A program made the translations under genes and the position numbers. Positions 1-64,000 of a DNA stretch of 64,000 nucleotides are shown here, one piece after another. The stretch covers positions 5,063,001 to 5,127,000 of the forward strand of contig NZ_JAUSZK010000001.1 in NCBI RefSeq assembly GCF_030817495.1, given 5' to 3'. This DNA comes from Streptomyces sp. V3I7 (GTDB lineage Bacteria; Actinomycetota; Actinomycetes; Streptomycetales; Streptomycetaceae). How positions within the stretch are numbered: the stretch's first letter is position 1; the number at the start of each line of letters is the position of its first letter. The notes under the pieces were generated by a model. That model did not search any database. It was not told the origin of the DNA and saw only the letters and a list, made by a program, of their open reading frames with translations.

Positions 1-784
1 GACCCCGGCCGCCGTCGCCGCCCTGTGCGACCGCCGAGCCGGCATCGGCGCCGACGGGGTGCTGCACGTCGTGCGCTCCGCCGCCCACCCAGAGGCCCGT
101 GACCTGGCCGGCGCCGCGGAGTGGTTCATGGACTACCGCAACGGCGACGGCTCGATCGCCGAGATGTGCGGCAACGGCGTGCGCGTGTTCGCGCGCTACC
201 TCCAGCACGCCGGACACGTCACCGAGGGAGACCTCGCGGTCGCCACGCGCGCGGGCGTGAGGACCGTGCACATCGCCAAGGACGGCGACATCACGACCGG
301 CATGGGCAGCGCCCGCCTCCCCGAGGGCGACGTGACGGTGCGGGTCGGCGAGCACAGCTGGCCCGCGCGGAACGTGAACATGGGCAACCCGCACGCGGTC
401 GCCTTCGTCGACGACCTCGGGCACGCGGGCACCCTGTACGACGCCCCGTCCTTCAGCCCCGCCGAGGCCTACCCGGACGGCGTCAACGTCGAGTTCGTCG
501 TCGACCGCGCCCCCCGGCACGTGGCGATGCGCGTGCACGAGCGCGGCGCCGGCGAGACTCGCTCCTGCGGCACAGGCGCGTGCGCCGTCGCCGTGGCCGC
601 CGCGCGGCGCGACGGCGCCGACCCGGCCGTCACGGGGACCCCGGTGACGTACACCGTGGACGTACCCGGCGGCCGCCTCGTCATCACCGAGCGGGCCGAC
701 GGCGAGATCGAGATGACCGGCCCCGCCGTGATCGTCGCCGAGGGCGAGTTCGACGCCGACTGGCTGGAAAACGCGGCCCGCTGA
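1..784 (+). CDS. dapF: Diaminopimelate epimerase DapF (5' end missing)
   Basis: This gene is cut by the window edge; the visible frame begins at base 2 and ends with TGA at 784. DapF interconverts LL- and meso-diaminopimelate in lysine and peptidoglycan synthesis, using two cysteines as general acid and base. Both cysteine motifs are present: MCGNGVRVFARYL near base 165 and SCGTGACAVAVAAA near base 567. The entering residues CDRRAGIGADGVL are the usual DapF N-terminal block, so only a short N-terminal part (a few tens of residues) is missing. A very strong intrinsic terminator follows at once, so the transcript probably ends here, before rshA. Confidence 0.97.
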   Translation, partial: TPAAVAALCDRRAGIGADGVLHVVRSAAHPEARDLAGAAEWFMDYRNGDGSIAEMCGNGVRVFARYLQHAGHVTEGDLAVATRAGVRTVHIAKDGDITTGMGSARLPEGDVTVRVGEHSWPARNVNMGNPHAVAFVDDLGHAGTLYDAPSFSPAEAYPDGVNVEFVVDRAPRHVAMRVHERGAGETRSCGTGACAVAVAAARRDGADPAVTGTPVTYTVDVPGGRLVITERADGEIEMTGPAVIVAEGEFDADWLENAAR

Positions 785-801
785 GCCTGGCGAACACCGG
801 C

Positions 802-855
802 TCCGTCCGGCTCGGGCACACGGAACAGCGGTCCCGTGTGCCCGAGCCGGACGGA
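802..855 (+). terminator. Strong terminator hairpin after dapF
   Basis: A perfect 22-bp inverted repeat (802-823 with 834-855) encloses a 10-nt loop. There is no T-tract, as is common in Streptomyces. It starts 18 nt after the dapF stop codon. Confidence 0.85.
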
Positions 856-1069
856 AACCACGGCCCGCCGCCCGCCACGTGGCGCAAAACCGTAAACCTC
901 CCCGCTGGTCGCTCGAATGGGTGATCCGCTTCACGCTCGGCGGGAGGCGGTCAGCCGGGCGTGATGGGCTCGATAGCATCAAGCACCGGCACGGACGGGG
1001 GGAACGTCGCCTTCCCTGAGTCGCGTACACCCAAGGCCCCGTCCGCCGGTCCACGAGCCGGAGGTGCCC

Positions 1070-3298
1070 ATGAGTGCGGAGGCCACGAACCCTGCGACCC
1101 CTGGTCCTGCCACGACAGTGCCCCGCAGAAAGGCCCGCCCCCGGATCGACCTGCGCCGCCTCGGCAGGGCCGCCCTCCTCGGCTCCACTGCCCGTGACAG
1201 GCTGCCCGACGCGATCGGCCATGTCGTCGAGGCCCACCGCGCCCACCACCCCGAGGCCGACCTCGAACCGCTGCGTCGGGCCTACGTCCTCGCCGAGTCC
1301 TCGCACCGCGGCCAGATGCGCAAGAGCGGCGAGCCGTACATCACCCACCCCCTCGCGGTGACCCTGATCCTCGCCGAACTCGGCGCGGAGACCACGACCT
1401 TGACGGCCTCCCTGCTCCACGACACGGTCGAGGACACCGACGTGACGCTCGACCAGGTGCGGGAGCAGTTCGGCGAGGAGGTCCGCTACCTCGTCGACGG
1501 CGTGACGAAGCTGGAGAAGGTCGACTACGGGGCGGCCGCCGAGCCCGAGACCTTCCGCAAGATGCTCGTCGCCACCGGCAACGACGTCCGCGTGATGTCG
1601 ATCAAACTCGCCGACCGGCTGCACAACATGCGCACCCTCGGCGTGATGCGCCCCGAGAAACAGGCCCGCATCGCCAAGGTCACCCGCGACGTCCTGATCC
1701 CGCTCGCCGAACGCCTCGGCGTCCAGGCCCTCAAGACCGAACTGGAGGACCTCGTCTTCGCGATCCTCCACCCCGAGGAGTACGCGCACACCCGCGAGCT
1801 GATCATCGACAACGCGAGCCGCGACGACGACCCGCTCGCCGAGATCGCCGACGAGACGCGCACCGTCCTGCGCGACGCCGGCATCCCGGGCGAAGTCCTC
1901 ATCCGGCCCCGCCACTTCGTCTCCGTGCACCGCGTGGCGCGCAAGCGCGGACAGCTGCGCGGCGCCGACTTCGGCCGCCTGTTGGTCCTCGTGAACGAGG
2001 ACGCGGACTGCTACGGCGTCCTCGGCGAACTGCACACCTGCATGACGCCCGTCGTCTCGGAGTTCAAGGACTTCATCGCCGTACCGAAGTTCAACCTCTA
2101 CCAGTCGCTGCACACCGCCGTCGCGCGCGCGGACGGCCAGATCGCCGAAGTCCTCATCCGCACCCACCAGATGCACCGGGTCGCCGAGGCCGGGGTCGTC
2201 GCGCTCGGCAATCCCTACGCTCCTCCTACGGAGGAGCAGTACGCGAGCGACGGCGAGCAGTCCGCGAGAGATGGCGAGCGCGCCGACCCCACCCGACCCG
2301 GCTGGCTCTCCCGCCTCCTCGACTGGCAGCGGGCCGCGCCCGACCCCGACACCTTCTGGTCCACCCTGCGCGAGGACCTCGCCCAGGACCGCGAGATCAC
2401 CGTCTTCCGCCCCGACGGCGGCACATTGGGCCTGCCCGAGGGCGCCACCTGCGTGGACGCCGCCTACGCGCAGTACGGCGAGGACGCGCACGCGTGCATG
2501 GGCGCGCGCGTCAACGGACGGCTGGCCACCTTGAGCACGGTCCTGCGGGACGGCGACACCGTGCAGCTCCTCATGGGACAGGACCCGGCCTCCGAACCGT
2601 CCCGGGAGTGGCTGGAGCACGCCCACACCCCGGCCGCACGGATCGCCATCCAGCGCTGGCTGGCCGCCCATCCGGCGACCACCGACGCTCATCTGGCGAC
2701 CACCGGCGCGGAGCCGGCCGGCGCCGAGCGCGACCGGACGCGCGGCGCGAGCAGGCCCGACGGCCCGCGCACCGCCCGCCGGACCTCCTCCGAGCAGGCC
2801 GACCCCGAGGACTCCGCGCCCGGGACCCCCCTCGCCCGTCCCGGAGCCGCGAGCGTCGTCGTGGACCTGGCCGGCGCGACCGTACGCCTCGCCGGATGCT
2901 GTACGCCCGTACCACCCGACCAGGTCGCCGGCTTCGCCGTACGCGGGGGAGTGGTGACCGTGCACCGCGCGGAGTGCGCCGCGGTCGCGCGCATGCGTAC
3001 CGGAGGGCGTGCGGAGGTCGGCGTGCGCTGGGGGCAGACCGCCGCGTGCCGGGTCACACTCACCGCCGAATCGTTCGGCCGCCCGCACCTGCTCGCCGAC
3101 CTCACCGAGGCGATGGCCCTGGAAGGCGCCGAGATCATCTCCGCGACCGTCGCACCGCCCACCGAACAGCGCGTCCGCCACACCTACACGCTCCAACTCC
3201 CCGACGCCGCCCAGCTCCCGGCCCTGATGCGGGCGATGCGCGACGTACCGGGCGTGTACGACGTGGCGCGGGCCCAGCACCAGGCTCCGGCGTCCTGA
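1070..3298 (+). CDS. rshA: RelA/SpoT-family (p)ppGpp synthetase/hydrolase RshA
   Basis: 742 aa. It makes and/or breaks the alarmone (p)ppGpp. Domains in order: an HD hydrolase domain with HDTVEDT near residue 117; a RelA/SpoT synthetase domain, whose conserved end FKDFIAVPKFNLYQSLHT lies near residue 331; a TGS domain near 443-500; a variable linker rich in Arg, Ala and acidic residues (about 540-600); and a C-terminal ACT domain. Streptomyces have a main RelA plus this second homologue, and by memory of gene order beside dapF this is RshA. ATG at 1070 is chosen because GGAGG sits at 1060-1064 with 5-nt spacing; the in-frame GTG at 1064 overlaps that Shine-Dalgarno sequence. Which activity dominates cannot be read from the sequence alone. 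Confidence 0.93.
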   Translation: MSAEATNPATPGPATTVPRRKARPRIDLRRLGRAALLGSTARDRLPDAIGHVVEAHRAHHPEADLEPLRRAYVLAESSHRGQMRKSGEPYITHPLAVTLILAELGAETTTLTASLLHDTVEDTDVTLDQVREQFGEEVRYLVDGVTKLEKVDYGAAAEPETFRKMLVATGNDVRVMSIKLADRLHNMRTLGVMRPEKQARIAKVTRDVLIPLAERLGVQALKTELEDLVFAILHPEEYAHTRELIIDNASRDDDPLAEIADETRTVLRDAGIPGEVLIRPRHFVSVHRVARKRGQLRGADFGRLLVLVNEDADCYGVLGELHTCMTPVVSEFKDFIAVPKFNLYQSLHTAVARADGQIAEVLIRTHQMHRVAEAGVVALGNPYAPPTEEQYASDGEQSARDGERADPTRPGWLSRLLDWQRAAPDPDTFWSTLREDLAQDREITVFRPDGGTLGLPEGATCVDAAYAQYGEDAHACMGARVNGRLATLSTVLRDGDTVQLLMGQDPASEPSREWLEHAHTPAARIAIQRWLAAHPATTDAHLATTGAEPAGAERDRTRGASRPDGPRTARRTSSEQADPEDSAPGTPLARPGAASVVVDLAGATVRLAGCCTPVPPDQVAGFAVRGGVVTVHRAECAAVARMRTGGRAEVGVRWGQTAACRVTLTAESFGRPHLLADLTEAMALEGAEIISATVAPPTEQRVRHTYTLQLPDAAQLPALMRAMRDVPGVYDVARAQHQAPAS

Positions 3299-3381
3299 GG
3301 GACGCATCCGGCACAACCCGATCGGGTGGGATGGGCGCGCGTCGGCGCCACGGGACGTGCGCGCGCTGGTAGCCGTGGTCC

Positions 3382-4950
3382 ATGCTGCTCACCTCCCGCG
3401 TCCGGCCGCTCCGGCCGAGCACCCGCTCCTCCCGACGCCGTGCGGCCGCTCTCCTCGCCTCCGCCGTCACCGTCTGCCTCGTCGCCGCGAGTGCCCCCGC
3501 CGCCCCGCTGGGCGTCGGCGACCGGATCTTCCCGTATCTGGGCAACCCCGGGTACGACGTCGCGTCGTACGACCTCTCCCTCACCTACCCGGGCACCAAC
3601 GACAAGCCGCTCAAGGCCATCACCACCATCGACGCCTGGACGACGGCTTCCCTGGGCCGCTTCAACCTCGACTTCGCGCACGGCAAGGTCGATTCCATCG
3701 AGGTGGACGGCCGGCCGGCTTCGTTCACCAGCGCGGGCGACGACCTGGTCGTCACCCCCCGGATGCGGCTGCCCCAGGGCAGCTGGATGCGGATCGTCGT
3801 CCGGCACACCAGCGACCCGCGGCCCGTCAAGGACCGCGACGGCGGCTGGGTGCAGACCTCGGACGGCCTCGCCATGGCCAACCAGGCCGACGCCGCGCAC
3901 CTGGTGTTCCCGTGCAACGACCACCCCTCCGACAAGGCGATGTTCACCTTCCGGATCACCGCCCCCAACAAGGACACGGCCGTCGCCAACGGCCTGCCGG
4001 CCGGGGTCGAGAAGGTCGGCGGCTCGACCACCTGGACGTACCGCACCCAGCACCCCATGGCCACCGAACTCGCCCAGGTGTCCATCGGCCGCTCCACCGT
4101 GCTGCACCGCGACGGACCGCACGGCCTGCCCGTGCGCGACGTCGTGCCCGCGCACGACAAGAAGGCCCTCGAACCCTGGCTGGCGAAGACCCCCGACCAG
4201 ATCTCCTGGATGGAGAGCAAGGTCGGCGCCTACCCCTTCGAGACGTACGGCCTGCTCATGGCCCAGGCCACCACCGGCTTCGAGCTCGAGACGCAGACCC
4301 TTTCCCTCTTCGAGAAGGAGCTGTTCACCGAGCCCGCCTACCCCAAGTGGTACGTCGAGTCGATCATGGTGCACGAGCTGTCCCACCAGTGGTTCGGCGA
4401 CAGCGTCAGCCCCGCCAGCTGGTCCGACGTCTGGCTGAACGAGGGGCACGCCACCTGGTACGAGTCCCTCTACGCCGAGGAGAAGGCGAAGAAGCCCATG
4501 GTCGACCGGATGAAGGCGGCCTACACCGCCTCCGACGGCTGGCGCGCCTCCGGCGGACCGCCCGCCGCCCCCAAGCCGCCCAAGCCGGGCCAGAAGATCA
4601 GCATCTTCCGGCCGAACATCTACGACGGCGCCGCACTCGCCCTGTACGCCCTGCGCCAGGAGATCGGCCGCGAGTTCTTCGAACGGCTGGAGCGCCTCTG
4701 GGTCCGGGCACACCGGGACGGCACCGCGACCACCGCCGACTTCGTCCGCCTCGCCTCGGCTGTCGCCGGCCGCGACCTGAGCGGATTCCTGAAGGCGTGG
4801 CTGTACGACGCGAAGACCCCGCCCATGCCTGGGCACCCGGACTGGAAGTCCACCCCGCCGCCGTCGAAGAAGGCCCGCGGATGGCCCGGGAAGCCGGGCG
4901 TGGGTGAGGCGGACCGCCGGACACCGCGAGTGAGGCGAGCCGCCGGATAA
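3382..4950 (+). CDS. Secreted M1-family zinc metallopeptidase
   Basis: 522 aa. The N-terminus has a run of Arg residues followed by a hydrophobic stretch ending in APAAP, so it is a likely Sec signal peptide. The gluzincin motif HELSHQWFGDSV (near residue 332) followed by VWLNEGHATWYE gives the two zinc histidines, the catalytic Glu and the third ligand Glu of M1 aminopeptidases. The exopeptidase motif GAMEN is replaced by TTGFELETQT, so strict aminopeptidase activity is not certain. It is shorter than PepN-type enzymes (about 850 aa) and lacks their long C-terminal domain, as in the short secreted actinobacterial members. The Arg-rich tail after residue 500 looks unconserved. No clear ribosome binding site precedes ATG 3382. 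Confidence 0.88.
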   Translation: MLLTSRVRPLRPSTRSSRRRAAALLASAVTVCLVAASAPAAPLGVGDRIFPYLGNPGYDVASYDLSLTYPGTNDKPLKAITTIDAWTTASLGRFNLDFAHGKVDSIEVDGRPASFTSAGDDLVVTPRMRLPQGSWMRIVVRHTSDPRPVKDRDGGWVQTSDGLAMANQADAAHLVFPCNDHPSDKAMFTFRITAPNKDTAVANGLPAGVEKVGGSTTWTYRTQHPMATELAQVSIGRSTVLHRDGPHGLPVRDVVPAHDKKALEPWLAKTPDQISWMESKVGAYPFETYGLLMAQATTGFELETQTLSLFEKELFTEPAYPKWYVESIMVHELSHQWFGDSVSPASWSDVWLNEGHATWYESLYAEEKAKKPMVDRMKAAYTASDGWRASGGPPAAPKPPKPGQKISIFRPNIYDGAALALYALRQEIGREFFERLERLWVRAHRDGTATTADFVRLASAVAGRDLSGFLKAWLYDAKTPPMPGHPDWKSTPPPSKKARGWPGKPGVGEADRRTPRVRRAAG

Positions 4951-5046
4951 CACGGTGACGGGACGTGCCGGACCGTGCGACCATTTTCAGGTCGGTGAAA
5001 GCCGACGGCTCAGGCCGGCTTCCGGGGCGGCGGCCCCACGGGACCC

Positions 5047-5073
5047 GGGAATCTCCCGGGCTACTCGGACGTT
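5047..5073 (+). promoter_or_regulatory. Sigma-R type promoter of hflX
   Basis: GGGAAT (5047-5052), 18 nt, GTT (5071-5073) is an exact match to the Streptomyces sigma-R (thiol-oxidative stress) consensus. It gives a leader of about 50 nt before the hflX start. Confidence 0.7.
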
Positions 5074-5133
5074 GTCCGTAATGGCGGCGATTCCCGGTCG
5101 CCGTCACCGGAACCCCATCGACGTAAGGATCCA

Positions 5134-6624
5134 ATGACCTCCTCTTCTTCCTCTTCCCAGGACACCAAGCGCAACGCGCACTCCTACCCCGAGGGTCTTC
5201 GGGCCGATGCCCTGATGGAAGAGGACGTCGCCTGGAGCCACGAGATCGACGGAGAGCGGGACGGCGACCAGTTCGACCGCTCCGAGCGCGCGGCCCTGCG
5301 CCGCGTGGCCGGCCTCTCCACCGAACTCGAGGACGTCACCGAGGTCGAGTACCGCCAGCTCCGCCTGGAGCGGGTCGTGCTCGTCGGTGTGTGGACCACG
5401 GGGACCGCGCAGGACGCCGATAACTCCCTCGCGGAGCTCGCCGCCCTCGCCGAGACCGCGGGCGCGGTCGTGCTCGACGGTGTGATCCAGCGCCGCGACA
5501 AGCCCGACGCGGCCACCTACATCGGCTCCGGCAAGGCCCTGGAGCTGCGCGACGTCGTCATCGAGACGGGCGCCGACACCGTCATCTGCGACGGTGAGCT
5601 CAGCCCGGGTCAGCTGATCCAGCTCGAGGACGTCGTCAAGGTCAAGGTCATCGACCGTACGGCCCTGATCCTGGACATCTTCGCCCAGCACGCCAAGTCC
5701 CGTGAGGGCAAGGCGCAGGTCGCGCTCGCGCAGATGCAGTACATGCTGCCGAGGCTCCGCGGCTGGGGCCAGTCGCTGTCCCGGCAGATGGGTGGTGGCC
5801 GCGGTGGCCTCGCCACGCGTGGTCCCGGTGAGACCAAGATCGAGACGGACCGGCGCCGGATCCGCGAGAAGATGGCGAAGATGCGCCGGGAGATCGCGGA
5901 CATGAAGACCGGCCGCGAGGTCAAGCGCCAGGAGCGCCGCCGCAACAAGGTGCCCTCCGTGGCCATCGCGGGCTACACCAACGCCGGCAAGTCCTCCCTG
6001 CTCAACCGCCTCACGGGCGCGGGTGTGCTGGTCGAGAACGCCCTGTTCGCGACCCTCGACCCGACCGTCCGCCGCGCGGAGACGCCGAGCGGCCGGCTGT
6101 ACACGCTGGCCGACACCGTCGGCTTCGTACGGCACCTGCCGCACCACCTGGTCGAGGCGTTCCGCTCCACCATGGAGGAGGTCGGCGACTCCGACCTGAT
6201 CCTGCACGTGGTGGACGGCTCGCACCCGGCGCCGGAGGAGCAGCTGGCCGCCGTGCGCGAGGTGATCCGGGATGTCGGCGCCACCGCCGTGCCCGAGATC
6301 GTCATCATCAACAAGGCCGACGCGGCCGACCCGCTGGTGCTCCAGCGGCTGCTGCGGATCGAGAAGCGCTCCATCGCCGTCTCGGCCCGCACCGGCCAGG
6401 GCATCGACGAGCTGCTCGAACTCATCGACAACGACCTTCCCCGGCCGTCCGTCGAGGTCGAGGCGCTCGTGCCGTACACCCACGGCAAGCTGGTCGCCCG
6501 TGCCCACACCGAGGGCGAGGTGATCTCCGAGGAGCACACCGCGGAGGGCACGCTGCTCAAGGTGCGGGTGCACGCGGAGCTCGCGGCGGAACTGGCGCCG
6601 TACTCGCCCGCTTCGGCGCGCTGA
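5134..6624 (+). CDS. hflX: GTPase HflX
   Basis: 496 aa. HflX binds the ribosome and splits or rescues stalled 70S particles under stress. An N-terminal HflX domain (DAATYIGSGKALELRDVV and QMQYMLPRL) is followed by a coiled coil (RRIREKMAKMRREIADM) and a TRAFAC GTPase domain with G1 GYTNAGKSSL (near residue 279), G3 DTVGFV and G4 NKAD. The Ser-rich first residues are variable in the family. AAGGA at 5125-5129 precedes the ATG by 4 nt. A sigma-R type promoter lies 60-90 nt upstream, suggesting induction by disulfide stress. It stands alone and is followed by a terminator. Confidence 0.96.
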   Translation: MTSSSSSSQDTKRNAHSYPEGLRADALMEEDVAWSHEIDGERDGDQFDRSERAALRRVAGLSTELEDVTEVEYRQLRLERVVLVGVWTTGTAQDADNSLAELAALAETAGAVVLDGVIQRRDKPDAATYIGSGKALELRDVVIETGADTVICDGELSPGQLIQLEDVVKVKVIDRTALILDIFAQHAKSREGKAQVALAQMQYMLPRLRGWGQSLSRQMGGGRGGLATRGPGETKIETDRRRIREKMAKMRREIADMKTGREVKRQERRRNKVPSVAIAGYTNAGKSSLLNRLTGAGVLVENALFATLDPTVRRAETPSGRLYTLADTVGFVRHLPHHLVEAFRSTMEEVGDSDLILHVVDGSHPAPEEQLAAVREVIRDVGATAVPEIVIINKADAADPLVLQRLLRIEKRSIAVSARTGQGIDELLELIDNDLPRPSVEVEALVPYTHGKLVARAHTEGEVISEEHTAEGTLLKVRVHAELAAELAPYSPASAR

Positions 6625-6650
6625 CCCCAGCCAGGCCAGGGGTAGTAGTC

Positions 6651-6694
6651 CCGAAGGCCCGTTCCGCTCGGAGATGAGCGGGGCGGGCCTTCGG
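6651..6694 (+). terminator. Terminator after hflX
   Basis: CCGAAGGCCCG (6651-6661) pairs with CGGGCCTTCGG (6684-6694). An inner CCGCTC/GAGCGG stem extends the helix across a 2x2 internal loop. Confidence 0.85.
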
Positions 6695-6727
6695 CATGCG
6701 TGCGGGCAGGGGGGGCAGCGGCGTGCC

Positions 6728-6803
6728 GATGACGGCAGCAGTGCGCTGATGACGGCAGCAGTGTGCTGATGACGGCAGCAGTGTGCTGATGACGGCAGTG
6801 TGC
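6728..6803. repeat. 20-bp tandem repeat, about 3.7 copies
   Basis: The unit GATGACGGCAGCAGTGTGCT begins at 6728 (one T>C change), 6748 and 6768; a fourth copy from 6788 lacks three bases. It is noncoding, between the hflX terminator and the aminotransferase. Unit length 20 means it would not preserve a reading frame. Confidence 0.95.
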
Positions 6804-6967
6804 CGGGGACAGCGGCGGCGTGTGGACGGCAACAGGATCTTGCGGCAACCCGTAACCCGGTGGCCCGCCCGGTGTTGTAGCGGTGAGGGGGTCGGCTGCC
6901 TGCGCACGGCCCCTTGTTGCGGAAGTCCCGCATCAACTCGCCTGTGAACAGCGGGAGGACAACAACG

Positions 6968-8456
6968 GTGGCCGTGACCGACTCCATGGCTGGCGGGCCG
7001 TCGGGGAGAACCCGCGCCCCCCAACGAGGGCATCCTGAGACGTCAGTCCGGACGCGAGTCCGCGGCGCGCACCTACACGCGGGCCCTGCCCATCGTGCCG
7101 GTCCGGGCCCGAGGACTGACCATCGAGGGCGCCGACGGCCGCCGCTACCTCGACTGCCTCTCCGGCGCCGGAACGCTCGCCCTCGGCCACAACCACCCCG
7201 TCGTCCTCGACGCCATCCGTACGGTCCTCGACTCGGGTGCCCCCCTCTCCGCCCTCGACCTGGCGACCCCCGTCAGGGACGCCTTCGTCACCGAGCTGTT
7301 CCGCACCCTCCCGCCCGGCCTCGCCGACCGCGCCCGCGTCCAGTTCTGCGGACCGGCCGACACGGACGCCGTCGAGGCCGCGCTCACCCTGGTCCGGGGC
7401 GCGACCGGGCGCAGCGGGATCCTGTCCTTCACCGGTGCCGACAAGGACCTGGCGGTCGGAGGGGCGGGGGCGCCTGCTGACGGTTGCGAGGCAGGGGGAG
7501 CCGATCCTGCCCACGCTCACCCCCGCTACGTACGGTGCCCCTTCGCCGTCGACAGTCCCGACGACGTCGAACTGTCCCTCCGCTGGGCCGAGTCGGTTCT
7601 CGGCGACCCCCGGTCCGGGCGCCCCCATCACGCCGGGGTGATCCTCGAACCGGTCCAGGGCGACGGCGAGGTGAGCCTCGCCTCGGACGACTGGCTGCGC
7701 CGCATGCGGAAGCTCACGGAGGAACGGTCCGTCCCGTTGATCGCCGACGAGAGCCACACCGGCGTCGGACGAACCGGCGCCTTCTGGGCGGTGGAGCACA
7801 GCGGCATCACCCCCGACGTGATGATCCTGTCCAAGGCCATCGGCGGCAGCCTCCCCCTGGCCGTCCTCGTCTACCGCGACGACCTCGACGGCTGGGAACC
7901 CGGTGCCCCTGCCGACACCTTCCGCGGCAACCAGCTCGCCATGGCCGCCGGCACGGCCACCCTCGCCCACGTCCGCGAGAACGGCCTCACCGAACGCGCG
8001 GCCGCCCTCGGCACCCGCATGCTGGCTCAGCTGCTGGAGCTCAAGCGGGAGTTCGCATGCGTGGGTGACGTGAGGGGACGCGGGCTGATGATCGGCGTCG
8101 AGCTGGTGGACCCGGAGGGCGAGGTGGCGCGGGCGGCTGGGAAGGTGGTTCACGGCCGTCGCGGAGTGACAGCAGCAGGTGAGCGGGGCGCCGAACCCGT
8201 CGGGCATACGACCCGGCCGGGCCGCACCCGCCTACGAGGCCCCTCCGCACCCGAACTCGCCGCCGCTGTCCAGCGCGAGTGCCTGAGGCGCGGTCTCATC
8301 GTGGAGTTGAGCGGCCGCCACTCGACGGTCGTACGGCTCCTTCCCCCGCTCACCATCAGCGACGAACAGTCCGCTGCGGTCCTCGACCGGCTGGCGGACG
8401 CCGTGGCCGCGGTCGCCCGCGGACACGGGAGCACAGCTCGCAGTGGCCTGCGGTGA
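6968..8456 (+). pseudogene. Class III (PLP) aminotransferase, apparent frameshift near its start
   Basis: The open frame from GTG 7095 to TGA 8456 (453 aa) is a fold-type I, class III aminotransferase of the diaminobutyrate/ornithine type. It has LDCLSGAGTLALGHNHP, EPVQGDG, IADE-HTGVGRTG and the PLP lysine in LSKAIGGS (residue 247 of the 7095 start). The sequence just before 7095, in the same frame, still reads like protein (NEGILRRQSGRESAARTY), but this frame has a TGA at 6975 and no start codon. A good start, GTG 6968 with GGGAGG upstream (VAVTDSMAGG), lies one frame away. The two frames join only if one base between about 6990 and 7010 is ignored. The substrate-side Y-H-G block that normally follows FTGA is also absent. 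It is either a decayed gene, a sequencing error, or a gene using an unusual start. It would supply the amine precursor for the siderophore synthetase downstream. Confidence 0.6.
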
Positions 8457-8571
8457 GGCGAGGGCCAGGCCGGTCGGCCGGAACAGGACATCTGCCCGCA
8501 GCCCCATGCCGGCGTCGCGAAGACCTCAACACCCCATGCCCCGAAGGTCCCGAACCCTCCGAGGAACAGTT

Positions 8572-10494
8572 GTGAACCCCACCACCACACCCGACGGCCG
8601 CCCCCACGCTGCCGCCACGGCCGAGTCGGTACCCGAGCAGCAGCCCCGGAACCCGGAAGCGCAGGAAGCGCAGGAAGCGCACGGCAACACCGCCACTGAC
8701 CCCCTCCAGCACCCCGACCCCTCAACGGCCGCCCAGGCCGCAGCTGTCGAGAACCTGCTCCGCTGCTGGGTAGGGGAGACCGGCCTCACCGCGCCCGAGG
8801 CGGACGCCCTCCGCATCCCGCTCCCCGCCACCAGCACGACCCTGATCGTGCCGGTCCGCTACTGGTCCCCAACGGGCTGGCACCGCTTCGGACTACCCCG
8901 CCTGGACCATGCAGCCGACGACGCCCCGCCGCTCGACGCCGTCACCCTCGCGGCTCTGCTCACCAGGGAAACGCCCCGCGAGAGCGCCGCAGACGGTGTC
9001 CCCGTGCCGCCAGGCGACGGTGGCGACCTCGTCGCCAGGGTCGCGGACTCCCTCCGCCGCACCACCTCCTTCCTCAACGATCGACGCGAACGTCCCGCCG
9101 ACGGCCCCGACCTCTTCCTCACCGCCGAACAGGCACTCCTGCTCGGCCACCCCCTGCACCCCACTCCGAAGAGTCGCGAAGGCGTTTCCGAGGCCGAAGC
9201 CCGCCTGTACTCACCTGAGTTGCGCGGCTCCTTCCCTCTGCACTGGATGGCTGTCGCCCCCTCCGTGCTCGCGACCGACTCCGCCTGGACCGACCGCGGC
9301 CGCCCCGTCCCGGCGGAGCACCTCACGGCTCAGCTCGCCGGAACCGGGCTGCCGTTGCCCGACGGCTTCGCCGCCCTGCCCCTGCACCCCTGGCAGGCCC
9401 GCGAGGTCCGGCACCGCGACGAGACCGCGGCTCTCCTCGACGCCGGGCTGCTCCAGGACCTCGGACCCTCAGGCACTCCGTGGCATCCCACCTCCTCCGT
9501 ACGAACCGTTCATCAGTCCGGCGCGCCCGCGATGCTCAAGCTCTCGCTGGCCTTGCGAATCACCAACTCCCGCCGGGAGAACCTCCGCAAAGAGCTTCAC
9601 CGCGGCGTCGAAGTGCACCGCCTTCTGCGCAGTGGCCTGTCCAAGGAGTGGCAGACAGCGCACCCCACCTTCGACATCGTCCGCGACCCCGCGTGGCTCG
9701 CCGTCGACGGACCGAACGGCCTGCCGCTACCGGGTCTGGACGTCGTGATCCGGCACAACCCCTTCCTCCCGTCCGACGACGTCTCCTGCGTCGCCGGCCT
9801 CGTCTCGCCTCGGCCCCTTGCCCCGGCGTCAGCCGGCGACCCCGCGCCGCCCGTCTCCATGGGGACACCGCCCTTCCGGTCCCGCCTGGCCCACGTCGTC
9901 ACGCAACTCGCCGAGCGAACCGGCCGATCCCGTGCAGCCGTCGCCACCGAGTGGTTCCTGCGCTACCTGGAACACGTCGTACGCCCGGTGCTCTGGCTCG
10001 ACGGCGAGGCGGGAATCGCCCTCGAAGCGCACCAGCAGAACACGCTGGTCCTGCTGGACCGTGACGGCTGGCCCGTGGGCGGCCGCTACCGCGACAACCA
10101 GGGCTACTACTTCCGCGAGTCCCGGCGCGCCGAACTGGATGCCCGGCTGCCCGGTATCGGCGAGCGCAGCGACACCTTCGTCTCCGACGAGGTCACCGAC
10201 GAACGCTTCGCGTACTACCTCGCCATCAACAACGTGCTCGGTCTCATCGGCGCGTTCGGCTCCCAGTACCTCGCCGACGAACACCTGTTGCTCGCCGCGT
10301 TCCGCGGTTTTCTTACCCGTGTCGCCTCCGGGCCTGCTCCGCTGCGCACCTCCCTCCCCGCTCGCCTGCTCGACTCACCCGTGCTGCGCTGCAAGGCCAA
10401 CCTGCTGACCCGGCTGCACGGCCTCGATGAACTCGTCGGCCCGGTCGACACCCAGTCCGTCTACGTCACCATCGCCAACCCCCTTCGCTCCTGA
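8572..10494 (+). CDS. IucA/IucC-family NIS siderophore synthetase
   Basis: 640 aa from GTG 8572, chosen because GAGGAA stands at 8561-8566. The family condenses carboxylic acids (citrate, succinyl derivatives) with amines or hydroxylamines using ATP. Family blocks present: GHPLHPTPKSREG (nucleotide-binding region), LHPWQAREV, RTNS-type ITNSRRENLRKELHRGVEVHRLL, and the C-terminal EAHQQNTLVLL with RDNQGYYF. A Pro/Gln/Glu-rich N-terminal tail of about 50 residues is variable. It lies between an aminotransferase and an acyltransferase on the same strand, the usual setting for hydroxamate or carboxylate siderophores. No monooxygenase, decarboxylase or exporter gene is nearby, so the pathway is incomplete here or completed elsewhere. 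The product is unknown. Confidence 0.93.
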   Translation: MNPTTTPDGRPHAAATAESVPEQQPRNPEAQEAQEAHGNTATDPLQHPDPSTAAQAAAVENLLRCWVGETGLTAPEADALRIPLPATSTTLIVPVRYWSPTGWHRFGLPRLDHAADDAPPLDAVTLAALLTRETPRESAADGVPVPPGDGGDLVARVADSLRRTTSFLNDRRERPADGPDLFLTAEQALLLGHPLHPTPKSREGVSEAEARLYSPELRGSFPLHWMAVAPSVLATDSAWTDRGRPVPAEHLTAQLAGTGLPLPDGFAALPLHPWQAREVRHRDETAALLDAGLLQDLGPSGTPWHPTSSVRTVHQSGAPAMLKLSLALRITNSRRENLRKELHRGVEVHRLLRSGLSKEWQTAHPTFDIVRDPAWLAVDGPNGLPLPGLDVVIRHNPFLPSDDVSCVAGLVSPRPLAPASAGDPAPPVSMGTPPFRSRLAHVVTQLAERTGRSRAAVATEWFLRYLEHVVRPVLWLDGEAGIALEAHQQNTLVLLDRDGWPVGGRYRDNQGYYFRESRRAELDARLPGIGERSDTFVSDEVTDERFAYYLAINNVLGLIGAFGSQYLADEHLLLAAFRGFLTRVASGPAPLRTSLPARLLDSPVLRCKANLLTRLHGLDELVGPVDTQSVYVTIANPLRS

Positions 10495-10532
10495 ACCACA
10501 TCGCCCCATGACCCTCTCGAGAGGAGCGCGCT

Positions 10533-11333
10533 GTGCCGACCGACGCGAGTGCCGACGCGGGACCCGTCCCCGTTCATCTGGGCTGCTCGGGCCCTGACCG
10601 GGACGGGGCGGACACCCTGGATCTGCGTCTGCCCGACGAGCTCCTCGCCCACTTCGCGGCGGCCCCCGATGCCGGGAGAGACATCGGCGACGTGCCGGAT
10701 CGGTCCGTCATGGCCGAGGTCGGGTTCGCCCCGGCCGACGGCCGCCCGGTCGCGGGCGCGGACGACCTGCTCGACCGTGTCGGATCCTGGGGCCTGACCG
10801 TCACTCCCGTGGGTCCCTTTCAACTGGTCCCCGTCCAGCCCGACCGTGATCTCCCGCTGATCACACGCTGGATGAACGACCCCGCCGTGTCCGCGTTCTG
10901 GAACCTGGCCGGCCCCCGGTCCCAGATCGAGGGTCACCTGCGCGCTCAACTCACCGGCGACGGCCGCAGCGTCCCGTGCATCGGGATCCTGAGCGGCACC
11001 CCCATGAGCTACTGGGAGATCTACCGGTCCGACCTGGACGAACTGGCCCGGCACTACCCGGCCCGCCCGCACGACACCGGGATCCACCTCCTGCTCGGCG
11101 AAGTAGCCGACCGGGGGCGCGGCCTCGGTACCGCCCTGATCAGAACCGTGGCCGACCTGGTGCTGGACCGGCGACCCACATGCCAACGCGTCGTCGCGGA
11201 GCCCGACCTTCGCAACACCCCTTCCGTCGCCGCTTTCCTTGGTGCAGGGTTCTGGTTCGGTGCCGAGGTCGACCTTCCCGCCAAGCGGGCCGCCCTCATG
11301 ATCCGCGACCGGTCCCTGCGTGATCTGATGTAG
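10533..11333 (+). CDS. GNAT acyltransferase, siderophore type (AlcB/IucB-like)
   Basis: 266 aa. GTG 10533 follows GAGAGGAG (10519-10526). The C-terminal two thirds form the GNAT domain of siderophore hydroxylysine or polyamine acyltransferases: LITRWMNDPAVSAFWNL at the entry, YWEIYRSDLDELARHYP, then the acetyl-CoA loop GEVADRGRGLGTALIRT and RVVAEPDLRNTPSVAAFLGAGF. The first 80 or so residues are a divergent lead. It lies 38 nt after the IucA/IucC gene, so probably in one transcript. It would acylate the amine or hydroxylamine before or after condensation. Confidence 0.9.
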   Translation: MPTDASADAGPVPVHLGCSGPDRDGADTLDLRLPDELLAHFAAAPDAGRDIGDVPDRSVMAEVGFAPADGRPVAGADDLLDRVGSWGLTVTPVGPFQLVPVQPDRDLPLITRWMNDPAVSAFWNLAGPRSQIEGHLRAQLTGDGRSVPCIGILSGTPMSYWEIYRSDLDELARHYPARPHDTGIHLLLGEVADRGRGLGTALIRTVADLVLDRRPTCQRVVAEPDLRNTPSVAAFLGAGFWFGAEVDLPAKRAALMIRDRSLRDLM

Positions 11334-11512
11334 CGCCGAGTGACGACGCCGTTACAAGTGGAACGCTGCTGGAATCGCCCTGGTTCCCACTCGTCCCGAT
11401 CGAATCGCTCTCGATCGGATTACTCCCGACCCGAGGATTCCCGCCCGGTGATCACACCCTTCGTCCCGCCCCACGAGCCGGCTGTGGTCGCCCGTCTGTC
11501 AGTGCCGGGCCG

Positions 11513-11518
11513 TAGGGT
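11513..11518 (+). promoter_or_regulatory. TAGGGT -10 box of the dinG-like gene
   Basis: TAGGGT stands 9 nt before ATG 11528 and there is no ribosome binding site. This implies a leaderless or nearly leaderless transcript. Confidence 0.5.
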
Positions 11519-11527
11519 GGTCGGGCT

Positions 11528-13504
11528 ATGACGAAGCCCTCTCTCCCCGAACTCCTGCACGCCGCCGTCACAGCCGTCGGCGGTACGGAGCGCCCCGGCC
11601 AGGTGACGATGGCCGAATCGGTCGCCGAGGCGATCGACGACGGATCCAACCTGCTGATCCAGGCCGGCACCGGCACCGGAAAGTCACTCGGCTATCTCGT
11701 GCCCGCGCTCGCGCACGGGGAGCGAGTCGTCGTGGCGACGGCCACCCTCGCGCTCCAGCGCCAGCTCGTCGAGCGGGACCTGCCGCGCACGGTCGAGGCG
11801 CTGCACCCGCAGCTACGCCGCCGTCCGGAGTTCGCGATGCTCAAGGGAAGATCGAACTACCTGTGCCTGCACCGCCTGCACGAGGGCATGCCGCAGGACG
11901 AGGACGAGGGACTCTTCGACCAGTTCGAGGCGGCCGCGCCGACCAGCAAGCTCGGCCAGGACCTGCTGCGCATGCGCGACTGGGCCGACGAGACCGAGAC
12001 CGGCGACCGCGACGACCTCACCCCCGGTGTCTCCGACCGCGCCTGGGCGCAGGTGTCCGTGTCCTCCCGGGAGTGCCTGGGCGCCACGAAGTGCGCGTAC
12101 GGCGCCGAGTGCTTCGCCGAGATGGCCCGCGAGCGCGCCAAGCTCGCCGACGTCGTCGTCACCAACCACGCCCTGCTCGCGATCGACGCCATCGAGGGCG
12201 CCCCGGTGCTTCCGCAGCACGAGGTCCTGATCGTGGACGAGGCGCACGAGCTGGTCTCGCGCGTCACCGGTGTCGCCACCGGCGAGCTCACGTCCGGCCA
12301 GGTCAACCGCGCGGTGCGGCGTGCCGCGAAGCTGGTCAACGAGAAGGCCGCCGACCAGCTCCAGACCGCTGCCGAGGGCTTCGAGAAGCTGATGGAGCTG
12401 GCCCTGCCGGGCCGCCTGGAGGAGGTCCCGGAGGATCTCGGCTACGCCCTGATGGCCCTGCGGGACGCCGCCCGTAACGTCATCTCCGGGATCGGCGCGA
12501 CCCGCGACAAGTCGATCCAGGACGAGGACGCGGTCCGCAAGCAGGCGCTGGCCTCCGTGGAGACGGTGCACGACGTGGCCGAGCGCATCTTGAACGGCTC
12601 CGAGTGGGACGTCGTCTGGTACGAGCGGCACGACCGGTTCGGTGCCACGCTGCGCGTCGCCCCGATGTCGGTCTCCGGACTCCTCAGGGAGAAGCTGTTC
12701 GCGGACCGGTCCGTGGTCCTCACCTCGGCCACGCTCAAGCTGGGCGGCGACTTCAACGGGGTCGGCGCCTCCTTGGGCCTGGCCGCCGAAGGTGTGGAGG
12801 GCGACGATCTCCCCAAGTGGAAGGGCGTCGACGTCGGTTCGCCGTTCGACTACCCCCGGCAGGGCATCCTCTACGTCGCCAAGCACCTCTCGCGCCCCGC
12901 CCGGGACGGCGACCGCGCCGACATGCTCGACGAGCTGACCGAGCTCATCCAGGCGGCCGGCGGACGCACGCTCGGCCTGTTCTCCTCGATGCGCGCGGCT
13001 CAGCTCGCCGCCGAGGAGCTGCGCGTCCGGATCCCCGAGTTCCCGATCCTGCTCCAGGGCGAGGAGACCCTCGGCGAGCTGATCAAGAACTTCGCGGCGG
13101 ACCCGAAGACCTGCCTCTTCGGCACCCTGTCGCTGTGGCAGGGCGTCGACGTCCCCGGTCCCAGCTGCCAGCTGGTCGTCATAGACAAGATCCCGTTTCC
13201 GCGCCCCGACGACCCGCTGATGAGCGCCCGCCAGAAGGCGGTCGAGGAGGCCGGCGGCAACGGCTTCATGGCGGTCGCTGCCACGCACGCGGCCCTGCTG
13301 ATGGCGCAGGGCGCCGGCCGTCTCGTACGGGCGTCGGGGGACCGCGGCGTGGTCGCCGTCCTGGACCAGCGGCTCGCCACCGCGCGCTACGGCGGCTTCC
13401 TGAAGACGTCACTGCCCGACTTCTGGTACACGACGGACCGCAACCAGGTCCGCAGGTCGCTCGCGGCGATCGACGCGGCGGCGAGGGAAGCGGAGGCGAA
13501 GTGA
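11528..13504 (+). CDS. DinG/XPD-like ATP-dependent DNA helicase
   Basis: 658 aa. Superfamily 2, DinG/XPD-type helicase. It has Walker A QAGTGTGKSLGYLVP (near residue 46), DEAH motif VDEAHEL (near 236), and C-terminal motifs TSATLKLGGDF, FGTLSLWQGVDVPG and QGAGRLVR. Cysteines in CLGATKCAYGAECF (about 180-193), with another at KGRSNYLCLHRL, match the four-cysteine 4Fe-4S site of this family. Such helicases unwind forked DNA, R-loops or G-quadruplexes. It converges on lexA, but I see no SOS box in its promoter. Confidence 0.92.
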   Translation: MTKPSLPELLHAAVTAVGGTERPGQVTMAESVAEAIDDGSNLLIQAGTGTGKSLGYLVPALAHGERVVVATATLALQRQLVERDLPRTVEALHPQLRRRPEFAMLKGRSNYLCLHRLHEGMPQDEDEGLFDQFEAAAPTSKLGQDLLRMRDWADETETGDRDDLTPGVSDRAWAQVSVSSRECLGATKCAYGAECFAEMARERAKLADVVVTNHALLAIDAIEGAPVLPQHEVLIVDEAHELVSRVTGVATGELTSGQVNRAVRRAAKLVNEKAADQLQTAAEGFEKLMELALPGRLEEVPEDLGYALMALRDAARNVISGIGATRDKSIQDEDAVRKQALASVETVHDVAERILNGSEWDVVWYERHDRFGATLRVAPMSVSGLLREKLFADRSVVLTSATLKLGGDFNGVGASLGLAAEGVEGDDLPKWKGVDVGSPFDYPRQGILYVAKHLSRPARDGDRADMLDELTELIQAAGGRTLGLFSSMRAAQLAAEELRVRIPEFPILLQGEETLGELIKNFAADPKTCLFGTLSLWQGVDVPGPSCQLVVIDKIPFPRPDDPLMSARQKAVEEAGGNGFMAVAATHAALLMAQGAGRLVRASGDRGVVAVLDQRLATARYGGFLKTSLPDFWYTTDRNQVRRSLAAIDAAAREAEAK

Positions 13505-13507
13505 TTG

Positions 13508-13545
13508 TGGTCGGGCCGCCCCAGTGCGGTGGGGCGGCCCGACCA
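13508..13545. terminator. Bidirectional terminator, hairpin 1 of 3
   Basis: A perfect 16-bp stem (13508-13523 with 13530-13545) with a 6-nt loop begins 4 nt after the helicase stop codon. Confidence 0.9.
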
Positions 13546-13550
13546 CGAAC

Positions 13551-13575
13551 GGGGCCCGTCCAATGAACGGGCCCC
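13551..13575. terminator. Hairpin 2 of 3 between helicase and lexA
   Basis: GGGGCCCGT pairs with ACGGGCCCC (9 bp, 7-nt loop). Confidence 0.75.
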
Positions 13576-13588
13576 ACACAGCACAGGA

Positions 13589-13616
13589 CCCCGGAACCGG
13601 CGCAGAGGTTCCGGGG
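13589..13616. terminator. Hairpin 3 of 3 between helicase and lexA
   Basis: CCCCGGAACC pairs with GGTTCCGGGG (10 bp, 8-nt loop). It lies about 40 nt past the lexA stop codon and can serve lexA on the minus strand. Confidence 0.75.
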
Positions 13617-13657
13617 CCCGGTCAGGGGGCGAACTCGCGGCCCGCCCGCCGCAGGCG

Positions 13658-14437
13658 TCACACGCGCCGCAGCACCGCGACGACCTTGCCCAGAATGGTC
13701 GCGTCGTCACCGGGGATCGGCTCGTAGGCCGCGTTGTGCGGGAGGAGCCAGACATGGCCGTCCTCGCGCTTGAAGCGCTTGACCGTGGCCTCGCCGTCGA
13801 GCATGGCGGCCACGATGTCGCCGTTCTCGGCGACCGGCTGGCGGCGGACCGTGACCCAGTCGCCGTCGCAGATCGCGGCCTCGATCATGGAGTCGCCGAC
13901 GACCTTCAGGACGAACAGCTCGCCGTCACCGACCAGCTGCCGAGGGAGGGGGAAGACGTCCTCGACCGACTCCTCGGCGAGGATCGGCCCACCGGCGGCG
14001 ATGCGGCCGACCAGAGGGACGTACGACGCGGCGGGCTTGCCGGCGGTGTCCGTGGGCTGCACCGTCACCGCCTGGTCGGAGCCGCGCACCTCGTACGCGC
14101 GCGGGCGGTGCGGGTCACGACGCAGGAAGCCCTTGCGCTCCAGTGCCATCAGCTGGTGTGCCACCGACGAGGTGCTCGAGAGCCCGACCGCCTGACCGAT
14201 CTCCCGCATGGACGGCGGGTAGCCCCGGCGCTGCACGGAGTCCCGGATGACCTCGATCACCCGGCGCTGCCGGTCGGTGAGTCCTGAGCTGTCCGCGCGA
14301 ATGCCCGGAGGTCGGCCCGGCAGGGAGCGCTTGGGCCCTTCAGGATCCGTGGCGTCGTTCATCGCATGCACCGGCTCGAGTCGGCCCTGGGAGCGCTCCT
14401 GGGCGGTGATGGTGGCACTGTCTGCGGTGGTGGTCAC
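13658..14437 (-). CDS. lexA: SOS repressor LexA
   Basis: 259 aa. It represses DNA-damage genes and cleaves itself when RecA is activated. There is an N-terminal winged helix ([20 protein letters not shown] through [19 protein letters not shown]). The C-terminal S24 peptidase has cleavage site Ala148-Gly149 (GRIAAGGP), catalytic Ser183 (GDSMIE) and Lys220 (TVKRFKR). The Ser-Lys distance of 37 and Ala-Ser distance of 35 equal those of E. coli LexA. GTG 14437 is preceded by GAGAGGGG at good spacing; about 50 residues before the HTH are an actinobacterial extension. An SOS box 60-75 nt upstream shows self-regulation. It is divergent from nrdR. Confidence 0.97.
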
Positions 14438-14496
14438 GTCGGCCCCTCTCGATGGTCTCCCTGCTGCACAACGGTAGTTGCTTTCGAAAGGTTGCG

Positions 14497-14512
14497 CCAA
14501 ACACACGTTCGA
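14497..14512 (-). promoter_or_regulatory. LexA box (SOS operator) of lexA
   Basis: On the minus strand it reads TCGAACGTGTGTTTGG, against the actinobacterial consensus TCGAAC-N4-GTTCGA. It lies 60-75 nt upstream of the lexA start. Confidence 0.88.
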
Positions 14513-14859
14513 GTGAAAATTCGCGATTCGCCTGACGTGATCGGGTCTTCGGGTGTATGGCTACCGCGCTGCCTGGCGGGCGAAATGTCTCATCGCTGTA
14601 CTCTTCGCCGCCGGGTACGGTCCCGCCGTTCGGCCACCTAGTGTGCCATCCGGACTTCCGGAGGCCGGGAGCCGGTCCCCTTCTGCGCCGGAGTCCTACA
14701 TGGCCTTCGTGCGGCGCTCACGGTATCCCCGAAAGCCCCGCAACGGCTCGGCGTACGGTGCGCGTGTCCCCGCCGGTGCCCCGCGCGGGAGGCGCGGCCC
14801 CTGTGATGTCGCGACACGCACGCGCGACACGCGCGTGGTGTCAATGCGTGAGCCGATCC

Positions 14860-14906
14860 CCACATCTAGTGGTTGGATTGCGACAGCAGCCCACAAGTTG
14901 TGGTGG
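14860..14906 (+). promoter_or_regulatory. Twin NrdR boxes upstream of nrdRJ
   Basis: Box 1 CCACATCTAGTGGTTG (14860-14875) and box 2 CCACAAGTTGTGGTGG (14891-14906) fit the NrdR consensus ACACWATATATWGTGT at its core positions. They are 31 bp apart, three helical turns, as expected for cooperative NrdR binding. NrdR with dATP would repress nrdRJ from here. Confidence 0.85.
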
Positions 14907-15010
14907 GTGAGGTCTGAGGTGTCTCTGGGATCGCCTATGCTTGGGGCTGCTCCGAGGGTCCCACGAGGCCTCTTGGGGCTGTTGGTCTGCTGTGAGGAGG
15001 GTTGGAGATC

Positions 15011-15562
15011 ATGCACTGCCCCTTCTGCAGGCACCCCGACAGCCGCGTGGTCGACAGTCGTACGACCGACGACGGCACGTCGATCCGCAGGCGCCGCCAG
15101 TGTCCCGACTGCTCCCGTCGTTTCACGACCGTGGAGACGTGCTCGCTCATGGTGGTGAAGCGGTCCGGAGTCACCGAGCCGTTCAGCCGTGCCAAGGTCA
15201 TCAACGGTGTACGCAAGGCTTGCCAGGGGCGACCTGTCACCGAGGACGCGCTCGCCCAGCTCGGCCAGCGGGTCGAGGAGGCGGTGCGCGCCACCGGAAG
15301 CGCCGAGCTGACCACCCATGACGTGGGTCTGGCCATACTCGGTCCGCTTCAGGAGCTCGACCTCGTCGCGTATCTGCGATTCGCCTCCGTATACCGGGCG
15401 TTCGACTCGCTCGAGGACTTCGAGTCCGCGATCGCGGAACTGAGGGAAGCGACGAGAGGCCTCGCCGTGGACGGCGAGGGCGCGGCAGCGGGGAGCCAGG
15501 AAGACGACCGCGGGTGCGGGGGGTCCACTCAGGTACCCGTGCCCGCTCACGCCGCCGACTGA
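15011..15562 (+). CDS. nrdR: Transcriptional repressor NrdR
   Basis: 183 aa. NrdR senses ATP/dATP and represses ribonucleotide reductase genes. It has a zinc ribbon CPFC...CPDC at residues 3-34 ([20 protein letters not shown]), then an ATP-cone domain ([20 protein letters not shown]). The C-terminal 30 residues beyond the cone are a variable acidic/Gly tail. ATG 15011 gives the universal MHCPFC start and follows GGAGGG (14996-15001); an in-frame TTG at 15002 would add three residues. It is followed by nrdJ and very likely co-transcribed with it. NrdR boxes stand upstream. Confidence 0.96.
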
Positions 15563-15723
15563 CCGGCGGACCGGGGCCGGGCGGAGTCCGGGAACCGGTC
15601 GGCAGGCGGCGACCGAAGACCTGTTGCGGGTGGCACCGAGGGTGCCCGCAACACATGACAGAACACCGTGCCACGGGAACACCAGGGCACTTCAGGGCGT
15701 TTTAGCCCGTACAGGGAGGCGGC

Positions 15724-18618
15724 ATGACAGAGACGGCGAGCGGTCCGGCACGAGGTTCCCGCGCCAAGGGAGGCAAGGCCACCAAGGGGCTGCGTATCGA
15801 GCGCATCCACACCACCCCCGGCGTACACCCGTACGACGAGGTGGCCTGGGAGCACCGTGACGTCGTCATGACCAACTGGCGCGACGGCTCGGTCAACTTC
15901 GAGCAGCGTGGCGTCGAGTTCCCCGACTTCTGGTCGGTGAACGCGGTCAACATCGTCACCAGCAAGTACTTCCGCGGTGCCGTCGGCACGCCGCAGCGCG
16001 AGGTCAGCCTCAAGCAGCTGATCGACCGCATCGTGAAGACGTACCGGCAGGCCGGCGAGGACTACAAGTACTTCGCCTCGCCCGCGGACGCCGAGATCTT
16101 CGAGCACGAGCTGGCCTACGCCCTCCTGCACCAGATCTTCAGCTTCAACAGCCCCGTCTGGTTCAACGTCGGCACCCCGCAGCCCCAGCAGGTCTCCGCC
16201 TGCTTCATCCTGTCCGTCGACGACTCCATGGAGTCGATCCTCGACTGGTACAAGGAAGAGGGCATGATCTTCAAGGGCGGCTCCGGCGCCGGCTTGAACC
16301 TCTCCCGCATCCGCTCCTCCAAGGAGCTGCTGTCCTCGGGCGGTAACGCCTCCGGCCCGGTCTCCTTCATGCGCGGCGCCGACGCCTCCGCCGGCACCAT
16401 CAAGTCCGGTGGCGCCACCCGCCGCGCCGCCAAGATGGTCATCCTCGACGTCGACCACCCCGACATCGAGGACTTCATCGAGACCAAGGTGAAGGAAGAG
16501 GAGAAGATCCGCGCCCTGCGCGACGCGGGCTTCGACATGGACCTGGGCGGCGACGACATCACGTCCGTCCAGTACCAGAACGCCAACAACTCGGTCCGCG
16601 TGAACGACGAGTTCATGAAGGCGGTCGAGGAGGGCGGCAAGTTCGGCCTCCGCGCGCGGATGACCGGCGAGGTCATCGAAGAGGTCGACGCCAAGACCCT
16701 CTTCCGCAAGATGGCCGAGGCCGCCTGGGCCTGCGCCGACCCGGGCATCCAGTACGACGACACCATCAACCACTGGCACACGTGCCCGGAGTCCGGCCGC
16801 ATCAACGGCTCGAACCCGTGCAGCGAGTACATGCACCTGGACAACACGTCCTGCAACCTCGCCTCGCTGAACCTGATGAAGTTCCTCAAGGACGACGGCA
16901 AGGGCAACCAGTCCTTCGACGTCGAGCGCTTCGCCAAGGTCGTCGAGCTCGTCATCACCGCGATGGACATCTCGATCTGCTTCGCGGACTTCCCGACGCA
17001 GAAGATCGGCGAGAACACGCGCGCGTACCGCCAGCTCGGCATCGGCTACGCCAACCTCGGCGCCCTGCTGATGGCGACCGGCCACGCGTACGACTCCGAC
17101 GGCGGCCGCGCCCTGGCCGGCGCCATCACCTCGCTGATGACCGGTACGTCGTACAAGCGCTCCGCCGAACTCGCCGCGGTCGTCGGCGCGTACGACGGCT
17201 ACGCCCGCAACGCCGGGCCGCACCTGCGCGTCATGCAGCAGCACGCCGACGCCAACACCGTGGCCGTCCGCATGGACGACCTGGACACCCCGATCTGGGC
17301 CGCCGCCACGGAGGCCTGGCAGGACGTGGTCCGCCTCGGCGAGAAGAACGGTTTCCGTAATTCCCAGGCGTCGGTCATCGCCCCGACCGGCACCATCGGT
17401 CTCGCGATGTCCTGCGACACCACCGGCCTCGAGCCCGACCTCGCCCTGGTCAAGTTCAAGAAGCTGGTCGGCGGCGGTTCGATGCAGATCGTCAACGGCA
17501 CCGTCCCGCAGGCCCTGCGCCGCCTGGGTTACCAGGAGGAGCAGATCGAGGCGATCGTCGCCCACATCGCCGAGCACGGCAATGTGATCGACGCCCCCGG
17601 CCTCAAGACCGAGCACTACGAGGTGTTCGACTGCGCCATGGGCGAGCGCTCCATCTCCGCGATGGGCCACGTCCGCATGATGGCCGCGATTCAGCCGTGG
17701 ATCTCCGGCGCGCTCTCCAAGACGGTCAACCTGCCGGAGACGGCGACTGTCGAGGACGTCGAAGAGGTCTACTTCGAGGCCTGGAAGATGGGCGTCAAGG
17801 CGCTCGCGATCTATCGGGACAACTGCAAGGTCGGCCAGCCCCTCTCCGCCAAGACCAAGGAGAAGGAGAAGACCGAGATCACGGAGAAGGCCGAGGCCAC
17901 CATCCGTGAGACGGTCGAGAAGGTCGTCGAGTACCGCCCGGTCCGCAAGCGCCTCCCGAAGGGACGTCCCGGCATCACCACGTCCTTCACCGTCGGCGGC
18001 GCCGAGGGCTACATGACGGCCAACTCCTACCCGGACGACGGCCTCGGCGAGGTCTTCCTGAAGATGTCCAAGCAGGGCTCGACCCTCGCGGGCATGATGG
18101 ACGCCTTCTCCATCGCCGTCTCCGTCGGCCTCCAGTACGGCGTCCCACTGGAGACGTACGTCTCGAAGTTCACCAACATGCGCTTCGAGCCGGCCGGCAT
18201 GACGGACGACCCGGACGTGCGGATGGCGCAGTCGATCGTCGACTACATCTTCCGCCGCCTGGCGCTGGACTTCCTGCCCTTCGAGACGCGCTCGGCGCTC
18301 GGCATCCACTCCGCCGAGGAGCGTCAGCGTCACCTCGAGACCGGCTCCTACGAGCCGAACGAGGACGAGGTCGACGTCGAGGGCCTGGCCCAGTCGGCGC
18401 CGCGCCAGACCGAGCTGAAGGCCATCGCCGCGCCGAAGGCCGAGCCCGAGGCGGCCCAGCCCGCCCCGAAGCAGGCCCACACCAGCGCCGAGCTGGTGGA
18501 GATGCAGCTGGGCATCCAGGCCGATGCCCCGCTGTGCTTCTCCTGCGGCACGAAGATGCAGCGCGCCGGCTCCTGCTACATCTGCGAGGGCTGCGGCTCG
18601 ACCAGCGGCTGCAGCTGA
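15724..18618 (+). CDS. nrdJ: Adenosylcobalamin-dependent (class II) ribonucleotide reductase NrdJ
   Basis: 964 aa. It reduces ribonucleotides to deoxyribonucleotides using coenzyme B12 and needs no oxygen. The GGSGAGLNLSRIRSSKE block (near 180), NPCSEYMHLDNTSCNLASLNL (near 360, with the active-site NxCxE) and PTGTIGLAMSCDTTGLEPD are typical. The C-terminus has a Ala/Pro/Glu-rich linker and a four-cysteine ribbon (CFSCG...CYICEGCG), which carries thiols for re-reduction. GGGAGG precedes ATG 15724. It shares the NrdR-controlled promoter in front of nrdR. Confidence 0.97.
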   Translation: MTETASGPARGSRAKGGKATKGLRIERIHTTPGVHPYDEVAWEHRDVVMTNWRDGSVNFEQRGVEFPDFWSVNAVNIVTSKYFRGAVGTPQREVSLKQLIDRIVKTYRQAGEDYKYFASPADAEIFEHELAYALLHQIFSFNSPVWFNVGTPQPQQVSACFILSVDDSMESILDWYKEEGMIFKGGSGAGLNLSRIRSSKELLSSGGNASGPVSFMRGADASAGTIKSGGATRRAAKMVILDVDHPDIEDFIETKVKEEEKIRALRDAGFDMDLGGDDITSVQYQNANNSVRVNDEFMKAVEEGGKFGLRARMTGEVIEEVDAKTLFRKMAEAAWACADPGIQYDDTINHWHTCPESGRINGSNPCSEYMHLDNTSCNLASLNLMKFLKDDGKGNQSFDVERFAKVVELVITAMDISICFADFPTQKIGENTRAYRQLGIGYANLGALLMATGHAYDSDGGRALAGAITSLMTGTSYKRSAELAAVVGAYDGYARNAGPHLRVMQQHADANTVAVRMDDLDTPIWAAATEAWQDVVRLGEKNGFRNSQASVIAPTGTIGLAMSCDTTGLEPDLALVKFKKLVGGGSMQIVNGTVPQALRRLGYQEEQIEAIVAHIAEHGNVIDAPGLKTEHYEVFDCAMGERSISAMGHVRMMAAIQPWISGALSKTVNLPETATVEDVEEVYFEAWKMGVKALAIYRDNCKVGQPLSAKTKEKEKTEITEKAEATIRETVEKVVEYRPVRKRLPKGRPGITTSFTVGGAEGYMTANSYPDDGLGEVFLKMSKQGSTLAGMMDAFSIAVSVGLQYGVPLETYVSKFTNMRFEPAGMTDDPDVRMAQSIVDYIFRRLALDFLPFETRSALGIHSAEERQRHLETGSYEPNEDEVDVEGLAQSAPRQTELKAIAAPKAEPEAAQPAPKQAHTSAELVEMQLGIQADAPLCFSCGTKMQRAGSCYICEGCGSTSGCS

Positions 18619-18651
18619 CACCGGCTGAGGTGACAGCGCTCACCTGAACCA

Positions 18652-18689
18652 CGAGGCGGGGAAGGCCCGATGAGGCTTTCCCCGCCTCG
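18652..18689 (+). terminator. Terminator after nrdJ
   Basis: CGAGGCGGGGAA (18652-18663) pairs with TTCCCCGCCTCG (18678-18689) across a 14-nt loop. Confidence 0.85.
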
Positions 18690-18724
18690 CGTCATGTCCG
18701 GGCTCGGTCCACGTCGGCGCTCCC

Positions 18725-19426
18725 ATGCCGGAGCCGACTGCTCAAGAGCCGGGCTTGTCGTGGATCTGCGGTCCGTCGATCCCGGAGTGCGGGACGACGG
18801 GGCGTACGGCGCTGTCGTGCGGCGGACACAGGGGCTGGACGGGAGCGAGCGGCAGTGGCTCGGGGACGGATGGTCGCTCACTTCCGCGATTTCGGCGTGC
18901 AGCCACGGACGTTCGCGCCGTTGGTGCTGGCTCGGCTCGTCGAGGCGGGGGAGTGGCGGCCGGGGTGGTGGCGGGGCTTTGCCGACTGGTGTCCCGCCGA
19001 GGCGGAATCCGCGCGGCCACGACCCGTCGCTCGGCTGGTTGCACGCGGCCGTGCACGGGGCCGATCTGCTGGCCGCTCTGGCGCGGCGCCCCGGCCAGGG
19101 CCCGTAGCTGCTCGCCAGTTGGCCGGAGCCCGGCTGCTGGCTCTCACCGGGCACCTCTTCGACGCGCAGGAGGACGACCGCATCGCCTACGCGCTCGCGC
19201 GGATCCTCAGTCACCCCGACTGACCGAGGACGAGTCGGTGCAGTGGCTGGTTCCGGTCGCCGAGGCCTTCGGGACGGGCGAGCCGGGACCGGACGCGTCA
19301 CACGGACGAGCCGCCGCCACGGCCGTTGACGCATCGTCGAGCCGTCCTGGACGCACTCGCCGGGACCCTCGCCACCGTCGCGCCCTGCACGGGCTGACCG
19401 TCAGGGCTGGTGGGCGCGGCCCATGA
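18725..19426 (+). pseudogene. DUF2785-family gene broken by several frameshifts
   Basis: No single frame covers this stretch, but pieces in three frames join into one DUF2785-like protein. In order: MPEPTAQE (18725); then VDLRSVDPGVRDDGAYG up to SERQWLGD; then MVAHFRDFGVQPRTFAPLVL to WRPGWWRGFADW (near 18870-18990); then HDPSLGWLHAAVHGADLLAA (near 19018-19078); then LTGHLFDAQEDDRIAYALARI ending at a TGA (19221-19223); then LTEDESVQWLVPVAEAFGTG in a third frame. At least five frame changes are needed, too many for one sequencing error, so this looks like a decayed gene. The last segment degenerates into Arg/Ser-rich sequence, so the real 3' end is unclear. The function of DUF2785 is unknown. 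Confidence 0.75.
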
Positions 19427-19934
19427 CCCGGGTGAACGTCGCAGGGTCGCCCTCGTAACCATGCACTCCGGGGTGGAAGTTCCAGCTGCCGGACTCGTCG
19501 CGCACGAACTCCGCGACCCTCGCCGCCGTCGCCGCGAGGACAGAGCCGAAGTCGTCCTCGGCCAGGACCTCGTAGCCCTCCCGAATGCGCACGGACGGAT
19601 TCAGCACGTGGATGAACGTCCGCTCCGCGGGCCGCTGCTGGATGACCACACCGACCACCACGCGCGCGTACTCGCCGGCCAGCCGCTCGAGTTCGAGCGT
19701 CATGACCTCGTCCCAGCCGAAGCCCTTGCCGTCGGTGCTGTCCCGGTTGAGGAAGATGGTGCCGTCGGGAGAGCGGCTGTCGAAGTGCACCACGTACGCC
19801 GGCGTCCCGAACGGATCGCCGGCCGTGTACGTCGCGGCGACGACGTCCAGGTCCGTGGGCGTCTGTCCTGCCGGGCTCGGGTCCCATTTCAGTGCGACCT
19901 CGACCTTGCGAATCCCCTTGCTGAAGCCGCTCAC
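19401..19934 (-). CDS. TerD-domain protein
   Basis: 177 aa from GTG 19934 (GGAAGGGG lies 7 nt upstream; a second GTG at 19937 is possible). TerD-family proteins bind calcium and occur with tellurite-resistance and stress systems; Streptomyces have many copies. Family signatures: SKGIRKVEVALKWDPSP at the start, DLDVVAATYT, then a DSRSPDGTIFLNRDSTDGKG acidic calcium-site region and WDEVMTLELERL. The lone gene has no tellurite operon partner here. It runs tail to tail with the DUF2785 remnant. Confidence 0.9.
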   Translation of the reverse strand: MSGFSKGIRKVEVALKWDPSPAGQTPTDLDVVAATYTAGDPFGTPAYVVHFDSRSPDGTIFLNRDSTDGKGFGWDEVMTLELERLAGEYARVVVGVVIQQRPAERTFIHVLNPSVRIREGYEVLAEDDFGSVLAATAARVAEFVRDESGSWNFHPGVHGYEGDPATFTRVMGRAHQP

Positions 19935-20071
19935 CACGCGTCCCCTTCCCCCTCACGGGCTCTTGCCCCAACTAGTGTGCGGTCAAGGCTCGTTCTCCAT
20001 CGTGCCACGCGCGCGGGACATACGCGCGGGTGATCTCCGCCGTAGCCCGACCGATGCGTTGCCCTGGGCCT

Positions 20072-20077
20072 TACGAT
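20072..20077 (+). promoter_or_regulatory. TACGAT -10 box
   Basis: It stands 6 nt before GTG 20084, with no Shine-Dalgarno sequence: a leaderless start pattern. Confidence 0.5.
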
Positions 20078-20083
20078 GGCGCG

Positions 20084-20689
20084 GTGCTGGTCAAGTGGAT
20101 TCGCTGCACCGTGGTGGACCGCCGTGGATTCGAGCGGGGGCAGCGGAAATGGGCGGGGCTTCTGGGGGAGCCGGGGTTTCGGGGACAGGGCGGAGGCTGG
20201 AGCCGGCAGCGACCCGGCGTGGCGCACCTCTTCGCCTTCTGGGAGAGCCGTGCCTTCTACGACTCCTTCATGGCACGCTCGCACGACCGGCTGGCGGCGT
20301 CCCAGTCCGGCACGTTCAAGGACGGCCAGGCCAAGCTGTTCGAGTACCGGTTCGACGTGAAGACAGGCTTCGAGCCCCGCTTCACCGACACCGACCTGCT
20401 CCGCGTCGCTCACTGCCGTGTCCACGAAGAGCGGGTCGACAACTTCGTCCTCATGCAGGAGAAGGTCTGGAACCCCGCGATGGCCGGATCGCCCGGCATG
20501 ATCCGCGGGATGTTCGCGGACGCACCGCAGCACGAGTTCCTGGTCCTGTCGATGTGGCGGTCCGCCGCCGAGCACGGCAAGTACCGCACCGAGCGGGTGG
20601 AGCGCCTCGCCCTGCGCGCCCAGACCGAGGCGGACGTCGCCGCGCTCACGGGCGACATCGTGGAGCTGGAACCGAGCTGGACCGTGTGA
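20084..20689 (+). CDS. DUF4937/YdbC-type conserved protein
   Basis: 201 aa. It appears to hold two antibiotic-monooxygenase-like (ferredoxin-fold) halves: residues 1-95 (VKWIRCTVVDRRGF, HLFAFWESRAFYDSFM) and 100-200 (LLRVAHCRVHEERVDNFVLM, LVLSMWRSAAEHGKYRTERV). That repeat is the DUF4937 plan. No catalytic function is known. GTG 20084 is chosen because family members start at VKWI and a -10-like TACGAT sits 6 nt upstream; an upstream ATG at 20030 would add an unconserved tail. Confidence 0.75.
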   Translation: MLVKWIRCTVVDRRGFERGQRKWAGLLGEPGFRGQGGGWSRQRPGVAHLFAFWESRAFYDSFMARSHDRLAASQSGTFKDGQAKLFEYRFDVKTGFEPRFTDTDLLRVAHCRVHEERVDNFVLMQEKVWNPAMAGSPGMIRGMFADAPQHEFLVLSMWRSAAEHGKYRTERVERLALRAQTEADVAALTGDIVELEPSWTV

Positions 20690-20740
20690 CCTGTGTCGTA
20701 CGGAACCCCCTACGACCGCTCGCTTCGGCGGCCGTCGATT

Positions 20741-20746
20741 TAGGGT
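20741..20746 (+). promoter_or_regulatory. TAGGGT -10 box
   Basis: It stands 6 nt before ATG 20753, with no ribosome binding site: probable leaderless transcript. Confidence 0.55.
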
Positions 20747-20752
20747 TTCGGC

Positions 20753-21400
20753 ATGGCACGACCTCGGCGCATCGTCCTTGTCCGACACGGAGAGTCGACC
20801 GGCAACATCGACGACTCCGTGTACGAACGCGAACCCGACCACGCTCTCGCCCTCACCGAACGGGGCTGGCGGCAGGCGGCCGAGACGGGGAAGGTGCTCC
20901 GGGAGACCTTCGGGCGTGAGCGCGTGAGCGTGTACGTCTCCCCGTACCGGCGGACGCACGAGACCCTTCGCGCCTTCCAGCTCGACCCCGAGCTGACCAG
21001 GGTGCGCGAGGAGCCCCGGCTGCGCGAGCAGGACTGGGGGAACTGGCAGGACCGCGACGACGTCAAGCTCCAGAAGGCCTACCGGGACGCCTACGGGCAC
21101 TTTTTCTTCCGCTTCCCGCAGGGCGAGTCCGGGGCGGACGTGTACGACCGCGTCGGCGGGTTCCTGGAGAGCCTCTTCCGCAGCTTCGAGGACCCCGACC
21201 ACCCGCCGAACGTCCTACTGGTGACCCACGGCCTGGCCATGCGGCTGTTCTGCATGCGCTGGTTCCACTGGTCGGTCGCGGAATTCGAGGCTCTCGCGAA
21301 CCCCGGGAACGCCGAGACGCGCATGCTCGTGCTCGGGGACGACGGCAAGTACACCCTGGACCGGCCGTTCGAGCAGTGGCGGGACCCGGAGCCGTACTGA
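20753..21400 (+). CDS. Histidine phosphatase family protein (phosphoglycerate-mutase-like)
   Basis: 215 aa. The catalytic VRHGESTGN motif is at residues 10-18. The second arginine region SPYRRTHET (near 65), the catalytic acid region REEPRLREQDWGNWQ and the second histidine in VLLVTHGLAMRLF (near 160) are all present. It belongs to branch 1 of the superfamily. The substrate cannot be told; the short length and lack of mutase loops favour a phosphatase. It is a single gene with a leaderless-type promoter. Confidence 0.92.
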   Translation: MARPRRIVLVRHGESTGNIDDSVYEREPDHALALTERGWRQAAETGKVLRETFGRERVSVYVSPYRRTHETLRAFQLDPELTRVREEPRLREQDWGNWQDRDDVKLQKAYRDAYGHFFFRFPQGESGADVYDRVGGFLESLFRSFEDPDHPPNVLLVTHGLAMRLFCMRWFHWSVAEFEALANPGNAETRMLVLGDDGKYTLDRPFEQWRDPEPY

Positions 21401-21490
21401 AGATCGCCGTACTGAACGCCGGGCCGCTGTGTCCGGCAAGGACGGGCGGGAGGAGACGCTCACCACATCCGCGAACCCTCCGTGCCCGCC

Positions 21491-21517
21491 GGGAACTCAG
21501 CGTGACCGCAGGGCGTT
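21491..21517 (+). promoter_or_regulatory. Possible ECF/sigma-R-like promoter upstream of rnhB
   Basis: GGGAAC (21491-21496), 18 nt, GTT (21515-21517): one base off the sigma-R consensus. It would give a leader of about 100 nt, while a nearer TAGGCT box also exists. Confidence 0.3.
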
Positions 21518-21610
21518 GTTCGGGCAGTGGATGTGCGGCGCATGGGGCGGTGCGAGCGTACAAACCGGCCTGGTCGGGGGCCGGGGTGTCGCTCGGCGAT
21601 CTCGGCGGCG

Positions 21611-21616
21611 TAGGCT
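21611..21616 (+). promoter_or_regulatory. TAGGCT -10 box of rnhB
   Basis: It stands 9 nt before ATG 21626, with no clear Shine-Dalgarno sequence. Confidence 0.45.
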
Positions 21617-21625
21617 AAGGGCGCC

Positions 21626-22327
21626 ATGCCGTACGAACCACCGACTCACACCGTTGAGCGCTCCCTGCGCGCCACGACCGGAGCGAAGGTCATCGCCGGT
21701 GTCGACGAGGTGGGGCGCGGCGCCTGGGCCGGGCCTGTCACCGTCTGTGCGGCGGTCACCGGCCTTCGTCGGCCGCCCGAGGGTCTCACCGACTCCAAGC
21801 TGCTCACCATCAGGCGACGCACGGAGTTGGCCAAGGTCCTTCAGACGTGGGTGACCGCCTATGCGCTGGGGAGCGCCTCCCCGGAGGAGATCGACGACCT
21901 GGGGATGACCGCGGCCCTGCGGCTCGCGGCGGTACGCGCCCTGGAGGCCCTGCCGGTCCGGCCCGACGCGGTGATCCTCGACGGGAAGCACGACTACCTG
22001 GGCGCGCCCTGGCAGGTTCGCACGGTGATCAAGGGCGACCGTTCCTGTGTGGCAGTGGCGGCGGCCTCGGTCATCGCCAAGGTTCAGCGCGACAAAATGA
22101 TGGCCGAACTGGGCGTCGACCATGCAGACTTCGGGTTTGCGGACAACGCCGGTTATCCGTCGCCCGTGCACAAGGTCGCGCTGGAGAAGCGGGGCCCCAC
22201 CCCGTACCACCGGTTGTCGTGGGCGTATCTTGATGCGCTGCCCCAGTGGCGGCACCTCAAGAAGGTCCGCACCGGGGCAAACGGAAGCGTTCCGGAGATC
22301 GAGGGCCAGCTCGGCTTCGACTTCTGA
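21626..22327 (+). CDS. rnhB: Ribonuclease HII
   Basis: 233 aa. It cuts RNA in RNA-DNA hybrids and removes misincorporated ribonucleotides. Metal-binding acids are present: [13 protein letters not shown] (D-E-x-G-R-G, near residue 24), LTDSKLL (near 53) and [11 protein letters not shown] (near 115), followed by [13 protein letters not shown]-terminal [21 protein letters not shown] is typical. About 15 extra residues precede the RNase H fold. Confidence 0.96.
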
Positions 22328-22378
22328 CGATTCCGCTCGCACTGGTGTGCCACCCGGTCACGCGAGCCGTACCAACGT

Positions 22379-22392
22379 TTGATAGATATCAA
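22379..22392. promoter_or_regulatory. Palindrome TTGATA-GA-TATCAA before the gene at 22396
   Basis: A perfect 6-bp inverted repeat with a 2-bp spacer, AT-rich in a GC-rich chromosome, ends 3 nt before ATG 22396. It would overlap any promoter and the translation start, so it is a candidate operator. No known regulator fits it. Confidence 0.45.
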
Positions 22393-22395
22393 GTC

Positions 22396-23034
22396 ATGCC
22401 TCTCATTCCCGAGGAGCCTCAGATTCACGAGAGTGCCCAGGGTCCCCGTGTCGCTCCGGCCAGCAGCCGTACCGCGCCGACCCCCCGCCCCGTACCCGGC
22501 CCCCGTCCCGTGACTCCGTCACGCTCCGGTCGTCCGGGCCCCCGGCCCGCGCCGTCGGCGCAACGCACGCCGCGCGACGTGGCCGCCAAGCCGGCCCCGT
22601 CGGCTCAGGCCGCTCCAGCTCAGGCCGCTCCAGCCGCTGCCGCGGCCCCGCAGATCCAGCTGATCCCGGCCTCGGCCGAGGGTGCGCTCGACGCCGCCGA
22701 GGAGGCAGTGGACCTGCTTCTGGACGCGGGCCGTGCTCCGGGTGAGGTGCTGGTGATCACCACCGGCGACCCGCACCCGTGGGCCACGCACGAGCTGTCC
22801 TTCGGCGAGGCGTCCTACTGGGCCCAGCACGACGCGGGCGACGACGTCTTCTACACGGACGCCGCGCTCACCTCCCGTGCCGCGTCCCGTCCCGTGGTCG
22901 TCGTCGCCGTCAACAGCGACTCGGAATCCGGAGTTGCCACGGCTCTGCCTCTGGCCCACACCCTGGCCGGCGCCCTGCTGATCGTCTGCGGCGACCCGCA
23001 GCAGATCAACTCGGTGCTGGGCGCGGGCGTCTGA
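22396..23034 (+). CDS. Conserved hypothetical protein with Pro/Ala-rich N-terminus
   Basis: 212 aa, not recognised. Residues 1-95 are low-complexity Pro/Ala/Arg sequence. Residues 100-212 form a compact domain: ITTGDPHPWATHELSFGEASYW, then VVVVAVNSD and a hydrophobic LAGALLIVCGDPQQINSVL end. The GDPxQ string recalls superfamily 1 helicases, but no Walker A is present, so I make no claim from it. ATG 22396 is preferred: the upstream extension lies within rnhB, and the palindrome stands just before it. No Shine-Dalgarno sequence is seen. Confidence 0.7.
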   Translation: MPLIPEEPQIHESAQGPRVAPASSRTAPTPRPVPGPRPVTPSRSGRPGPRPAPSAQRTPRDVAAKPAPSAQAAPAQAAPAAAAAPQIQLIPASAEGALDAAEEAVDLLLDAGRAPGEVLVITTGDPHPWATHELSFGEASYWAQHDAGDDVFYTDAALTSRAASRPVVVVAVNSDSESGVATALPLAHTLAGALLIVCGDPQQINSVLGAGV

Positions 23035-23308
23035 GCCACACCCTTCACGTCCGGGGCACCGGGGATCACGCGGATGTGCCGCTGCGGCGGCGTGTGCGCG
23101 GGTCCCGTCGGCGTGCCCGGACCAGTGGTGGTCGCCCGGCGGTCGCCGTCCCTCGCCGAGGGACGGCCGCTCGACGTACGACTGACTACGTCCTCGCTCC
23201 GGCTGTCGTACGCCGTGCCCCGCGCGCGGCGACGATCCGGCTCCCGCACGGGACTTGCTCCCGGGCCAGGAGCCGGACGTGCGACCGGCGCTCGTCGGCG
23301 TCGCGCGC

Positions 23309-23929
23309 TCAGCGGGCCGCCGCCCGGCGCAGGACCTCCGAGGCGGCACCGCCCGTGCGGGGCGGCGGCGGAGGGGCGTCCGAGGTGGCGAAGGGTTCCG
23401 GTGCGGAGTCGGCGTTCGGTCTGCGCCCGCCGCGGTCCTCGCCGAACACCTGCCAGCCGTCGCGGGTCAGCGTGATGTACGCCCCGCAGCGCAGGCCGTG
23501 CAGCGTGCAGGCGTCACGCAGCCCCCACATCCACGCGCCGTCCTCCTCCGTCCAACGCGCGTCTCCGTCGCGGCAGTAGAGCAGCACGGCGGTGCGCACG
23601 GGAGTGCGGCGCCGCAGGTCGTGCGGGATGACCCGGCGCAGTTGCGCCAGCAGCACGTTGCGGAACATCCAGCCGTCGGCCGACGAGGCGCGGTGCGTGA
23701 ACGACGCGCTGGCCAGGAGTCGTTCCTCGGGATCGAGGACGCCCACGACAGCGGTGGCGGACTTGGGGGCGTGCCGGGCGTGCAACCCGCTGACGACCTC
23801 ACGCGGACTGCGCAGCAGCGGGATCCCGGCGGCGGCCCACTCCGCGGGCTCGAGCAGACGGCTGGCGGAAACGGCGGACGCGGACGTGGACAACGATGCC
23901 GCCGAGGACGGAGCGAATCCGAAGGTCAC
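23309..23929 (-). CDS. Conserved hypothetical protein
   Basis: 206 aa, not recognised. GTG 23929 follows AAGGGAGG at 3-nt spacing. The core, residues 35-165, looks folded (REVVSGLHARHAPKSATAVV, then VLDPEERLLASASFTHR, RRTPVRTAVLLYCRDGDARW, GLRCGAYITLTRDGWQ). The last 40 residues are Pro-rich and variable. The pattern of a short strand-rich core with a conserved DGD/H region gives no secure family. It is transcribed away from the recQ-like gene and separated from it by 234 bases with no other visible site. Confidence 0.7.
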   Translation of the reverse strand: MTFGFAPSSAASLSTSASAVSASRLLEPAEWAAAGIPLLRSPREVVSGLHARHAPKSATAVVGVLDPEERLLASASFTHRASSADGWMFRNVLLAQLRRVIPHDLRRRTPVRTAVLLYCRDGDARWTEEDGAWMWGLRDACTLHGLRCGAYITLTRDGWQVFGEDRGGRRPNADSAPEPFATSDAPPPPPRTGGAASEVLRRAAAR

Positions 23930-24163
23930 GTTCCTCCCTTCGGCTACGCGCCCATACTGAGGGCAGGTCGGATTCGGGGGAGCGCGCACCGCAGCAGCAG
24001 CCCAACCGGATCACGGGCGAGCCGTGCGGGGAGCGGACTTCAATTCTTCCTGTCGAACTGGGATGCGGCAATGTGCAATTGAAGGAACCGAAGGTTATCG
24101 CCGGGTGCGGGGCTTATATCCCTACCCCGAGAGCCGCCCGCTGACCCATGGGGCGCCGCGCGA

Positions 24164-26329
24164 TCAGCCCTGAACAGCCAGCACCAACGGCAGTACGCCC
24201 TGGGCTCCCGACTTTCTGAGAAGGCGCGCGGCGGCCGCCAACGTCCAGCCGGTCTCGGTGTAGTCGTCCACGAGCAGGACCGGCCCCTGCGCCTCGGCGA
24301 GTGCCGAGCCGAGGGCGGGCGGCACGGTCAGCGCGCCGTCGAGGGCCTTCAGGCGCTGCGCGCTGTTGCTGCGCGAGACGTGCGGCGCGTCGCCGGTGTA
24401 CTCCACCGATCCCAGCAGGGGCAGCCGGCCGACCTTGGCGATGTGCTCGCCCAGGGACTGGATCAACTCGGGCCTGGTGCGCGAGGCGACGGTCACGACG
24501 CCCACCGGGCGGGGTTGCGCGTCGGCCGCTCCCGGCGCCCAACCGCCGGGGCCGGTGGCCCAGTCGGCGAGCACGCCCACCACTGCCTTCGCCACGTCGT
24601 CGGGAACCGGCCCGTCCGAAGTCTGAGGCGCGAGCAGGGGCCGTAGCCGGTTGCCCCAGCCGATGTCCGACAGCCGTCCCAACGCGCGCCCCGAACCGGC
24701 CTGTTCGCCGGCCGGGATGCGTCCCTTGAGGTCGATGCCGATGGCTGGCAGTCCCGTCGGCCACAGGCGCCGGGGCTCCACCTCGACGCCCGCGCGGCCC
24801 AGATCGACGCGCGCGGCGTCGAGCGCGGCGACGGAGGTGTCCGCAGAGAAGCGCGCCCCCGCGCAGTTGTCGCATCGGCCGCAGGGCTTCGCGCCCTCGT
24901 CGTCCAACTGGCGCTGCAGGAACTCCATCCGGCACTCGGTCGTGGCGGCGTACTCACGCATGGCCTGCTGCTCGGTCCTGCGCTGCCGCGCGACCCAGGC
25001 GTACCGGTCGGCCTCGTACGCCCACGGCTGTCCCGTCGCGATCCAGCCGCCCTTGACGCGCTTGACCGCGCCGTCCACGTCGAGGACCTTCAGCATCGTC
25101 TCCAGGCGGGAGCGACGCAGTTCCACGAGCGGCTCCAGGGCCGGCAGCGACAGGGGGCGGTCCGCCTGCCCGAGGACGTCCAGAGTGCGGCGCACCAACT
25201 CCTCGGCCGGGAAGGCCAGCGACGCGAAGTACTCCCAGATCGCCTCGTCCTCCTTGCCCGGCAGCAACAGCACTTCCGCGTGCTCCACACCGCGGCCCGC
25301 ACGGCCGACCTGCTGGTAGTACGCGATGGGGGAGGACGGCGAACCGAGGTGCACCACGAACCCGAGATCGGGCTTGTCGAACCCCATGCCGAGCGCGGAG
25401 GTGGCCACCAGAGCCTTGACCCGGTTGGCGAGGAGGTCGTCCTCGGCCTGCTGCCGCTCGGCGTTGTCCGTCTTGCCGGTGTACGACGCGACCGTGTGCC
25501 CGCGCTGCCGCAGGAAGGCGGTGACCTCCTCGGCGGCCGCCACCGTGAGGGTGTAGATGATGCCGGAGCCAGGAAGATCGTCAAGATGGTCGGCGAGCCA
25601 GGCCATGCGGTGCGCGGCGTCCGGCAACTGCACCACGCCCAGGCTGAGGCTCTCCCGGTCCAGCGGACCGCGCAGGACCAGCGCGTCGGAACCACCCCCG
25701 GTGCCCAGCTGCTCCGCGACGTCCGCGGTCACGCGCGCGTTGGCCGTGGCGGTGGTGGCCAGCACGGGCACGCCGGGCGGAAGGTCGGCGAGCATGGTGC
25801 GCAGCCGCCGGTAGTCGGGGCGGAAGTCGTGGCCCCAGTCGGAGATGCAGTGGGCCTCGTCCACGACGAGCAGCCCGGTCGCGGCGGCCAGTTCGGGTAG
25901 GACCTGGTCCCGGAAGTCGGGGTTGTTGAGGCGCTCCGGACTGACGAGCAGGACGTCGACCTCGCCCGCCGCGATCTCCGCCTGGATGGTCTCCCACTCC
26001 TCGGTGTTGGCGGAGTTGATGGTCCGGGCGTGGATGCCGGCGCGGGCCGCGGCCTCCACCTGGTTGCGCATGAGCGCGAGAAGCGGGGAGACGATCACGG
26101 TGGGGCCGCTGCCCCGCGAGCGCAGCAGCGACGTGGCCACGAAGTACACCGCGGACTTGCCCCAGCCCGTGCGCTGGACGACCAGGGCCCGGCGCCGCTC
26201 GGCGACCAGCGCCTCGATCGCCCGCCACTGGTCCTCGCGCAGCCGGGCCGCGCCGGAGGCGTCCCCGACGAGACGGGCGAGGACGGCATCGGCTTGCGTT
26301 CGAAGGTCCGCGTTGCTCGTGTGCTCCAT
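24164..26329 (-). CDS. RecQ-family DNA helicase with C-terminal phosphoribosyltransferase-like domain
   Basis: 721 aa. The RecQ core starts with [13 protein letters not shown], Walker [15 protein letters not shown] box [19 protein letters not shown] and motif [20 protein letters not shown]. The RecQ zinc site is [10 protein letters not shown]...CGRCDNC. Beyond it, instead of an HRDC domain, the last 200 residues end in [20 protein letters not shown], the PRPP-binding motif of type I phosphoribosyltransferases. The helicase unwinds 3'-5'; the role of the second domain is unknown. The start ATG 26329 has TTGGAT 7 nt upstream; in-frame starts at 26338 and beyond add unconserved residues. It is divergent from the DUF4192 gene. 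Confidence 0.9.
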
Positions 26330-26469
26330 GCGTCCCATCCAACAGGACGGCACTGACAATCGGGCGGTCCGCGCCGTCGGGAGCGGTGACGCCCGACGCT
26401 TGCCGTGTACCTGCCCGGACTTATCCACAGGCCCAAGCGGAATCTCGTGATCCGCGAGATGGTCTCGGC

Positions 26470-28083
26470 ATGACGAACCACAGCGAAACGACCGGACCCT
26501 CCGAAAACGGCGACATCGCCGGCCGGGGCGACGTCACGGGACAAGAGGCCCCCGACGCGCGGATCGCGCACGAGAACCAGGTGACCCTGCGGACCCCCGC
26601 CGAACTGGCCGACGCCCTCCCGTACCTGCTCGGCTACCGCCCCGAGGACAGCATCGTGCTGGTCGCCCTCCACGACCGGGACGGCCGGGGCCGCTTCGGT
26701 GGCCGGGCCCGGCTCGGCATCCCCGCCGGCAAGGACGACTGGCAGTCCGCCGCCCGGCAACTGGCCGAGGGCCTGGTGGTCGGCAGCGAGCGCAGAGGAG
26801 TCCGGCCCGAGCAGATGGTCGCCTACGTCTGCCAGGAACCGGAGCGGGGCGAGTCGGGACGTGACGTGATGGAACGCCTGCGGCCGCTCGCCCAGCTGCT
26901 GCGCACCGAGTGCGGCCGCCTCGACGTGCCCGTCATCGAGGCCCTGTGCATCTCGGACGGACGCTACTGGTCGTACTGTTGCCCGAACGAGGGGTGCTGC
27001 CCGGACAACGGATCCCCGATGGGCCTGCCCGGCACCTCCGTCCTCGCGGCTGCGGCGACCTATGCGGGGATCCAAGTGCGCGGCAGCCTGCGCGAGTTGC
27101 GGGCGAGGCTGCTGCCCTGGGAGACCGCCGCCGCAGTGGAGCAGGAGATCGCTCTCGACTCCGTCGGCATGACCCTGGTGCCCCGCATCCTCGACGACGC
27201 GGCGCGCGGCGATGCGGCGGAGGAGACCCTCGACCTCGCCGAGTGCCTCATCGGCCGGCTCGCCGCAGCGCCCCCGGTGTCCGGCACCCTCCCGGCCGAC
27301 CTCCGCGACGACGAACTGCTCACCTCGGAGGAGGCGGCGAAGCTCATCCTCGGCCTTCAGGACCGCACGACCCGGGACCGGGCGGCCGCCTGGATGGAAG
27401 GCGACGAGGCCGAACCCGCCCTGCGCCTGTGGCGCGCGCTGGCCCGCCGCTGCGTCGGACCGTACGGCGAGCACGCCGCCGCGCCGCTCACCCTCGCGGG
27501 CTGGGTCGCCTGGTCGACCGGCGACGACCTGGAGGCCAGGGAGGCCCTGGCCATGGCCCTGGGCGCGGACCACGACTACCTGTTCGCCCGCCTGCTGCAC
27601 CAGGCGTGCAACGAAGGCCTGGACCCGGAGTCGATCCGCCGCGTCCTGCGCGCGGAACGCGCGGGGCGGGCGGAGTACGCGCAGGCGCGAGCGAAAGAAG
27701 CGAAGGGAGTGAAGGACGCGAAGGGAGTGAAGGACGCGAAGAAGCCTGTGCGGGAGGGCCGGCCGGACCCGGACCGGGCGGACGAGAATGCCTCTGCGTC
27801 CCGCGAGGGGGCGTCGCAGGCGCAGCCCCGGCCGCGTCGACGGCGCCGCGGCCGTTCCGGGGACGGCACCGACGGTCAGCCCCGCGCGGCCCGGCCGGAA
27901 GGCCGGCGTACGCGCCCCGACACGACGCGGCGCAAGCCTCCGGGCGACGGTCGTACGCGCCCCGGTGTGTCGAGGGCAAGCGGCGCACGCGCGCGGGCGG
28001 CGGGGAAGGCCGACACAGGACGTGGAGCGACTCCCTGGGGAGCCGGGCGATTCGGGGGTGACGACATGGTCGGGGAAGCGTGA
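26470..28083 (+). CDS. DUF4192-domain protein
   Basis: 537 aa. DUF4192 spans about residues 38-385: [20 protein letters not shown] at the entry, [41 protein letters not shown] with a cysteine cluster, and the end [22 protein letters not shown]. It is widespread and single-copy in Streptomyces, but its function is unknown. The last 150 residues are a basic, Arg/Lys/Gly/Pro-rich disordered tail with a short repeat ([14 protein letters not shown]), which could bind nucleic acid. ATG 26470 was taken because the upstream 28 codons are unconserved and overlap the recQ promoter. Confidence 0.85.
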
Positions 28084-28212
28084 GCTGCGTCCGGCGGCGG
28101 CCTGGGCGGCCATGACGCCGCACGTCAGACGGGCGATCCCGCGCCGTTCCCCTCGGCGACGACGGTCTCTGGTCATCGAGGGGCGGGAGCGTCTTCTTCG
28201 TGCGGGTGTTTA

Positions 28213-28227
28213 TCGTCAGGAAGACGA
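28213..28227. promoter_or_regulatory. Operator-like palindrome before the Nudix regulator
   Basis: TCGTC-AGGAA-GACGA, perfect 5-bp arms, stands 1 bp before the TATGAT -10 box of the gene. This is a natural site for self-repression by the NrtR-like protein. Confidence 0.5.
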
Positions 28228-28228
28228 C

Positions 28229-28234
28229 TATGAT
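28229..28234 (+). promoter_or_regulatory. TATGAT -10 box
   Basis: It lies 6 nt before ATG 28241: leaderless pattern. Confidence 0.6.
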
Positions 28235-28240
28235 CGCGGC

Positions 28241-28999
28241 ATGCCCTACGACCCGTCAGCCTTTCCACCCTTCGCCGTCACCGTGGACCTGGTCGTGCTG
28301 ACCGTGCGACGTGATGCCCTGTGCGCGCTGGCGGTACGCAGGGGCGAGCCGCCGTTCCAGGGCCGCTGGGCCCTGCCCGGCGGGTTTGTACGGGCTGACG
28401 AGGACCTGTCGCAGGCGGCGGCGCGTGAGCTGGACGAGGAGACGGGGCTGTGCGCCCACGACCCCTCCGCTCCGGCCCAGCACAACGGCGCTCATCTCGA
28501 ACAGCTCGCGACTTACGGCGACCCGAAGCGCGACCCGCGCATGCGCGTGGTCAGCGTGGCGTATCTCGTCCTCGCCCCGGACCTGCCCGCGCCGCGGGCG
28601 GGCGGCGACGCCAGCAACGCGCGGTGGGTCCCGGTCGAGGAACTGCTCCAGCAGGGCGGCTACGGACGTGAGGGCGAGCCCATCGCCCCGCTCGCCTTCG
28701 ATCACTCCCAGATCCTCGGGGACGGGGTGGAGCGGGCCCGCTCGAAGATCGAGTACTCGTCTCTCGCCACGGCGTTCTGCCCGCCGGAGTTCACCGTCGG
28801 AGAGCTGCGCCGGGTGTACGAGGCGGTGTGGGGCGTGGCCCTTGATCCGCGCAATTTCCATCGCAAGGTGACCGGGACCCCCGGTTTCCTCGTCCCGACC
28901 GGCGGTACGACCACGCGCCAGGGTGGCCGTCCTGCTCAGCTCTTCCGCGCCGGCGGTGCCGCCCTGCTCAACCCCCCGATGCTGCGTCCCGAGGTGTGA
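28241..28999 (+). CDS. NrtR-like Nudix-domain transcriptional regulator
   Basis: 252 aa. The N-terminal Nudix fold (residues 10-150) has WALPGGFVRADEDLSQAAARE followed by LDEETGL, close to the Nudix box GX5EX7REUXEEXGU, with Asp at the first conserved Glu (GGFVRADE), as in NrtR-type sensors. The C-terminal part (165-240: YSSLATAFCPPEFTVGELRR and VYEAVWGVALDPRNFHRKV) is the winged helix of this family. Members bind ADP-ribose or related sugars and repress NAD or sugar genes. A palindrome against the -10 box suggests self-control. The next gene is an ABC ATPase with its own promoter, so the target is not obvious. Confidence 0.88.
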   Translation: MPYDPSAFPPFAVTVDLVVLTVRRDALCALAVRRGEPPFQGRWALPGGFVRADEDLSQAAARELDEETGLCAHDPSAPAQHNGAHLEQLATYGDPKRDPRMRVVSVAYLVLAPDLPAPRAGGDASNARWVPVEELLQQGGYGREGEPIAPLAFDHSQILGDGVERARSKIEYSSLATAFCPPEFTVGELRRVYEAVWGVALDPRNFHRKVTGTPGFLVPTGGTTTRQGGRPAQLFRAGGAALLNPPMLRPEV

Positions 29000-29137
29000 C
29001 GCGCGGCGGGGGCAGCGGGGGACGGGCGGGCTCCTCGTCCCGGTCGGATGCCGGACGTCGGACAAGGGTCCGGGCGAAGCGGGTGCTCTTGCGGAATCGC
29101 AGATCGGGTGATACCGGGAAAACCGGGCGCAGCGCGC

Positions 29138-29143
29138 TATCTT
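29138..29143 (+). promoter_or_regulatory. TATCTT -10 box
   Basis: It lies 7 nt before GTG 29151; no ribosome binding site is seen. Confidence 0.5.
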
Positions 29144-29150
29144 GCTGCAG

Positions 29151-31265
29151 GTGATCCAGGCCTTCGGACTGACCAGCAACCCCCGCAAGGCGCACCCGCC
29201 CGTCGTCGACGATGTCTCCTTCGAGGCGCGCGCGGGCCGTGTCACCGTCCTCCTGGGAGCGCCGGGCGCGGGCAAGACGACAACACTCAAGCTGATGCTC
29301 GAACTCCAGCAGGGGCGCGGTATCAGCTATTTCAGGGGGCGACCCCTGCACCGGATCGCCCACCCGTCGCGCGAAGTCGGCGTGCTGTTGGGCGACGTAC
29401 CGGGTCATCCGGCCCGCTCGGTCCGGGGGCACCTGCGCATGCTGTGCGCGGCGGCGGGCGTGCCGGCGCGGCGTGCCGACGAGGTCCTCGAAGTGGTCGG
29501 CCTCGAGGGGCTGAGCGAGGAGCGCCTGGGCACGCTGTCGCGTGGCATGGACCGCCGCTTGGGACTGGCGTGTGCCCTGTTGGCGGACCCGCACACGCTT
29601 GTGCTGGACGAGCCCGCGTACGGGCTGTCCGCCCGGGAAGGCCGCTGGCTGCACGGCGTACTCAAGGCGCACGCGAGTCAGGGCGGCACGGTCCTGCTCA
29701 CCACGGCCGACCCCAAGGAGGCCGCCCGCACGGCCGATCACGTCGTCACCCTGGAGTCCGGCAGGCTGGTCGCCGACCAGGAGGGTGCGGAGTTCGCCCG
29801 CACCCGGCTGCGTCCCCGCGTGGCCGTCCGCAGCCCGCACGTCGCCCGCCTCGCGGCCGTCCTCTCCAGGGAGGCCCGCACAGGCCGGCACTCCCTCGAG
29901 GTGGTGCGAGAGGGCGGCAACCGCCTCTCGGTGTACGGCAGTACGACCGCCGACGTCGGCGAGGTGGCGTTCCGGAACGGCATCCTCGTCCATCAACTCG
30001 CGGACGAAATCGGTGACATGGGTCCCGGTGCGGAGGTTTTGCCCGCGCAGGCGCAGAGGTCGGGCGACGAGCCTGTCGCATCGGCGGCATCGGAGGGCGA
30101 GCACCATCGCCGTGATCTGTCGGCCCGTCAGTCGCACGCCCTCGGTGATCAGTCCTCGACGGATCAGGAGCGGACTTCGGACGAACAGGCCGCCCCCAGC
30201 CGCCAGCCGACCTCGGTGGATCTGCTGGTGCCGGGGCAGTCGCAAGGTCCCGAGGGCCCTGTCCCCGAGGACGCGCCCCCGCCCGATGCTCCCGACAGCA
30301 CCTCCGCATCGGACGCCGACGATGAACCGGACGCCGCCGCACCCTCACGCGAGTCGCCGGAGCTCCGCGACGTACACCTCGTGCCCCTTCGGGACACGAC
30401 CTCTCCCCAGCCGCAGACAGGCCGCGCCCGCCCGGCCGGACCCCTCGACTCGCCGTCCGCGGCCGCCCTCCCGCCTCCCATCTCGGTCCGTTCCGCCCCC
30501 AGCCCTCTGCGTCCGCTCCGCTACGAGCTCCGCCGCGCCTCCGGGATCGGCACGGGTTATCTGGTCTGCGGCGCCGTGCTCGTGGTGTCCGCCGTCGTCG
30601 CCGTGGTGCTCGCCCGCCTCGGGCACACTCCGCAGGCGCGCCTGTTCGCGGCCTGGCCGCAGGAACTTCCGCTGCCGCCCGCAGCGCTCGGGGCGGGGCT
30701 GCTCGGCGCGCTGGCCTTCGGCGACGAATTCCGCCACCCCGCCCTGGCGGCGGACCGCGGCACCGTGCCGCGCCGGTTGGGGCTGCTCACCGCGAAGCTG
30801 CTCGTGTCCGGCGCCACCGCCCTGCTGCTGGCTGCCCTCACCACCGGATGCGACGCCGGGCTGCTCTATGTCCTCTACGGACGGGACGTCGCCCGAGTTC
30901 CCGCCGACTGGCTCGCGCTGAGCGTGAGTTGGACCGGACTCGTGATCGGGTGCGCCTGGGCCGGGGTGCTGGCGTCCGGCGTCTTCCGGTCGATCACCGG
31001 CGGACTCGCCGCGGTACTCGCCGTACCCGTCGTGGTTCTTCCCCTTGTGCAGAAGGCGCTTCAGGGGGCGACCGTGCGAACTGCCGTGGGAATCCCGGTG
31101 CGGATGCGCGAGATCTTCCTGCTGCAGTGGCCCTTCGGAGGAGAGCGCTACCTGGTCGCGGTGGCCCGCGGCCTCGCCCAACCCGTCGGCGGCGCACTGG
31201 GGTTGTCGCTGACCGCCCTGCTGTGCGCGTACGCGCTCACGACCCTGCGAAGCAGGGTCCGATGA
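29151..31265 (+). CDS. ABC ATPase fused to an ABC-2-like membrane domain
   Basis: 704 aa. Residues 1-215 are an ATP-binding cassette: Walker A LGAPGAGKTTT, signature region TLSRGMDRRLGLA (LSxGM instead of LSGGQ), Walker B TLVLDEPAYGL and the H-loop replaced by TTADPKEAAR. A long acidic Ser/Pro linker follows (about 290-445). The rest has six or so hydrophobic segments (GYLVCGAVLVVSAVVAVVL, LGAGLLGALAFGDEF, LTAKLLVSGATALLLAAL, LVIGCAWAGVLASGVF and others), an ABC-2 exporter layout. GTG 29151 is preferred over TTG 29142, which lies inside the -10 box. The substrate is unknown. The odd signature and switch residues make transport activity uncertain. Confidence 0.82.
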   Translation: MIQAFGLTSNPRKAHPPVVDDVSFEARAGRVTVLLGAPGAGKTTTLKLMLELQQGRGISYFRGRPLHRIAHPSREVGVLLGDVPGHPARSVRGHLRMLCAAAGVPARRADEVLEVVGLEGLSEERLGTLSRGMDRRLGLACALLADPHTLVLDEPAYGLSAREGRWLHGVLKAHASQGGTVLLTTADPKEAARTADHVVTLESGRLVADQEGAEFARTRLRPRVAVRSPHVARLAAVLSREARTGRHSLEVVREGGNRLSVYGSTTADVGEVAFRNGILVHQLADEIGDMGPGAEVLPAQAQRSGDEPVASAASEGEHHRRDLSARQSHALGDQSSTDQERTSDEQAAPSRQPTSVDLLVPGQSQGPEGPVPEDAPPPDAPDSTSASDADDEPDAAAPSRESPELRDVHLVPLRDTTSPQPQTGRARPAGPLDSPSAAALPPPISVRSAPSPLRPLRYELRRASGIGTGYLVCGAVLVVSAVVAVVLARLGHTPQARLFAAWPQELPLPPAALGAGLLGALAFGDEFRHPALAADRGTVPRRLGLLTAKLLVSGATALLLAALTTGCDAGLLYVLYGRDVARVPADWLALSVSWTGLVIGCAWAGVLASGVFRSITGGLAAVLAVPVVVLPLVQKALQGATVRTAVGIPVRMREIFLLQWPFGGERYLVAVARGLAQPVGGALGLSLTALLCAYALTTLRSRVR

Positions 31266-31427
31266 CGGCGGTCGGTGCGCTTTCGGACCCTCCGTGCGCA
31301 CAACTCCCCGGGGAAAGCCCATTTCTTTCCGATAAGGCGTCAATTGCGACGGGGTGAGCGATCACCCTTTCGTGTGCTTTTCACCAAAGACCTCAAGGGA
31401 GTTGGAAACAACGCCGACAAAAGATCC

Positions 31428-32315
31428 GTGAGTACCCTTGCGCACACCATGATGACCGCCGCCCGTTCCGCAGACACCGGCCTCGCCGGTCCGGGCGAAC
31501 TCGACCGCTACCCCTACGCGGAGTCCCCCGCCACCGACCGGCCCGGAGCGTCCCCCTGGGACGGCGCGGACCCCGAGCTGGGCCGTGTGGGCCGGCGCGC
31601 CGCGGGCAACCGCGGCCGCGGGCTGCACGGCCAGCTCGTCCAACAGCTGGGTCAGATGATCGTCTCGGGCGACCTGGGCGCGGACCGCCCGCTGGTGCCC
31701 GAGGAGATCGGCCAGCGTTTCGAGGTCTCCCGCACCGTCGTCCGCGAGTCCCTTCGCGTCCTCGAGGCCAAGGGCCTGGTCAGCGCGCGCCCGAACGTCG
31801 GCACGCGCGTGCGTCCCGTCAGTGACTGGAACCTCCTCGATCCCGACATCATCGAGTGGCGGGCGTTCGGGCCGCAGCGCGACGACCAGCGCCGGGAACT
31901 GAACGAGCTGCGCTGGACGATCGAGCCGCTCGCCGCCCGCCTCGCCGCCGGGCACGGCCGTGAGGACGTCCAGCAGCGCCTGTCCGACATGGTCGAGATC
32001 ATGAGCCACGCGATGGGGCAGGGCGACGTGCTCACGTTCTCCCGGGCCGACGCCGAGTTCCACTCGCTGCTCATCCAGATCGCGGGCAACCGCATGCTGG
32101 AGCACCTCTCCGGCATCGTCTCGGCCGCCCTCCAGGTCTCCGGCGGCCCGGTCATCAGCTGTGACCGGCCGAACGACGCCTCGCTCGCCCAGCACGCGCG
32201 GATCGTCGACGCCCTCGGCACCGCCGACGGCGCGGCGGCCGAGGCGGCCATGCGTCAGCTGCTGACGGTCCACCCTGAGGTGGAGCGTGTGGTGCCCGCG
32301 CCGCGCGAGCACTGA
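31428..32315 (+). CDS. GntR/FadR-family transcriptional regulator
   Basis: 295 aa from GTG 31428; ATGs at 31449 and 31452 are alternatives, and none has a strong Shine-Dalgarno. There is an N-terminal winged helix (GLHGQLVQQLGQMIVSGDLG, then IGQRFEVSRTVVRESLRVLE and KGLVSARPNVGTRV) after an unusually long 65-residue leader. The C-terminal FCD ligand domain (ELNELRWTIEPLAARLAA, RADAEFHSLLIQIAGNRML, HARIVDAL) has the Asp/His metal-ligand pattern D-x3-H-x(n)-H of metal-dependent FCD members. The effector is probably a small acid. It stands alone, just upstream of hrdB. Confidence 0.9.
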   Translation: MSTLAHTMMTAARSADTGLAGPGELDRYPYAESPATDRPGASPWDGADPELGRVGRRAAGNRGRGLHGQLVQQLGQMIVSGDLGADRPLVPEEIGQRFEVSRTVVRESLRVLEAKGLVSARPNVGTRVRPVSDWNLLDPDIIEWRAFGPQRDDQRRELNELRWTIEPLAARLAAGHGREDVQQRLSDMVEIMSHAMGQGDVLTFSRADAEFHSLLIQIAGNRMLEHLSGIVSAALQVSGGPVISCDRPNDASLAQHARIVDALGTADGAAAEAAMRQLLTVHPEVERVVPAPREH

Positions 32316-32575
32316 TCTCGCGCCGCGGCCGGTGCGGTCGGAGCGCGCGCCGCGTCCTCGTGGCAGCGCCGGGCCCAGGAGCCGTCCGCCGTCGGACCCC
32401 GCCGGATCCCGTCCGGATCCCGCAGGGTCCGCTGGAGGCCGGCGCGGCCCGGCGGTGTGACGCCGCGGAACGGTCGGCGTAGCGGCCCTGATTCAGGTCG
32501 TCGATCACCCACCTTGCCCATATCTGACCGTTTTTACGTCCTTACGGGGTGTGACCCGGGCCACGAAGATTGGGC

Positions 32576-32600
32576 GTAACGCTCGTGGGGTCAGTGCGAT
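32576..32600 (+). promoter_or_regulatory. ECF-type promoter candidate for hrdB
   Basis: GTAAC (32576-32580), 16 nt, CGAT (32597-32600) has ECF sigma layout. In S. griseus and S. coelicolor the ECF factor ShbA drives the main hrdB promoter, which would fit; the match itself is inference. Confidence 0.45.
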
Positions 32601-32624
32601 GACCTAAGAGGTGACTGCCGCGGA

Positions 32625-32651
32625 GGGAATACGGACGCCTGTCAAGGCGCT
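32625..32651 (+). promoter_or_regulatory. Sigma-R-like second promoter candidate for hrdB
   Basis: GGGAAT (32625-32630), 18 nt, GCT (32649-32651): one mismatch from GGGAAT-N18-GTT. Confidence 0.5.
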
Positions 32652-32766
32652 GTGAATCTTCCCCGGCCCCCGCCCGCGCCGTCGGCCCATCCCCAGGCCG
32701 GTGGTCGGCTCCTGTCCGTCACGGACGGGGCCGGAAGCCGTTTTCCAACGTTCCGAGAGGTTGTTC

Positions 32767-34299
32767 GTGTCGGCCAGCACATCCCGTACGCTCCCGCCGG
32801 AGATTGCCGAATCCGTCTCTGTCATGGCGCTCATTGAGCGGGGAAAGGCTGAGGGGCAGATCGCCGGCGACGATGTGCGTCGGGCCTTCGAAGCTGACCA
32901 GATCCCGGCCACTCAGTGGAAGAACGTACTGCGCAGCCTCAACCAGATCCTCGAGGAAGAGGGTGTGACGCTGATGGTCAGTGCCGCGGAGCCCAAGCGC
33001 ACCCGAAAGAGCGTCGCAGCGAAGAGTCCGGCCAAGCGCACCGCCACCAAGACGGTCGCGGCGAAGGCGGTGACCACCAGGAAGGCCACCGCCACGACGG
33101 CCGCCCCGGCCGACCCCGCTGCTGACCCTGCCGAGGAGACCACGTCCGCCAAGAAGGCGGCCGCGAAGAAGACGACGGCCAAGAAGACGGCCGCGAAGAA
33201 GACCACCGCCAAGAAGACGGCGGCCAAGAAGACCGCCAAGAAGGACGACGTCGAGCTCGTCGAGGACGAGGCGCTGGAGGAGACCAAGCGCGGCGGTGAC
33301 GAGCCCGAGGGCACTGCTGAGAGCGCCGGTTTCGTGCTGTCCGACGAGGACGAGGACGACGCGCCCGCGCAGCAGGTCGCCGCGGCCGGCGCCACCGCCG
33401 ACCCGGTCAAGGACTACCTCAAGCAGATCGGCAAGGTTCCCCTGCTCAACGCCGAGCAGGAGGTCGAGCTCGCCAAGCGCATCGAGGCCGGTCTGTTCGC
33501 CGAGGACAAGCTGGCCAACGCCGACAAGCTCGCCCCCAAGCTCAAGCGCGAGCTGGAGATCATCGCCGAGGACGGCCGCCGCGCCAAGAACCACCTTCTG
33601 GAGGCCAACCTCCGTCTGGTGGTCTCCCTGGCCAAGCGCTATACCGGCCGCGGCATGCTGTTCCTGGACCTGATCCAGGAGGGCAACCTCGGTCTGATCC
33701 GCGCGGTCGAGAAGTTCGACTACACCAAGGGCTACAAGTTCTCCACGTACGCCACCTGGTGGATCCGTCAGGCGATCACCCGCGCCATGGCCGACCAGGC
33801 CCGCACCATCCGTATCCCGGTGCACATGGTCGAGGTCATCAACAAGCTCGCGCGCGTGCAGCGCCAGATGCTCCAGGACCTGGGCCGCGAGCCCACCCCG
33901 GAGGAGCTGGCCAAGGAACTCGACATGACCCCGGAGAAGGTCATCGAGGTCCAGAAGTACGGCCGCGAGCCCATCTCGCTGCACACCCCGCTGGGCGAGG
34001 ACGGCGACAGCGAGTTCGGTGACCTCATCGAGGACTCCGAGGCCGTCGTCCCCGCCGACGCCGTCAGCTTCACGCTCCTGCAGGAGCAGCTGCACTCGGT
34101 CCTGGACACCCTGTCCGAGCGCGAGGCCGGCGTCGTCTCCATGCGCTTCGGTCTGACCGACGGCCAGCCGAAGACCCTGGACGAGATCGGCAAGGTCTAC
34201 GGCGTGACGCGTGAGCGCATCCGCCAGATCGAGTCGAAGACCATGTCGAAGCTGCGTCACCCGTCGCGTTCGCAGGTGCTGCGCGACTACCTCGACTAG
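32767..34299 (+). CDS. hrdB: Principal RNA polymerase sigma factor HrdB
   Basis: 510 aa. It is the essential vegetative sigma-70 of Streptomyces. GTG 32767 gives the known N-terminus ([20 protein letters not shown]) and follows GAGAGG at 6 nt. Region 1.1 is replaced by an actinobacterial segment with a Lys/Ala/Thr repeat ([20 protein letters not shown], about residues 130-165) and an acidic stretch. Then come region 1.2 ([20 protein letters not shown]), regions 2.1-2.4 ([40 protein letters not shown]), region 3, and region 4.2 HTH ([20 protein letters not shown]). All core-binding and -10/-35 recognition parts are complete. The promoter region suggests ECF and sigma-R input. Confidence 0.98.
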
Positions 34300-34326
34300 G
34301 TCGACCGAGACACCGTCGTAGGACGT

Positions 34327-34363
34327 CGAAGGCCCGGATCCCCCTGTGGGAGCCGGGCCTTCG
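34327..34363 (+). terminator. Terminator after hrdB
   Basis: CGAAGGCCCGG (34327-34337) pairs with CCGGGCCTTCG (34353-34363). Confidence 0.85.
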
Positions 34364-34429
34364 TGCTGCGGGGTGCGGCGCTCTGGATGACTCTGGGTGT
34401 CCCATTGGCACCCAGAGTGAGGAGCGTGC

Positions 34430-35296
34430 ATGCGTCCTTCGTTTGTGCGGAAACTGATCCGGCCGCTGGTCCTCGCGGCCGCCGTAACCGTCATACCGCT
34501 GGTGAGCGCGGCCCCCGTGGCCGCCGATGGTGTCGTCGTCGGCGGTTTCCCCGTCGACGTCTCCCAGGGCCCCTGGACGGTCGCGCTGTCCAGCCGTGAC
34601 CGGTTCGGGGGTACGCGCGCGGGACAGTTCTGCGGAGGCGTGGCCGTCGGCCGGACCACTGTCGTGACCGCCGCCCACTGCATGGCCGAGGAGGTCCTGG
34701 GGGGCCCACCGAACCAGCTGCGCGACCTCAAGGTCATCACGGGGCGTACGGACCTGCTGTCGTCCGAGGGGAAGGAGATCCCGGTACGCGAGGTGCGGGT
34801 CAACCCCGACTACGACGCGGAACACAACATCGGGGACTTCGCCGTGCTCACCCTCGCCGACCCCGTGCCCAAGAGCGCGGTCATCGACATGGCGGCCAAG
34901 GGCGACCCGGCCTACGCGCCGGGAACGAGCGCCGAGGTCTTCGGATGGGGTGATGTGACGGGCACCGGCGACTACACGCGGCATCTGCGGGCCGCACGCA
35001 TGCACGTGCTGCCCGATTCCCAGTGCGAGGACGCCTACTCCGGTGGTGCCGACGGGGTCTACCGGGCCGAGTCCATGGTGTGTGCCGGAGAGGTCCAGGG
35101 CGGCCCTGACGCCTGTCAGGGCGACAGCGGCGGCCCGCTGGTCGCCCCCGAGGGGCGGCTCATCGGTCTGGTGTCCTGGGGGAGCGGCTGCGGGCGACCC
35201 GGGAGCCCCGGTGTCTACACGAGGGTGTCCCAGATCGTGTCCGAGCTGGACCTCGGTGATGCCGACGGCTCACCGCCGCCGCGCAAGGGTGCCTGA
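34430..35296 (+). CDS. Secreted trypsin-like serine protease (S1A)
   Basis: 288 aa. The signal peptide (RKLIRPLVLAAAVTVIPLVS) ends near APVAADG; mature protein would begin near VVVGGFPVDVSQGPW. The catalytic triad is visible: His in VVTAAHC, Asp in GDFAVLTLA (IGD rather than the usual NND), Ser in CQGDSGGP. An Asp six residues before the Ser (DACQGDSGG) predicts cleavage after Lys/Arg. Six cysteines allow three disulfides. There is no pro-domain of alpha-lytic type, and the short propeptide resembles S. griseus trypsin. GAGGAG precedes ATG 34430 by 5-6 nt. The following hairpin ends the unit. Confidence 0.94.
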   Translation: MRPSFVRKLIRPLVLAAAVTVIPLVSAAPVAADGVVVGGFPVDVSQGPWTVALSSRDRFGGTRAGQFCGGVAVGRTTVVTAAHCMAEEVLGGPPNQLRDLKVITGRTDLLSSEGKEIPVREVRVNPDYDAEHNIGDFAVLTLADPVPKSAVIDMAAKGDPAYAPGTSAEVFGWGDVTGTGDYTRHLRAARMHVLPDSQCEDAYSGGADGVYRAESMVCAGEVQGGPDACQGDSGGPLVAPEGRLIGLVSWGSGCGRPGSPGVYTRVSQIVSELDLGDADGSPPPRKGA

Positions 35297-35320
35297 GGCG
35301 TCCCGAGCCTGGAGGCGAGG

Positions 35321-35357
35321 ACGGGCGGCCACCTCCCTGCCGGGGGTGGCCGCCCGT
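35321..35357 (+). terminator. Terminator after the protease gene
   Basis: ACGGGCGGCCACC (35321-35333) pairs with GGTGGCCGCCCGT (35345-35357), 13 bp. Confidence 0.85.
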
Positions 35358-35398
35358 TCGCCGGCTCAGGCCGGCTCAGGCTCGTCGGGGACGCGAGG

Positions 35399-35629
35399 TC
35401 AGCGTTCTTCTTCGGAGGCGGTTGCGGGAGCGGACGTCAGCCGCTCCGTCTCGTCCTGTATCTCAGCGGCGATCTTCTTGAGTTCCGGCTCGAACTTGCG
35501 GCCGTGGTGGCCGCAGAAGAGCAGTTCTCCGCCGCTCAGCAGGACGACGCGCAGGTATGCCTGGGCGCCGCAGCGGTCGCACCGATCTGCGGCCGTCAGC
35601 GGGCTCGCGGGGGTCAGAACAGTAGTCAC
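35399..35629 (-). CDS. Small zinc-ribbon-like protein (DUF7455)
   Basis: 76 aa. Paired metal ligands are visible: CDRCG at residues 17-21 and FCGHHGRKF at 38-46, so it probably binds one zinc. The C-terminus is charged and helical. Members occur throughout actinobacteria next to hrdB/parE-like loci, but the function is unknown. GTG 35629 follows GAAGAGG at 4 nt. It faces the protease gene tail to tail. Confidence 0.85.
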   Translation of the reverse strand: MTTVLTPASPLTAADRCDRCGAQAYLRVVLLSGGELLFCGHHGRKFEPELKKIAAEIQDETERLTSAPATASEEER

Positions 35630-36063
35630 GTCGCCTCTTCTCTAGCTCGACGAGCTGTCGTACCAGGGTCAACATCCAACCAGCCCGAAAACGTTCCCGC
35701 TCGTGGCTTTTCCTCGAAAAAATCTTTTCGGGGCTGCTGTCTGCTGCCGGTTGGCGGCGAATGTGCCGTAGTGCGTGTGTCGTACGGGTTCGCGCTGTGT
35801 ATCGGTTTCGTCCTCCCGGCTGGGTTGCCGGTTGTTCATGAGGACGTGCCCGGAGCCTAAATGGTTCATGCCTCGAAGGGAACGTGATGTGTGCTTCACC
35901 CCTTCGAGGGATCGAACACCCATGCGACCGTGGACTAGTCTGAAGCCCAGACGAGGGTGGCGTGACAACGGCTCTACCAGGCCTCGGTACCCTCATGGCG
36001 GCAACCGAAGCCGCGCCCTTTCCCCAGAAGGGCCCAACTGAAATTCAGCGAGGAGCGAACCGC
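35630..36063. other. Intergenic region before parE
   Basis: 434 bases. Bases 35715-35730 form an AT-rich hairpin (CGAAAA-AATC-TTTTCG), unusual here. TAGTCT at 35938-35943 is a possible -10 for parE. Nothing else is recognised. Confidence 0.5.
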
Positions 36064-38187
36064 GTGACCGCCGAAACGTCCGTGCCGTCCACTGCGCTGC
36101 TGGCAGGAGCAGACCGGGACGGCTCCAACTACACCGCGCGGCACCTGCTCGTCCTCGAGGGCCTCGAGGCCGTGCGCAAGCGCCCCGGTATGTACATCGG
36201 CTCGACCGACAGCCGCGGCCTGATGCACTGCCTGTGGGAGATCATCGACAACTCCGTGGACGAGGCCCTCGGCGGCTACTGCGACCACATCGAGGTGATC
36301 CTCCACGACGACGGATCCGTGGAGGTCCGCGACAACGGCCGCGGCATCCCCGTCGACGTCGAGCCCAAGACAGGTCTGTCCGGCGTCGAGGTCGTCATGA
36401 CCAAGCTGCACGCCGGCGGCAAGTTCGGCGGCGGCTCGTACGCCGCCTCCGGCGGTCTGCACGGCGTCGGCGCCTCCGTGGTGAACGCCCTGTCCGCCCG
36501 CCTCGACGTCGAGGTGGACCGCGGCGGCCACACCCACGGCATCAGCTTCCGCCGCGGCACGCCCGGCTCCTTCGCGGCGATCGGGCCGGACGCCAAGTTC
36601 GAGCCCAAGGGCGGTCTGAACAAGGCCAAGAAGATCCCCAAGACCCGTACCGGCACGCGCGTGCGGTACTGGGCCGACCGCCAGATCTTCCTCAAGGACG
36701 CCAAGCTCTCCCTGGAGACGCTGCACCAGCGCGCCCGCCAGACCGCGTTCCTGGTCCCGGGCCTGACCATCGTCGTCCGTGACGAGTACGGCCTCGGTGA
36801 GGGCGGCAGCAAGGGCGAGGAGTCCTTCCGCTTCGACGGCGGCATCAGCGAGTTCTGCGAGTACCTGGCGCCCGACAGGCCCATCTGTGACGTCCAGCGG
36901 TTCTCGGGCCAGGGCACCTTCAAGGAGACCGTGCCGGTCCTGGACGAGCACGGCCAGATGACGCCCACCGAGGTCACCCGCGAGCTCGGCGTCGACGTCG
37001 CGCTGCGCTGGGGCACCGGCTACGACACGACCCTGAAGTCGTTCGTCAACATCATCGCCACGCCCAAGGGCGGTACCCACGTGGCGGGCTTCGAGCAGGC
37101 CCTCACCAAGACGATGAACGAGGTGCTGCGCGCCAAGAAGCTGCTGCGCGTCGCCGAGGACGACATCACCAAGGACGACGCCCTGGAGGGCCTCACCGCG
37201 GTCGTCACCGTGCGTCTCGCCGAGCCGCAGTTCGAGGGCCAGACCAAGGAGGTCCTGGGGACGTCCGCGGCCCGGCGCATCGTGAACAACGTGATCACCA
37301 AGGAGCTCAAGGCGTTCCTGACCTCCACGAAGCGCGACCAGGCGGCCCAGGCCCGGGTCGTCATGGAGAAGGCGGTCGCCGCCGCCCGTACGCGCATCGC
37401 GGCGCGCCAGCACAAGGACGCGCAGCGCCGGAAGACGGCCCTGGAGTCCTCCTCGCTCCCCGCCAAGCTCGCCGACTGCCGCAGCGACGACGTCGAGCGC
37501 AGCGAACTCTTCATCGTCGAGGGCGACTCCGCGCTCGGTACGGCCAAGCTCGCCCGCAACTCCGAGTTCCAGGCGCTGCTGCCGATCCGTGGCAAGATCC
37601 TCAACGTCCAGAAGTCGTCCGTGACGGACATGCTGAAGAACGCCGAGTGCGGCGCGATCATCCAGGTCATAGGAGCCGGCTCGGGCCGCACCTTCGACCT
37701 CGACACGGCCCGCTATGGCAAGATCATCATGATGACGGACGCCGACGTCGACGGCTCCCACATCCGCTGTCTGCTGCTGACGCTGTTCCAGCGCTACATG
37801 CGGCCCATGGTCGAGGCCGGCCGGGTGTTCGCCGCGGTGCCGCCGCTGCACCGCATCGAGCTCATCCAGCCCAAGAAGGGCCAGGACAAGTACGTCTACA
37901 CCTACTCGGACCGCGAACTGCGCGACAAGCTCATGGAGTTCAAGAGCAAGGGCATCCGCTACAAGGACTCCATCCAGCGCTACAAGGGTCTGGGCGAGAT
38001 GGACGCCGACCAGCTCGCCGAGACCACGATGGACCCGCGTCACCGCACCCTGCGCCGGATCAACCTCTCCGACCTGGACGCCGCCGAGGAGGTCTTCAAC
38101 CTCCTGATGGGCAACGACGTGGCCCCGCGCAAGGAGTTCATCTCCAGCTCGGCGGCGACGCTCGACCGCTCGCGGATCGACGCGTAA
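36064..38187 (+). CDS. parE: DNA topoisomerase IV subunit B (ParE/GyrB2)
   Basis: 707 aa. This is the ATPase subunit of topoisomerase IV, which decatenates replicated chromosomes. GHKL ATPase motifs: EIIDNSVDEALGGYC, VRDNGRGIPVD, and GLHGVGASVVNALS. The TOPRIM domain has VEGDSALGTAKLARN and DADVDGSHIRCLLLTLF, and the C-terminal GyrB block is QRYKGLGEMDADQL. Compared with GyrB the sequence includes the ParE-type region after the ATPase domain. GTG 36064 follows GAGGAG (36050-36055); longer in-frame starts add unconserved residues. Its partner parC lies about 13.5 kb away on the other strand. Confidence 0.93.
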   Translation: MTAETSVPSTALLAGADRDGSNYTARHLLVLEGLEAVRKRPGMYIGSTDSRGLMHCLWEIIDNSVDEALGGYCDHIEVILHDDGSVEVRDNGRGIPVDVEPKTGLSGVEVVMTKLHAGGKFGGGSYAASGGLHGVGASVVNALSARLDVEVDRGGHTHGISFRRGTPGSFAAIGPDAKFEPKGGLNKAKKIPKTRTGTRVRYWADRQIFLKDAKLSLETLHQRARQTAFLVPGLTIVVRDEYGLGEGGSKGEESFRFDGGISEFCEYLAPDRPICDVQRFSGQGTFKETVPVLDEHGQMTPTEVTRELGVDVALRWGTGYDTTLKSFVNIIATPKGGTHVAGFEQALTKTMNEVLRAKKLLRVAEDDITKDDALEGLTAVVTVRLAEPQFEGQTKEVLGTSAARRIVNNVITKELKAFLTSTKRDQAAQARVVMEKAVAAARTRIAARQHKDAQRRKTALESSSLPAKLADCRSDDVERSELFIVEGDSALGTAKLARNSEFQALLPIRGKILNVQKSSVTDMLKNAECGAIIQVIGAGSGRTFDLDTARYGKIIMMTDADVDGSHIRCLLLTLFQRYMRPMVEAGRVFAAVPPLHRIELIQPKKGQDKYVYTYSDRELRDKLMEFKSKGIRYKDSIQRYKGLGEMDADQLAETTMDPRHRTLRRINLSDLDAAEEVFNLLMGNDVAPRKEFISSSAATLDRSRIDA

Positions 38188-38211
38188 CCGCCCGTCGGCA
38201 GGCGTATCGGC

Positions 38212-38252
38212 AAGGGTGCTCGGGCTCCGGAGAGCGGAGCCCAAGCACCCTT
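38212..38252 (+). terminator. Terminator after parE
   Basis: Two stacked stems (AAGGGTGCT/AGCACCCTT and GGGCTCCG/CGGAGCCC) are separated by one C-A mismatch. Left arm 38212-38229, right arm 38235-38252. Confidence 0.88.
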
Positions 38253-38374
38253 GTGCGTGAGGGAGTTGGGCAACAGGGGAGAGACTCCTGCGGTTCTCAG
38301 GGCTCAGTCACCTAATGGGGTGAAATGCCCCGGGAAAAGGGTCGGGGATCTTCCCGTTCTGTCCATCCTTGGGC

Positions 38375-38920
38375 ATGCAGTCAAGTAATGGCCGTTCACG
38401 CGGAGGCGGGAGCGGCCCCGAGAGTATGCCCGAGAACCATGGCCATGGCCCGGCTTCCCGCGAGGTGGAGTACGAGGACCCCTGGTACGACGCACTCGCC
38501 TCCGGATGGGGCGAGCTCGGCGAAGCGGGCCCGTCGGCAGCCGTCGTACCGGCCGCGCGCGAGAACCGGGAGGCGGCGGCCCTCCGCGCGCGTGACGTGT
38601 ATCTCGAGGTGCAACGCAGCGCGGCCTTCAGGGAAGTGCGCAGCAGATACCGCAGGTTCGTGGTGCCCGCCGTCGCCGCCTTCCTCGCCTGGTACCTGGC
38701 CTACGTCGTCACCGCGACGACCGCGCCCCGCTTCATGGCCCAGCCCGTCTCCGGCGCGGTGAACGTCGGAATGCTCGCCGGACTCGGACAGTTCCTGACC
38801 ACCTTCCTGCTGACCTGGGCCTACTCCTGGCACGCGCGCGTGCGCCGGGACCGTGCCGCGCTCGAACTGCGCTGGGACACCCAGGAACTGACGCGCGGTC
38901 TCCGTGGCGGTGAGTTGTGA
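38375..38920 (+). CDS. DUF485 membrane protein, partner of the symporter
   Basis: 181 aa. DUF485 proteins are small two-helix membrane proteins that are nearly always encoded just before an SSS-family carboxylate symporter. The first 90 residues are a polar tail rich in Gly, Ser and Pro; then comes the DUF485 core (VQRSAAFREVRSRYRRFVVP) with two hydrophobic spans VAAFLAWYLAYVVTATTA and LGQFLTTFLLTWAYSWH. The start is uncertain: ATG 38375 or ATG 38426, neither with a good ribosome binding site. Its GTGA overlaps the symporter start, so the two are translationally coupled. Confidence 0.85.
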   Translation: MQSSNGRSRGGGSGPESMPENHGHGPASREVEYEDPWYDALASGWGELGEAGPSAAVVPAARENREAAALRARDVYLEVQRSAAFREVRSRYRRFVVPAVAAFLAWYLAYVVTATTAPRFMAQPVSGAVNVGMLAGLGQFLTTFLLTWAYSWHARVRRDRAALELRWDTQELTRGLRGGEL

Positions 38921-40509
38921 CCGATCGTCATCAGACGCTGGCGTTGGTCCTGTTCAGCGCGTTCGTGGCCGTCACCCTGGCCATCACCACCTGGGTGAGC
39001 CGCAAACGGCACGGCTCCGCCGAGGAGTTCTACGCGGGCGGGCGGCTCTTCTCGCCCATGGAGAACGGTTTTGCCATCGCCGGCGACTACATGTCCGCCG
39101 CCTCCTTCCTCGGCATCGCCGGCCTCATCGCGCTCTTCGGCTACGACGGCCTGCTCTACACCGTCGGTTTCTTCGTCGCGTGGCTCGTGGTGCTCTTCCT
39201 GGTCGCCGAACTGGTCCGCAACTGCGGGCGCTTCACACTCGCCGACGTCGTCGCCGCGCGCATGAGCGAACGGCCCGTGCGCATCGCGGCGGGAACTTCC
39301 TCGGTCACCGTGTCCGTTCTGTATCTGGTGGCGCAGATGGTGGGCGCGGGCAGCCTGGTCGCGCTGCTGCTGGGGCGTACGGGAGCGGGAGCGCAGGCCT
39401 GGACCGTGATCGGGGTCGGCGCGCTCATGGTGATCTATGTGTCGTTGGGAGGGATGCGGGCCACGACGTGGATTCAGATCGTGAAGGCCGTCCTGCTGCT
39501 CAGCGGGACGATCGCCCTGACCGTGCTCGTCCTCGTGCGGTTCCACGGTGATCTCGACCAGTTGCTGCTCTCCGCGGCCGAACGCAGCGGCCACGGAACG
39601 GCGTTCCTGGTGCCGGGTCTGAAGTACGGCGGGAGCTGGACGGCCCGTTTCGACTTCATCAGCCTGGGCCTCGCCCTGGTCCTGGGCACGGCCGGACTGC
39701 CGCACATCCTGTCCCGCTTCTACACGGTGCCGACCGCGCGGGCCGCCCGGCGTTCGGTGGTGTGGTCGATCGGACTGATCGGAGCCTTCTACCTGATGAC
39801 GATCGTCCTCGGGTTCGGGGCCGCCGCGATCGTCGGTCCGCAGGCCGTCCGCGAGTCGAACGTGTCCGGGAACACGGCGGTCCCGCTGCTCGCCCTCGAC
39901 CTGGGCGGCGGCGCCGGCTCCACCGGGGGCACGGTGCTGTTCGCGATCGTCGCGGCCGTCGCCTTCGCCACGATCCTCGCCGTGGTCGCCGGGATCACGC
40001 TCGCCTCCTCGGCGTCCGTGGCCCACGACCTGTACGCGTCGCTCCGGCAGCGGCGCGGCCGGCCGCGCAGTGAGGTCGCCGTGGCACGGGTGGCCGCGGT
40101 CGGCATCGGCGTGGTCGCGATCGCGCTCGGCCTGCTCGCCCGCGACCTCAACGTCGCCTTCCTGGTGGGCCTCGCCTTCGCCGTGGCCGCCTCCGCGAAC
40201 CTGCCGGTGCTGCTCTACTCGCTGTTCTGGCGCGGCTTCACCACGCGCGGCGCGGTGTGGGCCGTGTACGGGGGCCTGGTCCCGGCGCTGGTCCTGGTCG
40301 TGCTGTCCCCGGTGGTGTCGGGCGACCCGGCGTCCCTGTTCCCGGGCGTCGACTTCCAGTACTTCCCGCTCCAGAACCCGGGCCTCGTCTCCATCCCTCT
40401 GGGCTTCCTCGCGGGCTGGCTCGGCACGGTCACCTCGGACGAGACCCCGGACGAGGCCAGACACGCCGAGACCGAGGTGCGCTCGCTGACTGGCGCGGGC
40501 GCCGTATAG
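38917..40509 (+). CDS. Sodium:solute symporter (ActP-like acetate/carboxylate permease)
   Basis: 530 aa with about 13 hydrophobic segments. SSS-family signatures: SAEEFYAGGRLFSPMENGFA near the start, GDYMSAASFLGIAGLIALFG, and MRATTWIQIVKAVLLLSGT. These, plus AGLPHILSRFYTVPTARAAR, are typical of the ActP/MctC acetate and monocarboxylate branch. It probably takes up acetate, propionate or pyruvate with sodium or protons. The GTG at 38917 overlaps the DUF485 stop by 4 nt. It is next to a CitB/DcuR-type regulator gene, which may control it. Confidence 0.92.
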   Translation: MTDRHQTLALVLFSAFVAVTLAITTWVSRKRHGSAEEFYAGGRLFSPMENGFAIAGDYMSAASFLGIAGLIALFGYDGLLYTVGFFVAWLVVLFLVAELVRNCGRFTLADVVAARMSERPVRIAAGTSSVTVSVLYLVAQMVGAGSLVALLLGRTGAGAQAWTVIGVGALMVIYVSLGGMRATTWIQIVKAVLLLSGTIALTVLVLVRFHGDLDQLLLSAAERSGHGTAFLVPGLKYGGSWTARFDFISLGLALVLGTAGLPHILSRFYTVPTARAARRSVVWSIGLIGAFYLMTIVLGFGAAAIVGPQAVRESNVSGNTAVPLLALDLGGGAGSTGGTVLFAIVAAVAFATILAVVAGITLASSASVAHDLYASLRQRRGRPRSEVAVARVAAVGIGVVAIALGLLARDLNVAFLVGLAFAVAASANLPVLLYSLFWRGFTTRGAVWAVYGGLVPALVLVVLSPVVSGDPASLFPGVDFQYFPLQNPGLVSIPLGFLAGWLGTVTSDETPDEARHAETEVRSLTGAGAV

Positions 40510-40539
40510 GCCCTGGCGTCGGCTCACGGCCGAGCACCG

Positions 40540-41232
40540 TTACGGGGCGACCCAGGCGTAACGGTGCTCCGGCCGGCCCGTGTCGCCGTACTTCAGCGAC
40601 AGCCGCAACCGGCCCGCCTGTTCCAGATGGCGCAGATAGCGCTGGGCCGTTGAGCGGCTCAGGCCGGTCTCGGCGGCGACCTCGTGGGCCGACAGCGGAT
40701 GGCCCGCGCGGTGCAGGACACCGCAGATGAGATCCGTCGTGGGCTCCGAATGACCGCTCGGCAGCCCGGGCGAGCCCGACGCCGGGGCGGTGCGCAGCGC
40801 GCCGAAGATCCGGTCGACCTGCTCCTGTCCTGTCAGCCCCCGCCCGCCGACCCGGTCCACCGTGCGGCGCAGCGCGGCGTACGAATCCAGCCGGGCCCGC
40901 AGCGCGGTGAAGGTGAACGGCTTCACCAGATAGTGCAGGGCGCCCAGGCGCATCGCCCGCTGCACGGTCGTCACGTCGCTCGCCGCTGTGATCATGATGA
41001 CGTCGGTGCCGTGGCCCTGTTCCCGCATGTGGTGGACCAGTTCGAGCCCGGTCCGGTCCGGCAGGTAGTGATCGAGCAGCACCAGGTCGATGGGGTTGCG
41101 CTCCACGGCGGCCAGCGCCTGCGCGGCACTGTGCGCGCGGGCGGCGACCCGGAAGCCGGGAACTTTCCCCACGTACATGGCGTTGATCTCGGCGACGCGG
41201 AAGTCGTCGTCCACGACCAGGACGTCAATCAT
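40540..41232 (-). CDS. CitB/DcuR-type response regulator (no kinase beside it)
   Basis: 230 aa. The receiver domain has VLVVDDDFRVAEINAMYVGK, the phosphorylation Asp in LVLLDHYLPDRTGLEL (near residue 55), and YLVKPFTFTALRARL. The C-terminal HTH is AHEVAAETGLSRSTAQRYLR. GGGAGAGG precedes the ATG. It is closely similar to the regulator at 44198-44878 (shared VDRIFGAL, DTGRPEHRY-type ends) but has no sensor gene next to it: the ABC operon stands where a kinase would be expected. It lies tail to tail with the symporter, 30 nt apart. Confidence 0.92.
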   Translation of the reverse strand: MIDVLVVDDDFRVAEINAMYVGKVPGFRVAARAHSAAQALAAVERNPIDLVLLDHYLPDRTGLELVHHMREQGHGTDVIMITAASDVTTVQRAMRLGALHYLVKPFTFTALRARLDSYAALRRTVDRVGGRGLTGQEQVDRIFGALRTAPASGSPGLPSGHSEPTTDLICGVLHRAGHPLSAHEVAAETGLSRSTAQRYLRHLEQAGRLRLSLKYGDTGRPEHRYAWVAP

Positions 41233-41375
41233 CAGGCCTCTCCCTCAAGGCCGGCGAGCATGCGGCCCGTGTTCGGCTCCGCAGTTGTAGCGCGAGCAAA
41301 ACGAGCACAACAGGCTCTTGCGAGCAAAAGAACGGCCAGTGCTCACAAGGCTGCTGCTGTGGCCGGAACCACACC

Positions 41376-41381
41376 TACCGT
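41376..41381 (+). promoter_or_regulatory. TACCGT -10 box of the ABC operon
   Basis: It lies 6 nt before ATG 41388: leaderless pattern. Confidence 0.5.
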
Positions 41382-41387
41382 CCCGGC

Positions 41388-42203
41388 ATGAGCGCAGACA
41401 CCGGCCCCGCCATCGAGCTACGGGGCGCGAGCAAGACCTTCAGAACCCCGTCGGGGGGCCTGCACCCGGCAGTCAGGGGACTGGACCTGACCGTCGGGCG
41501 CGGTGAGTTCGTGGCCGTGGTCGGACCGACCGGCTGCGGCAAGTCCACCACGCTGACCCTGGTCAGCGGCCTGGAGGAGCCCACCGAGGGCGACGTGCTG
41601 GTCGCCGGGGAACCGGTGTCCGGCGTCGGCGACAAGGTCGGCTTCGTCTTCCAGCAGGACGCCACCTTCCCCTGGCGGACGGTCCTGTCCAACGTCATGG
41701 CCGGCCCGCGCTTCCGCGGCGTACCTAAGGCGGAGGCCAAGGAGAAGTCCCGCGATTGGCTGGCCCGCGTGGGGCTCACCGCCTTCGAGGACCGCTACCC
41801 CCACCAGCTCTCCGGCGGCCAGCGCAAGCGCGTCGCCCTCGCCGCTACCTTCGTCAACGACCCCGAGATCCTGCTCATGGACGAGCCGTTCTCGGCCCTC
41901 GACGTGCAGACCAGGGCGCTGATGTCGGACCAGCTCCTGGAACTGTGGGAGGGCACGGGCGCCTCGGTCGTCTTCGTCACCCACGACCTGGAGGAGTCCA
42001 TCGCGCTCGCCGACAAGGTCGTCGTCATGACCGCCGGGCCCGCGACCGTGAAGCAGGTCTTCGACATCGACCTGCCCCGGCCGCGCAAGGTCGAGTCGGT
42101 GCGCCTGGAGCCGCGGTTCATCGAGATCTACCGCGAGATCTGGGAGTCCCTCGGCGAAGAGGTCCGCATCACCCGCGAGAGGGGTGCCGCCGATGTCGCC
42201 TGA
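41388..42203 (+). CDS. NitT/TauT-type ABC transporter, ATP-binding subunit
   Basis: 271 aa. Walker A GPTGCGKSTT (near 47), Q-loop FVFQQDATFPWRTVLSN, signature LSGGQRKRVALA, Walker B ILLMDEPFSALD and H-loop FVTHDLEES are all intact. It belongs to the nitrate/taurine/sulfonate/pyrimidine-precursor (TauB/SsuB) group. It overlaps the permease gene by about 11 nt, forming a three-gene operon with permease and binding protein. Two paralogous CitB-like regulators flank the operon. Confidence 0.93.
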   Translation: MSADTGPAIELRGASKTFRTPSGGLHPAVRGLDLTVGRGEFVAVVGPTGCGKSTTLTLVSGLEEPTEGDVLVAGEPVSGVGDKVGFVFQQDATFPWRTVLSNVMAGPRFRGVPKAEAKEKSRDWLARVGLTAFEDRYPHQLSGGQRKRVALAATFVNDPEILLMDEPFSALDVQTRALMSDQLLELWEGTGASVVFVTHDLEESIALADKVVVMTAGPATVKQVFDIDLPRPRKVESVRLEPRFIEIYREIWESLGEEVRITRERGAADVA

Positions 42204-43056
42204 GGTCCTCAAGCCGCAGGTCGCCGCCACGGCGAAGGTCCAGGACCGTGCGCAGTCGCGGGCCCGGGCCGCCCGCAGACGCCGGGCCGTCGTCGCCGTC
42301 GTACGGGTACTGCTCCTCGTGGCCGTGCTCGGTCTGTGGGAGGCGCTGTCCCGCGCCGCGATCATCGATCCGTTCAACTTCTCGATGCCGTCGAGGATCT
42401 GGGACCAGATCTACACCTGGGTGACCCACGGCACCGCGCTCGGATCCCTCGGCGAGCAGATCTGGTACACGCTGTACGAGGCGCTGCTCGGCTGGGTCAT
42501 CGGTGTGGCCGCCGGTGTCGTGCTCGGCATCGCGCTCGGGCGCATCGCCCTGCTCGCCGAGGTGCTGGGCCCGTACATCAAGGTGCTCAACTCGATCCCC
42601 CGGATCGTCCTCGCCCCGATCTTCCTGATCTGGTTCGGCCTCGGCCCGTCCTCCAAGATCGCCTCGGCCGTGGTCCTCGTCTTCTTCCCGGTGTTCTTCA
42701 ACGCCTTCCAGGGCGCCCGCGAGGTCGACCGCAATCTCGTCGCCAACGCCCGGATCCTCGGCGCGAGCGACCGCCGGGTGACGCTCCAGGTGGTCATCCC
42801 CTCGGCAACGTCCTGGATCTTCACCAGCCTGCACGTCAGCTTCGGCTTCGCCCTGATCGGCGCCATCGTCGGCGAGTACATCGGCGCGACCAAGGGCATC
42901 GGCCTGCTCGTCGCGCAGTCGCAGAACACCTTCAACGCCGCCGGTGTGTACGCCGCGATGGTCATCCTCGCCGCCGTCGCCCTCGTCGCGGAGGGGCTGC
43001 TGACCTTCGCCGAGCGCCGCATCTTCCGCTGGAAGCCGACGACTTCGGACAGCTGA
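42193..43056 (+). CDS. NitT/TauT-type ABC transporter, permease subunit
   Basis: 287 aa with six predicted spans after a basic N-terminus (ARAARRRRAVVAVVRVLLLV). The EAA loop that contacts the ATPase is visible: REVDRNLVANARILGASDRR. Family features such as PRIVLAPIFLIWFGLGPSSK and GAIVGEYIGATKGIGLLVAQ match TauC/SsuC. ATG 42193 has GAGAGGGG (42177-42184) upstream; an in-frame GTG at 42184 is possible. It overlaps the ATPase gene. Confidence 0.92.
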   Translation: MSPEVLKPQVAATAKVQDRAQSRARAARRRRAVVAVVRVLLLVAVLGLWEALSRAAIIDPFNFSMPSRIWDQIYTWVTHGTALGSLGEQIWYTLYEALLGWVIGVAAGVVLGIALGRIALLAEVLGPYIKVLNSIPRIVLAPIFLIWFGLGPSSKIASAVVLVFFPVFFNAFQGAREVDRNLVANARILGASDRRVTLQVVIPSATSWIFTSLHVSFGFALIGAIVGEYIGATKGIGLLVAQSQNTFNAAGVYAAMVILAAVALVAEGLLTFAERRIFRWKPTTSDS

Positions 43057-43114
43057 GCCCCCGTACGGCGTCTCCCTCATCCCCGCACCGCCCACTCACA
43101 AGGACGTGAACCGC

Positions 43115-44170
43115 ATGCGCAAGACCGCCAGATACGCGTCGACGGCCGCCGCCGGCCTGCTCGCCCTCTCCTCGCTCACCGCCTGCGCCAACGACGCGGC
43201 CGGCCCGACGGCCGACAGTGGCCACGGCGGCGGCAAGGGCGAGAACGTCAAGATCATGGTGGGCGGCCTGGACAAGGTCATCTACCTGCCGGCGATGCTC
43301 ACCCAGCGCCTCGGCTACTTCAAGGCCGAAGGGCTGAACGTCTCCCTGCTGAGCGAGCCCGCCGGGGTCCAGGCCGAGACCGCGCTCGTCTCCGGCCAGG
43401 TGCAGGGCGCTGTCGGCTTCTACGACCACACCCTCGACCTCCAGGTGAAGGGCAAGTCCGTCGAGTCCGTCGTGCAGTTCTCGCACGCGCCCGGCGAGGT
43501 CGAGATGGTCTCGGCCAAAGCGGCGGGCGACGTCACCTCGCCCAAGGACTTCAAGGGCAGGAAGCTCGGCGTCACCGGCCTCGGATCCTCGACCGACTTC
43601 CTGACCAAGTACCTCGCGGTCAAGAACGGCGTGCAGGTCAGCGAGTTCACGCCCGTGGCGGTCGGAGCCGGCCCGACGTTCATCGCGGCCCTGCAGAAGG
43701 GTGCGATCGACGGCGGTATGACGACCGACCCGACCGTGGCCACGATCCTGGACAAGAAGGCGGGCAAGATCCTCCTCGACATGCGGACGCCCGAGGGCTC
43801 GCAGAAGGCGCTGGGCGGTCCGTACCCGTCGTCCAGTCTGTACATGCAGACGGACTGGGTGAACGGCCACAAGGACACCGTCCAGAAGTTGGTCAATGCA
43901 TTCGTCAAGACGCTCAAGTGGATGTCCACCCACAGCGCGTCCGAGATCGCGGCCAAGATGCCCGCCGACTACTCCCAAGGCGACAAGGCGCTCTACGCGG
44001 AGGCGGTCAAGAGCACGCTGCCGATGTTCACCGACGACGGGGTGATGCCGAAGAACGGCCCCGAGACCGTTGAGAAAGTTCTCAAGGCGTTCAACCCCAA
44101 CATCAAGAACGCCAAGGTGGACCTGGACAAGACGTACACGACCGAGTTCGTCGAGAAGGCCGCCGACTAG
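43115..44170 (+). CDS. NitT/TauT-type ABC transporter, substrate-binding lipoprotein
   Basis: 351 aa. The lipoprotein signal peptide has the lipobox LTAC-A near residue 23 (GLLALSSLTACAN). The NMT1/THI5/SsuA-like periplasmic-binding fold follows: GGLDKVIYLPAMLTQRLGYF, then LSEPAGVQAETALVSGQVQG and GRKLGVTGLGSSTDFLTKYL. Such proteins bind nitrate, sulfonates, aromatic acids or thiamin precursors; the ligand cannot be assigned. ATG 43115 follows AAGGA (43100-43104) at 10 nt; GTG 43106 sits too close to it. It is the last gene of the ABC operon and converges on the second response regulator. Confidence 0.92.
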   Translation: MRKTARYASTAAAGLLALSSLTACANDAAGPTADSGHGGGKGENVKIMVGGLDKVIYLPAMLTQRLGYFKAEGLNVSLLSEPAGVQAETALVSGQVQGAVGFYDHTLDLQVKGKSVESVVQFSHAPGEVEMVSAKAAGDVTSPKDFKGRKLGVTGLGSSTDFLTKYLAVKNGVQVSEFTPVAVGAGPTFIAALQKGAIDGGMTTDPTVATILDKKAGKILLDMRTPEGSQKALGGPYPSSSLYMQTDWVNGHKDTVQKLVNAFVKTLKWMSTHSASEIAAKMPADYSQGDKALYAEAVKSTLPMFTDDGVMPKNGPETVEKVLKAFNPNIKNAKVDLDKTYTTEFVEKAAD

Positions 44171-44197
44171 TCGGCTCGGAAGCTCGATCGGGCGCGC

Positions 44198-44878
44198 TCA
44201 GGCGCGGGTCGCCCACACGTAACGGTGTTCCGGGCGGCCCGCGTCGCCGTACCGGAGCGTCAGCCGGGCCCGGCCCGTGCGCTCCAGGTGCTTCAGATAG
44301 CGCTGCGCGGTCTGCCGGCTCACACCGGTCCGCTCGGCGATCTCCTGGGCCGACAGCGGGCCCTCCGCGTGCAGCAGCGTCTGCCGTACCAGCTCGGCGG
44401 TGGTGGGGGAGTGCCCCTTGGGCAGCTCGGGCTCCGACGGCGCGGACAGCGCGCCGAAGATGCGGTCCACCTCGGCCTGTTCGGCCTCCCCGCCGCCGTC
44501 CAGGGTGCGGCGCAGCCCCGCGTACGCCTCCAGCTTGACCCGCAGGCCCGCGAACGCGAACGGCTTCACCAGGTACTGGAGGGCGCCGTGCCGCATCGCC
44601 GCCTGTACGGTCGCCACGTCCCGCGCCGCGGTCACCATGATGACGTCGGTCTGATGGCCGCGCCGGCGCATCTCGCGCACGACCCTGAGCCCCGTCTCGT
44701 CAGGCAGGTAGTGGTCCATGAGGACCAGGTCGAGCCGCGGCAGCGCCTCCACCTGGCGCAGGGCCGCCGCCGCGTTGTGCGCCTCGCCGGCCACCCGGAA
44801 GCCCGGCACCTTCTCGACGTAGGCGGCGTTCACGCGCGCGACCCGGGGATCGTCGTCCACCACCAGGACCTCGATCAT
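44198..44878 (-). CDS. CitB/DcuR-type response regulator, partner of the kinase
   Basis: 226 aa. The receiver has VLVVDDDPRVARVNAAYVEK, the phosphorylation Asp in LVLMDHYLPDETGLRV, and YLVKPFAFAGLRVKL. The C-terminal HTH is AQEIAERTGVSRQTAQRYLK. It starts inside the kinase stop codon (ATGA overlap at 44875-44878), so the two are co-translated. It is the paralogue of the regulator at 40540-41232, on the opposite side of the ABC operon. Confidence 0.94.
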   Translation of the reverse strand: MIEVLVVDDDPRVARVNAAYVEKVPGFRVAGEAHNAAAALRQVEALPRLDLVLMDHYLPDETGLRVVREMRRRGHQTDVIMVTAARDVATVQAAMRHGALQYLVKPFAFAGLRVKLEAYAGLRRTLDGGGEAEQAEVDRIFGALSAPSEPELPKGHSPTTAELVRQTLLHAEGPLSAQEIAERTGVSRQTAQRYLKHLERTGRARLTLRYGDAGRPEHRYVWATRA

Positions 44879-46557
44879 CGCGCCTCCTCCTCGGTGAGGG
44901 CGGCCACGCGCGCGGCGAACGCCGGGGCGGTGTCCGGTTCGGGTCCGGCGTCGGTCAGGGCCTCCGGAAGGACGACCGTGAACTCCGCGCCCCCGCCGTG
45001 CGCCTCGTCCACCTCCGCGCTGCCGCCCTGACGCTCGGCGAGCCGCCGTACCAGGGAGAGACCCAGACCGCGCTTGCCGTGCGCGGGCGGCTCCTTGGTC
45101 GACCATCCCTCGGTGAAGACCAACTCCCGCCGCTCCGCCGGGATTCCGGGGCCCGTGTCGCGCACCACCAGGACGGCCGTACGCCCCTCGGTGCGCAACT
45201 CGACCTCCACGCGCGCGTGGAGCCTGCCCGCGACGGCGTCGAGCGCGTTGTCCACCAGGTTGCCGACGACGGTGACCAGGCCCCTGGGGTCGATCAGCCG
45301 GTCCGGGAGCCGGGTGCGGTCCGAGACCCACAGGGCGACGCCGCGCTCGGCCGCCACGGTCGCCTTGCCGACCAGCAGGGCGGCGAGCAGCGGGTCCTGG
45401 ATCTTCTCGGTGATCTGCTCCGCGGTGACCCGGTGGTCGCCGACCACCTCGCCGACGAACTCCACGGCGTCGTCGTACATCTCCAGTTCGAGCAGGCCCA
45501 GCAGCGTGTGCATGCGGTTGGCGTGCTCGTGGTCCTGGGCGCGCAGGGCGTCGATGAGGCCGCGGGTGGAGTCGAGTTCGCGGCCCAGTTGTTCCAGCTC
45601 GGTGCGGTCGCGCAGGGTGGCCACGGCGCCGCCGTCGTCCGTGGGCATCCGGTTGGCGACCAGGACCCGCTGGCCGCGGACGGTGAGCAGATCGGTGCCG
45701 GTCACCCGGCCGGCCAGCACGTCGGTCGTCCGGCCCGCGCCCAGCGCCGCGTCCGGAGACTGCCCGACGGCCTCGTCGCCGATGCTCAGCAGGCGCCGGG
45801 CCTCGTCGTTGAGCAGGCGGATGCGGCCGCCGCGGTCGAGGGCGACGACCCCCTCGCGGATGCCGTGCAGCATCGCCTCCCGCTCCGCGAGCAGCGCCGA
45901 GATGTCCGAGAAGGCCAGGTCCCGGGTCTGCCGGTGGACCCGCCGGGAGATCACCCAGGCCGCCAGCGCACCGACCGCGAGGGCGCCGCCCGCGTACGCG
46001 AACAGCCCGGGGATCGCGCTGAGCAGCCGGGCGCGCACGCTGTCGTACGCGATGCCCACCGAGACCGCCCCGACGATCCGGTGCCGTGCGTCGTACAACG
46101 GCACCTTCCCGCGCGCGGAGCGGCCCAGAGTGCCCTCGTCGATCTCCATGACCTGCCGGCCCGCCAGCGCCTGGCGGGGGCTGGTCGAGACGTGACCGCC
46201 GATCTCCCCGGGCGTGGTGTGCGACCAGCGGAGGCCCCGCCAGTCCATCACCACGATGTACTCGGCGTGCGTGGCCCGCCGGATCCGCTCGGCCTCCCGC
46301 TGCACCGGGCCGCCGGGAGTCGGCGGCGTGTTCAGGACGCCCTCGGCGATCTCGGGATCCTGCGCCGTGGTCTGGGCGATCGCCAGCGCGCGGCGCATCG
46401 CCTCCTCGTCCAGCTGCTTGCTCAGCGGGGCCAGGAACAGCCCGGTGGCCAGCACCGCGACCCCCGCGGCGATCGCCACCTGCATGAGCAGCACCTGCGA
46501 GAACACCCGCCGTGGCAGACCGAGGCGCAGACGTCGCGCGGGGGGAGTGGGGCTCAT
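44875..46557 (-). CDS. DcuS/CitA-type sensor histidine kinase
   Basis: 560 aa. A membrane span (VFSQVLLMQVAIAAGVAVLA) precedes an extracytoplasmic Cache/PAS sensor (residues 45-165, with AEYIVVMDWRGLRWSHTTP) and a second span (GLFAYAGGALAVGALAAWVI). A cytoplasmic PAS domain follows (LLAEREAMLHGIREGVVALD), then the H-box DHEHANRMHTLLGLLEL of CitA/DcuS kinases and an HATPase with NLVDNALDAV, DTGPGIP and KRGLGLSLV. It likely senses a di- or tricarboxylate outside the cell. ATG 46557 has TACCGT 7 nt upstream on the minus strand. Confidence 0.94.
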   Translation of the reverse strand: MSPTPPARRLRLGLPRRVFSQVLLMQVAIAAGVAVLATGLFLAPLSKQLDEEAMRRALAIAQTTAQDPEIAEGVLNTPPTPGGPVQREAERIRRATHAEYIVVMDWRGLRWSHTTPGEIGGHVSTSPRQALAGRQVMEIDEGTLGRSARGKVPLYDARHRIVGAVSVGIAYDSVRARLLSAIPGLFAYAGGALAVGALAAWVISRRVHRQTRDLAFSDISALLAEREAMLHGIREGVVALDRGGRIRLLNDEARRLLSIGDEAVGQSPDAALGAGRTTDVLAGRVTGTDLLTVRGQRVLVANRMPTDDGGAVATLRDRTELEQLGRELDSTRGLIDALRAQDHEHANRMHTLLGLLELEMYDDAVEFVGEVVGDHRVTAEQITEKIQDPLLAALLVGKATVAAERGVALWVSDRTRLPDRLIDPRGLVTVVGNLVDNALDAVAGRLHARVEVELRTEGRTAVLVVRDTGPGIPAERRELVFTEGWSTKEPPAHGKRGLGLSLVRRLAERQGGSAEVDEAHGGGAEFTVVLPEALTDAGPEPDTAPAFAARVAALTEEEAR

Positions 46558-46564
46558 GACCACG

Positions 46565-46570
46565 ACGGTA
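46565..46570 (-). promoter_or_regulatory. TACCGT -10 box of the kinase gene
   Basis: Read on the minus strand, it lies 7 nt before ATG 46557: leaderless pattern. Confidence 0.5.
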
Positions 46571-46697
46571 CGCGCGCGGGTGGCACCTGCCGTAGGGGGT
46601 GTGGCATGGATCTCGCGATCAATTCCCGCGGGCCGGTGCGCCGTTGCGTCAGGACTTCAAGGAGACGACGACACCGCCTCCGCAGCTCCCGGGAAGT

Positions 46698-47642
46698 TCA
46701 GCCCGCCAGGGCCGCCGTCGTCAGCTCGCGCACGCTCACCACGTTCATTCGCGCCGGCGTACCCAGCACAGAGGCGCCGCAGCTCTCCGGGCGGGGTGGC
46801 AGGGCGGCGCTCTGGGCGACGGTCACCCGCCACGCCCGTCCGTCGGCGTGCGCCACGGTCACCTCCCAGTGGTGCGGCGCGGCCCCGTCCGTCCGTACGA
46901 CGCTCAGCACGCCCGCCGTGTACTCGCCCGTCGCCTCGCGCACGGCCAGCTCGGCCGCCTGACCGGGTTTCTCCCAGGCCGAGCTCCCGCGACATCCCTC
47001 GATGACCACACGGCCCTCCTGGGCGGCGTGCAGGGCCTCCGTGACGGCGTGCGCCTCGGCGCGGCCGTACGCGTAGCCGTACGGCAGCACGAGCACTGTC
47101 GGGGCGAAGCGGTGACCACCCAGATGAGTGACCTCCCAGACGCCCTCCACGCCGGACGCCGCGAGCTCGGCCGCGAGCGGGCGGCCCAGCAGGGCACAGC
47201 AGCGGTCGCGCTTGCCATTGGTGCACACGAACGCGAGCGGCGAATCCGCGTGCGGCTCGCCGCCCAGCGCGACATCGAAGGACCGGTGGTCGCCCGCGCC
47301 GAGGGCGGCGAAGTCGAGGTCGAGCAGCTCCCGAGGGGCGCGGGTGGTGGCGCTGCGCAGCCACACCTTTCCGGGAACTGTGTGGGCGGCATACACCTGC
47401 CGCACCGGAGGCGTGCCGGGGTCGGCGTGCCGTCCGGGACGCCGGATCAGCGCGATCCGTACGCCCGTGTCCTTGGCGGCGGCCTCCAGGGCGCGGCCCA
47501 GCGTGCGGTCCAAGTGGCTCGCCGTGAGGGCCTTGGCCCCCCAGGGACCGGGCTGCTCCAGCAGCAGCCACGTCGTCGCCGTGGCCGCCGTACCGGCCAT
47601 GGACTCGTCGAGGCTCTGGGAGATGGTCGCGCACCTACTCAC
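46698..47642 (-). CDS. Sucrase/ferredoxin-like family protein, iron-regulated
   Basis: 314 aa. The Suc_Fer-like family has a thioredoxin-like 2Fe-2S ferredoxin fold. Signatures are the N-terminal GTAATATTWLLLEQPGPWGA, FVCTNGKRDRCCALLGRPLA with its cysteines, and VTHLGGHRFAPTVLVLPYGY. The family has been linked to iron and siderophore metabolism, possibly as a reductase or electron carrier; the reaction is not known. GTG 47642 gives the conserved start (SRCATISQSLDE). An iron box overlaps the -10 sequence right in front, so transcription should rise when iron is scarce. Confidence 0.9.
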   Translation of the reverse strand: MSRCATISQSLDESMAGTAATATTWLLLEQPGPWGAKALTASHLDRTLGRALEAAAKDTGVRIALIRRPGRHADPGTPPVRQVYAAHTVPGKVWLRSATTRAPRELLDLDFAALGAGDHRSFDVALGGEPHADSPLAFVCTNGKRDRCCALLGRPLAAELAASGVEGVWEVTHLGGHRFAPTVLVLPYGYAYGRAEAHAVTEALHAAQEGRVVIEGCRGSSAWEKPGQAAELAVREATGEYTAGVLSVVRTDGAAPHHWEVTVAHADGRAWRVTVAQSAALPPRPESCGASVLGTPARMNVVSVRELTTAALAG

Positions 47643-47661
47643 AGAGGTGAGCCTAACCTGA
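47643..47661 (-). promoter_or_regulatory. Iron box (DmdR/IdeR site) over the -10 box
   Basis: The minus strand reads TCAGGTTAGGCTCACCTCT, matching 15 of 19 bases of TTAGGTTAGGCTAACCTAA. The -10 hexamer TAGGCT lies inside it, 7 nt before GTG 47642. Confidence 0.85.
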
Positions 47662-47722
47662 CTTGCCCTGCCGTGACGTCCCGCGCCCCCGTGTCCCGCT
47701 CCGGGAGGCCCTGACTCCCGTC

Positions 47723-48979
47723 CTAACCGGGGAGGGGCTGAGGCGGCCGCGGCCCCACGTAGTGGCCGCTCGGGCGCATCCGCAGCGGGCGCTCGCCGTA
47801 CTCCTCCAGGGCGTGCGCGATCCAGCCGGCGGTGCGCGCGACCGCGAAGATCGTCTCGCCGGCCGTCGCCGGCATGCCGGAGGCGACGGTGAGGACGGCG
47901 AGGGCCAGATCGACGTTGGCGTGCAGCGGGGCGTGGCGGGCCGTGGTGGCGACGATGTCGTGGGCCGCGAGAAGGGCGGGTTCCGCCGCGGGGATCTGTT
48001 CCAGGAGAGCGAACAGGGCACGCGCGCGCGGGTCTTCACCCTGGTAGAGCCGGTGACCGAGTCCGGGGATACGGCGGCCCGCGCGGAGTTCGTCCGCGAT
48101 CACCGGGACCGCGGTGCCCTGCTCGAGAACGTCGAGCAGCAGCCGGTGCGCCAGACCGCTGGCCGCGCCGTGCAACGGGCCCTCCAGGACGCCGAGTCCG
48201 GCCGAGACGGAGGCGTAGGCGTGCGCCCGGGCGGAGGCGGCGACCCGTACGGCGAGGGTCGAGGCGGCCAGGTCGTGGTCGACGAGCAGGGCGAGCGCGG
48301 TGTCGAGGGCGCGCAGCGACGTCTCGTCGGGCTCGCGCGCGGTCAGCCGGCCCCACAGACGGTGGGCCAGTGGGCCGTCGTCCCGGTGGCCGTACGGCTC
48401 GGGCGGGAGGGCGGCCACGAGCGTGGGGATGAGGACGCGCGCCGTCCCGAGCACGGCCTCCTCGGACAGGTCGAAGCGCAGGGGGTCCTCGGCCGCCGCG
48501 GCGATCGCGGCGACCCGCAACCGGTCGGTGGGAGAGGTGTGTTCGGGCAGCGCGTCGACGGCACGGCGGGCCACGGCGACGGTGGACTCGGGCGCGGTGA
48601 AGGTGACGCCGGGGCTCATCCGCCCGGTCCACAGCCACTCGGCGACCTCTTCGTAGGAGTGGTGTGCGGCGAGCTGGGTCGCGTCGACGCCCCGGAAGTA
48701 GTACCGGTCCTGGTCGATCAGCGTGATGCGGGTACGGACGGACAGCTCGCCGCCGGAACCCGGACTCCCCGCGCTGTCCCGCCTGTTGCGCCGGGCCAGG
48801 GCCTCCACCTCGGCGGCGTCGAAGGTGCTGCCGCGCCCGCCGGGTGCGCGCCGGCTGCCGAGCTGACCGCGGCTCACGTACGCGTAAACCGTCTCCGGCT
48901 TCACGCCCAGCAGTTCGGCGGTCTCCCTGGTGCTCAGCCTTCGCTCGGGGTGGTGGGGAGCGGGTTGTTGATCGCGCAT
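47723..48979 (-). CDS. Citrate-synthase-family protein with N-terminal helix-turn-helix
   Basis: 418 aa. Residues 12-65 are a MerR/excisionase-like HTH (RLSTRETAELLGVKPETVYA, VSRGQLGSRRAPGG), then a short linker and a citrate synthase domain (about 95-405). Catalytic residues are kept: GPLHGAASG (first His), GLGHRLYQGEDPR (second His) and LHANVDLAL (Asp). It could be both an enzyme and a DNA-binding regulator of the divergent gene. ATG 48979 has TACGGT 7 nt upstream. The 100-bp gap to the divergent citrate synthase holds AT-rich palindromes. Substrate (acetyl- or propionyl-CoA) not determined. Confidence 0.9.
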   Translation of the reverse strand: MRDQQPAPHHPERRLSTRETAELLGVKPETVYAYVSRGQLGSRRAPGGRGSTFDAAEVEALARRNRRDSAGSPGSGGELSVRTRITLIDQDRYYFRGVDATQLAAHHSYEEVAEWLWTGRMSPGVTFTAPESTVAVARRAVDALPEHTSPTDRLRVAAIAAAAEDPLRFDLSEEAVLGTARVLIPTLVAALPPEPYGHRDDGPLAHRLWGRLTAREPDETSLRALDTALALLVDHDLAASTLAVRVAASARAHAYASVSAGLGVLEGPLHGAASGLAHRLLLDVLEQGTAVPVIADELRAGRRIPGLGHRLYQGEDPRARALFALLEQIPAAEPALLAAHDIVATTARHAPLHANVDLALAVLTVASGMPATAGETIFAVARTAGWIAHALEEYGERPLRMRPSGHYVGPRPPQPLPG

Positions 48980-48986
48980 GGGGGTC

Positions 48987-48992
48987 ACCGTA
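48987..48992 (-). promoter_or_regulatory. TACGGT -10 box
   Basis: On the minus strand, it lies 7 nt before ATG 48979: leaderless pattern. Confidence 0.5.
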
Positions 48993-49005
48993 GCCGCCCC
49001 CCCCG

Positions 49006-49030
49006 TCAAGTTGATCGAATCAATATTGAC
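49006..49030. promoter_or_regulatory. AT-rich palindrome cluster between the citrate synthase genes
   Basis: Overlapping palindromes: TTGAT-CGA-ATCAA (49011-49023) and TCAATATTGA (49020-49029), preceded by TCAAGTTGA (49006-49014). It is a likely operator shared by both divergent genes. Confidence 0.6.
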
Positions 49031-49080
49031 AGTTATCCAGTCAAGCATGGACAGTCGGATCAAGTCCAGGGAGGAAGAAC

Positions 49081-50247
49081 ATGTCCATCAACAGGGCCGG
49101 AGCCACCCTTGTCGACGTGCCACGCGGACTCGCGGGCGTCGTCGTCACCGACACCGAGATCGGTGACGTGCGAGGGTCCGAGGGCTTCTACCACTACCGC
49201 CAGTACTCGGCCGTCGAACTCGCGCAGACGCGCAGCTTCGAGGAGGTCTGGCAGCTGCTCGTCCACGGCGAACTGCCGGACGCGGAGCGGGGTGCGGCGT
49301 TCGCCGCGGAGACCGCGTCGCTGCGGCGGCTGCCCGACGAGGTCCGGGCGGCCCTCCCCGCGATCGCCGCGGCGAGCCGGGTGTCGGGGCCGCTGGCCGG
49401 GATGCGGACCGCGCTGTCGCTCCTGGGCGCGGCACGAGGGTTCCGGCCGGTGTACGACATCGGCGCCGACCGGCGCCGCGCGGACACCGTCGCCGCCTGC
49501 GCCGCCGTACCCACGCTGCTGACGGCGCTGTACCGGCTGGGGCAGGGGCTGGAGCCGGTGGAGCCGCGTGAGGATCTCTCGTACGCGGCCAACTACTTGT
49601 ACATGTTGACGGGTGTGGAGCCGGACCCGTTGCGGGTCAGGGCGATCGAGCACTACCTGATCTCAACCATTGATCACGGATTCAATGCGTCAACGTTCAC
49701 CGCGCGGGTCATCGCGTCGACGGGGGCGGATGTGGCGGCGTGCCTGGTGGGAGCCGTGGGCGCGCTGTCCGGGCCGCTGCACGGCGGTGCGCCCAGCCGG
49801 GCGCTGGACACCCTGGACGCGATAGGCACGCCGGACCGGATCGACGGCTGGATCCGCGAGCGGGTCCTCGCCGGCGACCGCATCATGGGCTTCGGCCACG
49901 CGATCTACCGTACGGAGGACCCTCGTTCACGGATGCTCCGCGACCTCGCTCGTACCTTCGGCGGCCCGCGCGTCGACTTCGCCATCGAGGTCGAACGCCA
50001 CGTCGAGGCGATCCTCGCCGAACTGAAACCCGGCCGCGAACTGCACACGAACGTCGAGTTCTACGCGGGCGTGGTCATGGAACTGTGCGGCCTGCCCCGC
50101 GAGATGTTCACCCCCACGTTCGCCGCGGGCCGCGTGGTGGGCTGGAGCGCGAACATCCTGGAACAGGCGGAGGACTCGAAGATCATCCGCCCGGTGGCGC
50201 GGTACGTGGGCCCGGAGCCGGCGGTGAGGGTGCCGGCCATGAGGTGA
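49081..50247 (+). CDS. Citrate synthase / 2-methylcitrate synthase family enzyme
   Basis: 388 aa. It condenses an acyl-CoA with oxaloacetate. Typical parts: GFYHYRQYSAVELAQTRSFE near the start, NASTFTARVIASTGAD, GPLHGGAPSRALD (first catalytic His) and MGFGHAIYRTEDPRS (second). At the third catalytic position the sequence is HTNVEFYAG, with Glu where E. coli-type enzymes have Asp. GGGAGGAAGAAC precedes ATG 49081. It is divergent from the HTH-citrate synthase, which may regulate it. The main citrate synthase gene of Streptomyces probably lies elsewhere. Confidence 0.92.
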   Translation: MSINRAGATLVDVPRGLAGVVVTDTEIGDVRGSEGFYHYRQYSAVELAQTRSFEEVWQLLVHGELPDAERGAAFAAETASLRRLPDEVRAALPAIAAASRVSGPLAGMRTALSLLGAARGFRPVYDIGADRRRADTVAACAAVPTLLTALYRLGQGLEPVEPREDLSYAANYLYMLTGVEPDPLRVRAIEHYLISTIDHGFNASTFTARVIASTGADVAACLVGAVGALSGPLHGGAPSRALDTLDAIGTPDRIDGWIRERVLAGDRIMGFGHAIYRTEDPRSRMLRDLARTFGGPRVDFAIEVERHVEAILAELKPGRELHTNVEFYAGVVMELCGLPREMFTPTFAAGRVVGWSANILEQAEDSKIIRPVARYVGPEPAVRVPAMR

Positions 50248-50612
50248 GACGTGCGTGAGGTCCGGCGCCGGCCAGGTCGTCGGCCGGGCGGTGCGTCGCT
50301 GCGCCTCGGTGAAGAACCGGTCGAAGAGCGGAAGACGTGCGCTTTTGGTGAGTCCGGGGACAGGTCGCTCCTGTGGGCGCGTTTTCCAGACGTTGAAGGC
50401 AGAGGAGCCGTAGCGGACCGCCATCGCGCTTCTACGCCAACTGCGCTTGAGACGCCATGCGTTGGGTGCCCGGTGCGAGGCCTTCAGCGGCGTCGCCTCA
50501 GCCGACGCCGATGTCGGGTTTCCTCCCCCTCGTATCCTGGACCGGCATTCATTCCTCGTACGTACGCCGGGACGCGAGCCGGTGTGCGCGTCTGTGTGAA
50601 AGAGGTCGCACG
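50248..50612. other. Intergenic region before the CobW gene
   Basis: 365 bases with no gene I can support. TATCCT (50535-50540) could be a -10. A CGTACGTACG palindrome lies near 50560. I looked for a Zur box (TGAAAATGATTTTCA-like) and saw none. Confidence 0.5.
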
Positions 50613-51670
50613 TTGGGGCACCAGCCGCAGCAGATCCCGGTCGTCGTGCTCGCCGGATTCCTGGGCTCCGGGAAGACCACGCTCCTCAACCACCTCCTCC
50701 ACCGCAGCGGAGGCAGCCGGATCGGGGCCATCGTCAACGACTTCGGGACCGTCGAGATCGACGCCATGGCCGTGGCCGGAGCGCTCGGGGACTCCACGGT
50801 CTCGCTGGGCAATGGGTGTCTGTGCTGTGCAGTTGCCGCCAGTGAACTCGACGTCTATCTCGAGCGGCTCGCCGCGCCCTCCGCCGGGATCGACGTCATC
50901 GTCATCGAGGCCAGCGGGATCGCCGAACCCCAGGAGCTCGTCCGGATGGTGCTCGCCAGTGAGCATCCCGCGATCGTCTACGGCGGGCTCGTCGAGGTCG
51001 TCGACGCCGCCGAGTTCGACGACACCCGCGCGCGGCACCCCGAGATCGACCGGCATCTCGCTCTCGCCGACCTCGTCGTCGTCAACAAGCTCGACCGGGC
51101 CGACGACGGGGAGCGGGTGCTGGGCCTGGTCCGATCGCTCACCGACCGCGCCGCCGTCATCCCCGCGACCTACGGCCGTATCGACCCCGAGTTCCTCTTC
51201 GACTGCCGGCCGAACGAGGAGCGCATCGGCCAGCTCTCCTTCGACGACCTGCACCAGCACGGCGAGGACGGGCACACCGGGCACCAGCACCTGCACACCG
51301 GCTACGACAGCCTCTCGTTCGTCTCCGACGTCCCCGTCGACCCTCGCCGGCTCATGGCCTTCCTCGACAGCCGGCCCGAAGGGCTCTACCGGATCAAGGG
51401 GTACGTCGATTTCGGCCCCAACGACCGCCGGAACCGGTACGCCGTGCACGCCGTCGGACGGTTCCTGCGGTTCGTGCCCGAGCCCTGGACCGGCGGGGAC
51501 GCACGGCTCACCCAGCTCGTCCTCATCGGCTCCGGCATCGACGTGCCCGCCCTTGGCAAGGAGCTGGAGGCGTGCAAGAGCGACGCCCCGCACACCGCCG
51601 ACGAGCACGGAATGTGGGGCGTCCTGCGCTACGTACGAGAACCGGAGAACGACGCCTCCGGCGAGCCGGT

Positions 51671-51674
<4 letters not shown>
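50613..51674 (+). CDS. CobW/COG0523-family GTPase, putative metal chaperone
   Basis: 353 aa. G3E GTPase with Walker [14 protein letters not shown] (residues 15-27), the metal-binding CxCC in [18 protein letters not shown] (switch) and NKLD (G4). A His-rich loop [18 protein letters not shown] (about 210-230) is typical of members handling zinc. The C-terminal CobW domain runs from about 230. TTG 50613 is preferred because AAAGAGG (50598-50604) lies 8 nt before it and the G1 fold begins 14 residues later; no ATG or GTG fits. Its stop codon overlaps the parC stop codon. The metal is inferred. Confidence 0.9.
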
Positions 51675-54130
<2,456 letters not shown>

Positions 54131-54414
54131 CGCTGCCAGGCTCCTTGCTGAAGCGTGAACGGGATCTTACGCGGACCATTGTGGACCGCGGCACTGACAA
54201 CCCGGGCCGGAGCCCGGTGCTCAGGGGCCGCCCCGACGTCGGAAGGCGCCGCGGGTGGCCGCGCCGCGGCACGACTCACGCAGGCTACGCGATCCGCTGT
54301 GGGCGTACGTCCCCCGGGAACTTCGCCGGGGGTCCGCACGCTTGCATACAGTGGCAGGACCGGCAGGAAATCCGCGGTTTTTTCCAGGACCGCACCGCGA
54401 TCGAAGGGACGTAC

Positions 54415-55818
54415 ATGCCCATGGGTCACACGGCCACAGCCGAGTCAGGCTCCGGGGGCCTGACCGCGACCGAGCACCGCCTGGCCAACGGCCTGCGCGT
54501 GGTGCTCTCCGAGGACCATCTGACCCCGGTCGCGGCGGTCTGCCTCTGGTACGACGTCGGTTCCCGGCACGAAGTCAAGGGGCGCACCGGTCTGGCTCAC
54601 CTCTTCGAGCACCTGATGTTCCAGGGCTCCGGGCAGGTGAAGGGCAACGGCCACTTCGAGCTGGTGCAGGGCGCCGGCGGCTCGCTCAACGGCACCACCA
54701 GCTTCGAGCGCACCAACTACTTCGAGACGATGCCCGCCCACCAGCTGGAGCTCGCCCTCTGGCTGGAGGCCGACCGCATGGGCTCCCTCCTCGCCGCCCT
54801 GGACGACGAGTCCATGGAGAACCAGCGGGACGTCGTCAAGAACGAGCGCCGCCAGCGCTACGACAACGTGCCCTACGGCACCGCGTTCGAGAAGCTGACC
54901 GCCCTCTCCTACCCGGAGGGCCACCCGTACCACCACACGCCGATCGGCTCCATGGCGGACCTGGACGCGGCGACGCTGGAGGACGCGCGCCAGTTCTTCC
55001 GCACGTACTACGCGCCCAACAACGCGGTCCTGTCGGTGGTCGGCGACATCGACCCCGAGCAGACGCTCGCCTGGATCGAGAGGTACTTCGGCTCGATCCC
55101 CTCGCACGACGGCAAGCCCGAGCCCCGCGACGGCTCCCTGCCGGAGATCCACGGCGAGCAGCTGCGCGAGGTCGTCGTCGAGGAGGTCCCGGCCCGCGCG
55201 CTGATGGCCGCCTACCGGCTCCCGCACGACGGCACGCGCGCGTGCGACGCGGCCGACGTGGCGCTCACCATCCTCGGCGGCGGCGAGTCCTCCCGCCTGT
55301 ACAACCGGCTCGTACGCCGCGACCGTACGGCTGTCGCGGCCGGGTTCGGGCTGCTGCGGCTGGCCGGGGCGCCGTCGCTGGGCTGGCTGGACGTGAAGAC
55401 CTCCGGCGACGTCGAGGTGCCGGTCATCGAGACCGCCATCGACGAGGAGCTCGCCCGCTTCGCGGCGGAAGGCCCCACGCCCGAGGAAATGGAGCGCGCC
55501 CAGGCCCAGTTGGAGCGCGAGTGGCTGGACCGGCTCGGCACGGTCGCGGGCCGCGCCGACGAACTGTGCCGCTACGCCGTCCTGTTCGGCGACCCGCAGC
55601 TCGCCCTGACCGCCGTCCAGCGCGTCCTGGAGGTGACCCCGGAGGAGGTCCAGGAGGTCGCCAAGGCCCGGCTGCGCCCGGACAACCGCGCGGTGCTCGT
55701 CTACGAGCCGCTGTCGGCGGAGTCCGCGGAGCACACCGAGGAGGCGGGGCGCGGCGAGGACCCGGAGCAGGAAGCCACCGTAGAGGCCGGCAACAACCAC
55801 GAGGAGGCGGCCAAGTGA
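54415..55818 (+). CDS. M16B zinc peptidase, catalytic subunit
   Basis: 467 aa. The inverted zinc motif HLFEHLMFQGSG (HxxEH, near residue 65) with the distal Glu in ESMENQRDVVKNE (near 143) marks an active pitrilysin-family peptidase. The R/Y pair for substrate C-termini is likely supplied by the partner. The C-terminal 40 residues are acidic and disordered. ATG 54415 follows GAAGGGA at 5 nt. Its stop overlaps the start of the second M16 gene (GTGA). Such pairs form heterodimers; substrates are usually small peptides or signal peptides. Confidence 0.93.
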   Translation: MPMGHTATAESGSGGLTATEHRLANGLRVVLSEDHLTPVAAVCLWYDVGSRHEVKGRTGLAHLFEHLMFQGSGQVKGNGHFELVQGAGGSLNGTTSFERTNYFETMPAHQLELALWLEADRMGSLLAALDDESMENQRDVVKNERRQRYDNVPYGTAFEKLTALSYPEGHPYHHTPIGSMADLDAATLEDARQFFRTYYAPNNAVLSVVGDIDPEQTLAWIERYFGSIPSHDGKPEPRDGSLPEIHGEQLREVVVEEVPARALMAAYRLPHDGTRACDAADVALTILGGGESSRLYNRLVRRDRTAVAAGFGLLRLAGAPSLGWLDVKTSGDVEVPVIETAIDEELARFAAEGPTPEEMERAQAQLEREWLDRLGTVAGRADELCRYAVLFGDPQLALTAVQRVLEVTPEEVQEVAKARLRPDNRAVLVYEPLSAESAEHTEEAGRGEDPEQEATVEAGNNHEEAAK

Positions 55819-57203
55819 CCGAGCTCGCCGCGATGGAGTTCCACCCCCAGCCCCAGGCGGGCGAGGCGAAGCCGTGGGCCTTCCCGGCCCCCGAGCGCGG
55901 CACGCTGGACAACGGCCTGACCGTCCTGCGCTGCCACCGCCCCGGCCAGCAGGTCGTCGCCGTCGAGGTGCTGCTGGACGCGCCCCTGGACGCCGAGCCG
56001 GCAGGCTTCGACGGCGTCGCCACGATCATGGCGCGTGCCTTCTCCGAAGGCACGGACAAGCACTCCGCCGAGGAGTTCGCCGCCGAGCTGGAGCGCTGCG
56101 GCGCCACCCTCGACGCGCACGCCGACCACCCCGGCGTCCGCGTCAGCCTGGAGGTCCCGGCCTCCCGTCTCGGCAAGGCGCTCGGCCTGCTCGCCGACGC
56201 CCTGAAGGCGCCCGCGTTCGACGGCGACGAGGTCGAGCGGCTGGTCCGCAACCGCCTCGACGAGATCCCGCACGAGCTGGCCAACCCCTCCCGCCGCGCC
56301 GCCAAGGAGCTGTCCCGGCAGCTGTTCCCGGCCACCGCGCGCATGTCGCGCCCGCGCCAGGGCACCGAGGACACGGTCGCCAAGATCGACGCCGCGGCCG
56401 TACGCGCCTTCTACGACCGGCACGTCCGGCCCGCCACCGGGACCGCCGTGGTCGTCGGCGACCTCACCGGCATCGACCTGGACGCGCTGCTCGGCGAGAC
56501 CCTGGGCTCCTGGACCGGCTCCTCGGCCCAGCCGCGGCCCGTGCCGCCGGTGAGCGCCGACGACACCGGCCGCGTCGTCATCGTGGACCGGCCCGGCGCC
56601 GTCCAGACGCAGCTGCTCATCGGCCGTGTCGGCGCCGACCGGCACGACCGCGTGTGGCCGGCCCAGGTGCTCGGCACGTACTGCCTCGGCGGCACCCTCA
56701 CCTCCCGCCTGGACCGCGTCCTGCGCGAGGAGAAGGGCTACACCTACGGAGTGCGCGCGTTCGGGCAGGTCCTGCGGTCCGCCCCGGACGGTACGGGCGC
56801 CTCGATGCTCGCCATCAGCGGTTCCGTCGACACCCCGAACACCGGCCCGGCGCTCCAGGACCTGTGGACGGTGCTGCGCAAGCTGGCCGAGGAGGGCCTC
56901 ACGGACGCCGAGCGCGACGTCGCCGTGCAGAACCTCGTCGGGGTGGCGCCGCTGCGGTACGAGACCGCGGCGGCCGTGGCCGGCACGCTGGCCGACCAGG
57001 TCGAGCAGCACCTGCCCGACGACTTCCAGGCCACGCTCTACCGGCAGCTCACCGCCACCGGCACCGTCGAGGCCACCGCCGCCGCGGTGAACGCCTTCCC
57101 GGTGGACCGCCTGGTGACCGTCCTCGTCGGTGACGCGGCCCAGATCAAGGAGCCGGTCGAGGCCCTCGGCATCGGCGAGGTCACGGTCGTGTCGGCCGAG
57201 TAG
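55815..57203 (+). CDS. M16B peptidase-like protein, non-catalytic subunit
   Basis: 462 aa. It has the same fold (LDNGLTVLRCHRPGQQVVAV, later GGTLTSRLDRVLREEKGYTY with the substrate-binding R/Y region) but no HxxEH: the equivalent site reads FDGVATIMARAFSEG. It is therefore the inactive half of a heterodimer with the upstream protein. GTG 55815 overlaps the upstream stop codon by 4 nt, which favours coupled, equal synthesis. A strong terminator follows. Confidence 0.93.
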   Translation: MTELAAMEFHPQPQAGEAKPWAFPAPERGTLDNGLTVLRCHRPGQQVVAVEVLLDAPLDAEPAGFDGVATIMARAFSEGTDKHSAEEFAAELERCGATLDAHADHPGVRVSLEVPASRLGKALGLLADALKAPAFDGDEVERLVRNRLDEIPHELANPSRRAAKELSRQLFPATARMSRPRQGTEDTVAKIDAAAVRAFYDRHVRPATGTAVVVGDLTGIDLDALLGETLGSWTGSSAQPRPVPPVSADDTGRVVIVDRPGAVQTQLLIGRVGADRHDRVWPAQVLGTYCLGGTLTSRLDRVLREEKGYTYGVRAFGQVLRSAPDGTGASMLAISGSVDTPNTGPALQDLWTVLRKLAEEGLTDAERDVAVQNLVGVAPLRYETAAAVAGTLADQVEQHLPDDFQATLYRQLTATGTVEATAAAVNAFPVDRLVTVLVGDAAQIKEPVEALGIGEVTVVSAE

Positions 57204-57222
57204 CGAACGCCTCCGCGCGCGT

Positions 57223-57257
57223 GGGGACCTGGTGACGGAATCCATCACCAGGTCCCC
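57223..57257 (+). terminator. Terminator after the M16 pair
   Basis: GGGGACCTGGTGA (57223-57235) pairs with TCACCAGGTCCCC (57245-57257), 13 bp, then TTT. Confidence 0.92.
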
Positions 57258-57450
57258 TTTGTGCGGCGGCCCTTATATGGGTATCTCGCCCCTCGCCCGC
57301 TGAATTGTCCGAATTGGGGCGGGGGTTGCCCGTCTGCCCTGTGGCATGCGCTACAAAAGTCCTGTTCCGTTTGGGTTTTGAAAGTGGCCCCCCTTAGCGT
57401 CGTCCGGGCTGTTCGTCAGGCAGTGCGCCGCGCCCGCGGCACCGGACAGT

Positions 57451-57640
57451 CATCGCCGAGTCCCCTACGGCGCGAGCCAGGGGAGCCGGGGACCCACCGC
57501 GGTCCCCCGGGGTGAATCGGACGCCCGCGCCCAGCGAGGGGGTCCGTAGGAGACCTTCCTGCTCCGAACCCTCCCCCAGGGCCTGAACGGCCTGGGGGGA
57601 CCCCACCGCTGACCCGGTAGGCGAGAAGGAAGGAAAGGAC
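57451..57640 (+). ncRNA. c-di-AMP (ydaO/yuaA-type) riboswitch
   Basis: Conserved blocks appear in the right order: GCCGGGGACCCACCG from 57485, GGGGTGAATCGG near 57509-57520, CCGTAGGAGACCTTCCTG near 57544, GAACC near 57566, and GGTAGGCGAGAAGGAAGGA near 57617-57635. An extra GC-rich stem (57572-57600) replaces a variable arm. It stands in front of an M23 peptidase gene, the typical place in Streptomyces, where c-di-AMP lowers expression of cell-wall lytic enzymes. Boundaries are approximate. Confidence 0.93.
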
Positions 57641-57650
57641 CAGCCACTTC

Positions 57651-58403
57651 ATGGCGTTCACCCGCGCCACCGGGAAGCACCGCCGTCCGGGCCGGATGCA
57701 CCGCACCACCGCCCGCGCGGCGGGCGTCGCGGCCCTCGCGACCACCGGCGTCGTCGGCACGCTCGCCGCCCCGGCGCTCGCCGCGGAGTCCTCCGCCGAG
57801 CAGACCGGTCTCATCCCCGTGATCGCCCTCGGCGACTCGGTCGCCGAGCAGATAGGCGCCCAGGCCGCGGCCCAGGAGCACGCGGCCGAGGAGAAGGCGG
57901 CCGAGAAGGCCGCGCGTGAGGCGGCGAAGAGGGCCGCGAAGAAGCGCGCGGCCGCCGTGCGCGCCGCGCGCGAGGCCGAGCGCAAGCGCCTGCTCACCAT
58001 GTTCGTCGCGCCGATCACGGACTCGTACGTCTCCACCGGCTACAAGACCGGCGGCTCCCTGTGGTCCTCCGGCTCCCACACCGGCATCGACTTCCACGCC
58101 GCCAGCGGCACCCCCGTCCACGCGGTCGGCTCCGGCACGGTCGTGTCGGCCGGCTGGGGAGGGGCGTACGGCAACCAGGTCGTGATCCGGATGGCCGACG
58201 GCATGTACACGATGTACGGCCACCTGTCGTCGATCGGCGTCTCGGTCGGCGAGCACGTGACCCGGGGCCACCAGATCGGCCTCTCCGGCGCGACCGGCAA
58301 CGTCACCGGCCCGCACCTGCACTTCGAGGCGCGGACGAGCCCCGACTACGGCTCCGACGTCGACCCCGTCGGCTACCTCCGCGAGCACGGCCTGAACGTC
58401 TGA
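57651..58403 (+). CDS. Secreted M23-family (LytM) peptidase
   Basis: 250 aa. The signal peptide (RTTARAAGVAALATTGVVGT) ends at LAAPALAAES. A charged Ala/Lys/Glu coiled-coil spacer (about 70-115) leads to the LytM domain, with zinc ligands in SGSHTGIDFHAASGTPV (HxxxD), MYGHLSSIGV and GPHLHFEARTSP (HxH). It likely cuts peptidoglycan cross-bridges during growth or germination. The leader holds the c-di-AMP riboswitch. A 15-bp terminator follows the gene. Confidence 0.94.
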   Translation: MAFTRATGKHRRPGRMHRTTARAAGVAALATTGVVGTLAAPALAAESSAEQTGLIPVIALGDSVAEQIGAQAAAQEHAAEEKAAEKAAREAAKRAAKKRAAAVRAAREAERKRLLTMFVAPITDSYVSTGYKTGGSLWSSGSHTGIDFHAASGTPVHAVGSGTVVSAGWGGAYGNQVVIRMADGMYTMYGHLSSIGVSVGEHVTRGHQIGLSGATGNVTGPHLHFEARTSPDYGSDVDPVGYLREHGLNV

Positions 58404-58429
58404 CGCACGCCGGCGGACCATCCCGCCCT

Positions 58430-58463
58430 GCGAACGCCCCGGCTCCCGAGCCGGGGCGTTCGC
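58430..58463 (+). terminator. Terminator after the M23 gene
   Basis: Perfect 15-bp stem (58430-58444 with 58449-58463), CCCG loop, followed by TTTT. Confidence 0.95.
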
Positions 58464-58641
58464 TTTTCCCGGGCGCCTCGTTGTCGCCCGGGCGTCTCAT
58501 TGTCCAAAAACCGGCCATGAATTCAGGACCGCCGTCCGGCGTCCCCGCTCATTGTCATAGAGTCGGTGAAACGCCAGTGGAAAACACTGAACACGCGTCA
58601 ACCGTTCGGCGTTTCACGGGGAATTCAGGCGGAGGTCGGTC

Positions 58642-59337
58642 ATGCGTATTCCGGCGCACTCGGTGTGCGCGGCGATCCGGGACGACATCGTCGGCGGCGT
58701 CCACGCGCGCGGGAGCCGGCTCACCGAGGAACTCCTCGCGCGCCGCTACGGCGTCTCCCGCGTCCCCGTCCGCGAGGCCCTGCGCACGCTGGAGGCGGAG
58801 GGCTTCGTGGTGACCCGGCGGCACGCGGGCGCGTGCGTCGCCGAACCGAGCGAGCAGGAGGCCGCCGACCTGCTGGAGATGCGCCTGCTCCTGGAGCCGC
58901 TGTGCGCCTCCCGGGCCGCCCGGCGGCGCACCGACGCGCACCTCAAGGTGCTGCGCGGCCTGGTCAGGCTCGGTCAGGAGCGGGCGGCACAGGGCCACAG
59001 CGGCGATCTGCGCGCCCTGGACGGCTGGTTCCACGAGACGCTCGCCCGGGCGTGCGCCAGCCCCGCCCTGACCTCGGTGCTCACCCAGGTACGGCACAAG
59101 ATCGCGTGGATGTACGCGGTGGACGTGCCCGCCGGCCCCGTGGAGTCCTGGGCGGAGTACGGCGCCGTCGTCGACGCCGTGGCGCGCGGTGACGGTGAAC
59201 GCGCGCGGGCGCTCACCGCCCGGCACGCCGAGCGCGCGACGGCCGCGTACCGGCTCCGGTTCACCTCCGGCGGCGAGCGCGCGGAGCGCGTGAGGACAAC
59301 GCAACGTGCCGTAAACACACCGAGCCTGCGGCATTAA
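58642..59337 (+). CDS. GntR/FCD-family transcriptional regulator
   Basis: 231 aa. There is an N-terminal winged helix (SVCAAIRDDIVGGVHARGSR, RYGVSRVPVREALRTLEAEG, VVTRRHAGACVAEP) and a C-terminal FCD domain (LLEMRLLLEPLCASRAA, LDGWFHETLARACASPALT, RALTARHAERATAAY). GGAGGTC lies 6 nt before ATG 58642. The region before the start is AT-richer than usual (TTGTCATAGAG at 58552). It converges with ptsH but is of a different GntR subfamily from DasR. The ligand is unknown. Confidence 0.9.
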   Translation: MRIPAHSVCAAIRDDIVGGVHARGSRLTEELLARRYGVSRVPVREALRTLEAEGFVVTRRHAGACVAEPSEQEAADLLEMRLLLEPLCASRAARRRTDAHLKVLRGLVRLGQERAAQGHSGDLRALDGWFHETLARACASPALTSVLTQVRHKIAWMYAVDVPAGPVESWAEYGAVVDAVARGDGERARALTARHAERATAAYRLRFTSGGERAERVRTTQRAVNTPSLRH

Positions 59338-59519
59338 CACGGGCGCCGTATACAAAGAGCGGGTATTCGGTGGGTGCGCCAATTCCGGTGCCCTTGGGCG
59401 CGTACGCCGTGAATTCCGTCGGGCGGGCGGGAAATGCCGAAGGTCGGGACGCGCGGGAAATGCCGAAGCCGCGCCATCCCATTCCGGGTGACGCGGCTCC
59501 GGTGCCGCCGTCGTACCGC

Positions 59520-59801
59520 TCAGACGGTCTCGGGAAGTTCCTCCAGCCCCTCGGCGACCAGCTTCGCCAGCCGGTCCAGAGCGGCCTCCGCGTCCTCGGC
59601 GTCGGAGGTCAGGACGACCTCCTCGCCGCCCAGCGCGCCCAGACTCAGGACGGCCAGCATGGAGGCCGCGTTGACCGGCGTGCCGCCGGGCTTGGCGATC
59701 GTCACCGGCACGCCGGAGGCCGTGGCGGCTCGGACGAAGATGGAGGCGGGGCGGGCATGGAGGCCCTCGGCCCAGCCGATGTTGACGCGGCGCTCAGCCA
59801 T
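59520..59801 (-). CDS. ptsH: Phosphocarrier protein HPr
   Basis: 93 aa. It passes phosphate from PtsI to EIIA proteins in the sugar phosphotransferase system. The active-site His is in GLHARPASIFV (position 16 here), and the Ser46-type region is NAASMLAVLSLGA. The length is normal for actinobacterial HPr. GAAGGGC lies 6 nt upstream of ATG 59801. A DasR-like site stands 25-40 nt upstream, consistent with control by N-acetylglucosamine in Streptomyces. Confidence 0.96.
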   Translation of the reverse strand: MAERRVNIGWAEGLHARPASIFVRAATASGVPVTIAKPGGTPVNAASMLAVLSLGALGGEEVVLTSDAEDAEAALDRLAKLVAEGLEELPETV

Positions 59802-59825
59802 GTGTCTGCCCTTCGGTGTCAGGGT

Positions 59826-59841
59826 CGTCGTCCAGACCAGC
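59826..59841 (-). promoter_or_regulatory. DasR-responsive element (dre) candidate of ptsH
   Basis: The minus strand reads GCTGGTCTGGACGACG, matching 12 of 16 bases of ACTGGTCTAGACCACT. Confidence 0.7.
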
Positions 59842-59976
59842 TCTCGGACCAGCTTTACAGATCGGGCCGCGTGCCCGAAGCGGTCCCTCCTCCCGTCCTC
59901 CCGTGTCGCCGCGGCACACCGCGGTCCAACTCCCGTTCCCCGCACACGACCTCCCGCCGATGTCGGCGCTGCGCCG

Positions 59977-59982
59977 TACGCT
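59977..59982 (+). promoter_or_regulatory. TACGCT -10 box of the Pat gene
   Basis: It lies 7 nt before ATG 59990, with no ribosome binding site: leaderless pattern. Confidence 0.55.
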
Positions 59983-59989
59983 GGAGCCC

Positions 59990-62797
59990 ATGCAGACCCC
60001 GGCCGACCGGCAGGACCGGCACGAGTACCCCGCCCACTGGGAGGCGGACGTGGTGCTGCGCGACGGGGGCACCGCGCGCGTGCGGCCCATCACCGCCGAC
60101 GACGCCGAACGCCTCGTCAGCTTCTACGAGCAGGTCTCGGACGAGTCGAAGTACTACCGCTTCTTCGCGCCCTACCCGCGCCTGTCCGCCAAGGACGTCC
60201 ACCGCTTCACCCATCACGACTTCGTGGACCGGGTGGGCCTCGCGGCCACGATCGGCGGCGAGTTCATCGCCACCGTGCGCTACGACCGCATCGACGCCGC
60301 CGGCCGGGCCGCCTCCGCCCCGGCCGACGAGGCCGAGGTCGCCTTCCTGGTGCAGGACGCGCACCACGGGCGCGGCGTCGCCTCCGCCCTCCTCGAACAC
60401 ATCGCCGCCGTCGCGCGCGAGCGCGGCATCCGCCGGTTCGCCGCGGAGGTGCTGCCGGCCAACACCAAGATGATCAAGGTGTTCACGGACGCCGGGTACA
60501 CCCAGAAGCGCAGCTTCGAGGACGGCGTCGTACGCCTGGAGCTGGACCTCGAACCCACCGACCGCTCGCTCGCCGTGCAGCGCGCGCGGGAGCAGCGCGC
60601 CGAGGCCCGGTCGGTACGGCGGCTGCTGGTTCCCGGCTCCGTCGCGGTCGTCGGCGTGGGCCGCACGCCCGGCGGGGTGGGCCGCAGCGTCCTCACCAAC
60701 CTCCGCGACGCCGGCTTCACCGGCGCGCTGTACGCGGTCAACCAGGCCTTCCCGGCGGAGCTGAAGGACATCGACGGGGTGCCCGCGCACCGTACGGTGC
60801 GGGACATCGAGGGGCCCGTGGACGTCGCGGTCGTCGCCGTCCCGGCCGAACAGGTGCCCCAGGTGATCGCCGACTGCGGCGAACACGGGGTGCAAGGGCT
60901 CGTGGTCCTCTCCGCTGGGTACGCGGAAGGCGGTCCCGAGGGGCGCGAGCGCCAGCGCGAACTCGTCCGGCACGCGCGCGCGTACGGCATGCGGATCATC
61001 GGGCCGAACGCCTTCGGGATCATCAACACCTCCCGCGAGGTGCGGCTCAACGCCTCGCTGGCACCCGAGATGCCGCGCCCCGGCCGGATCGGGCTCTTCG
61101 CCCAGTCCGGTGCCATCGCCATCGCCCTGCTGTCGCGGCTGCACCGGCGCGGGGGAGGGGTCACCGGGGTCACGGGCGTGTCGACCTTCGTGTCGTCCGG
61201 CAACCGGGCGGACGTCTCCGGCAACGACCTCATCCAGTACTGGGACGACGACCCCGACACCGACGTCGTCCTCATGTACCTGGAGTCCATCGGCAACCCG
61301 CGCAAGTTCACCCGCCTCGCCCGGCGCACCGCCGCCACGAAACCGCTGGTCGTCGTGCTGGGCTCCGGCTCCGCACCGACCGGGCACGCCGTACGGTCCT
61401 CCCGGCTGCCGCAGGCCACCGTGTCCGCGCTGCTGCGCCAGGCCGGCGTGATCCGGGTGGACACGGTCACCGAGCTGGTCGACGCGGGTCTGCTCCTCGC
61501 CCGGCAGCCGCTGCCGCGCGGGCCGAGGGTGGCGATCCTCGGCAACTCCGAGTCGCTGGGGCAGCTGACCTACGACGCCTGCCGCTCCGAGGGCCTGCGC
61601 CCCTCGCCCCCGCTGGACCTGACCACGCAGGCGAGCGCCGCCGACTTCCACCGGGCACTGGCGCGGGCGCTGGCGGACGACGCCTGCGACGCCGTGATCG
61701 TCACCGCGATCCCGGTGGTCGGGGAGGCATCGCCCGACGACGCGGAGCTGGCCGAGGCGCTGCGGTCGGCCACGGCGGCGGCGCCCGCCAAGCCGGTCCT
61801 CGTCGTGCACGTGGAGCTGGGCGGCCTCGCGGAGGCGCTGTCGGCCGCGACGAGCACCGCACCCCAGGCTCCGACGATCCTCCCGGCCGACCCCCTGCCC
61901 ACCAAGACCCCCGCCTCTGGCATCCCGGAGCACCGCCACATCCCCGCCTACCCCGCCGCCGAGCGGGCCGTCCGCGCTCTCGCCGAGGCCGTGAAGTACG
62001 CCCAGTGGCGGCGGGAGGCCGCCGATCCGGGGAAGGTGCCCGAGTACGACGACATCGACGAGAAGGGCGCCGCCGCGCTGATCGACGGGCTCCTCGCGCG
62101 CGGGCAGGGCCTCACGCTCGGCGCCGAGGCGGCTCACGAGCTGCTCGGCATGTACGGCATCCAGGTCCGTCGCGCGCTGCCCGCCCCGACCCCCGACGCC
62201 GCCGCCGAGGCCGCCCGCAGGCTCGGCTACCCCGTCGTCCTCAAGGCCACCGCCCCGCACCTGCGTCACCGCGCCGACCTGGGCGGCGTACGCCTGGACC
62301 TGTCGAACGAGGAGCAACTGCGCCGGGCGTACGCCGAGTTGACCGAGCTGTTCGGCAAGCCGCAGGAGCTGCGGCCGGTGGTACAGGCGATGGCGCCCAG
62401 GGGCGTGGACACGGTCGTACGGGCCGTCATCGATCCGGCGGCCGGAGCCGTGCTGTCCTTCGGGCTGGCCGGGGCCGCCTCGCAACTGCTCGGCGACATG
62501 GCGCACCGGCTCGTCCCGGTCACCGACCGCGAGGCGACCTCGCTGGTGCGCTCGATCCGGACGGCACCGCTCCTGTTCGGCTGGCGCGGCTCGACACCGG
62601 TCGACACCCCCGCGCTGGAGGAGCTGCTGCTACGGGTGTCCCGTCTGGTCGACGACCATCCCGAAGTGGTCGCGGTCACCCTGGAACCGGTCGTCGTCGC
62701 CGAACACGGCCTGAGCGTCCTCGGCGCGACCGTCCGCCTCGCACCACCGCCGGCCCGCGACGACCAACAGGGGCCGCGCAGGTTGCCGGCGTACTAG
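59990..62797 (+). CDS. Pat-type protein acetyltransferase (GNAT + acyl-CoA synthetase-like)
   Basis: 935 aa. An N-terminal GNAT domain (residues 25-195: RVRPITADDAERLVSFYEQV, QDAHHGRGVASALLEHIAA, LPANTKMIKVFTDAGY) precedes an NDP-forming acyl-CoA synthetase-like part: CoA-binding (VPGSVAVVGVGRTPGGVGRS), succinyl-CoA-ligase-like (VRIIGPNAFGIIN-type, GLFAQSGAIAIALL) and ATP-grasp (GIQVRRALPAPTPDAA, VVLKATAPHLRHRADLGGV). In the family's Salmonella member the GNAT is C-terminal; the reverse order is that known for S. lividans Pat, which acetylates acyl-CoA synthetases. The phosphohistidine loop of true synthetases, normally SGH in the ligase half, is not seen (TNTS/NAFG instead), so it senses rather than makes acyl-CoA. 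Confidence 0.92.
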   Translation: MQTPADRQDRHEYPAHWEADVVLRDGGTARVRPITADDAERLVSFYEQVSDESKYYRFFAPYPRLSAKDVHRFTHHDFVDRVGLAATIGGEFIATVRYDRIDAAGRAASAPADEAEVAFLVQDAHHGRGVASALLEHIAAVARERGIRRFAAEVLPANTKMIKVFTDAGYTQKRSFEDGVVRLELDLEPTDRSLAVQRAREQRAEARSVRRLLVPGSVAVVGVGRTPGGVGRSVLTNLRDAGFTGALYAVNQAFPAELKDIDGVPAHRTVRDIEGPVDVAVVAVPAEQVPQVIADCGEHGVQGLVVLSAGYAEGGPEGRERQRELVRHARAYGMRIIGPNAFGIINTSREVRLNASLAPEMPRPGRIGLFAQSGAIAIALLSRLHRRGGGVTGVTGVSTFVSSGNRADVSGNDLIQYWDDDPDTDVVLMYLESIGNPRKFTRLARRTAATKPLVVVLGSGSAPTGHAVRSSRLPQATVSALLRQAGVIRVDTVTELVDAGLLLARQPLPRGPRVAILGNSESLGQLTYDACRSEGLRPSPPLDLTTQASAADFHRALARALADDACDAVIVTAIPVVGEASPDDAELAEALRSATAAAPAKPVLVVHVELGGLAEALSAATSTAPQAPTILPADPLPTKTPASGIPEHRHIPAYPAAERAVRALAEAVKYAQWRREAADPGKVPEYDDIDEKGAAALIDGLLARGQGLTLGAEAAHELLGMYGIQVRRALPAPTPDAAAEAARRLGYPVVLKATAPHLRHRADLGGVRLDLSNEEQLRRAYAELTELFGKPQELRPVVQAMAPRGVDTVVRAVIDPAAGAVLSFGLAGAASQLLGDMAHRLVPVTDREATSLVRSIRTAPLLFGWRGSTPVDTPALEELLLRVSRLVDDHPEVVAVTLEPVVVAEHGLSVLGATVRLAPPPARDDQQGPRRLPAY

Positions 62798-62875
62798 CCG
62801 ACGTACCAGCTGCCGGTCGTTCGCGCCGGAGGCGCCCGGTGCCCGCGACTGGCCCGGAGCGCCCTGGCCCACCGA

Positions 62876-62881
62876 TAGGAT
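62876..62881 (+). promoter_or_regulatory. TAGGAT -10 box
   Basis: It lies 7 nt before ATG 62889: leaderless pattern. Confidence 0.55.
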
Positions 62882-62888
62882 GGGGGTC

Positions 62889-63476
62889 ATGGCCAAGACC
62901 AGTACGACGACCCAGGGGCTGCGTGCCGCGATCGAGCGCAGCGGCTATTACCCGGCTCTCGTGGCCGAGGCGGTGGAGGCCGCCGTCGGCGGCGAGTCCA
63001 TCCAGTCGTACCTGGTCCATCAGGAGACGACGTTCGACCAGAACGAGGTGCGGCGGCACGTGACCGTGCTGGTCCTCACCGGCACCCGGTTCATCGTGAG
63101 CCACACCGACGAGCAGGGCGCCGACGCCACGTCCCCGACGCCGTACGCGACGACGTCCACGGAGTCGGTGAAGATCGGCCGGATCTCGTCCGTCGTGGTC
63201 AGCCGCGTCGTCGCCAACCCGGAGCACTACGCGCCGGGCACGCTGCCCCGCGAGGTCGTGCTGACGATCGGCTGGGGCGCCGTCTCGCGCATCGACCTGG
63301 AGCCCGCCGCCTGCGGCGACCCCAACTGTGACGCCGACCACGGCTACACCGGCAACTCGACGGCGGACGACCTGAGCCTGCGCGTCAGCGAGGCGGGCGA
63401 CGGCCCGGAGACGGTGCGTCAGGCGCTCGCCTTCGCGCAGGCCATCTCCGAGGCGACCGCGGACCCCACCCGCTGA
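62889..63476 (+). CDS. DUF5998 conserved actinobacterial protein
   Basis: 195 aa. It starts MAKTSTTTQGLRAAIERSGY and continues with HQETTFDQNEVRRHVTVLVL and RFIVSHTDEQ, a beta-rich PH-like stretch. There is a short cysteine pair CGDPNCDADHGY near residue 142. It is conserved in actinobacteria just before the phosphodiesterase gene; the function is unknown. The stop codon overlaps the next start (TGATG at 63474-63478), so the two are translated together. ATG 62889 lies 7 nt after a TAGGAT box; an upstream GTG would fall within that box. Confidence 0.88.
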   Translation: MAKTSTTTQGLRAAIERSGYYPALVAEAVEAAVGGESIQSYLVHQETTFDQNEVRRHVTVLVLTGTRFIVSHTDEQGADATSPTPYATTSTESVKIGRISSVVVSRVVANPEHYAPGTLPREVVLTIGWGAVSRIDLEPAACGDPNCDADHGYTGNSTADDLSLRVSEAGDGPETVRQALAFAQAISEATADPTR

Positions 63477-64000
63477 TGGTCCAGCCCGCCGCCTGGGACG
63501 AACCCGAACCCCTGGGCCTCGACACCGCGCCCGTGCCCGAGTACGGCACCGGCTCGCTCGCCGACCTGCTGCCGACCCTGGCCGCCGGCATGGCCGTACC
63601 CGGCATGACCGCCGCGATCCCGGAACTGACCCCGGCCGACCGCAACTGCGTCTTCCTGATCGACGGCCTCGGCTGGGAGCAACTGCGCGCGCACCCGGAG
63701 GACGCCCCCTTCCTGACCTCGCTGCTCGCGAGCTCGCGCGGTGGTACCGGCCGCCCGCTCACCGCCGGCTACCCGGCGACCACCGCCACCTCGCTCGCCT
63801 CCGTCGGCACCGGCCTGCCGCCCGGCGCGCACGGCCTGCCCGGCTACACGGTCCGCAACCCCGCCACCGGCGCGCTGATGAACCAGCTCCGCTGGCAGCC
63901 GTGGACCGACCCGCACACCTGGCAGCCGTACCCCACCGTCTTCGAGCTGGCCGAGCAGGCGGGCGTGCACGCCGCGCAGGTCTCCTCGCCCACCTTCGCG
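63476..64000 (+). CDS. Alkaline phosphatase/nucleotide pyrophosphatase family protein (3' end missing)
   Basis: 175 codons are visible and the frame stays open to the window edge. It reads MVQPAAWDEPEPLGLDTAPV near the start, then NCVFLIDGLGWEQLRAH with a metal-binding Asp, and GYPATTATSLASVGTGLPPG, where a Thr serves as nucleophile, then AHGLPGYTVRNP with a metal His. These are the marks of the type I phosphodiesterase/nucleotide pyrophosphatase family (PF01663). It overlaps the DUF5998 gene by one base. The remaining metal ligands lie beyond the window. Confidence 0.88.
   Translation, partial: MVQPAAWDEPEPLGLDTAPVPEYGTGSLADLLPTLAAGMAVPGMTAAIPELTPADRNCVFLIDGLGWEQLRAHPEDAPFLTSLLASSRGGTGRPLTAGYPATTATSLASVGTGLPPGAHGLPGYTVRNPATGALMNQLRWQPWTDPHTWQPYPTVFELAEQAGVHAAQVSSPTFA

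Follow-up and report, generated by a model that had tools for sequence, protein, structure and literature searches.

Comparative analysis of a divergent gene pair in Streptomyces sp. V3I7 indicates that a citrate synthase fused to an HTH DNA-binding head (HTH-CS) is probably the cognate regulator of a condensing enzyme, forming a one-component, enzyme-derived system that would act through an inverted-repeat element, block A, between the two genes. The pair lies in a window of 64,000 nucleotides, by which we mean the whole stretch of DNA that was analysed.

The fusion protein and its divergent partner

The fusion gene (47723..48979, minus strand; 418 aa, as in the database copy P0001) and its partner, a citrate synthase of 388 aa with an NVEFYAG active site (49081..50247, plus strand), lie where an earlier note on this DNA had placed them; both were assigned from open reading frames and Pfam, and the partner also from kinship. 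The fusion start, ATG at 48979, agrees with P0001, and an in-frame GTG is found at 48988. The two genes are separated by a gap of 101 bp that holds TTGATCGAATCAA/TCAATATTGACA. On the partner's side, the sequence GGAGG at 49070..49074 (plus strand) provides a ribosome-binding site. On the other side, a possible −10 of the fusion gene, TACGGT (48987..48992, minus strand), stands 7 nt 5' of the ATG, which suggests a leaderless fusion mRNA; CCGTA was found again ahead of the fusion gene in most of the printed Streptomyces loci. The window also encodes, beside the pair, a sensor kinase with a single-Cache (sCache_3) domain and a response regulator (44198-46563), this sensor type being known from citrate and dicarboxylate sensors, and, near the pair, an NMT1-like binding protein (43106-44170). 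By synteny, the fusion and the partner are the likely counterparts of S. coelicolor SCO5831 (citA3) and SCO5832 (citA4), the former assignment being supported by synteny with SCO5830/5829/5828 (PMC9739823).

The same note had claimed a DNA-binding head on a citrate-synthase-like protein, and this was borne out by Pfam. The head (48782..48937, minus strand) matched HTH_17, a MerR/excisionase-like family, with E 4e-8 and is modelled by AlphaFold as a winged HTH (pLDDT about 85-92); the body (47771..48748, minus strand) matched Citrate_synt (PF00285) above its cut-off with E 5e-63 and has the citrate synthase fold, and the partner matched the same family with E 6e-111. Enzyme fold and DNA-binding domain are thus combined in one protein, as in a trigger enzyme. 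Compared with the BldC, MerR and excisionase winged HTH proteins, the fusion scored above the cut-off for HTH_17 and below it for the MerR, BldC and excisionase profiles (PF13411, 20.0 vs 21.6 bits; PF00376, 19.7 vs 28.2 bits); MerR-type domains are present in many homologues in precomputed lists. In a structure search of the fusion, the CS domain filled the match list, and for the HTH head we obtained just a weak sequence match (E 0.2) to 6amk/6ama, which we take to be BldC. The recognition region of the HTH, LGVKPETVYAYVSRG, is near invariant, as are the catalytic residues, and a more distant HTH-CS branch keeps the hallmark LGVKRETIYAYVSRGLL together with most of the active site.

That the fusion keeps its catalytic residues, as had also been claimed, is correct for His/His/Asp/Arg and incorrect for one other position. 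Among 240 homologues (the 120 top-scoring ones from each of two larger searches, own copy included), the three His and the first Arg of the site are kept in 240/240, each of the other two Arg in 239/240, and the catalytic Asp in 235/240, with Glu in the remaining 5; the Asn of the NAST motif, which has a role in the CS active site, is Ala in all 240. The motifs of 112 Streptomyces fusions read from their loci were in agreement. The partner itself has Glu instead of the catalytic Asp, like its closest solved structure, B. subtilis citrate synthase 1 (PDB 2c6x), which has the same Asp-to-Glu site.

The universal loss of the NAST Asn in this set favours an alternative in which HTH-CS is a pure sensor-regulator, its CS domain binding a ligand and making no citrate, and so do distant relatives that keep the HTH and lack one or two catalytic His (P0241-P0243, P0281, P0292; also the L178 protein described below). 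We regard this alternative as possible but the less probable case, because apart from such cases nearly every listed member retains His, His, Asp and Arg, as do the fusions of all 11 loci that have no partner; these share the same eight active-site residues with 101 other fusions.

Block A and its distribution in Streptomyces

Both palindromes that the earlier note had read in the gap are present, TTGATCGAATCAA at 49011-49023 and TCAATATTGA at 49020-49029. From sequence and conservation we define block A, TTGATCGAATCAATATTGACA (49011..49031), as the dyad TTGAT-N3-ATCAA plus TCAATATTGA. A weakly conserved extra half-site, GTCAA (49005..49009), adjoins it, and extra upstream copies occur elsewhere. 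Block B, GTCAAGCATGGACAGTCGGATCAA (49040..49063), was defined by conservation and contains the counterpart of a published MtrA site. The last half-site of block A, TTGACA, possibly also serves as the partner −35, and GACAGT (49050-49055) in block B, which follows 18 nt past it and has A and T at the key −10 positions, may be the −10; a simple promoter scan, in which no sigma-70-like promoter passed, gave this guess no support. On this assignment the dyad lies upstream of and over the presumed −35. MerR operators sit between −35 and −10 with a 19-20 nt spacer; the element here is an inverted repeat, and on the same tentative assignment the partner promoter would have an 18-nt spacer, shorter than the MerR type.

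Palindromes arising by chance were considered and rejected. A search for TTGATNNAATCAA with up to 2 mismatches gave 5 matches in the window vs 0.60 expected, the sole perfect one being in this gap, and TTGATNNAATCAANNTTGA has a single perfect copy in the genome, again in this gap; the reversed and shuffled controls given below were at or close to zero. Furthermore, in 104 Streptomyces loci the block A consensus aTTGAttcaATCAAtaTTGACAg reached 1.70 bits per column and the block B consensus agTCAA.caTgGACAGTcgaatCAag 1.39 bits, compared to 0.41 bits for the 8 free positions between the blocks and 0.17 bits for the upstream flank; these loci were chosen for a recognisable core, so the selection bears on the conservation of the core and leaves the values for flank, gap and block B unaffected. 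TTGACA is nearly invariant. Block A keeps an almost constant distance from the partner ATG (49-52 nt in 66 of the 80 loci measured), and its distance from the fusion varies from 20 to 89 nt, which anchors block A to the partner promoter.

We examined relatives for gene pairs that lack the operator, the outcome by which the earlier note had proposed to refute its reading, and found none. All 130 distinct divergent-pair loci, which share descent and hence are not independent, carry the dyad and/or the core (0 without both). The dyad TTGAY-N3..7-RTCAA is found in 121/130 (0.2 after shuffling) and the core TCAAYRTTGA likewise in 121/130 (0.1 after shuffling). These loci have fusion and partner divergent and at most 700 nt apart, and those identical in the last 120 nt are counted once. 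Loci in tandem, with separated genes or without a partner are excluded, as are truncated (L187/L225, L220) and remnant (L180, L181, L201, L202, L206) ones.

At the level of whole genomes, calls at E 1e-100 in 246 Streptomyces genomes gave 162 with the fusion and 160 with the partner: 156 have both genes, 80 neither, 6 the fusion alone and 4 the partner alone. An operator pattern allowing at most 1 mismatch matched 149/246 genomes (reversed control, 0), namely 145/156 with both genes, 1/6 with the fusion alone, 3/4 called partner-alone and 0/80 with neither. The neither-gene class was set at E 1e-100, and 15 of its 80 members also had a more permissive fusion search (E 1e-3), so that the remaining 65 may still contain a diverged fusion; the operator pattern occurs in none of the 80. 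Absence of the operator from the 11 pattern-negative pairs was rejected, since the 10 that were read all hold variants with an indel or more mismatches. Three genomes (G136, G173, G256) were rejected as cases of partner and operator without fusion, because their fusion falls below the E-value threshold or is cut off by a contig end; the fourth, G027, truly lacks the fusion and has no operator. Overall, partners without a fusion (1/160) are rarer than fusions without a called partner (6/165).

Loci in which one gene has moved or been lost serve as natural experiments. No operator element was found within 600 nt upstream of the partner in 11/11 loci where it has no adjacent fusion (L128, from G027, and L129-L138, from another family of the order); L128 retains GGACAGTC / ATGGACAGTC of block B and not block A. 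Where the partner has moved 2.4 kb away (L059), a perfect block A stands ahead of the partner and none ahead of the fusion, and in a tandem arrangement (L108, identical in sequence to L012) block A precedes the partner and an imperfect copy precedes the fusion.

Conversely, there are 11 distinct loci with the fusion and no partner in the flank. For seven of these (L037, L043, L044, L062, L081, L100, L104) this means absence from a 4-kb flank, with a genome-wide partner search for L081 (= L166, G205) only. The dyad and core of block A persist in 5/11 (L037, L043, L044, L062, L160), which allows some autoregulation, are decayed in 2/11 (L081 and L104) and are absent in 4/11 (L017, L100, L164, L165); the GGACAGT of block B was not found within 350 nt in any of the 11. 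Although block A is lost or decayed in 6/11, the HTH and the active site are intact in 11/11. Therefore, either the HTH acts on some other target or these loci lost the partner recently.

In addition, several loci contain damaged partners. At L201 and L206 (G119, G453) the partner frame is interrupted at the same residue and then runs on into foreign-looking sequence common to both, which resembles an insertion; the operator is intact. At L024 and L139 (G012) only about the first hundred partner codons remain beside the fusion, the operator is still there, and the genome contains a longer piece of the partner at another position.

A gene encoding a CoA-transferase III may represent a second target. 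In the window's own genome, a TTGATTSARTCAA dyad lies just before the start of such a gene (G000:C1:1433381-1434775; L117, L239), and similar dyads precede CoA-transferase III genes at L235-L237, L261-L267, L269 and L279, mostly in fusion-bearing genomes. We searched 30 of the 162 genomes with a called fusion and 30 of the 84 without one. Counting orthologues with 70% identity or more, and leaving out four that had been found through the operator pattern itself, the dyad occurs in 9/12 fusion-bearing vs 1/5 fusion-lacking genomes (Fisher p 0.10), and no dyad was found at orthologues below 70% identity in either genome class searched. These data are suggestive, and we do not claim the gene as a target.

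HTH-CS loci in other lineages

A class-wide search (E 1e-60) found the fusion in 43/296 genomes and 12/114 genera, own genus included. In other actinobacterial families the fusion is 43-62% identical and the operator is kept: an element lies between the genes in 21/21 readable loci outside Streptomyces that have a CS partner. The dyad measures 13 bp in most Streptomyces; elsewhere its length ranges from 13 to 16 bp, and in 8 of these 21 loci it is present without the core, indicating that the exact footprint has shifted among lineages.

In some loci the divergent gene is of a different kind. HTH-CS stands opposite an HMGL-like gene of the homocitrate/isopropylmalate synthase family, for example at L177:3040-5740 and L179:5165-7840; this partner matches PF00682 and HCS_D2, falls below the cut-off for NifV homocitrate synthase and has no family in common with CS. 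All five intact loci of this type (L177/L184, L179, L185, L186, L233) carry an element between the genes; at L233 this is the core, with no dyad. The HTH-CS/HMGL gap of G039 contains the sole such dyad of an 11-kb stretch, and an unpaired CS orthologue in the same genome has none. At L181, where both the HTH-CS and the adjoining HMGL gene are broken, there is no operator.

HTH-CS proteins are also found alone. One from another class (L234), 37% identical to the query, is preceded by GTCAACGTTGACCGAATCAACGTTGATC, and two TCAACGTTGA palindromes lie 15 bp apart ahead of it (L234:1430-1460), which suggests that it may autoregulate. A second, diverged HTH-CS that has lost catalytic His residues was observed in G003 (L178:771-6981), followed on the same strand by genes for a YrdC-like protein, a citrate synthase and MmgE/PrpD; no obvious dyad was seen in the printed region upstream of it, and the locus is possibly a pathway cluster with a pure sensor regulator. 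By source names, HTH-CS occurs in Kribbella, Acidimicrobiales, Leptospira and Caulobacteraceae as well, so the architecture is widespread. Re-citrate synthase belongs to the HMGL superfamily. We give even chances to a broader proposal, in which HTH-CS proteins would be old, phylum-wide, CS-based regulators with one operator, whose target has been swapped between a Si-type CS and a non-homologous HMGL enzyme (which might be a Re-citrate or a homocitrate synthase), and a CS sensor would thereby gate citrate flux; the CoA-transferase III gene would perhaps be a further target in some Streptomyces.

The gene pair has been described previously under other regulators. PMC12323332 treats citA3 and citA4, by synteny the same pair and intergenic region, as two citrate synthases under MtrA, and its main text contains neither the term HTH nor the term DNA-binding. 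According to that report, in S. coelicolor MtrA binds a probe from the gap and represses both genes, which rise late in an mtrA mutant; citA3 (the fusion) is steadily expressed and citA4 (the partner) variable. A review (PMC10704036; original, Liao 2014) states that GlnR represses citA and citA4 in Saccharopolyspora erythraea, matched here by gene name, and SCO5831 is reported to be more abundant under phosphate proficiency (PMC9739823, PMC8981147). An alternative is that the palindromes serve a global regulator, be it MtrA, GlnR, PhoP or the two-component system encoded nearby, with HTH-CS binding elsewhere or not at all. We consider this improbable. The MtrA site TTGACTTAACTGTCCA, reported at −16 of SCO5832 (PMC12323332), is 12/16 identical to the minus strand of 49048-49063 and thus maps on block B, not on block A. 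Moreover, block A is missing from the 80 neither-gene genomes and from the partner-only loci, among which G027 keeps part of block B and no block A; it is found with the fusion where the divergent gene is an unrelated HMGL gene, and also ahead of a lone HTH-CS. An operator that moves with HTH-CS in this way is not expected of a promoter element or of a global regulator.

Least credible of all is that the HTH head is structural or vestigial only and the conserved blocks merely the partner promoter: the near-invariance of TTGACA and its nearly fixed spacing would fit this, but conservation includes the dyad upstream of the −35, partner-only promoters manage without the dyad, the same dyad stands ahead of HMGL genes and a lone HTH-CS, and the HTH residues are conserved as strongly as those of the enzyme.

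Proposed regulation and its significance

Control of the partner by the fusion through the palindromes, the central claim of the earlier note, therefore has strong comparative support from the divergent pairs, the fusion-less partners, L059 and the HMGL loci; direct binding of HTH-CS to block A, the ligand and any residual catalysis are inferred. We propose that the CS domain would dimerise, as judged from its family, and present two HTH heads to the TTGAY/RTCAA half-sites. Block A overlaps the likely partner −35, and its occupancy would set transcription of the divergent condensing enzyme (CS, or an HMGL-family enzyme elsewhere). The kept active site would most likely bind substrates or product (oxaloacetate, acyl-CoA, citrate) and couple them to operator binding. 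Repression appears somewhat more likely than activation, since the operator includes a perfect −35. Binding near −41 would be compatible with an activator too, and that fusion-less partners are rarer than partner-less fusions points mildly toward activation. Some observations weigh against the simplest form of this model: variable dyad lengths and loci with dyad or core only are not readily explained by a rigid dimer, MtrA acts on the same region, so HTH-CS is not the sole regulator, and common descent and promoter function account for part of the conservation.

Trigger enzymes are known from PutA, BirA, NadR and the like. The fusion resembles them in joining a metabolic enzyme fold to a DNA-binding domain, which would couple substrate level to transcription, and in having by comparison a putative cognate operator near a metabolically related target. 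It differs in that a CS-based trigger enzyme was not found in the open-access literature (PMC3901225 cites Commichau and Stulke 2008 on trigger enzymes). Most likely, the fusion is an enzyme-derived regulator of the trigger-enzyme kind, built on citrate synthase. In B. subtilis, the LysR-type regulator CitR adjoins the minor citrate synthase CitA. The present pair resembles citA/citR in that the partner is divergent from its presumed regulator, and differs from it in that the regulator is a citrate synthase with an HTH_17 head. We found no description of the fusion as a regulator, or of the DNA-binding head of this protein, in the open-access literature, consistent with the earlier suggestion of an undescribed system; the regulatory role of the HTH-CS architecture as a whole seems likewise undescribed.

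Citrate synthase controls entry into the TCA cycle. If the proposal is true, a CS fold would act as a transcription factor controlling its own isozyme, and the oxaloacetate, acyl-CoA or citrate status of antibiotic producers would be read out directly at the genetic level; this would help to explain why Streptomyces has several citrate synthase genes, and it could offer a possible biosensor. Judging from the published gene names, the pair is present in S. coelicolor, which makes the prediction quickly testable.
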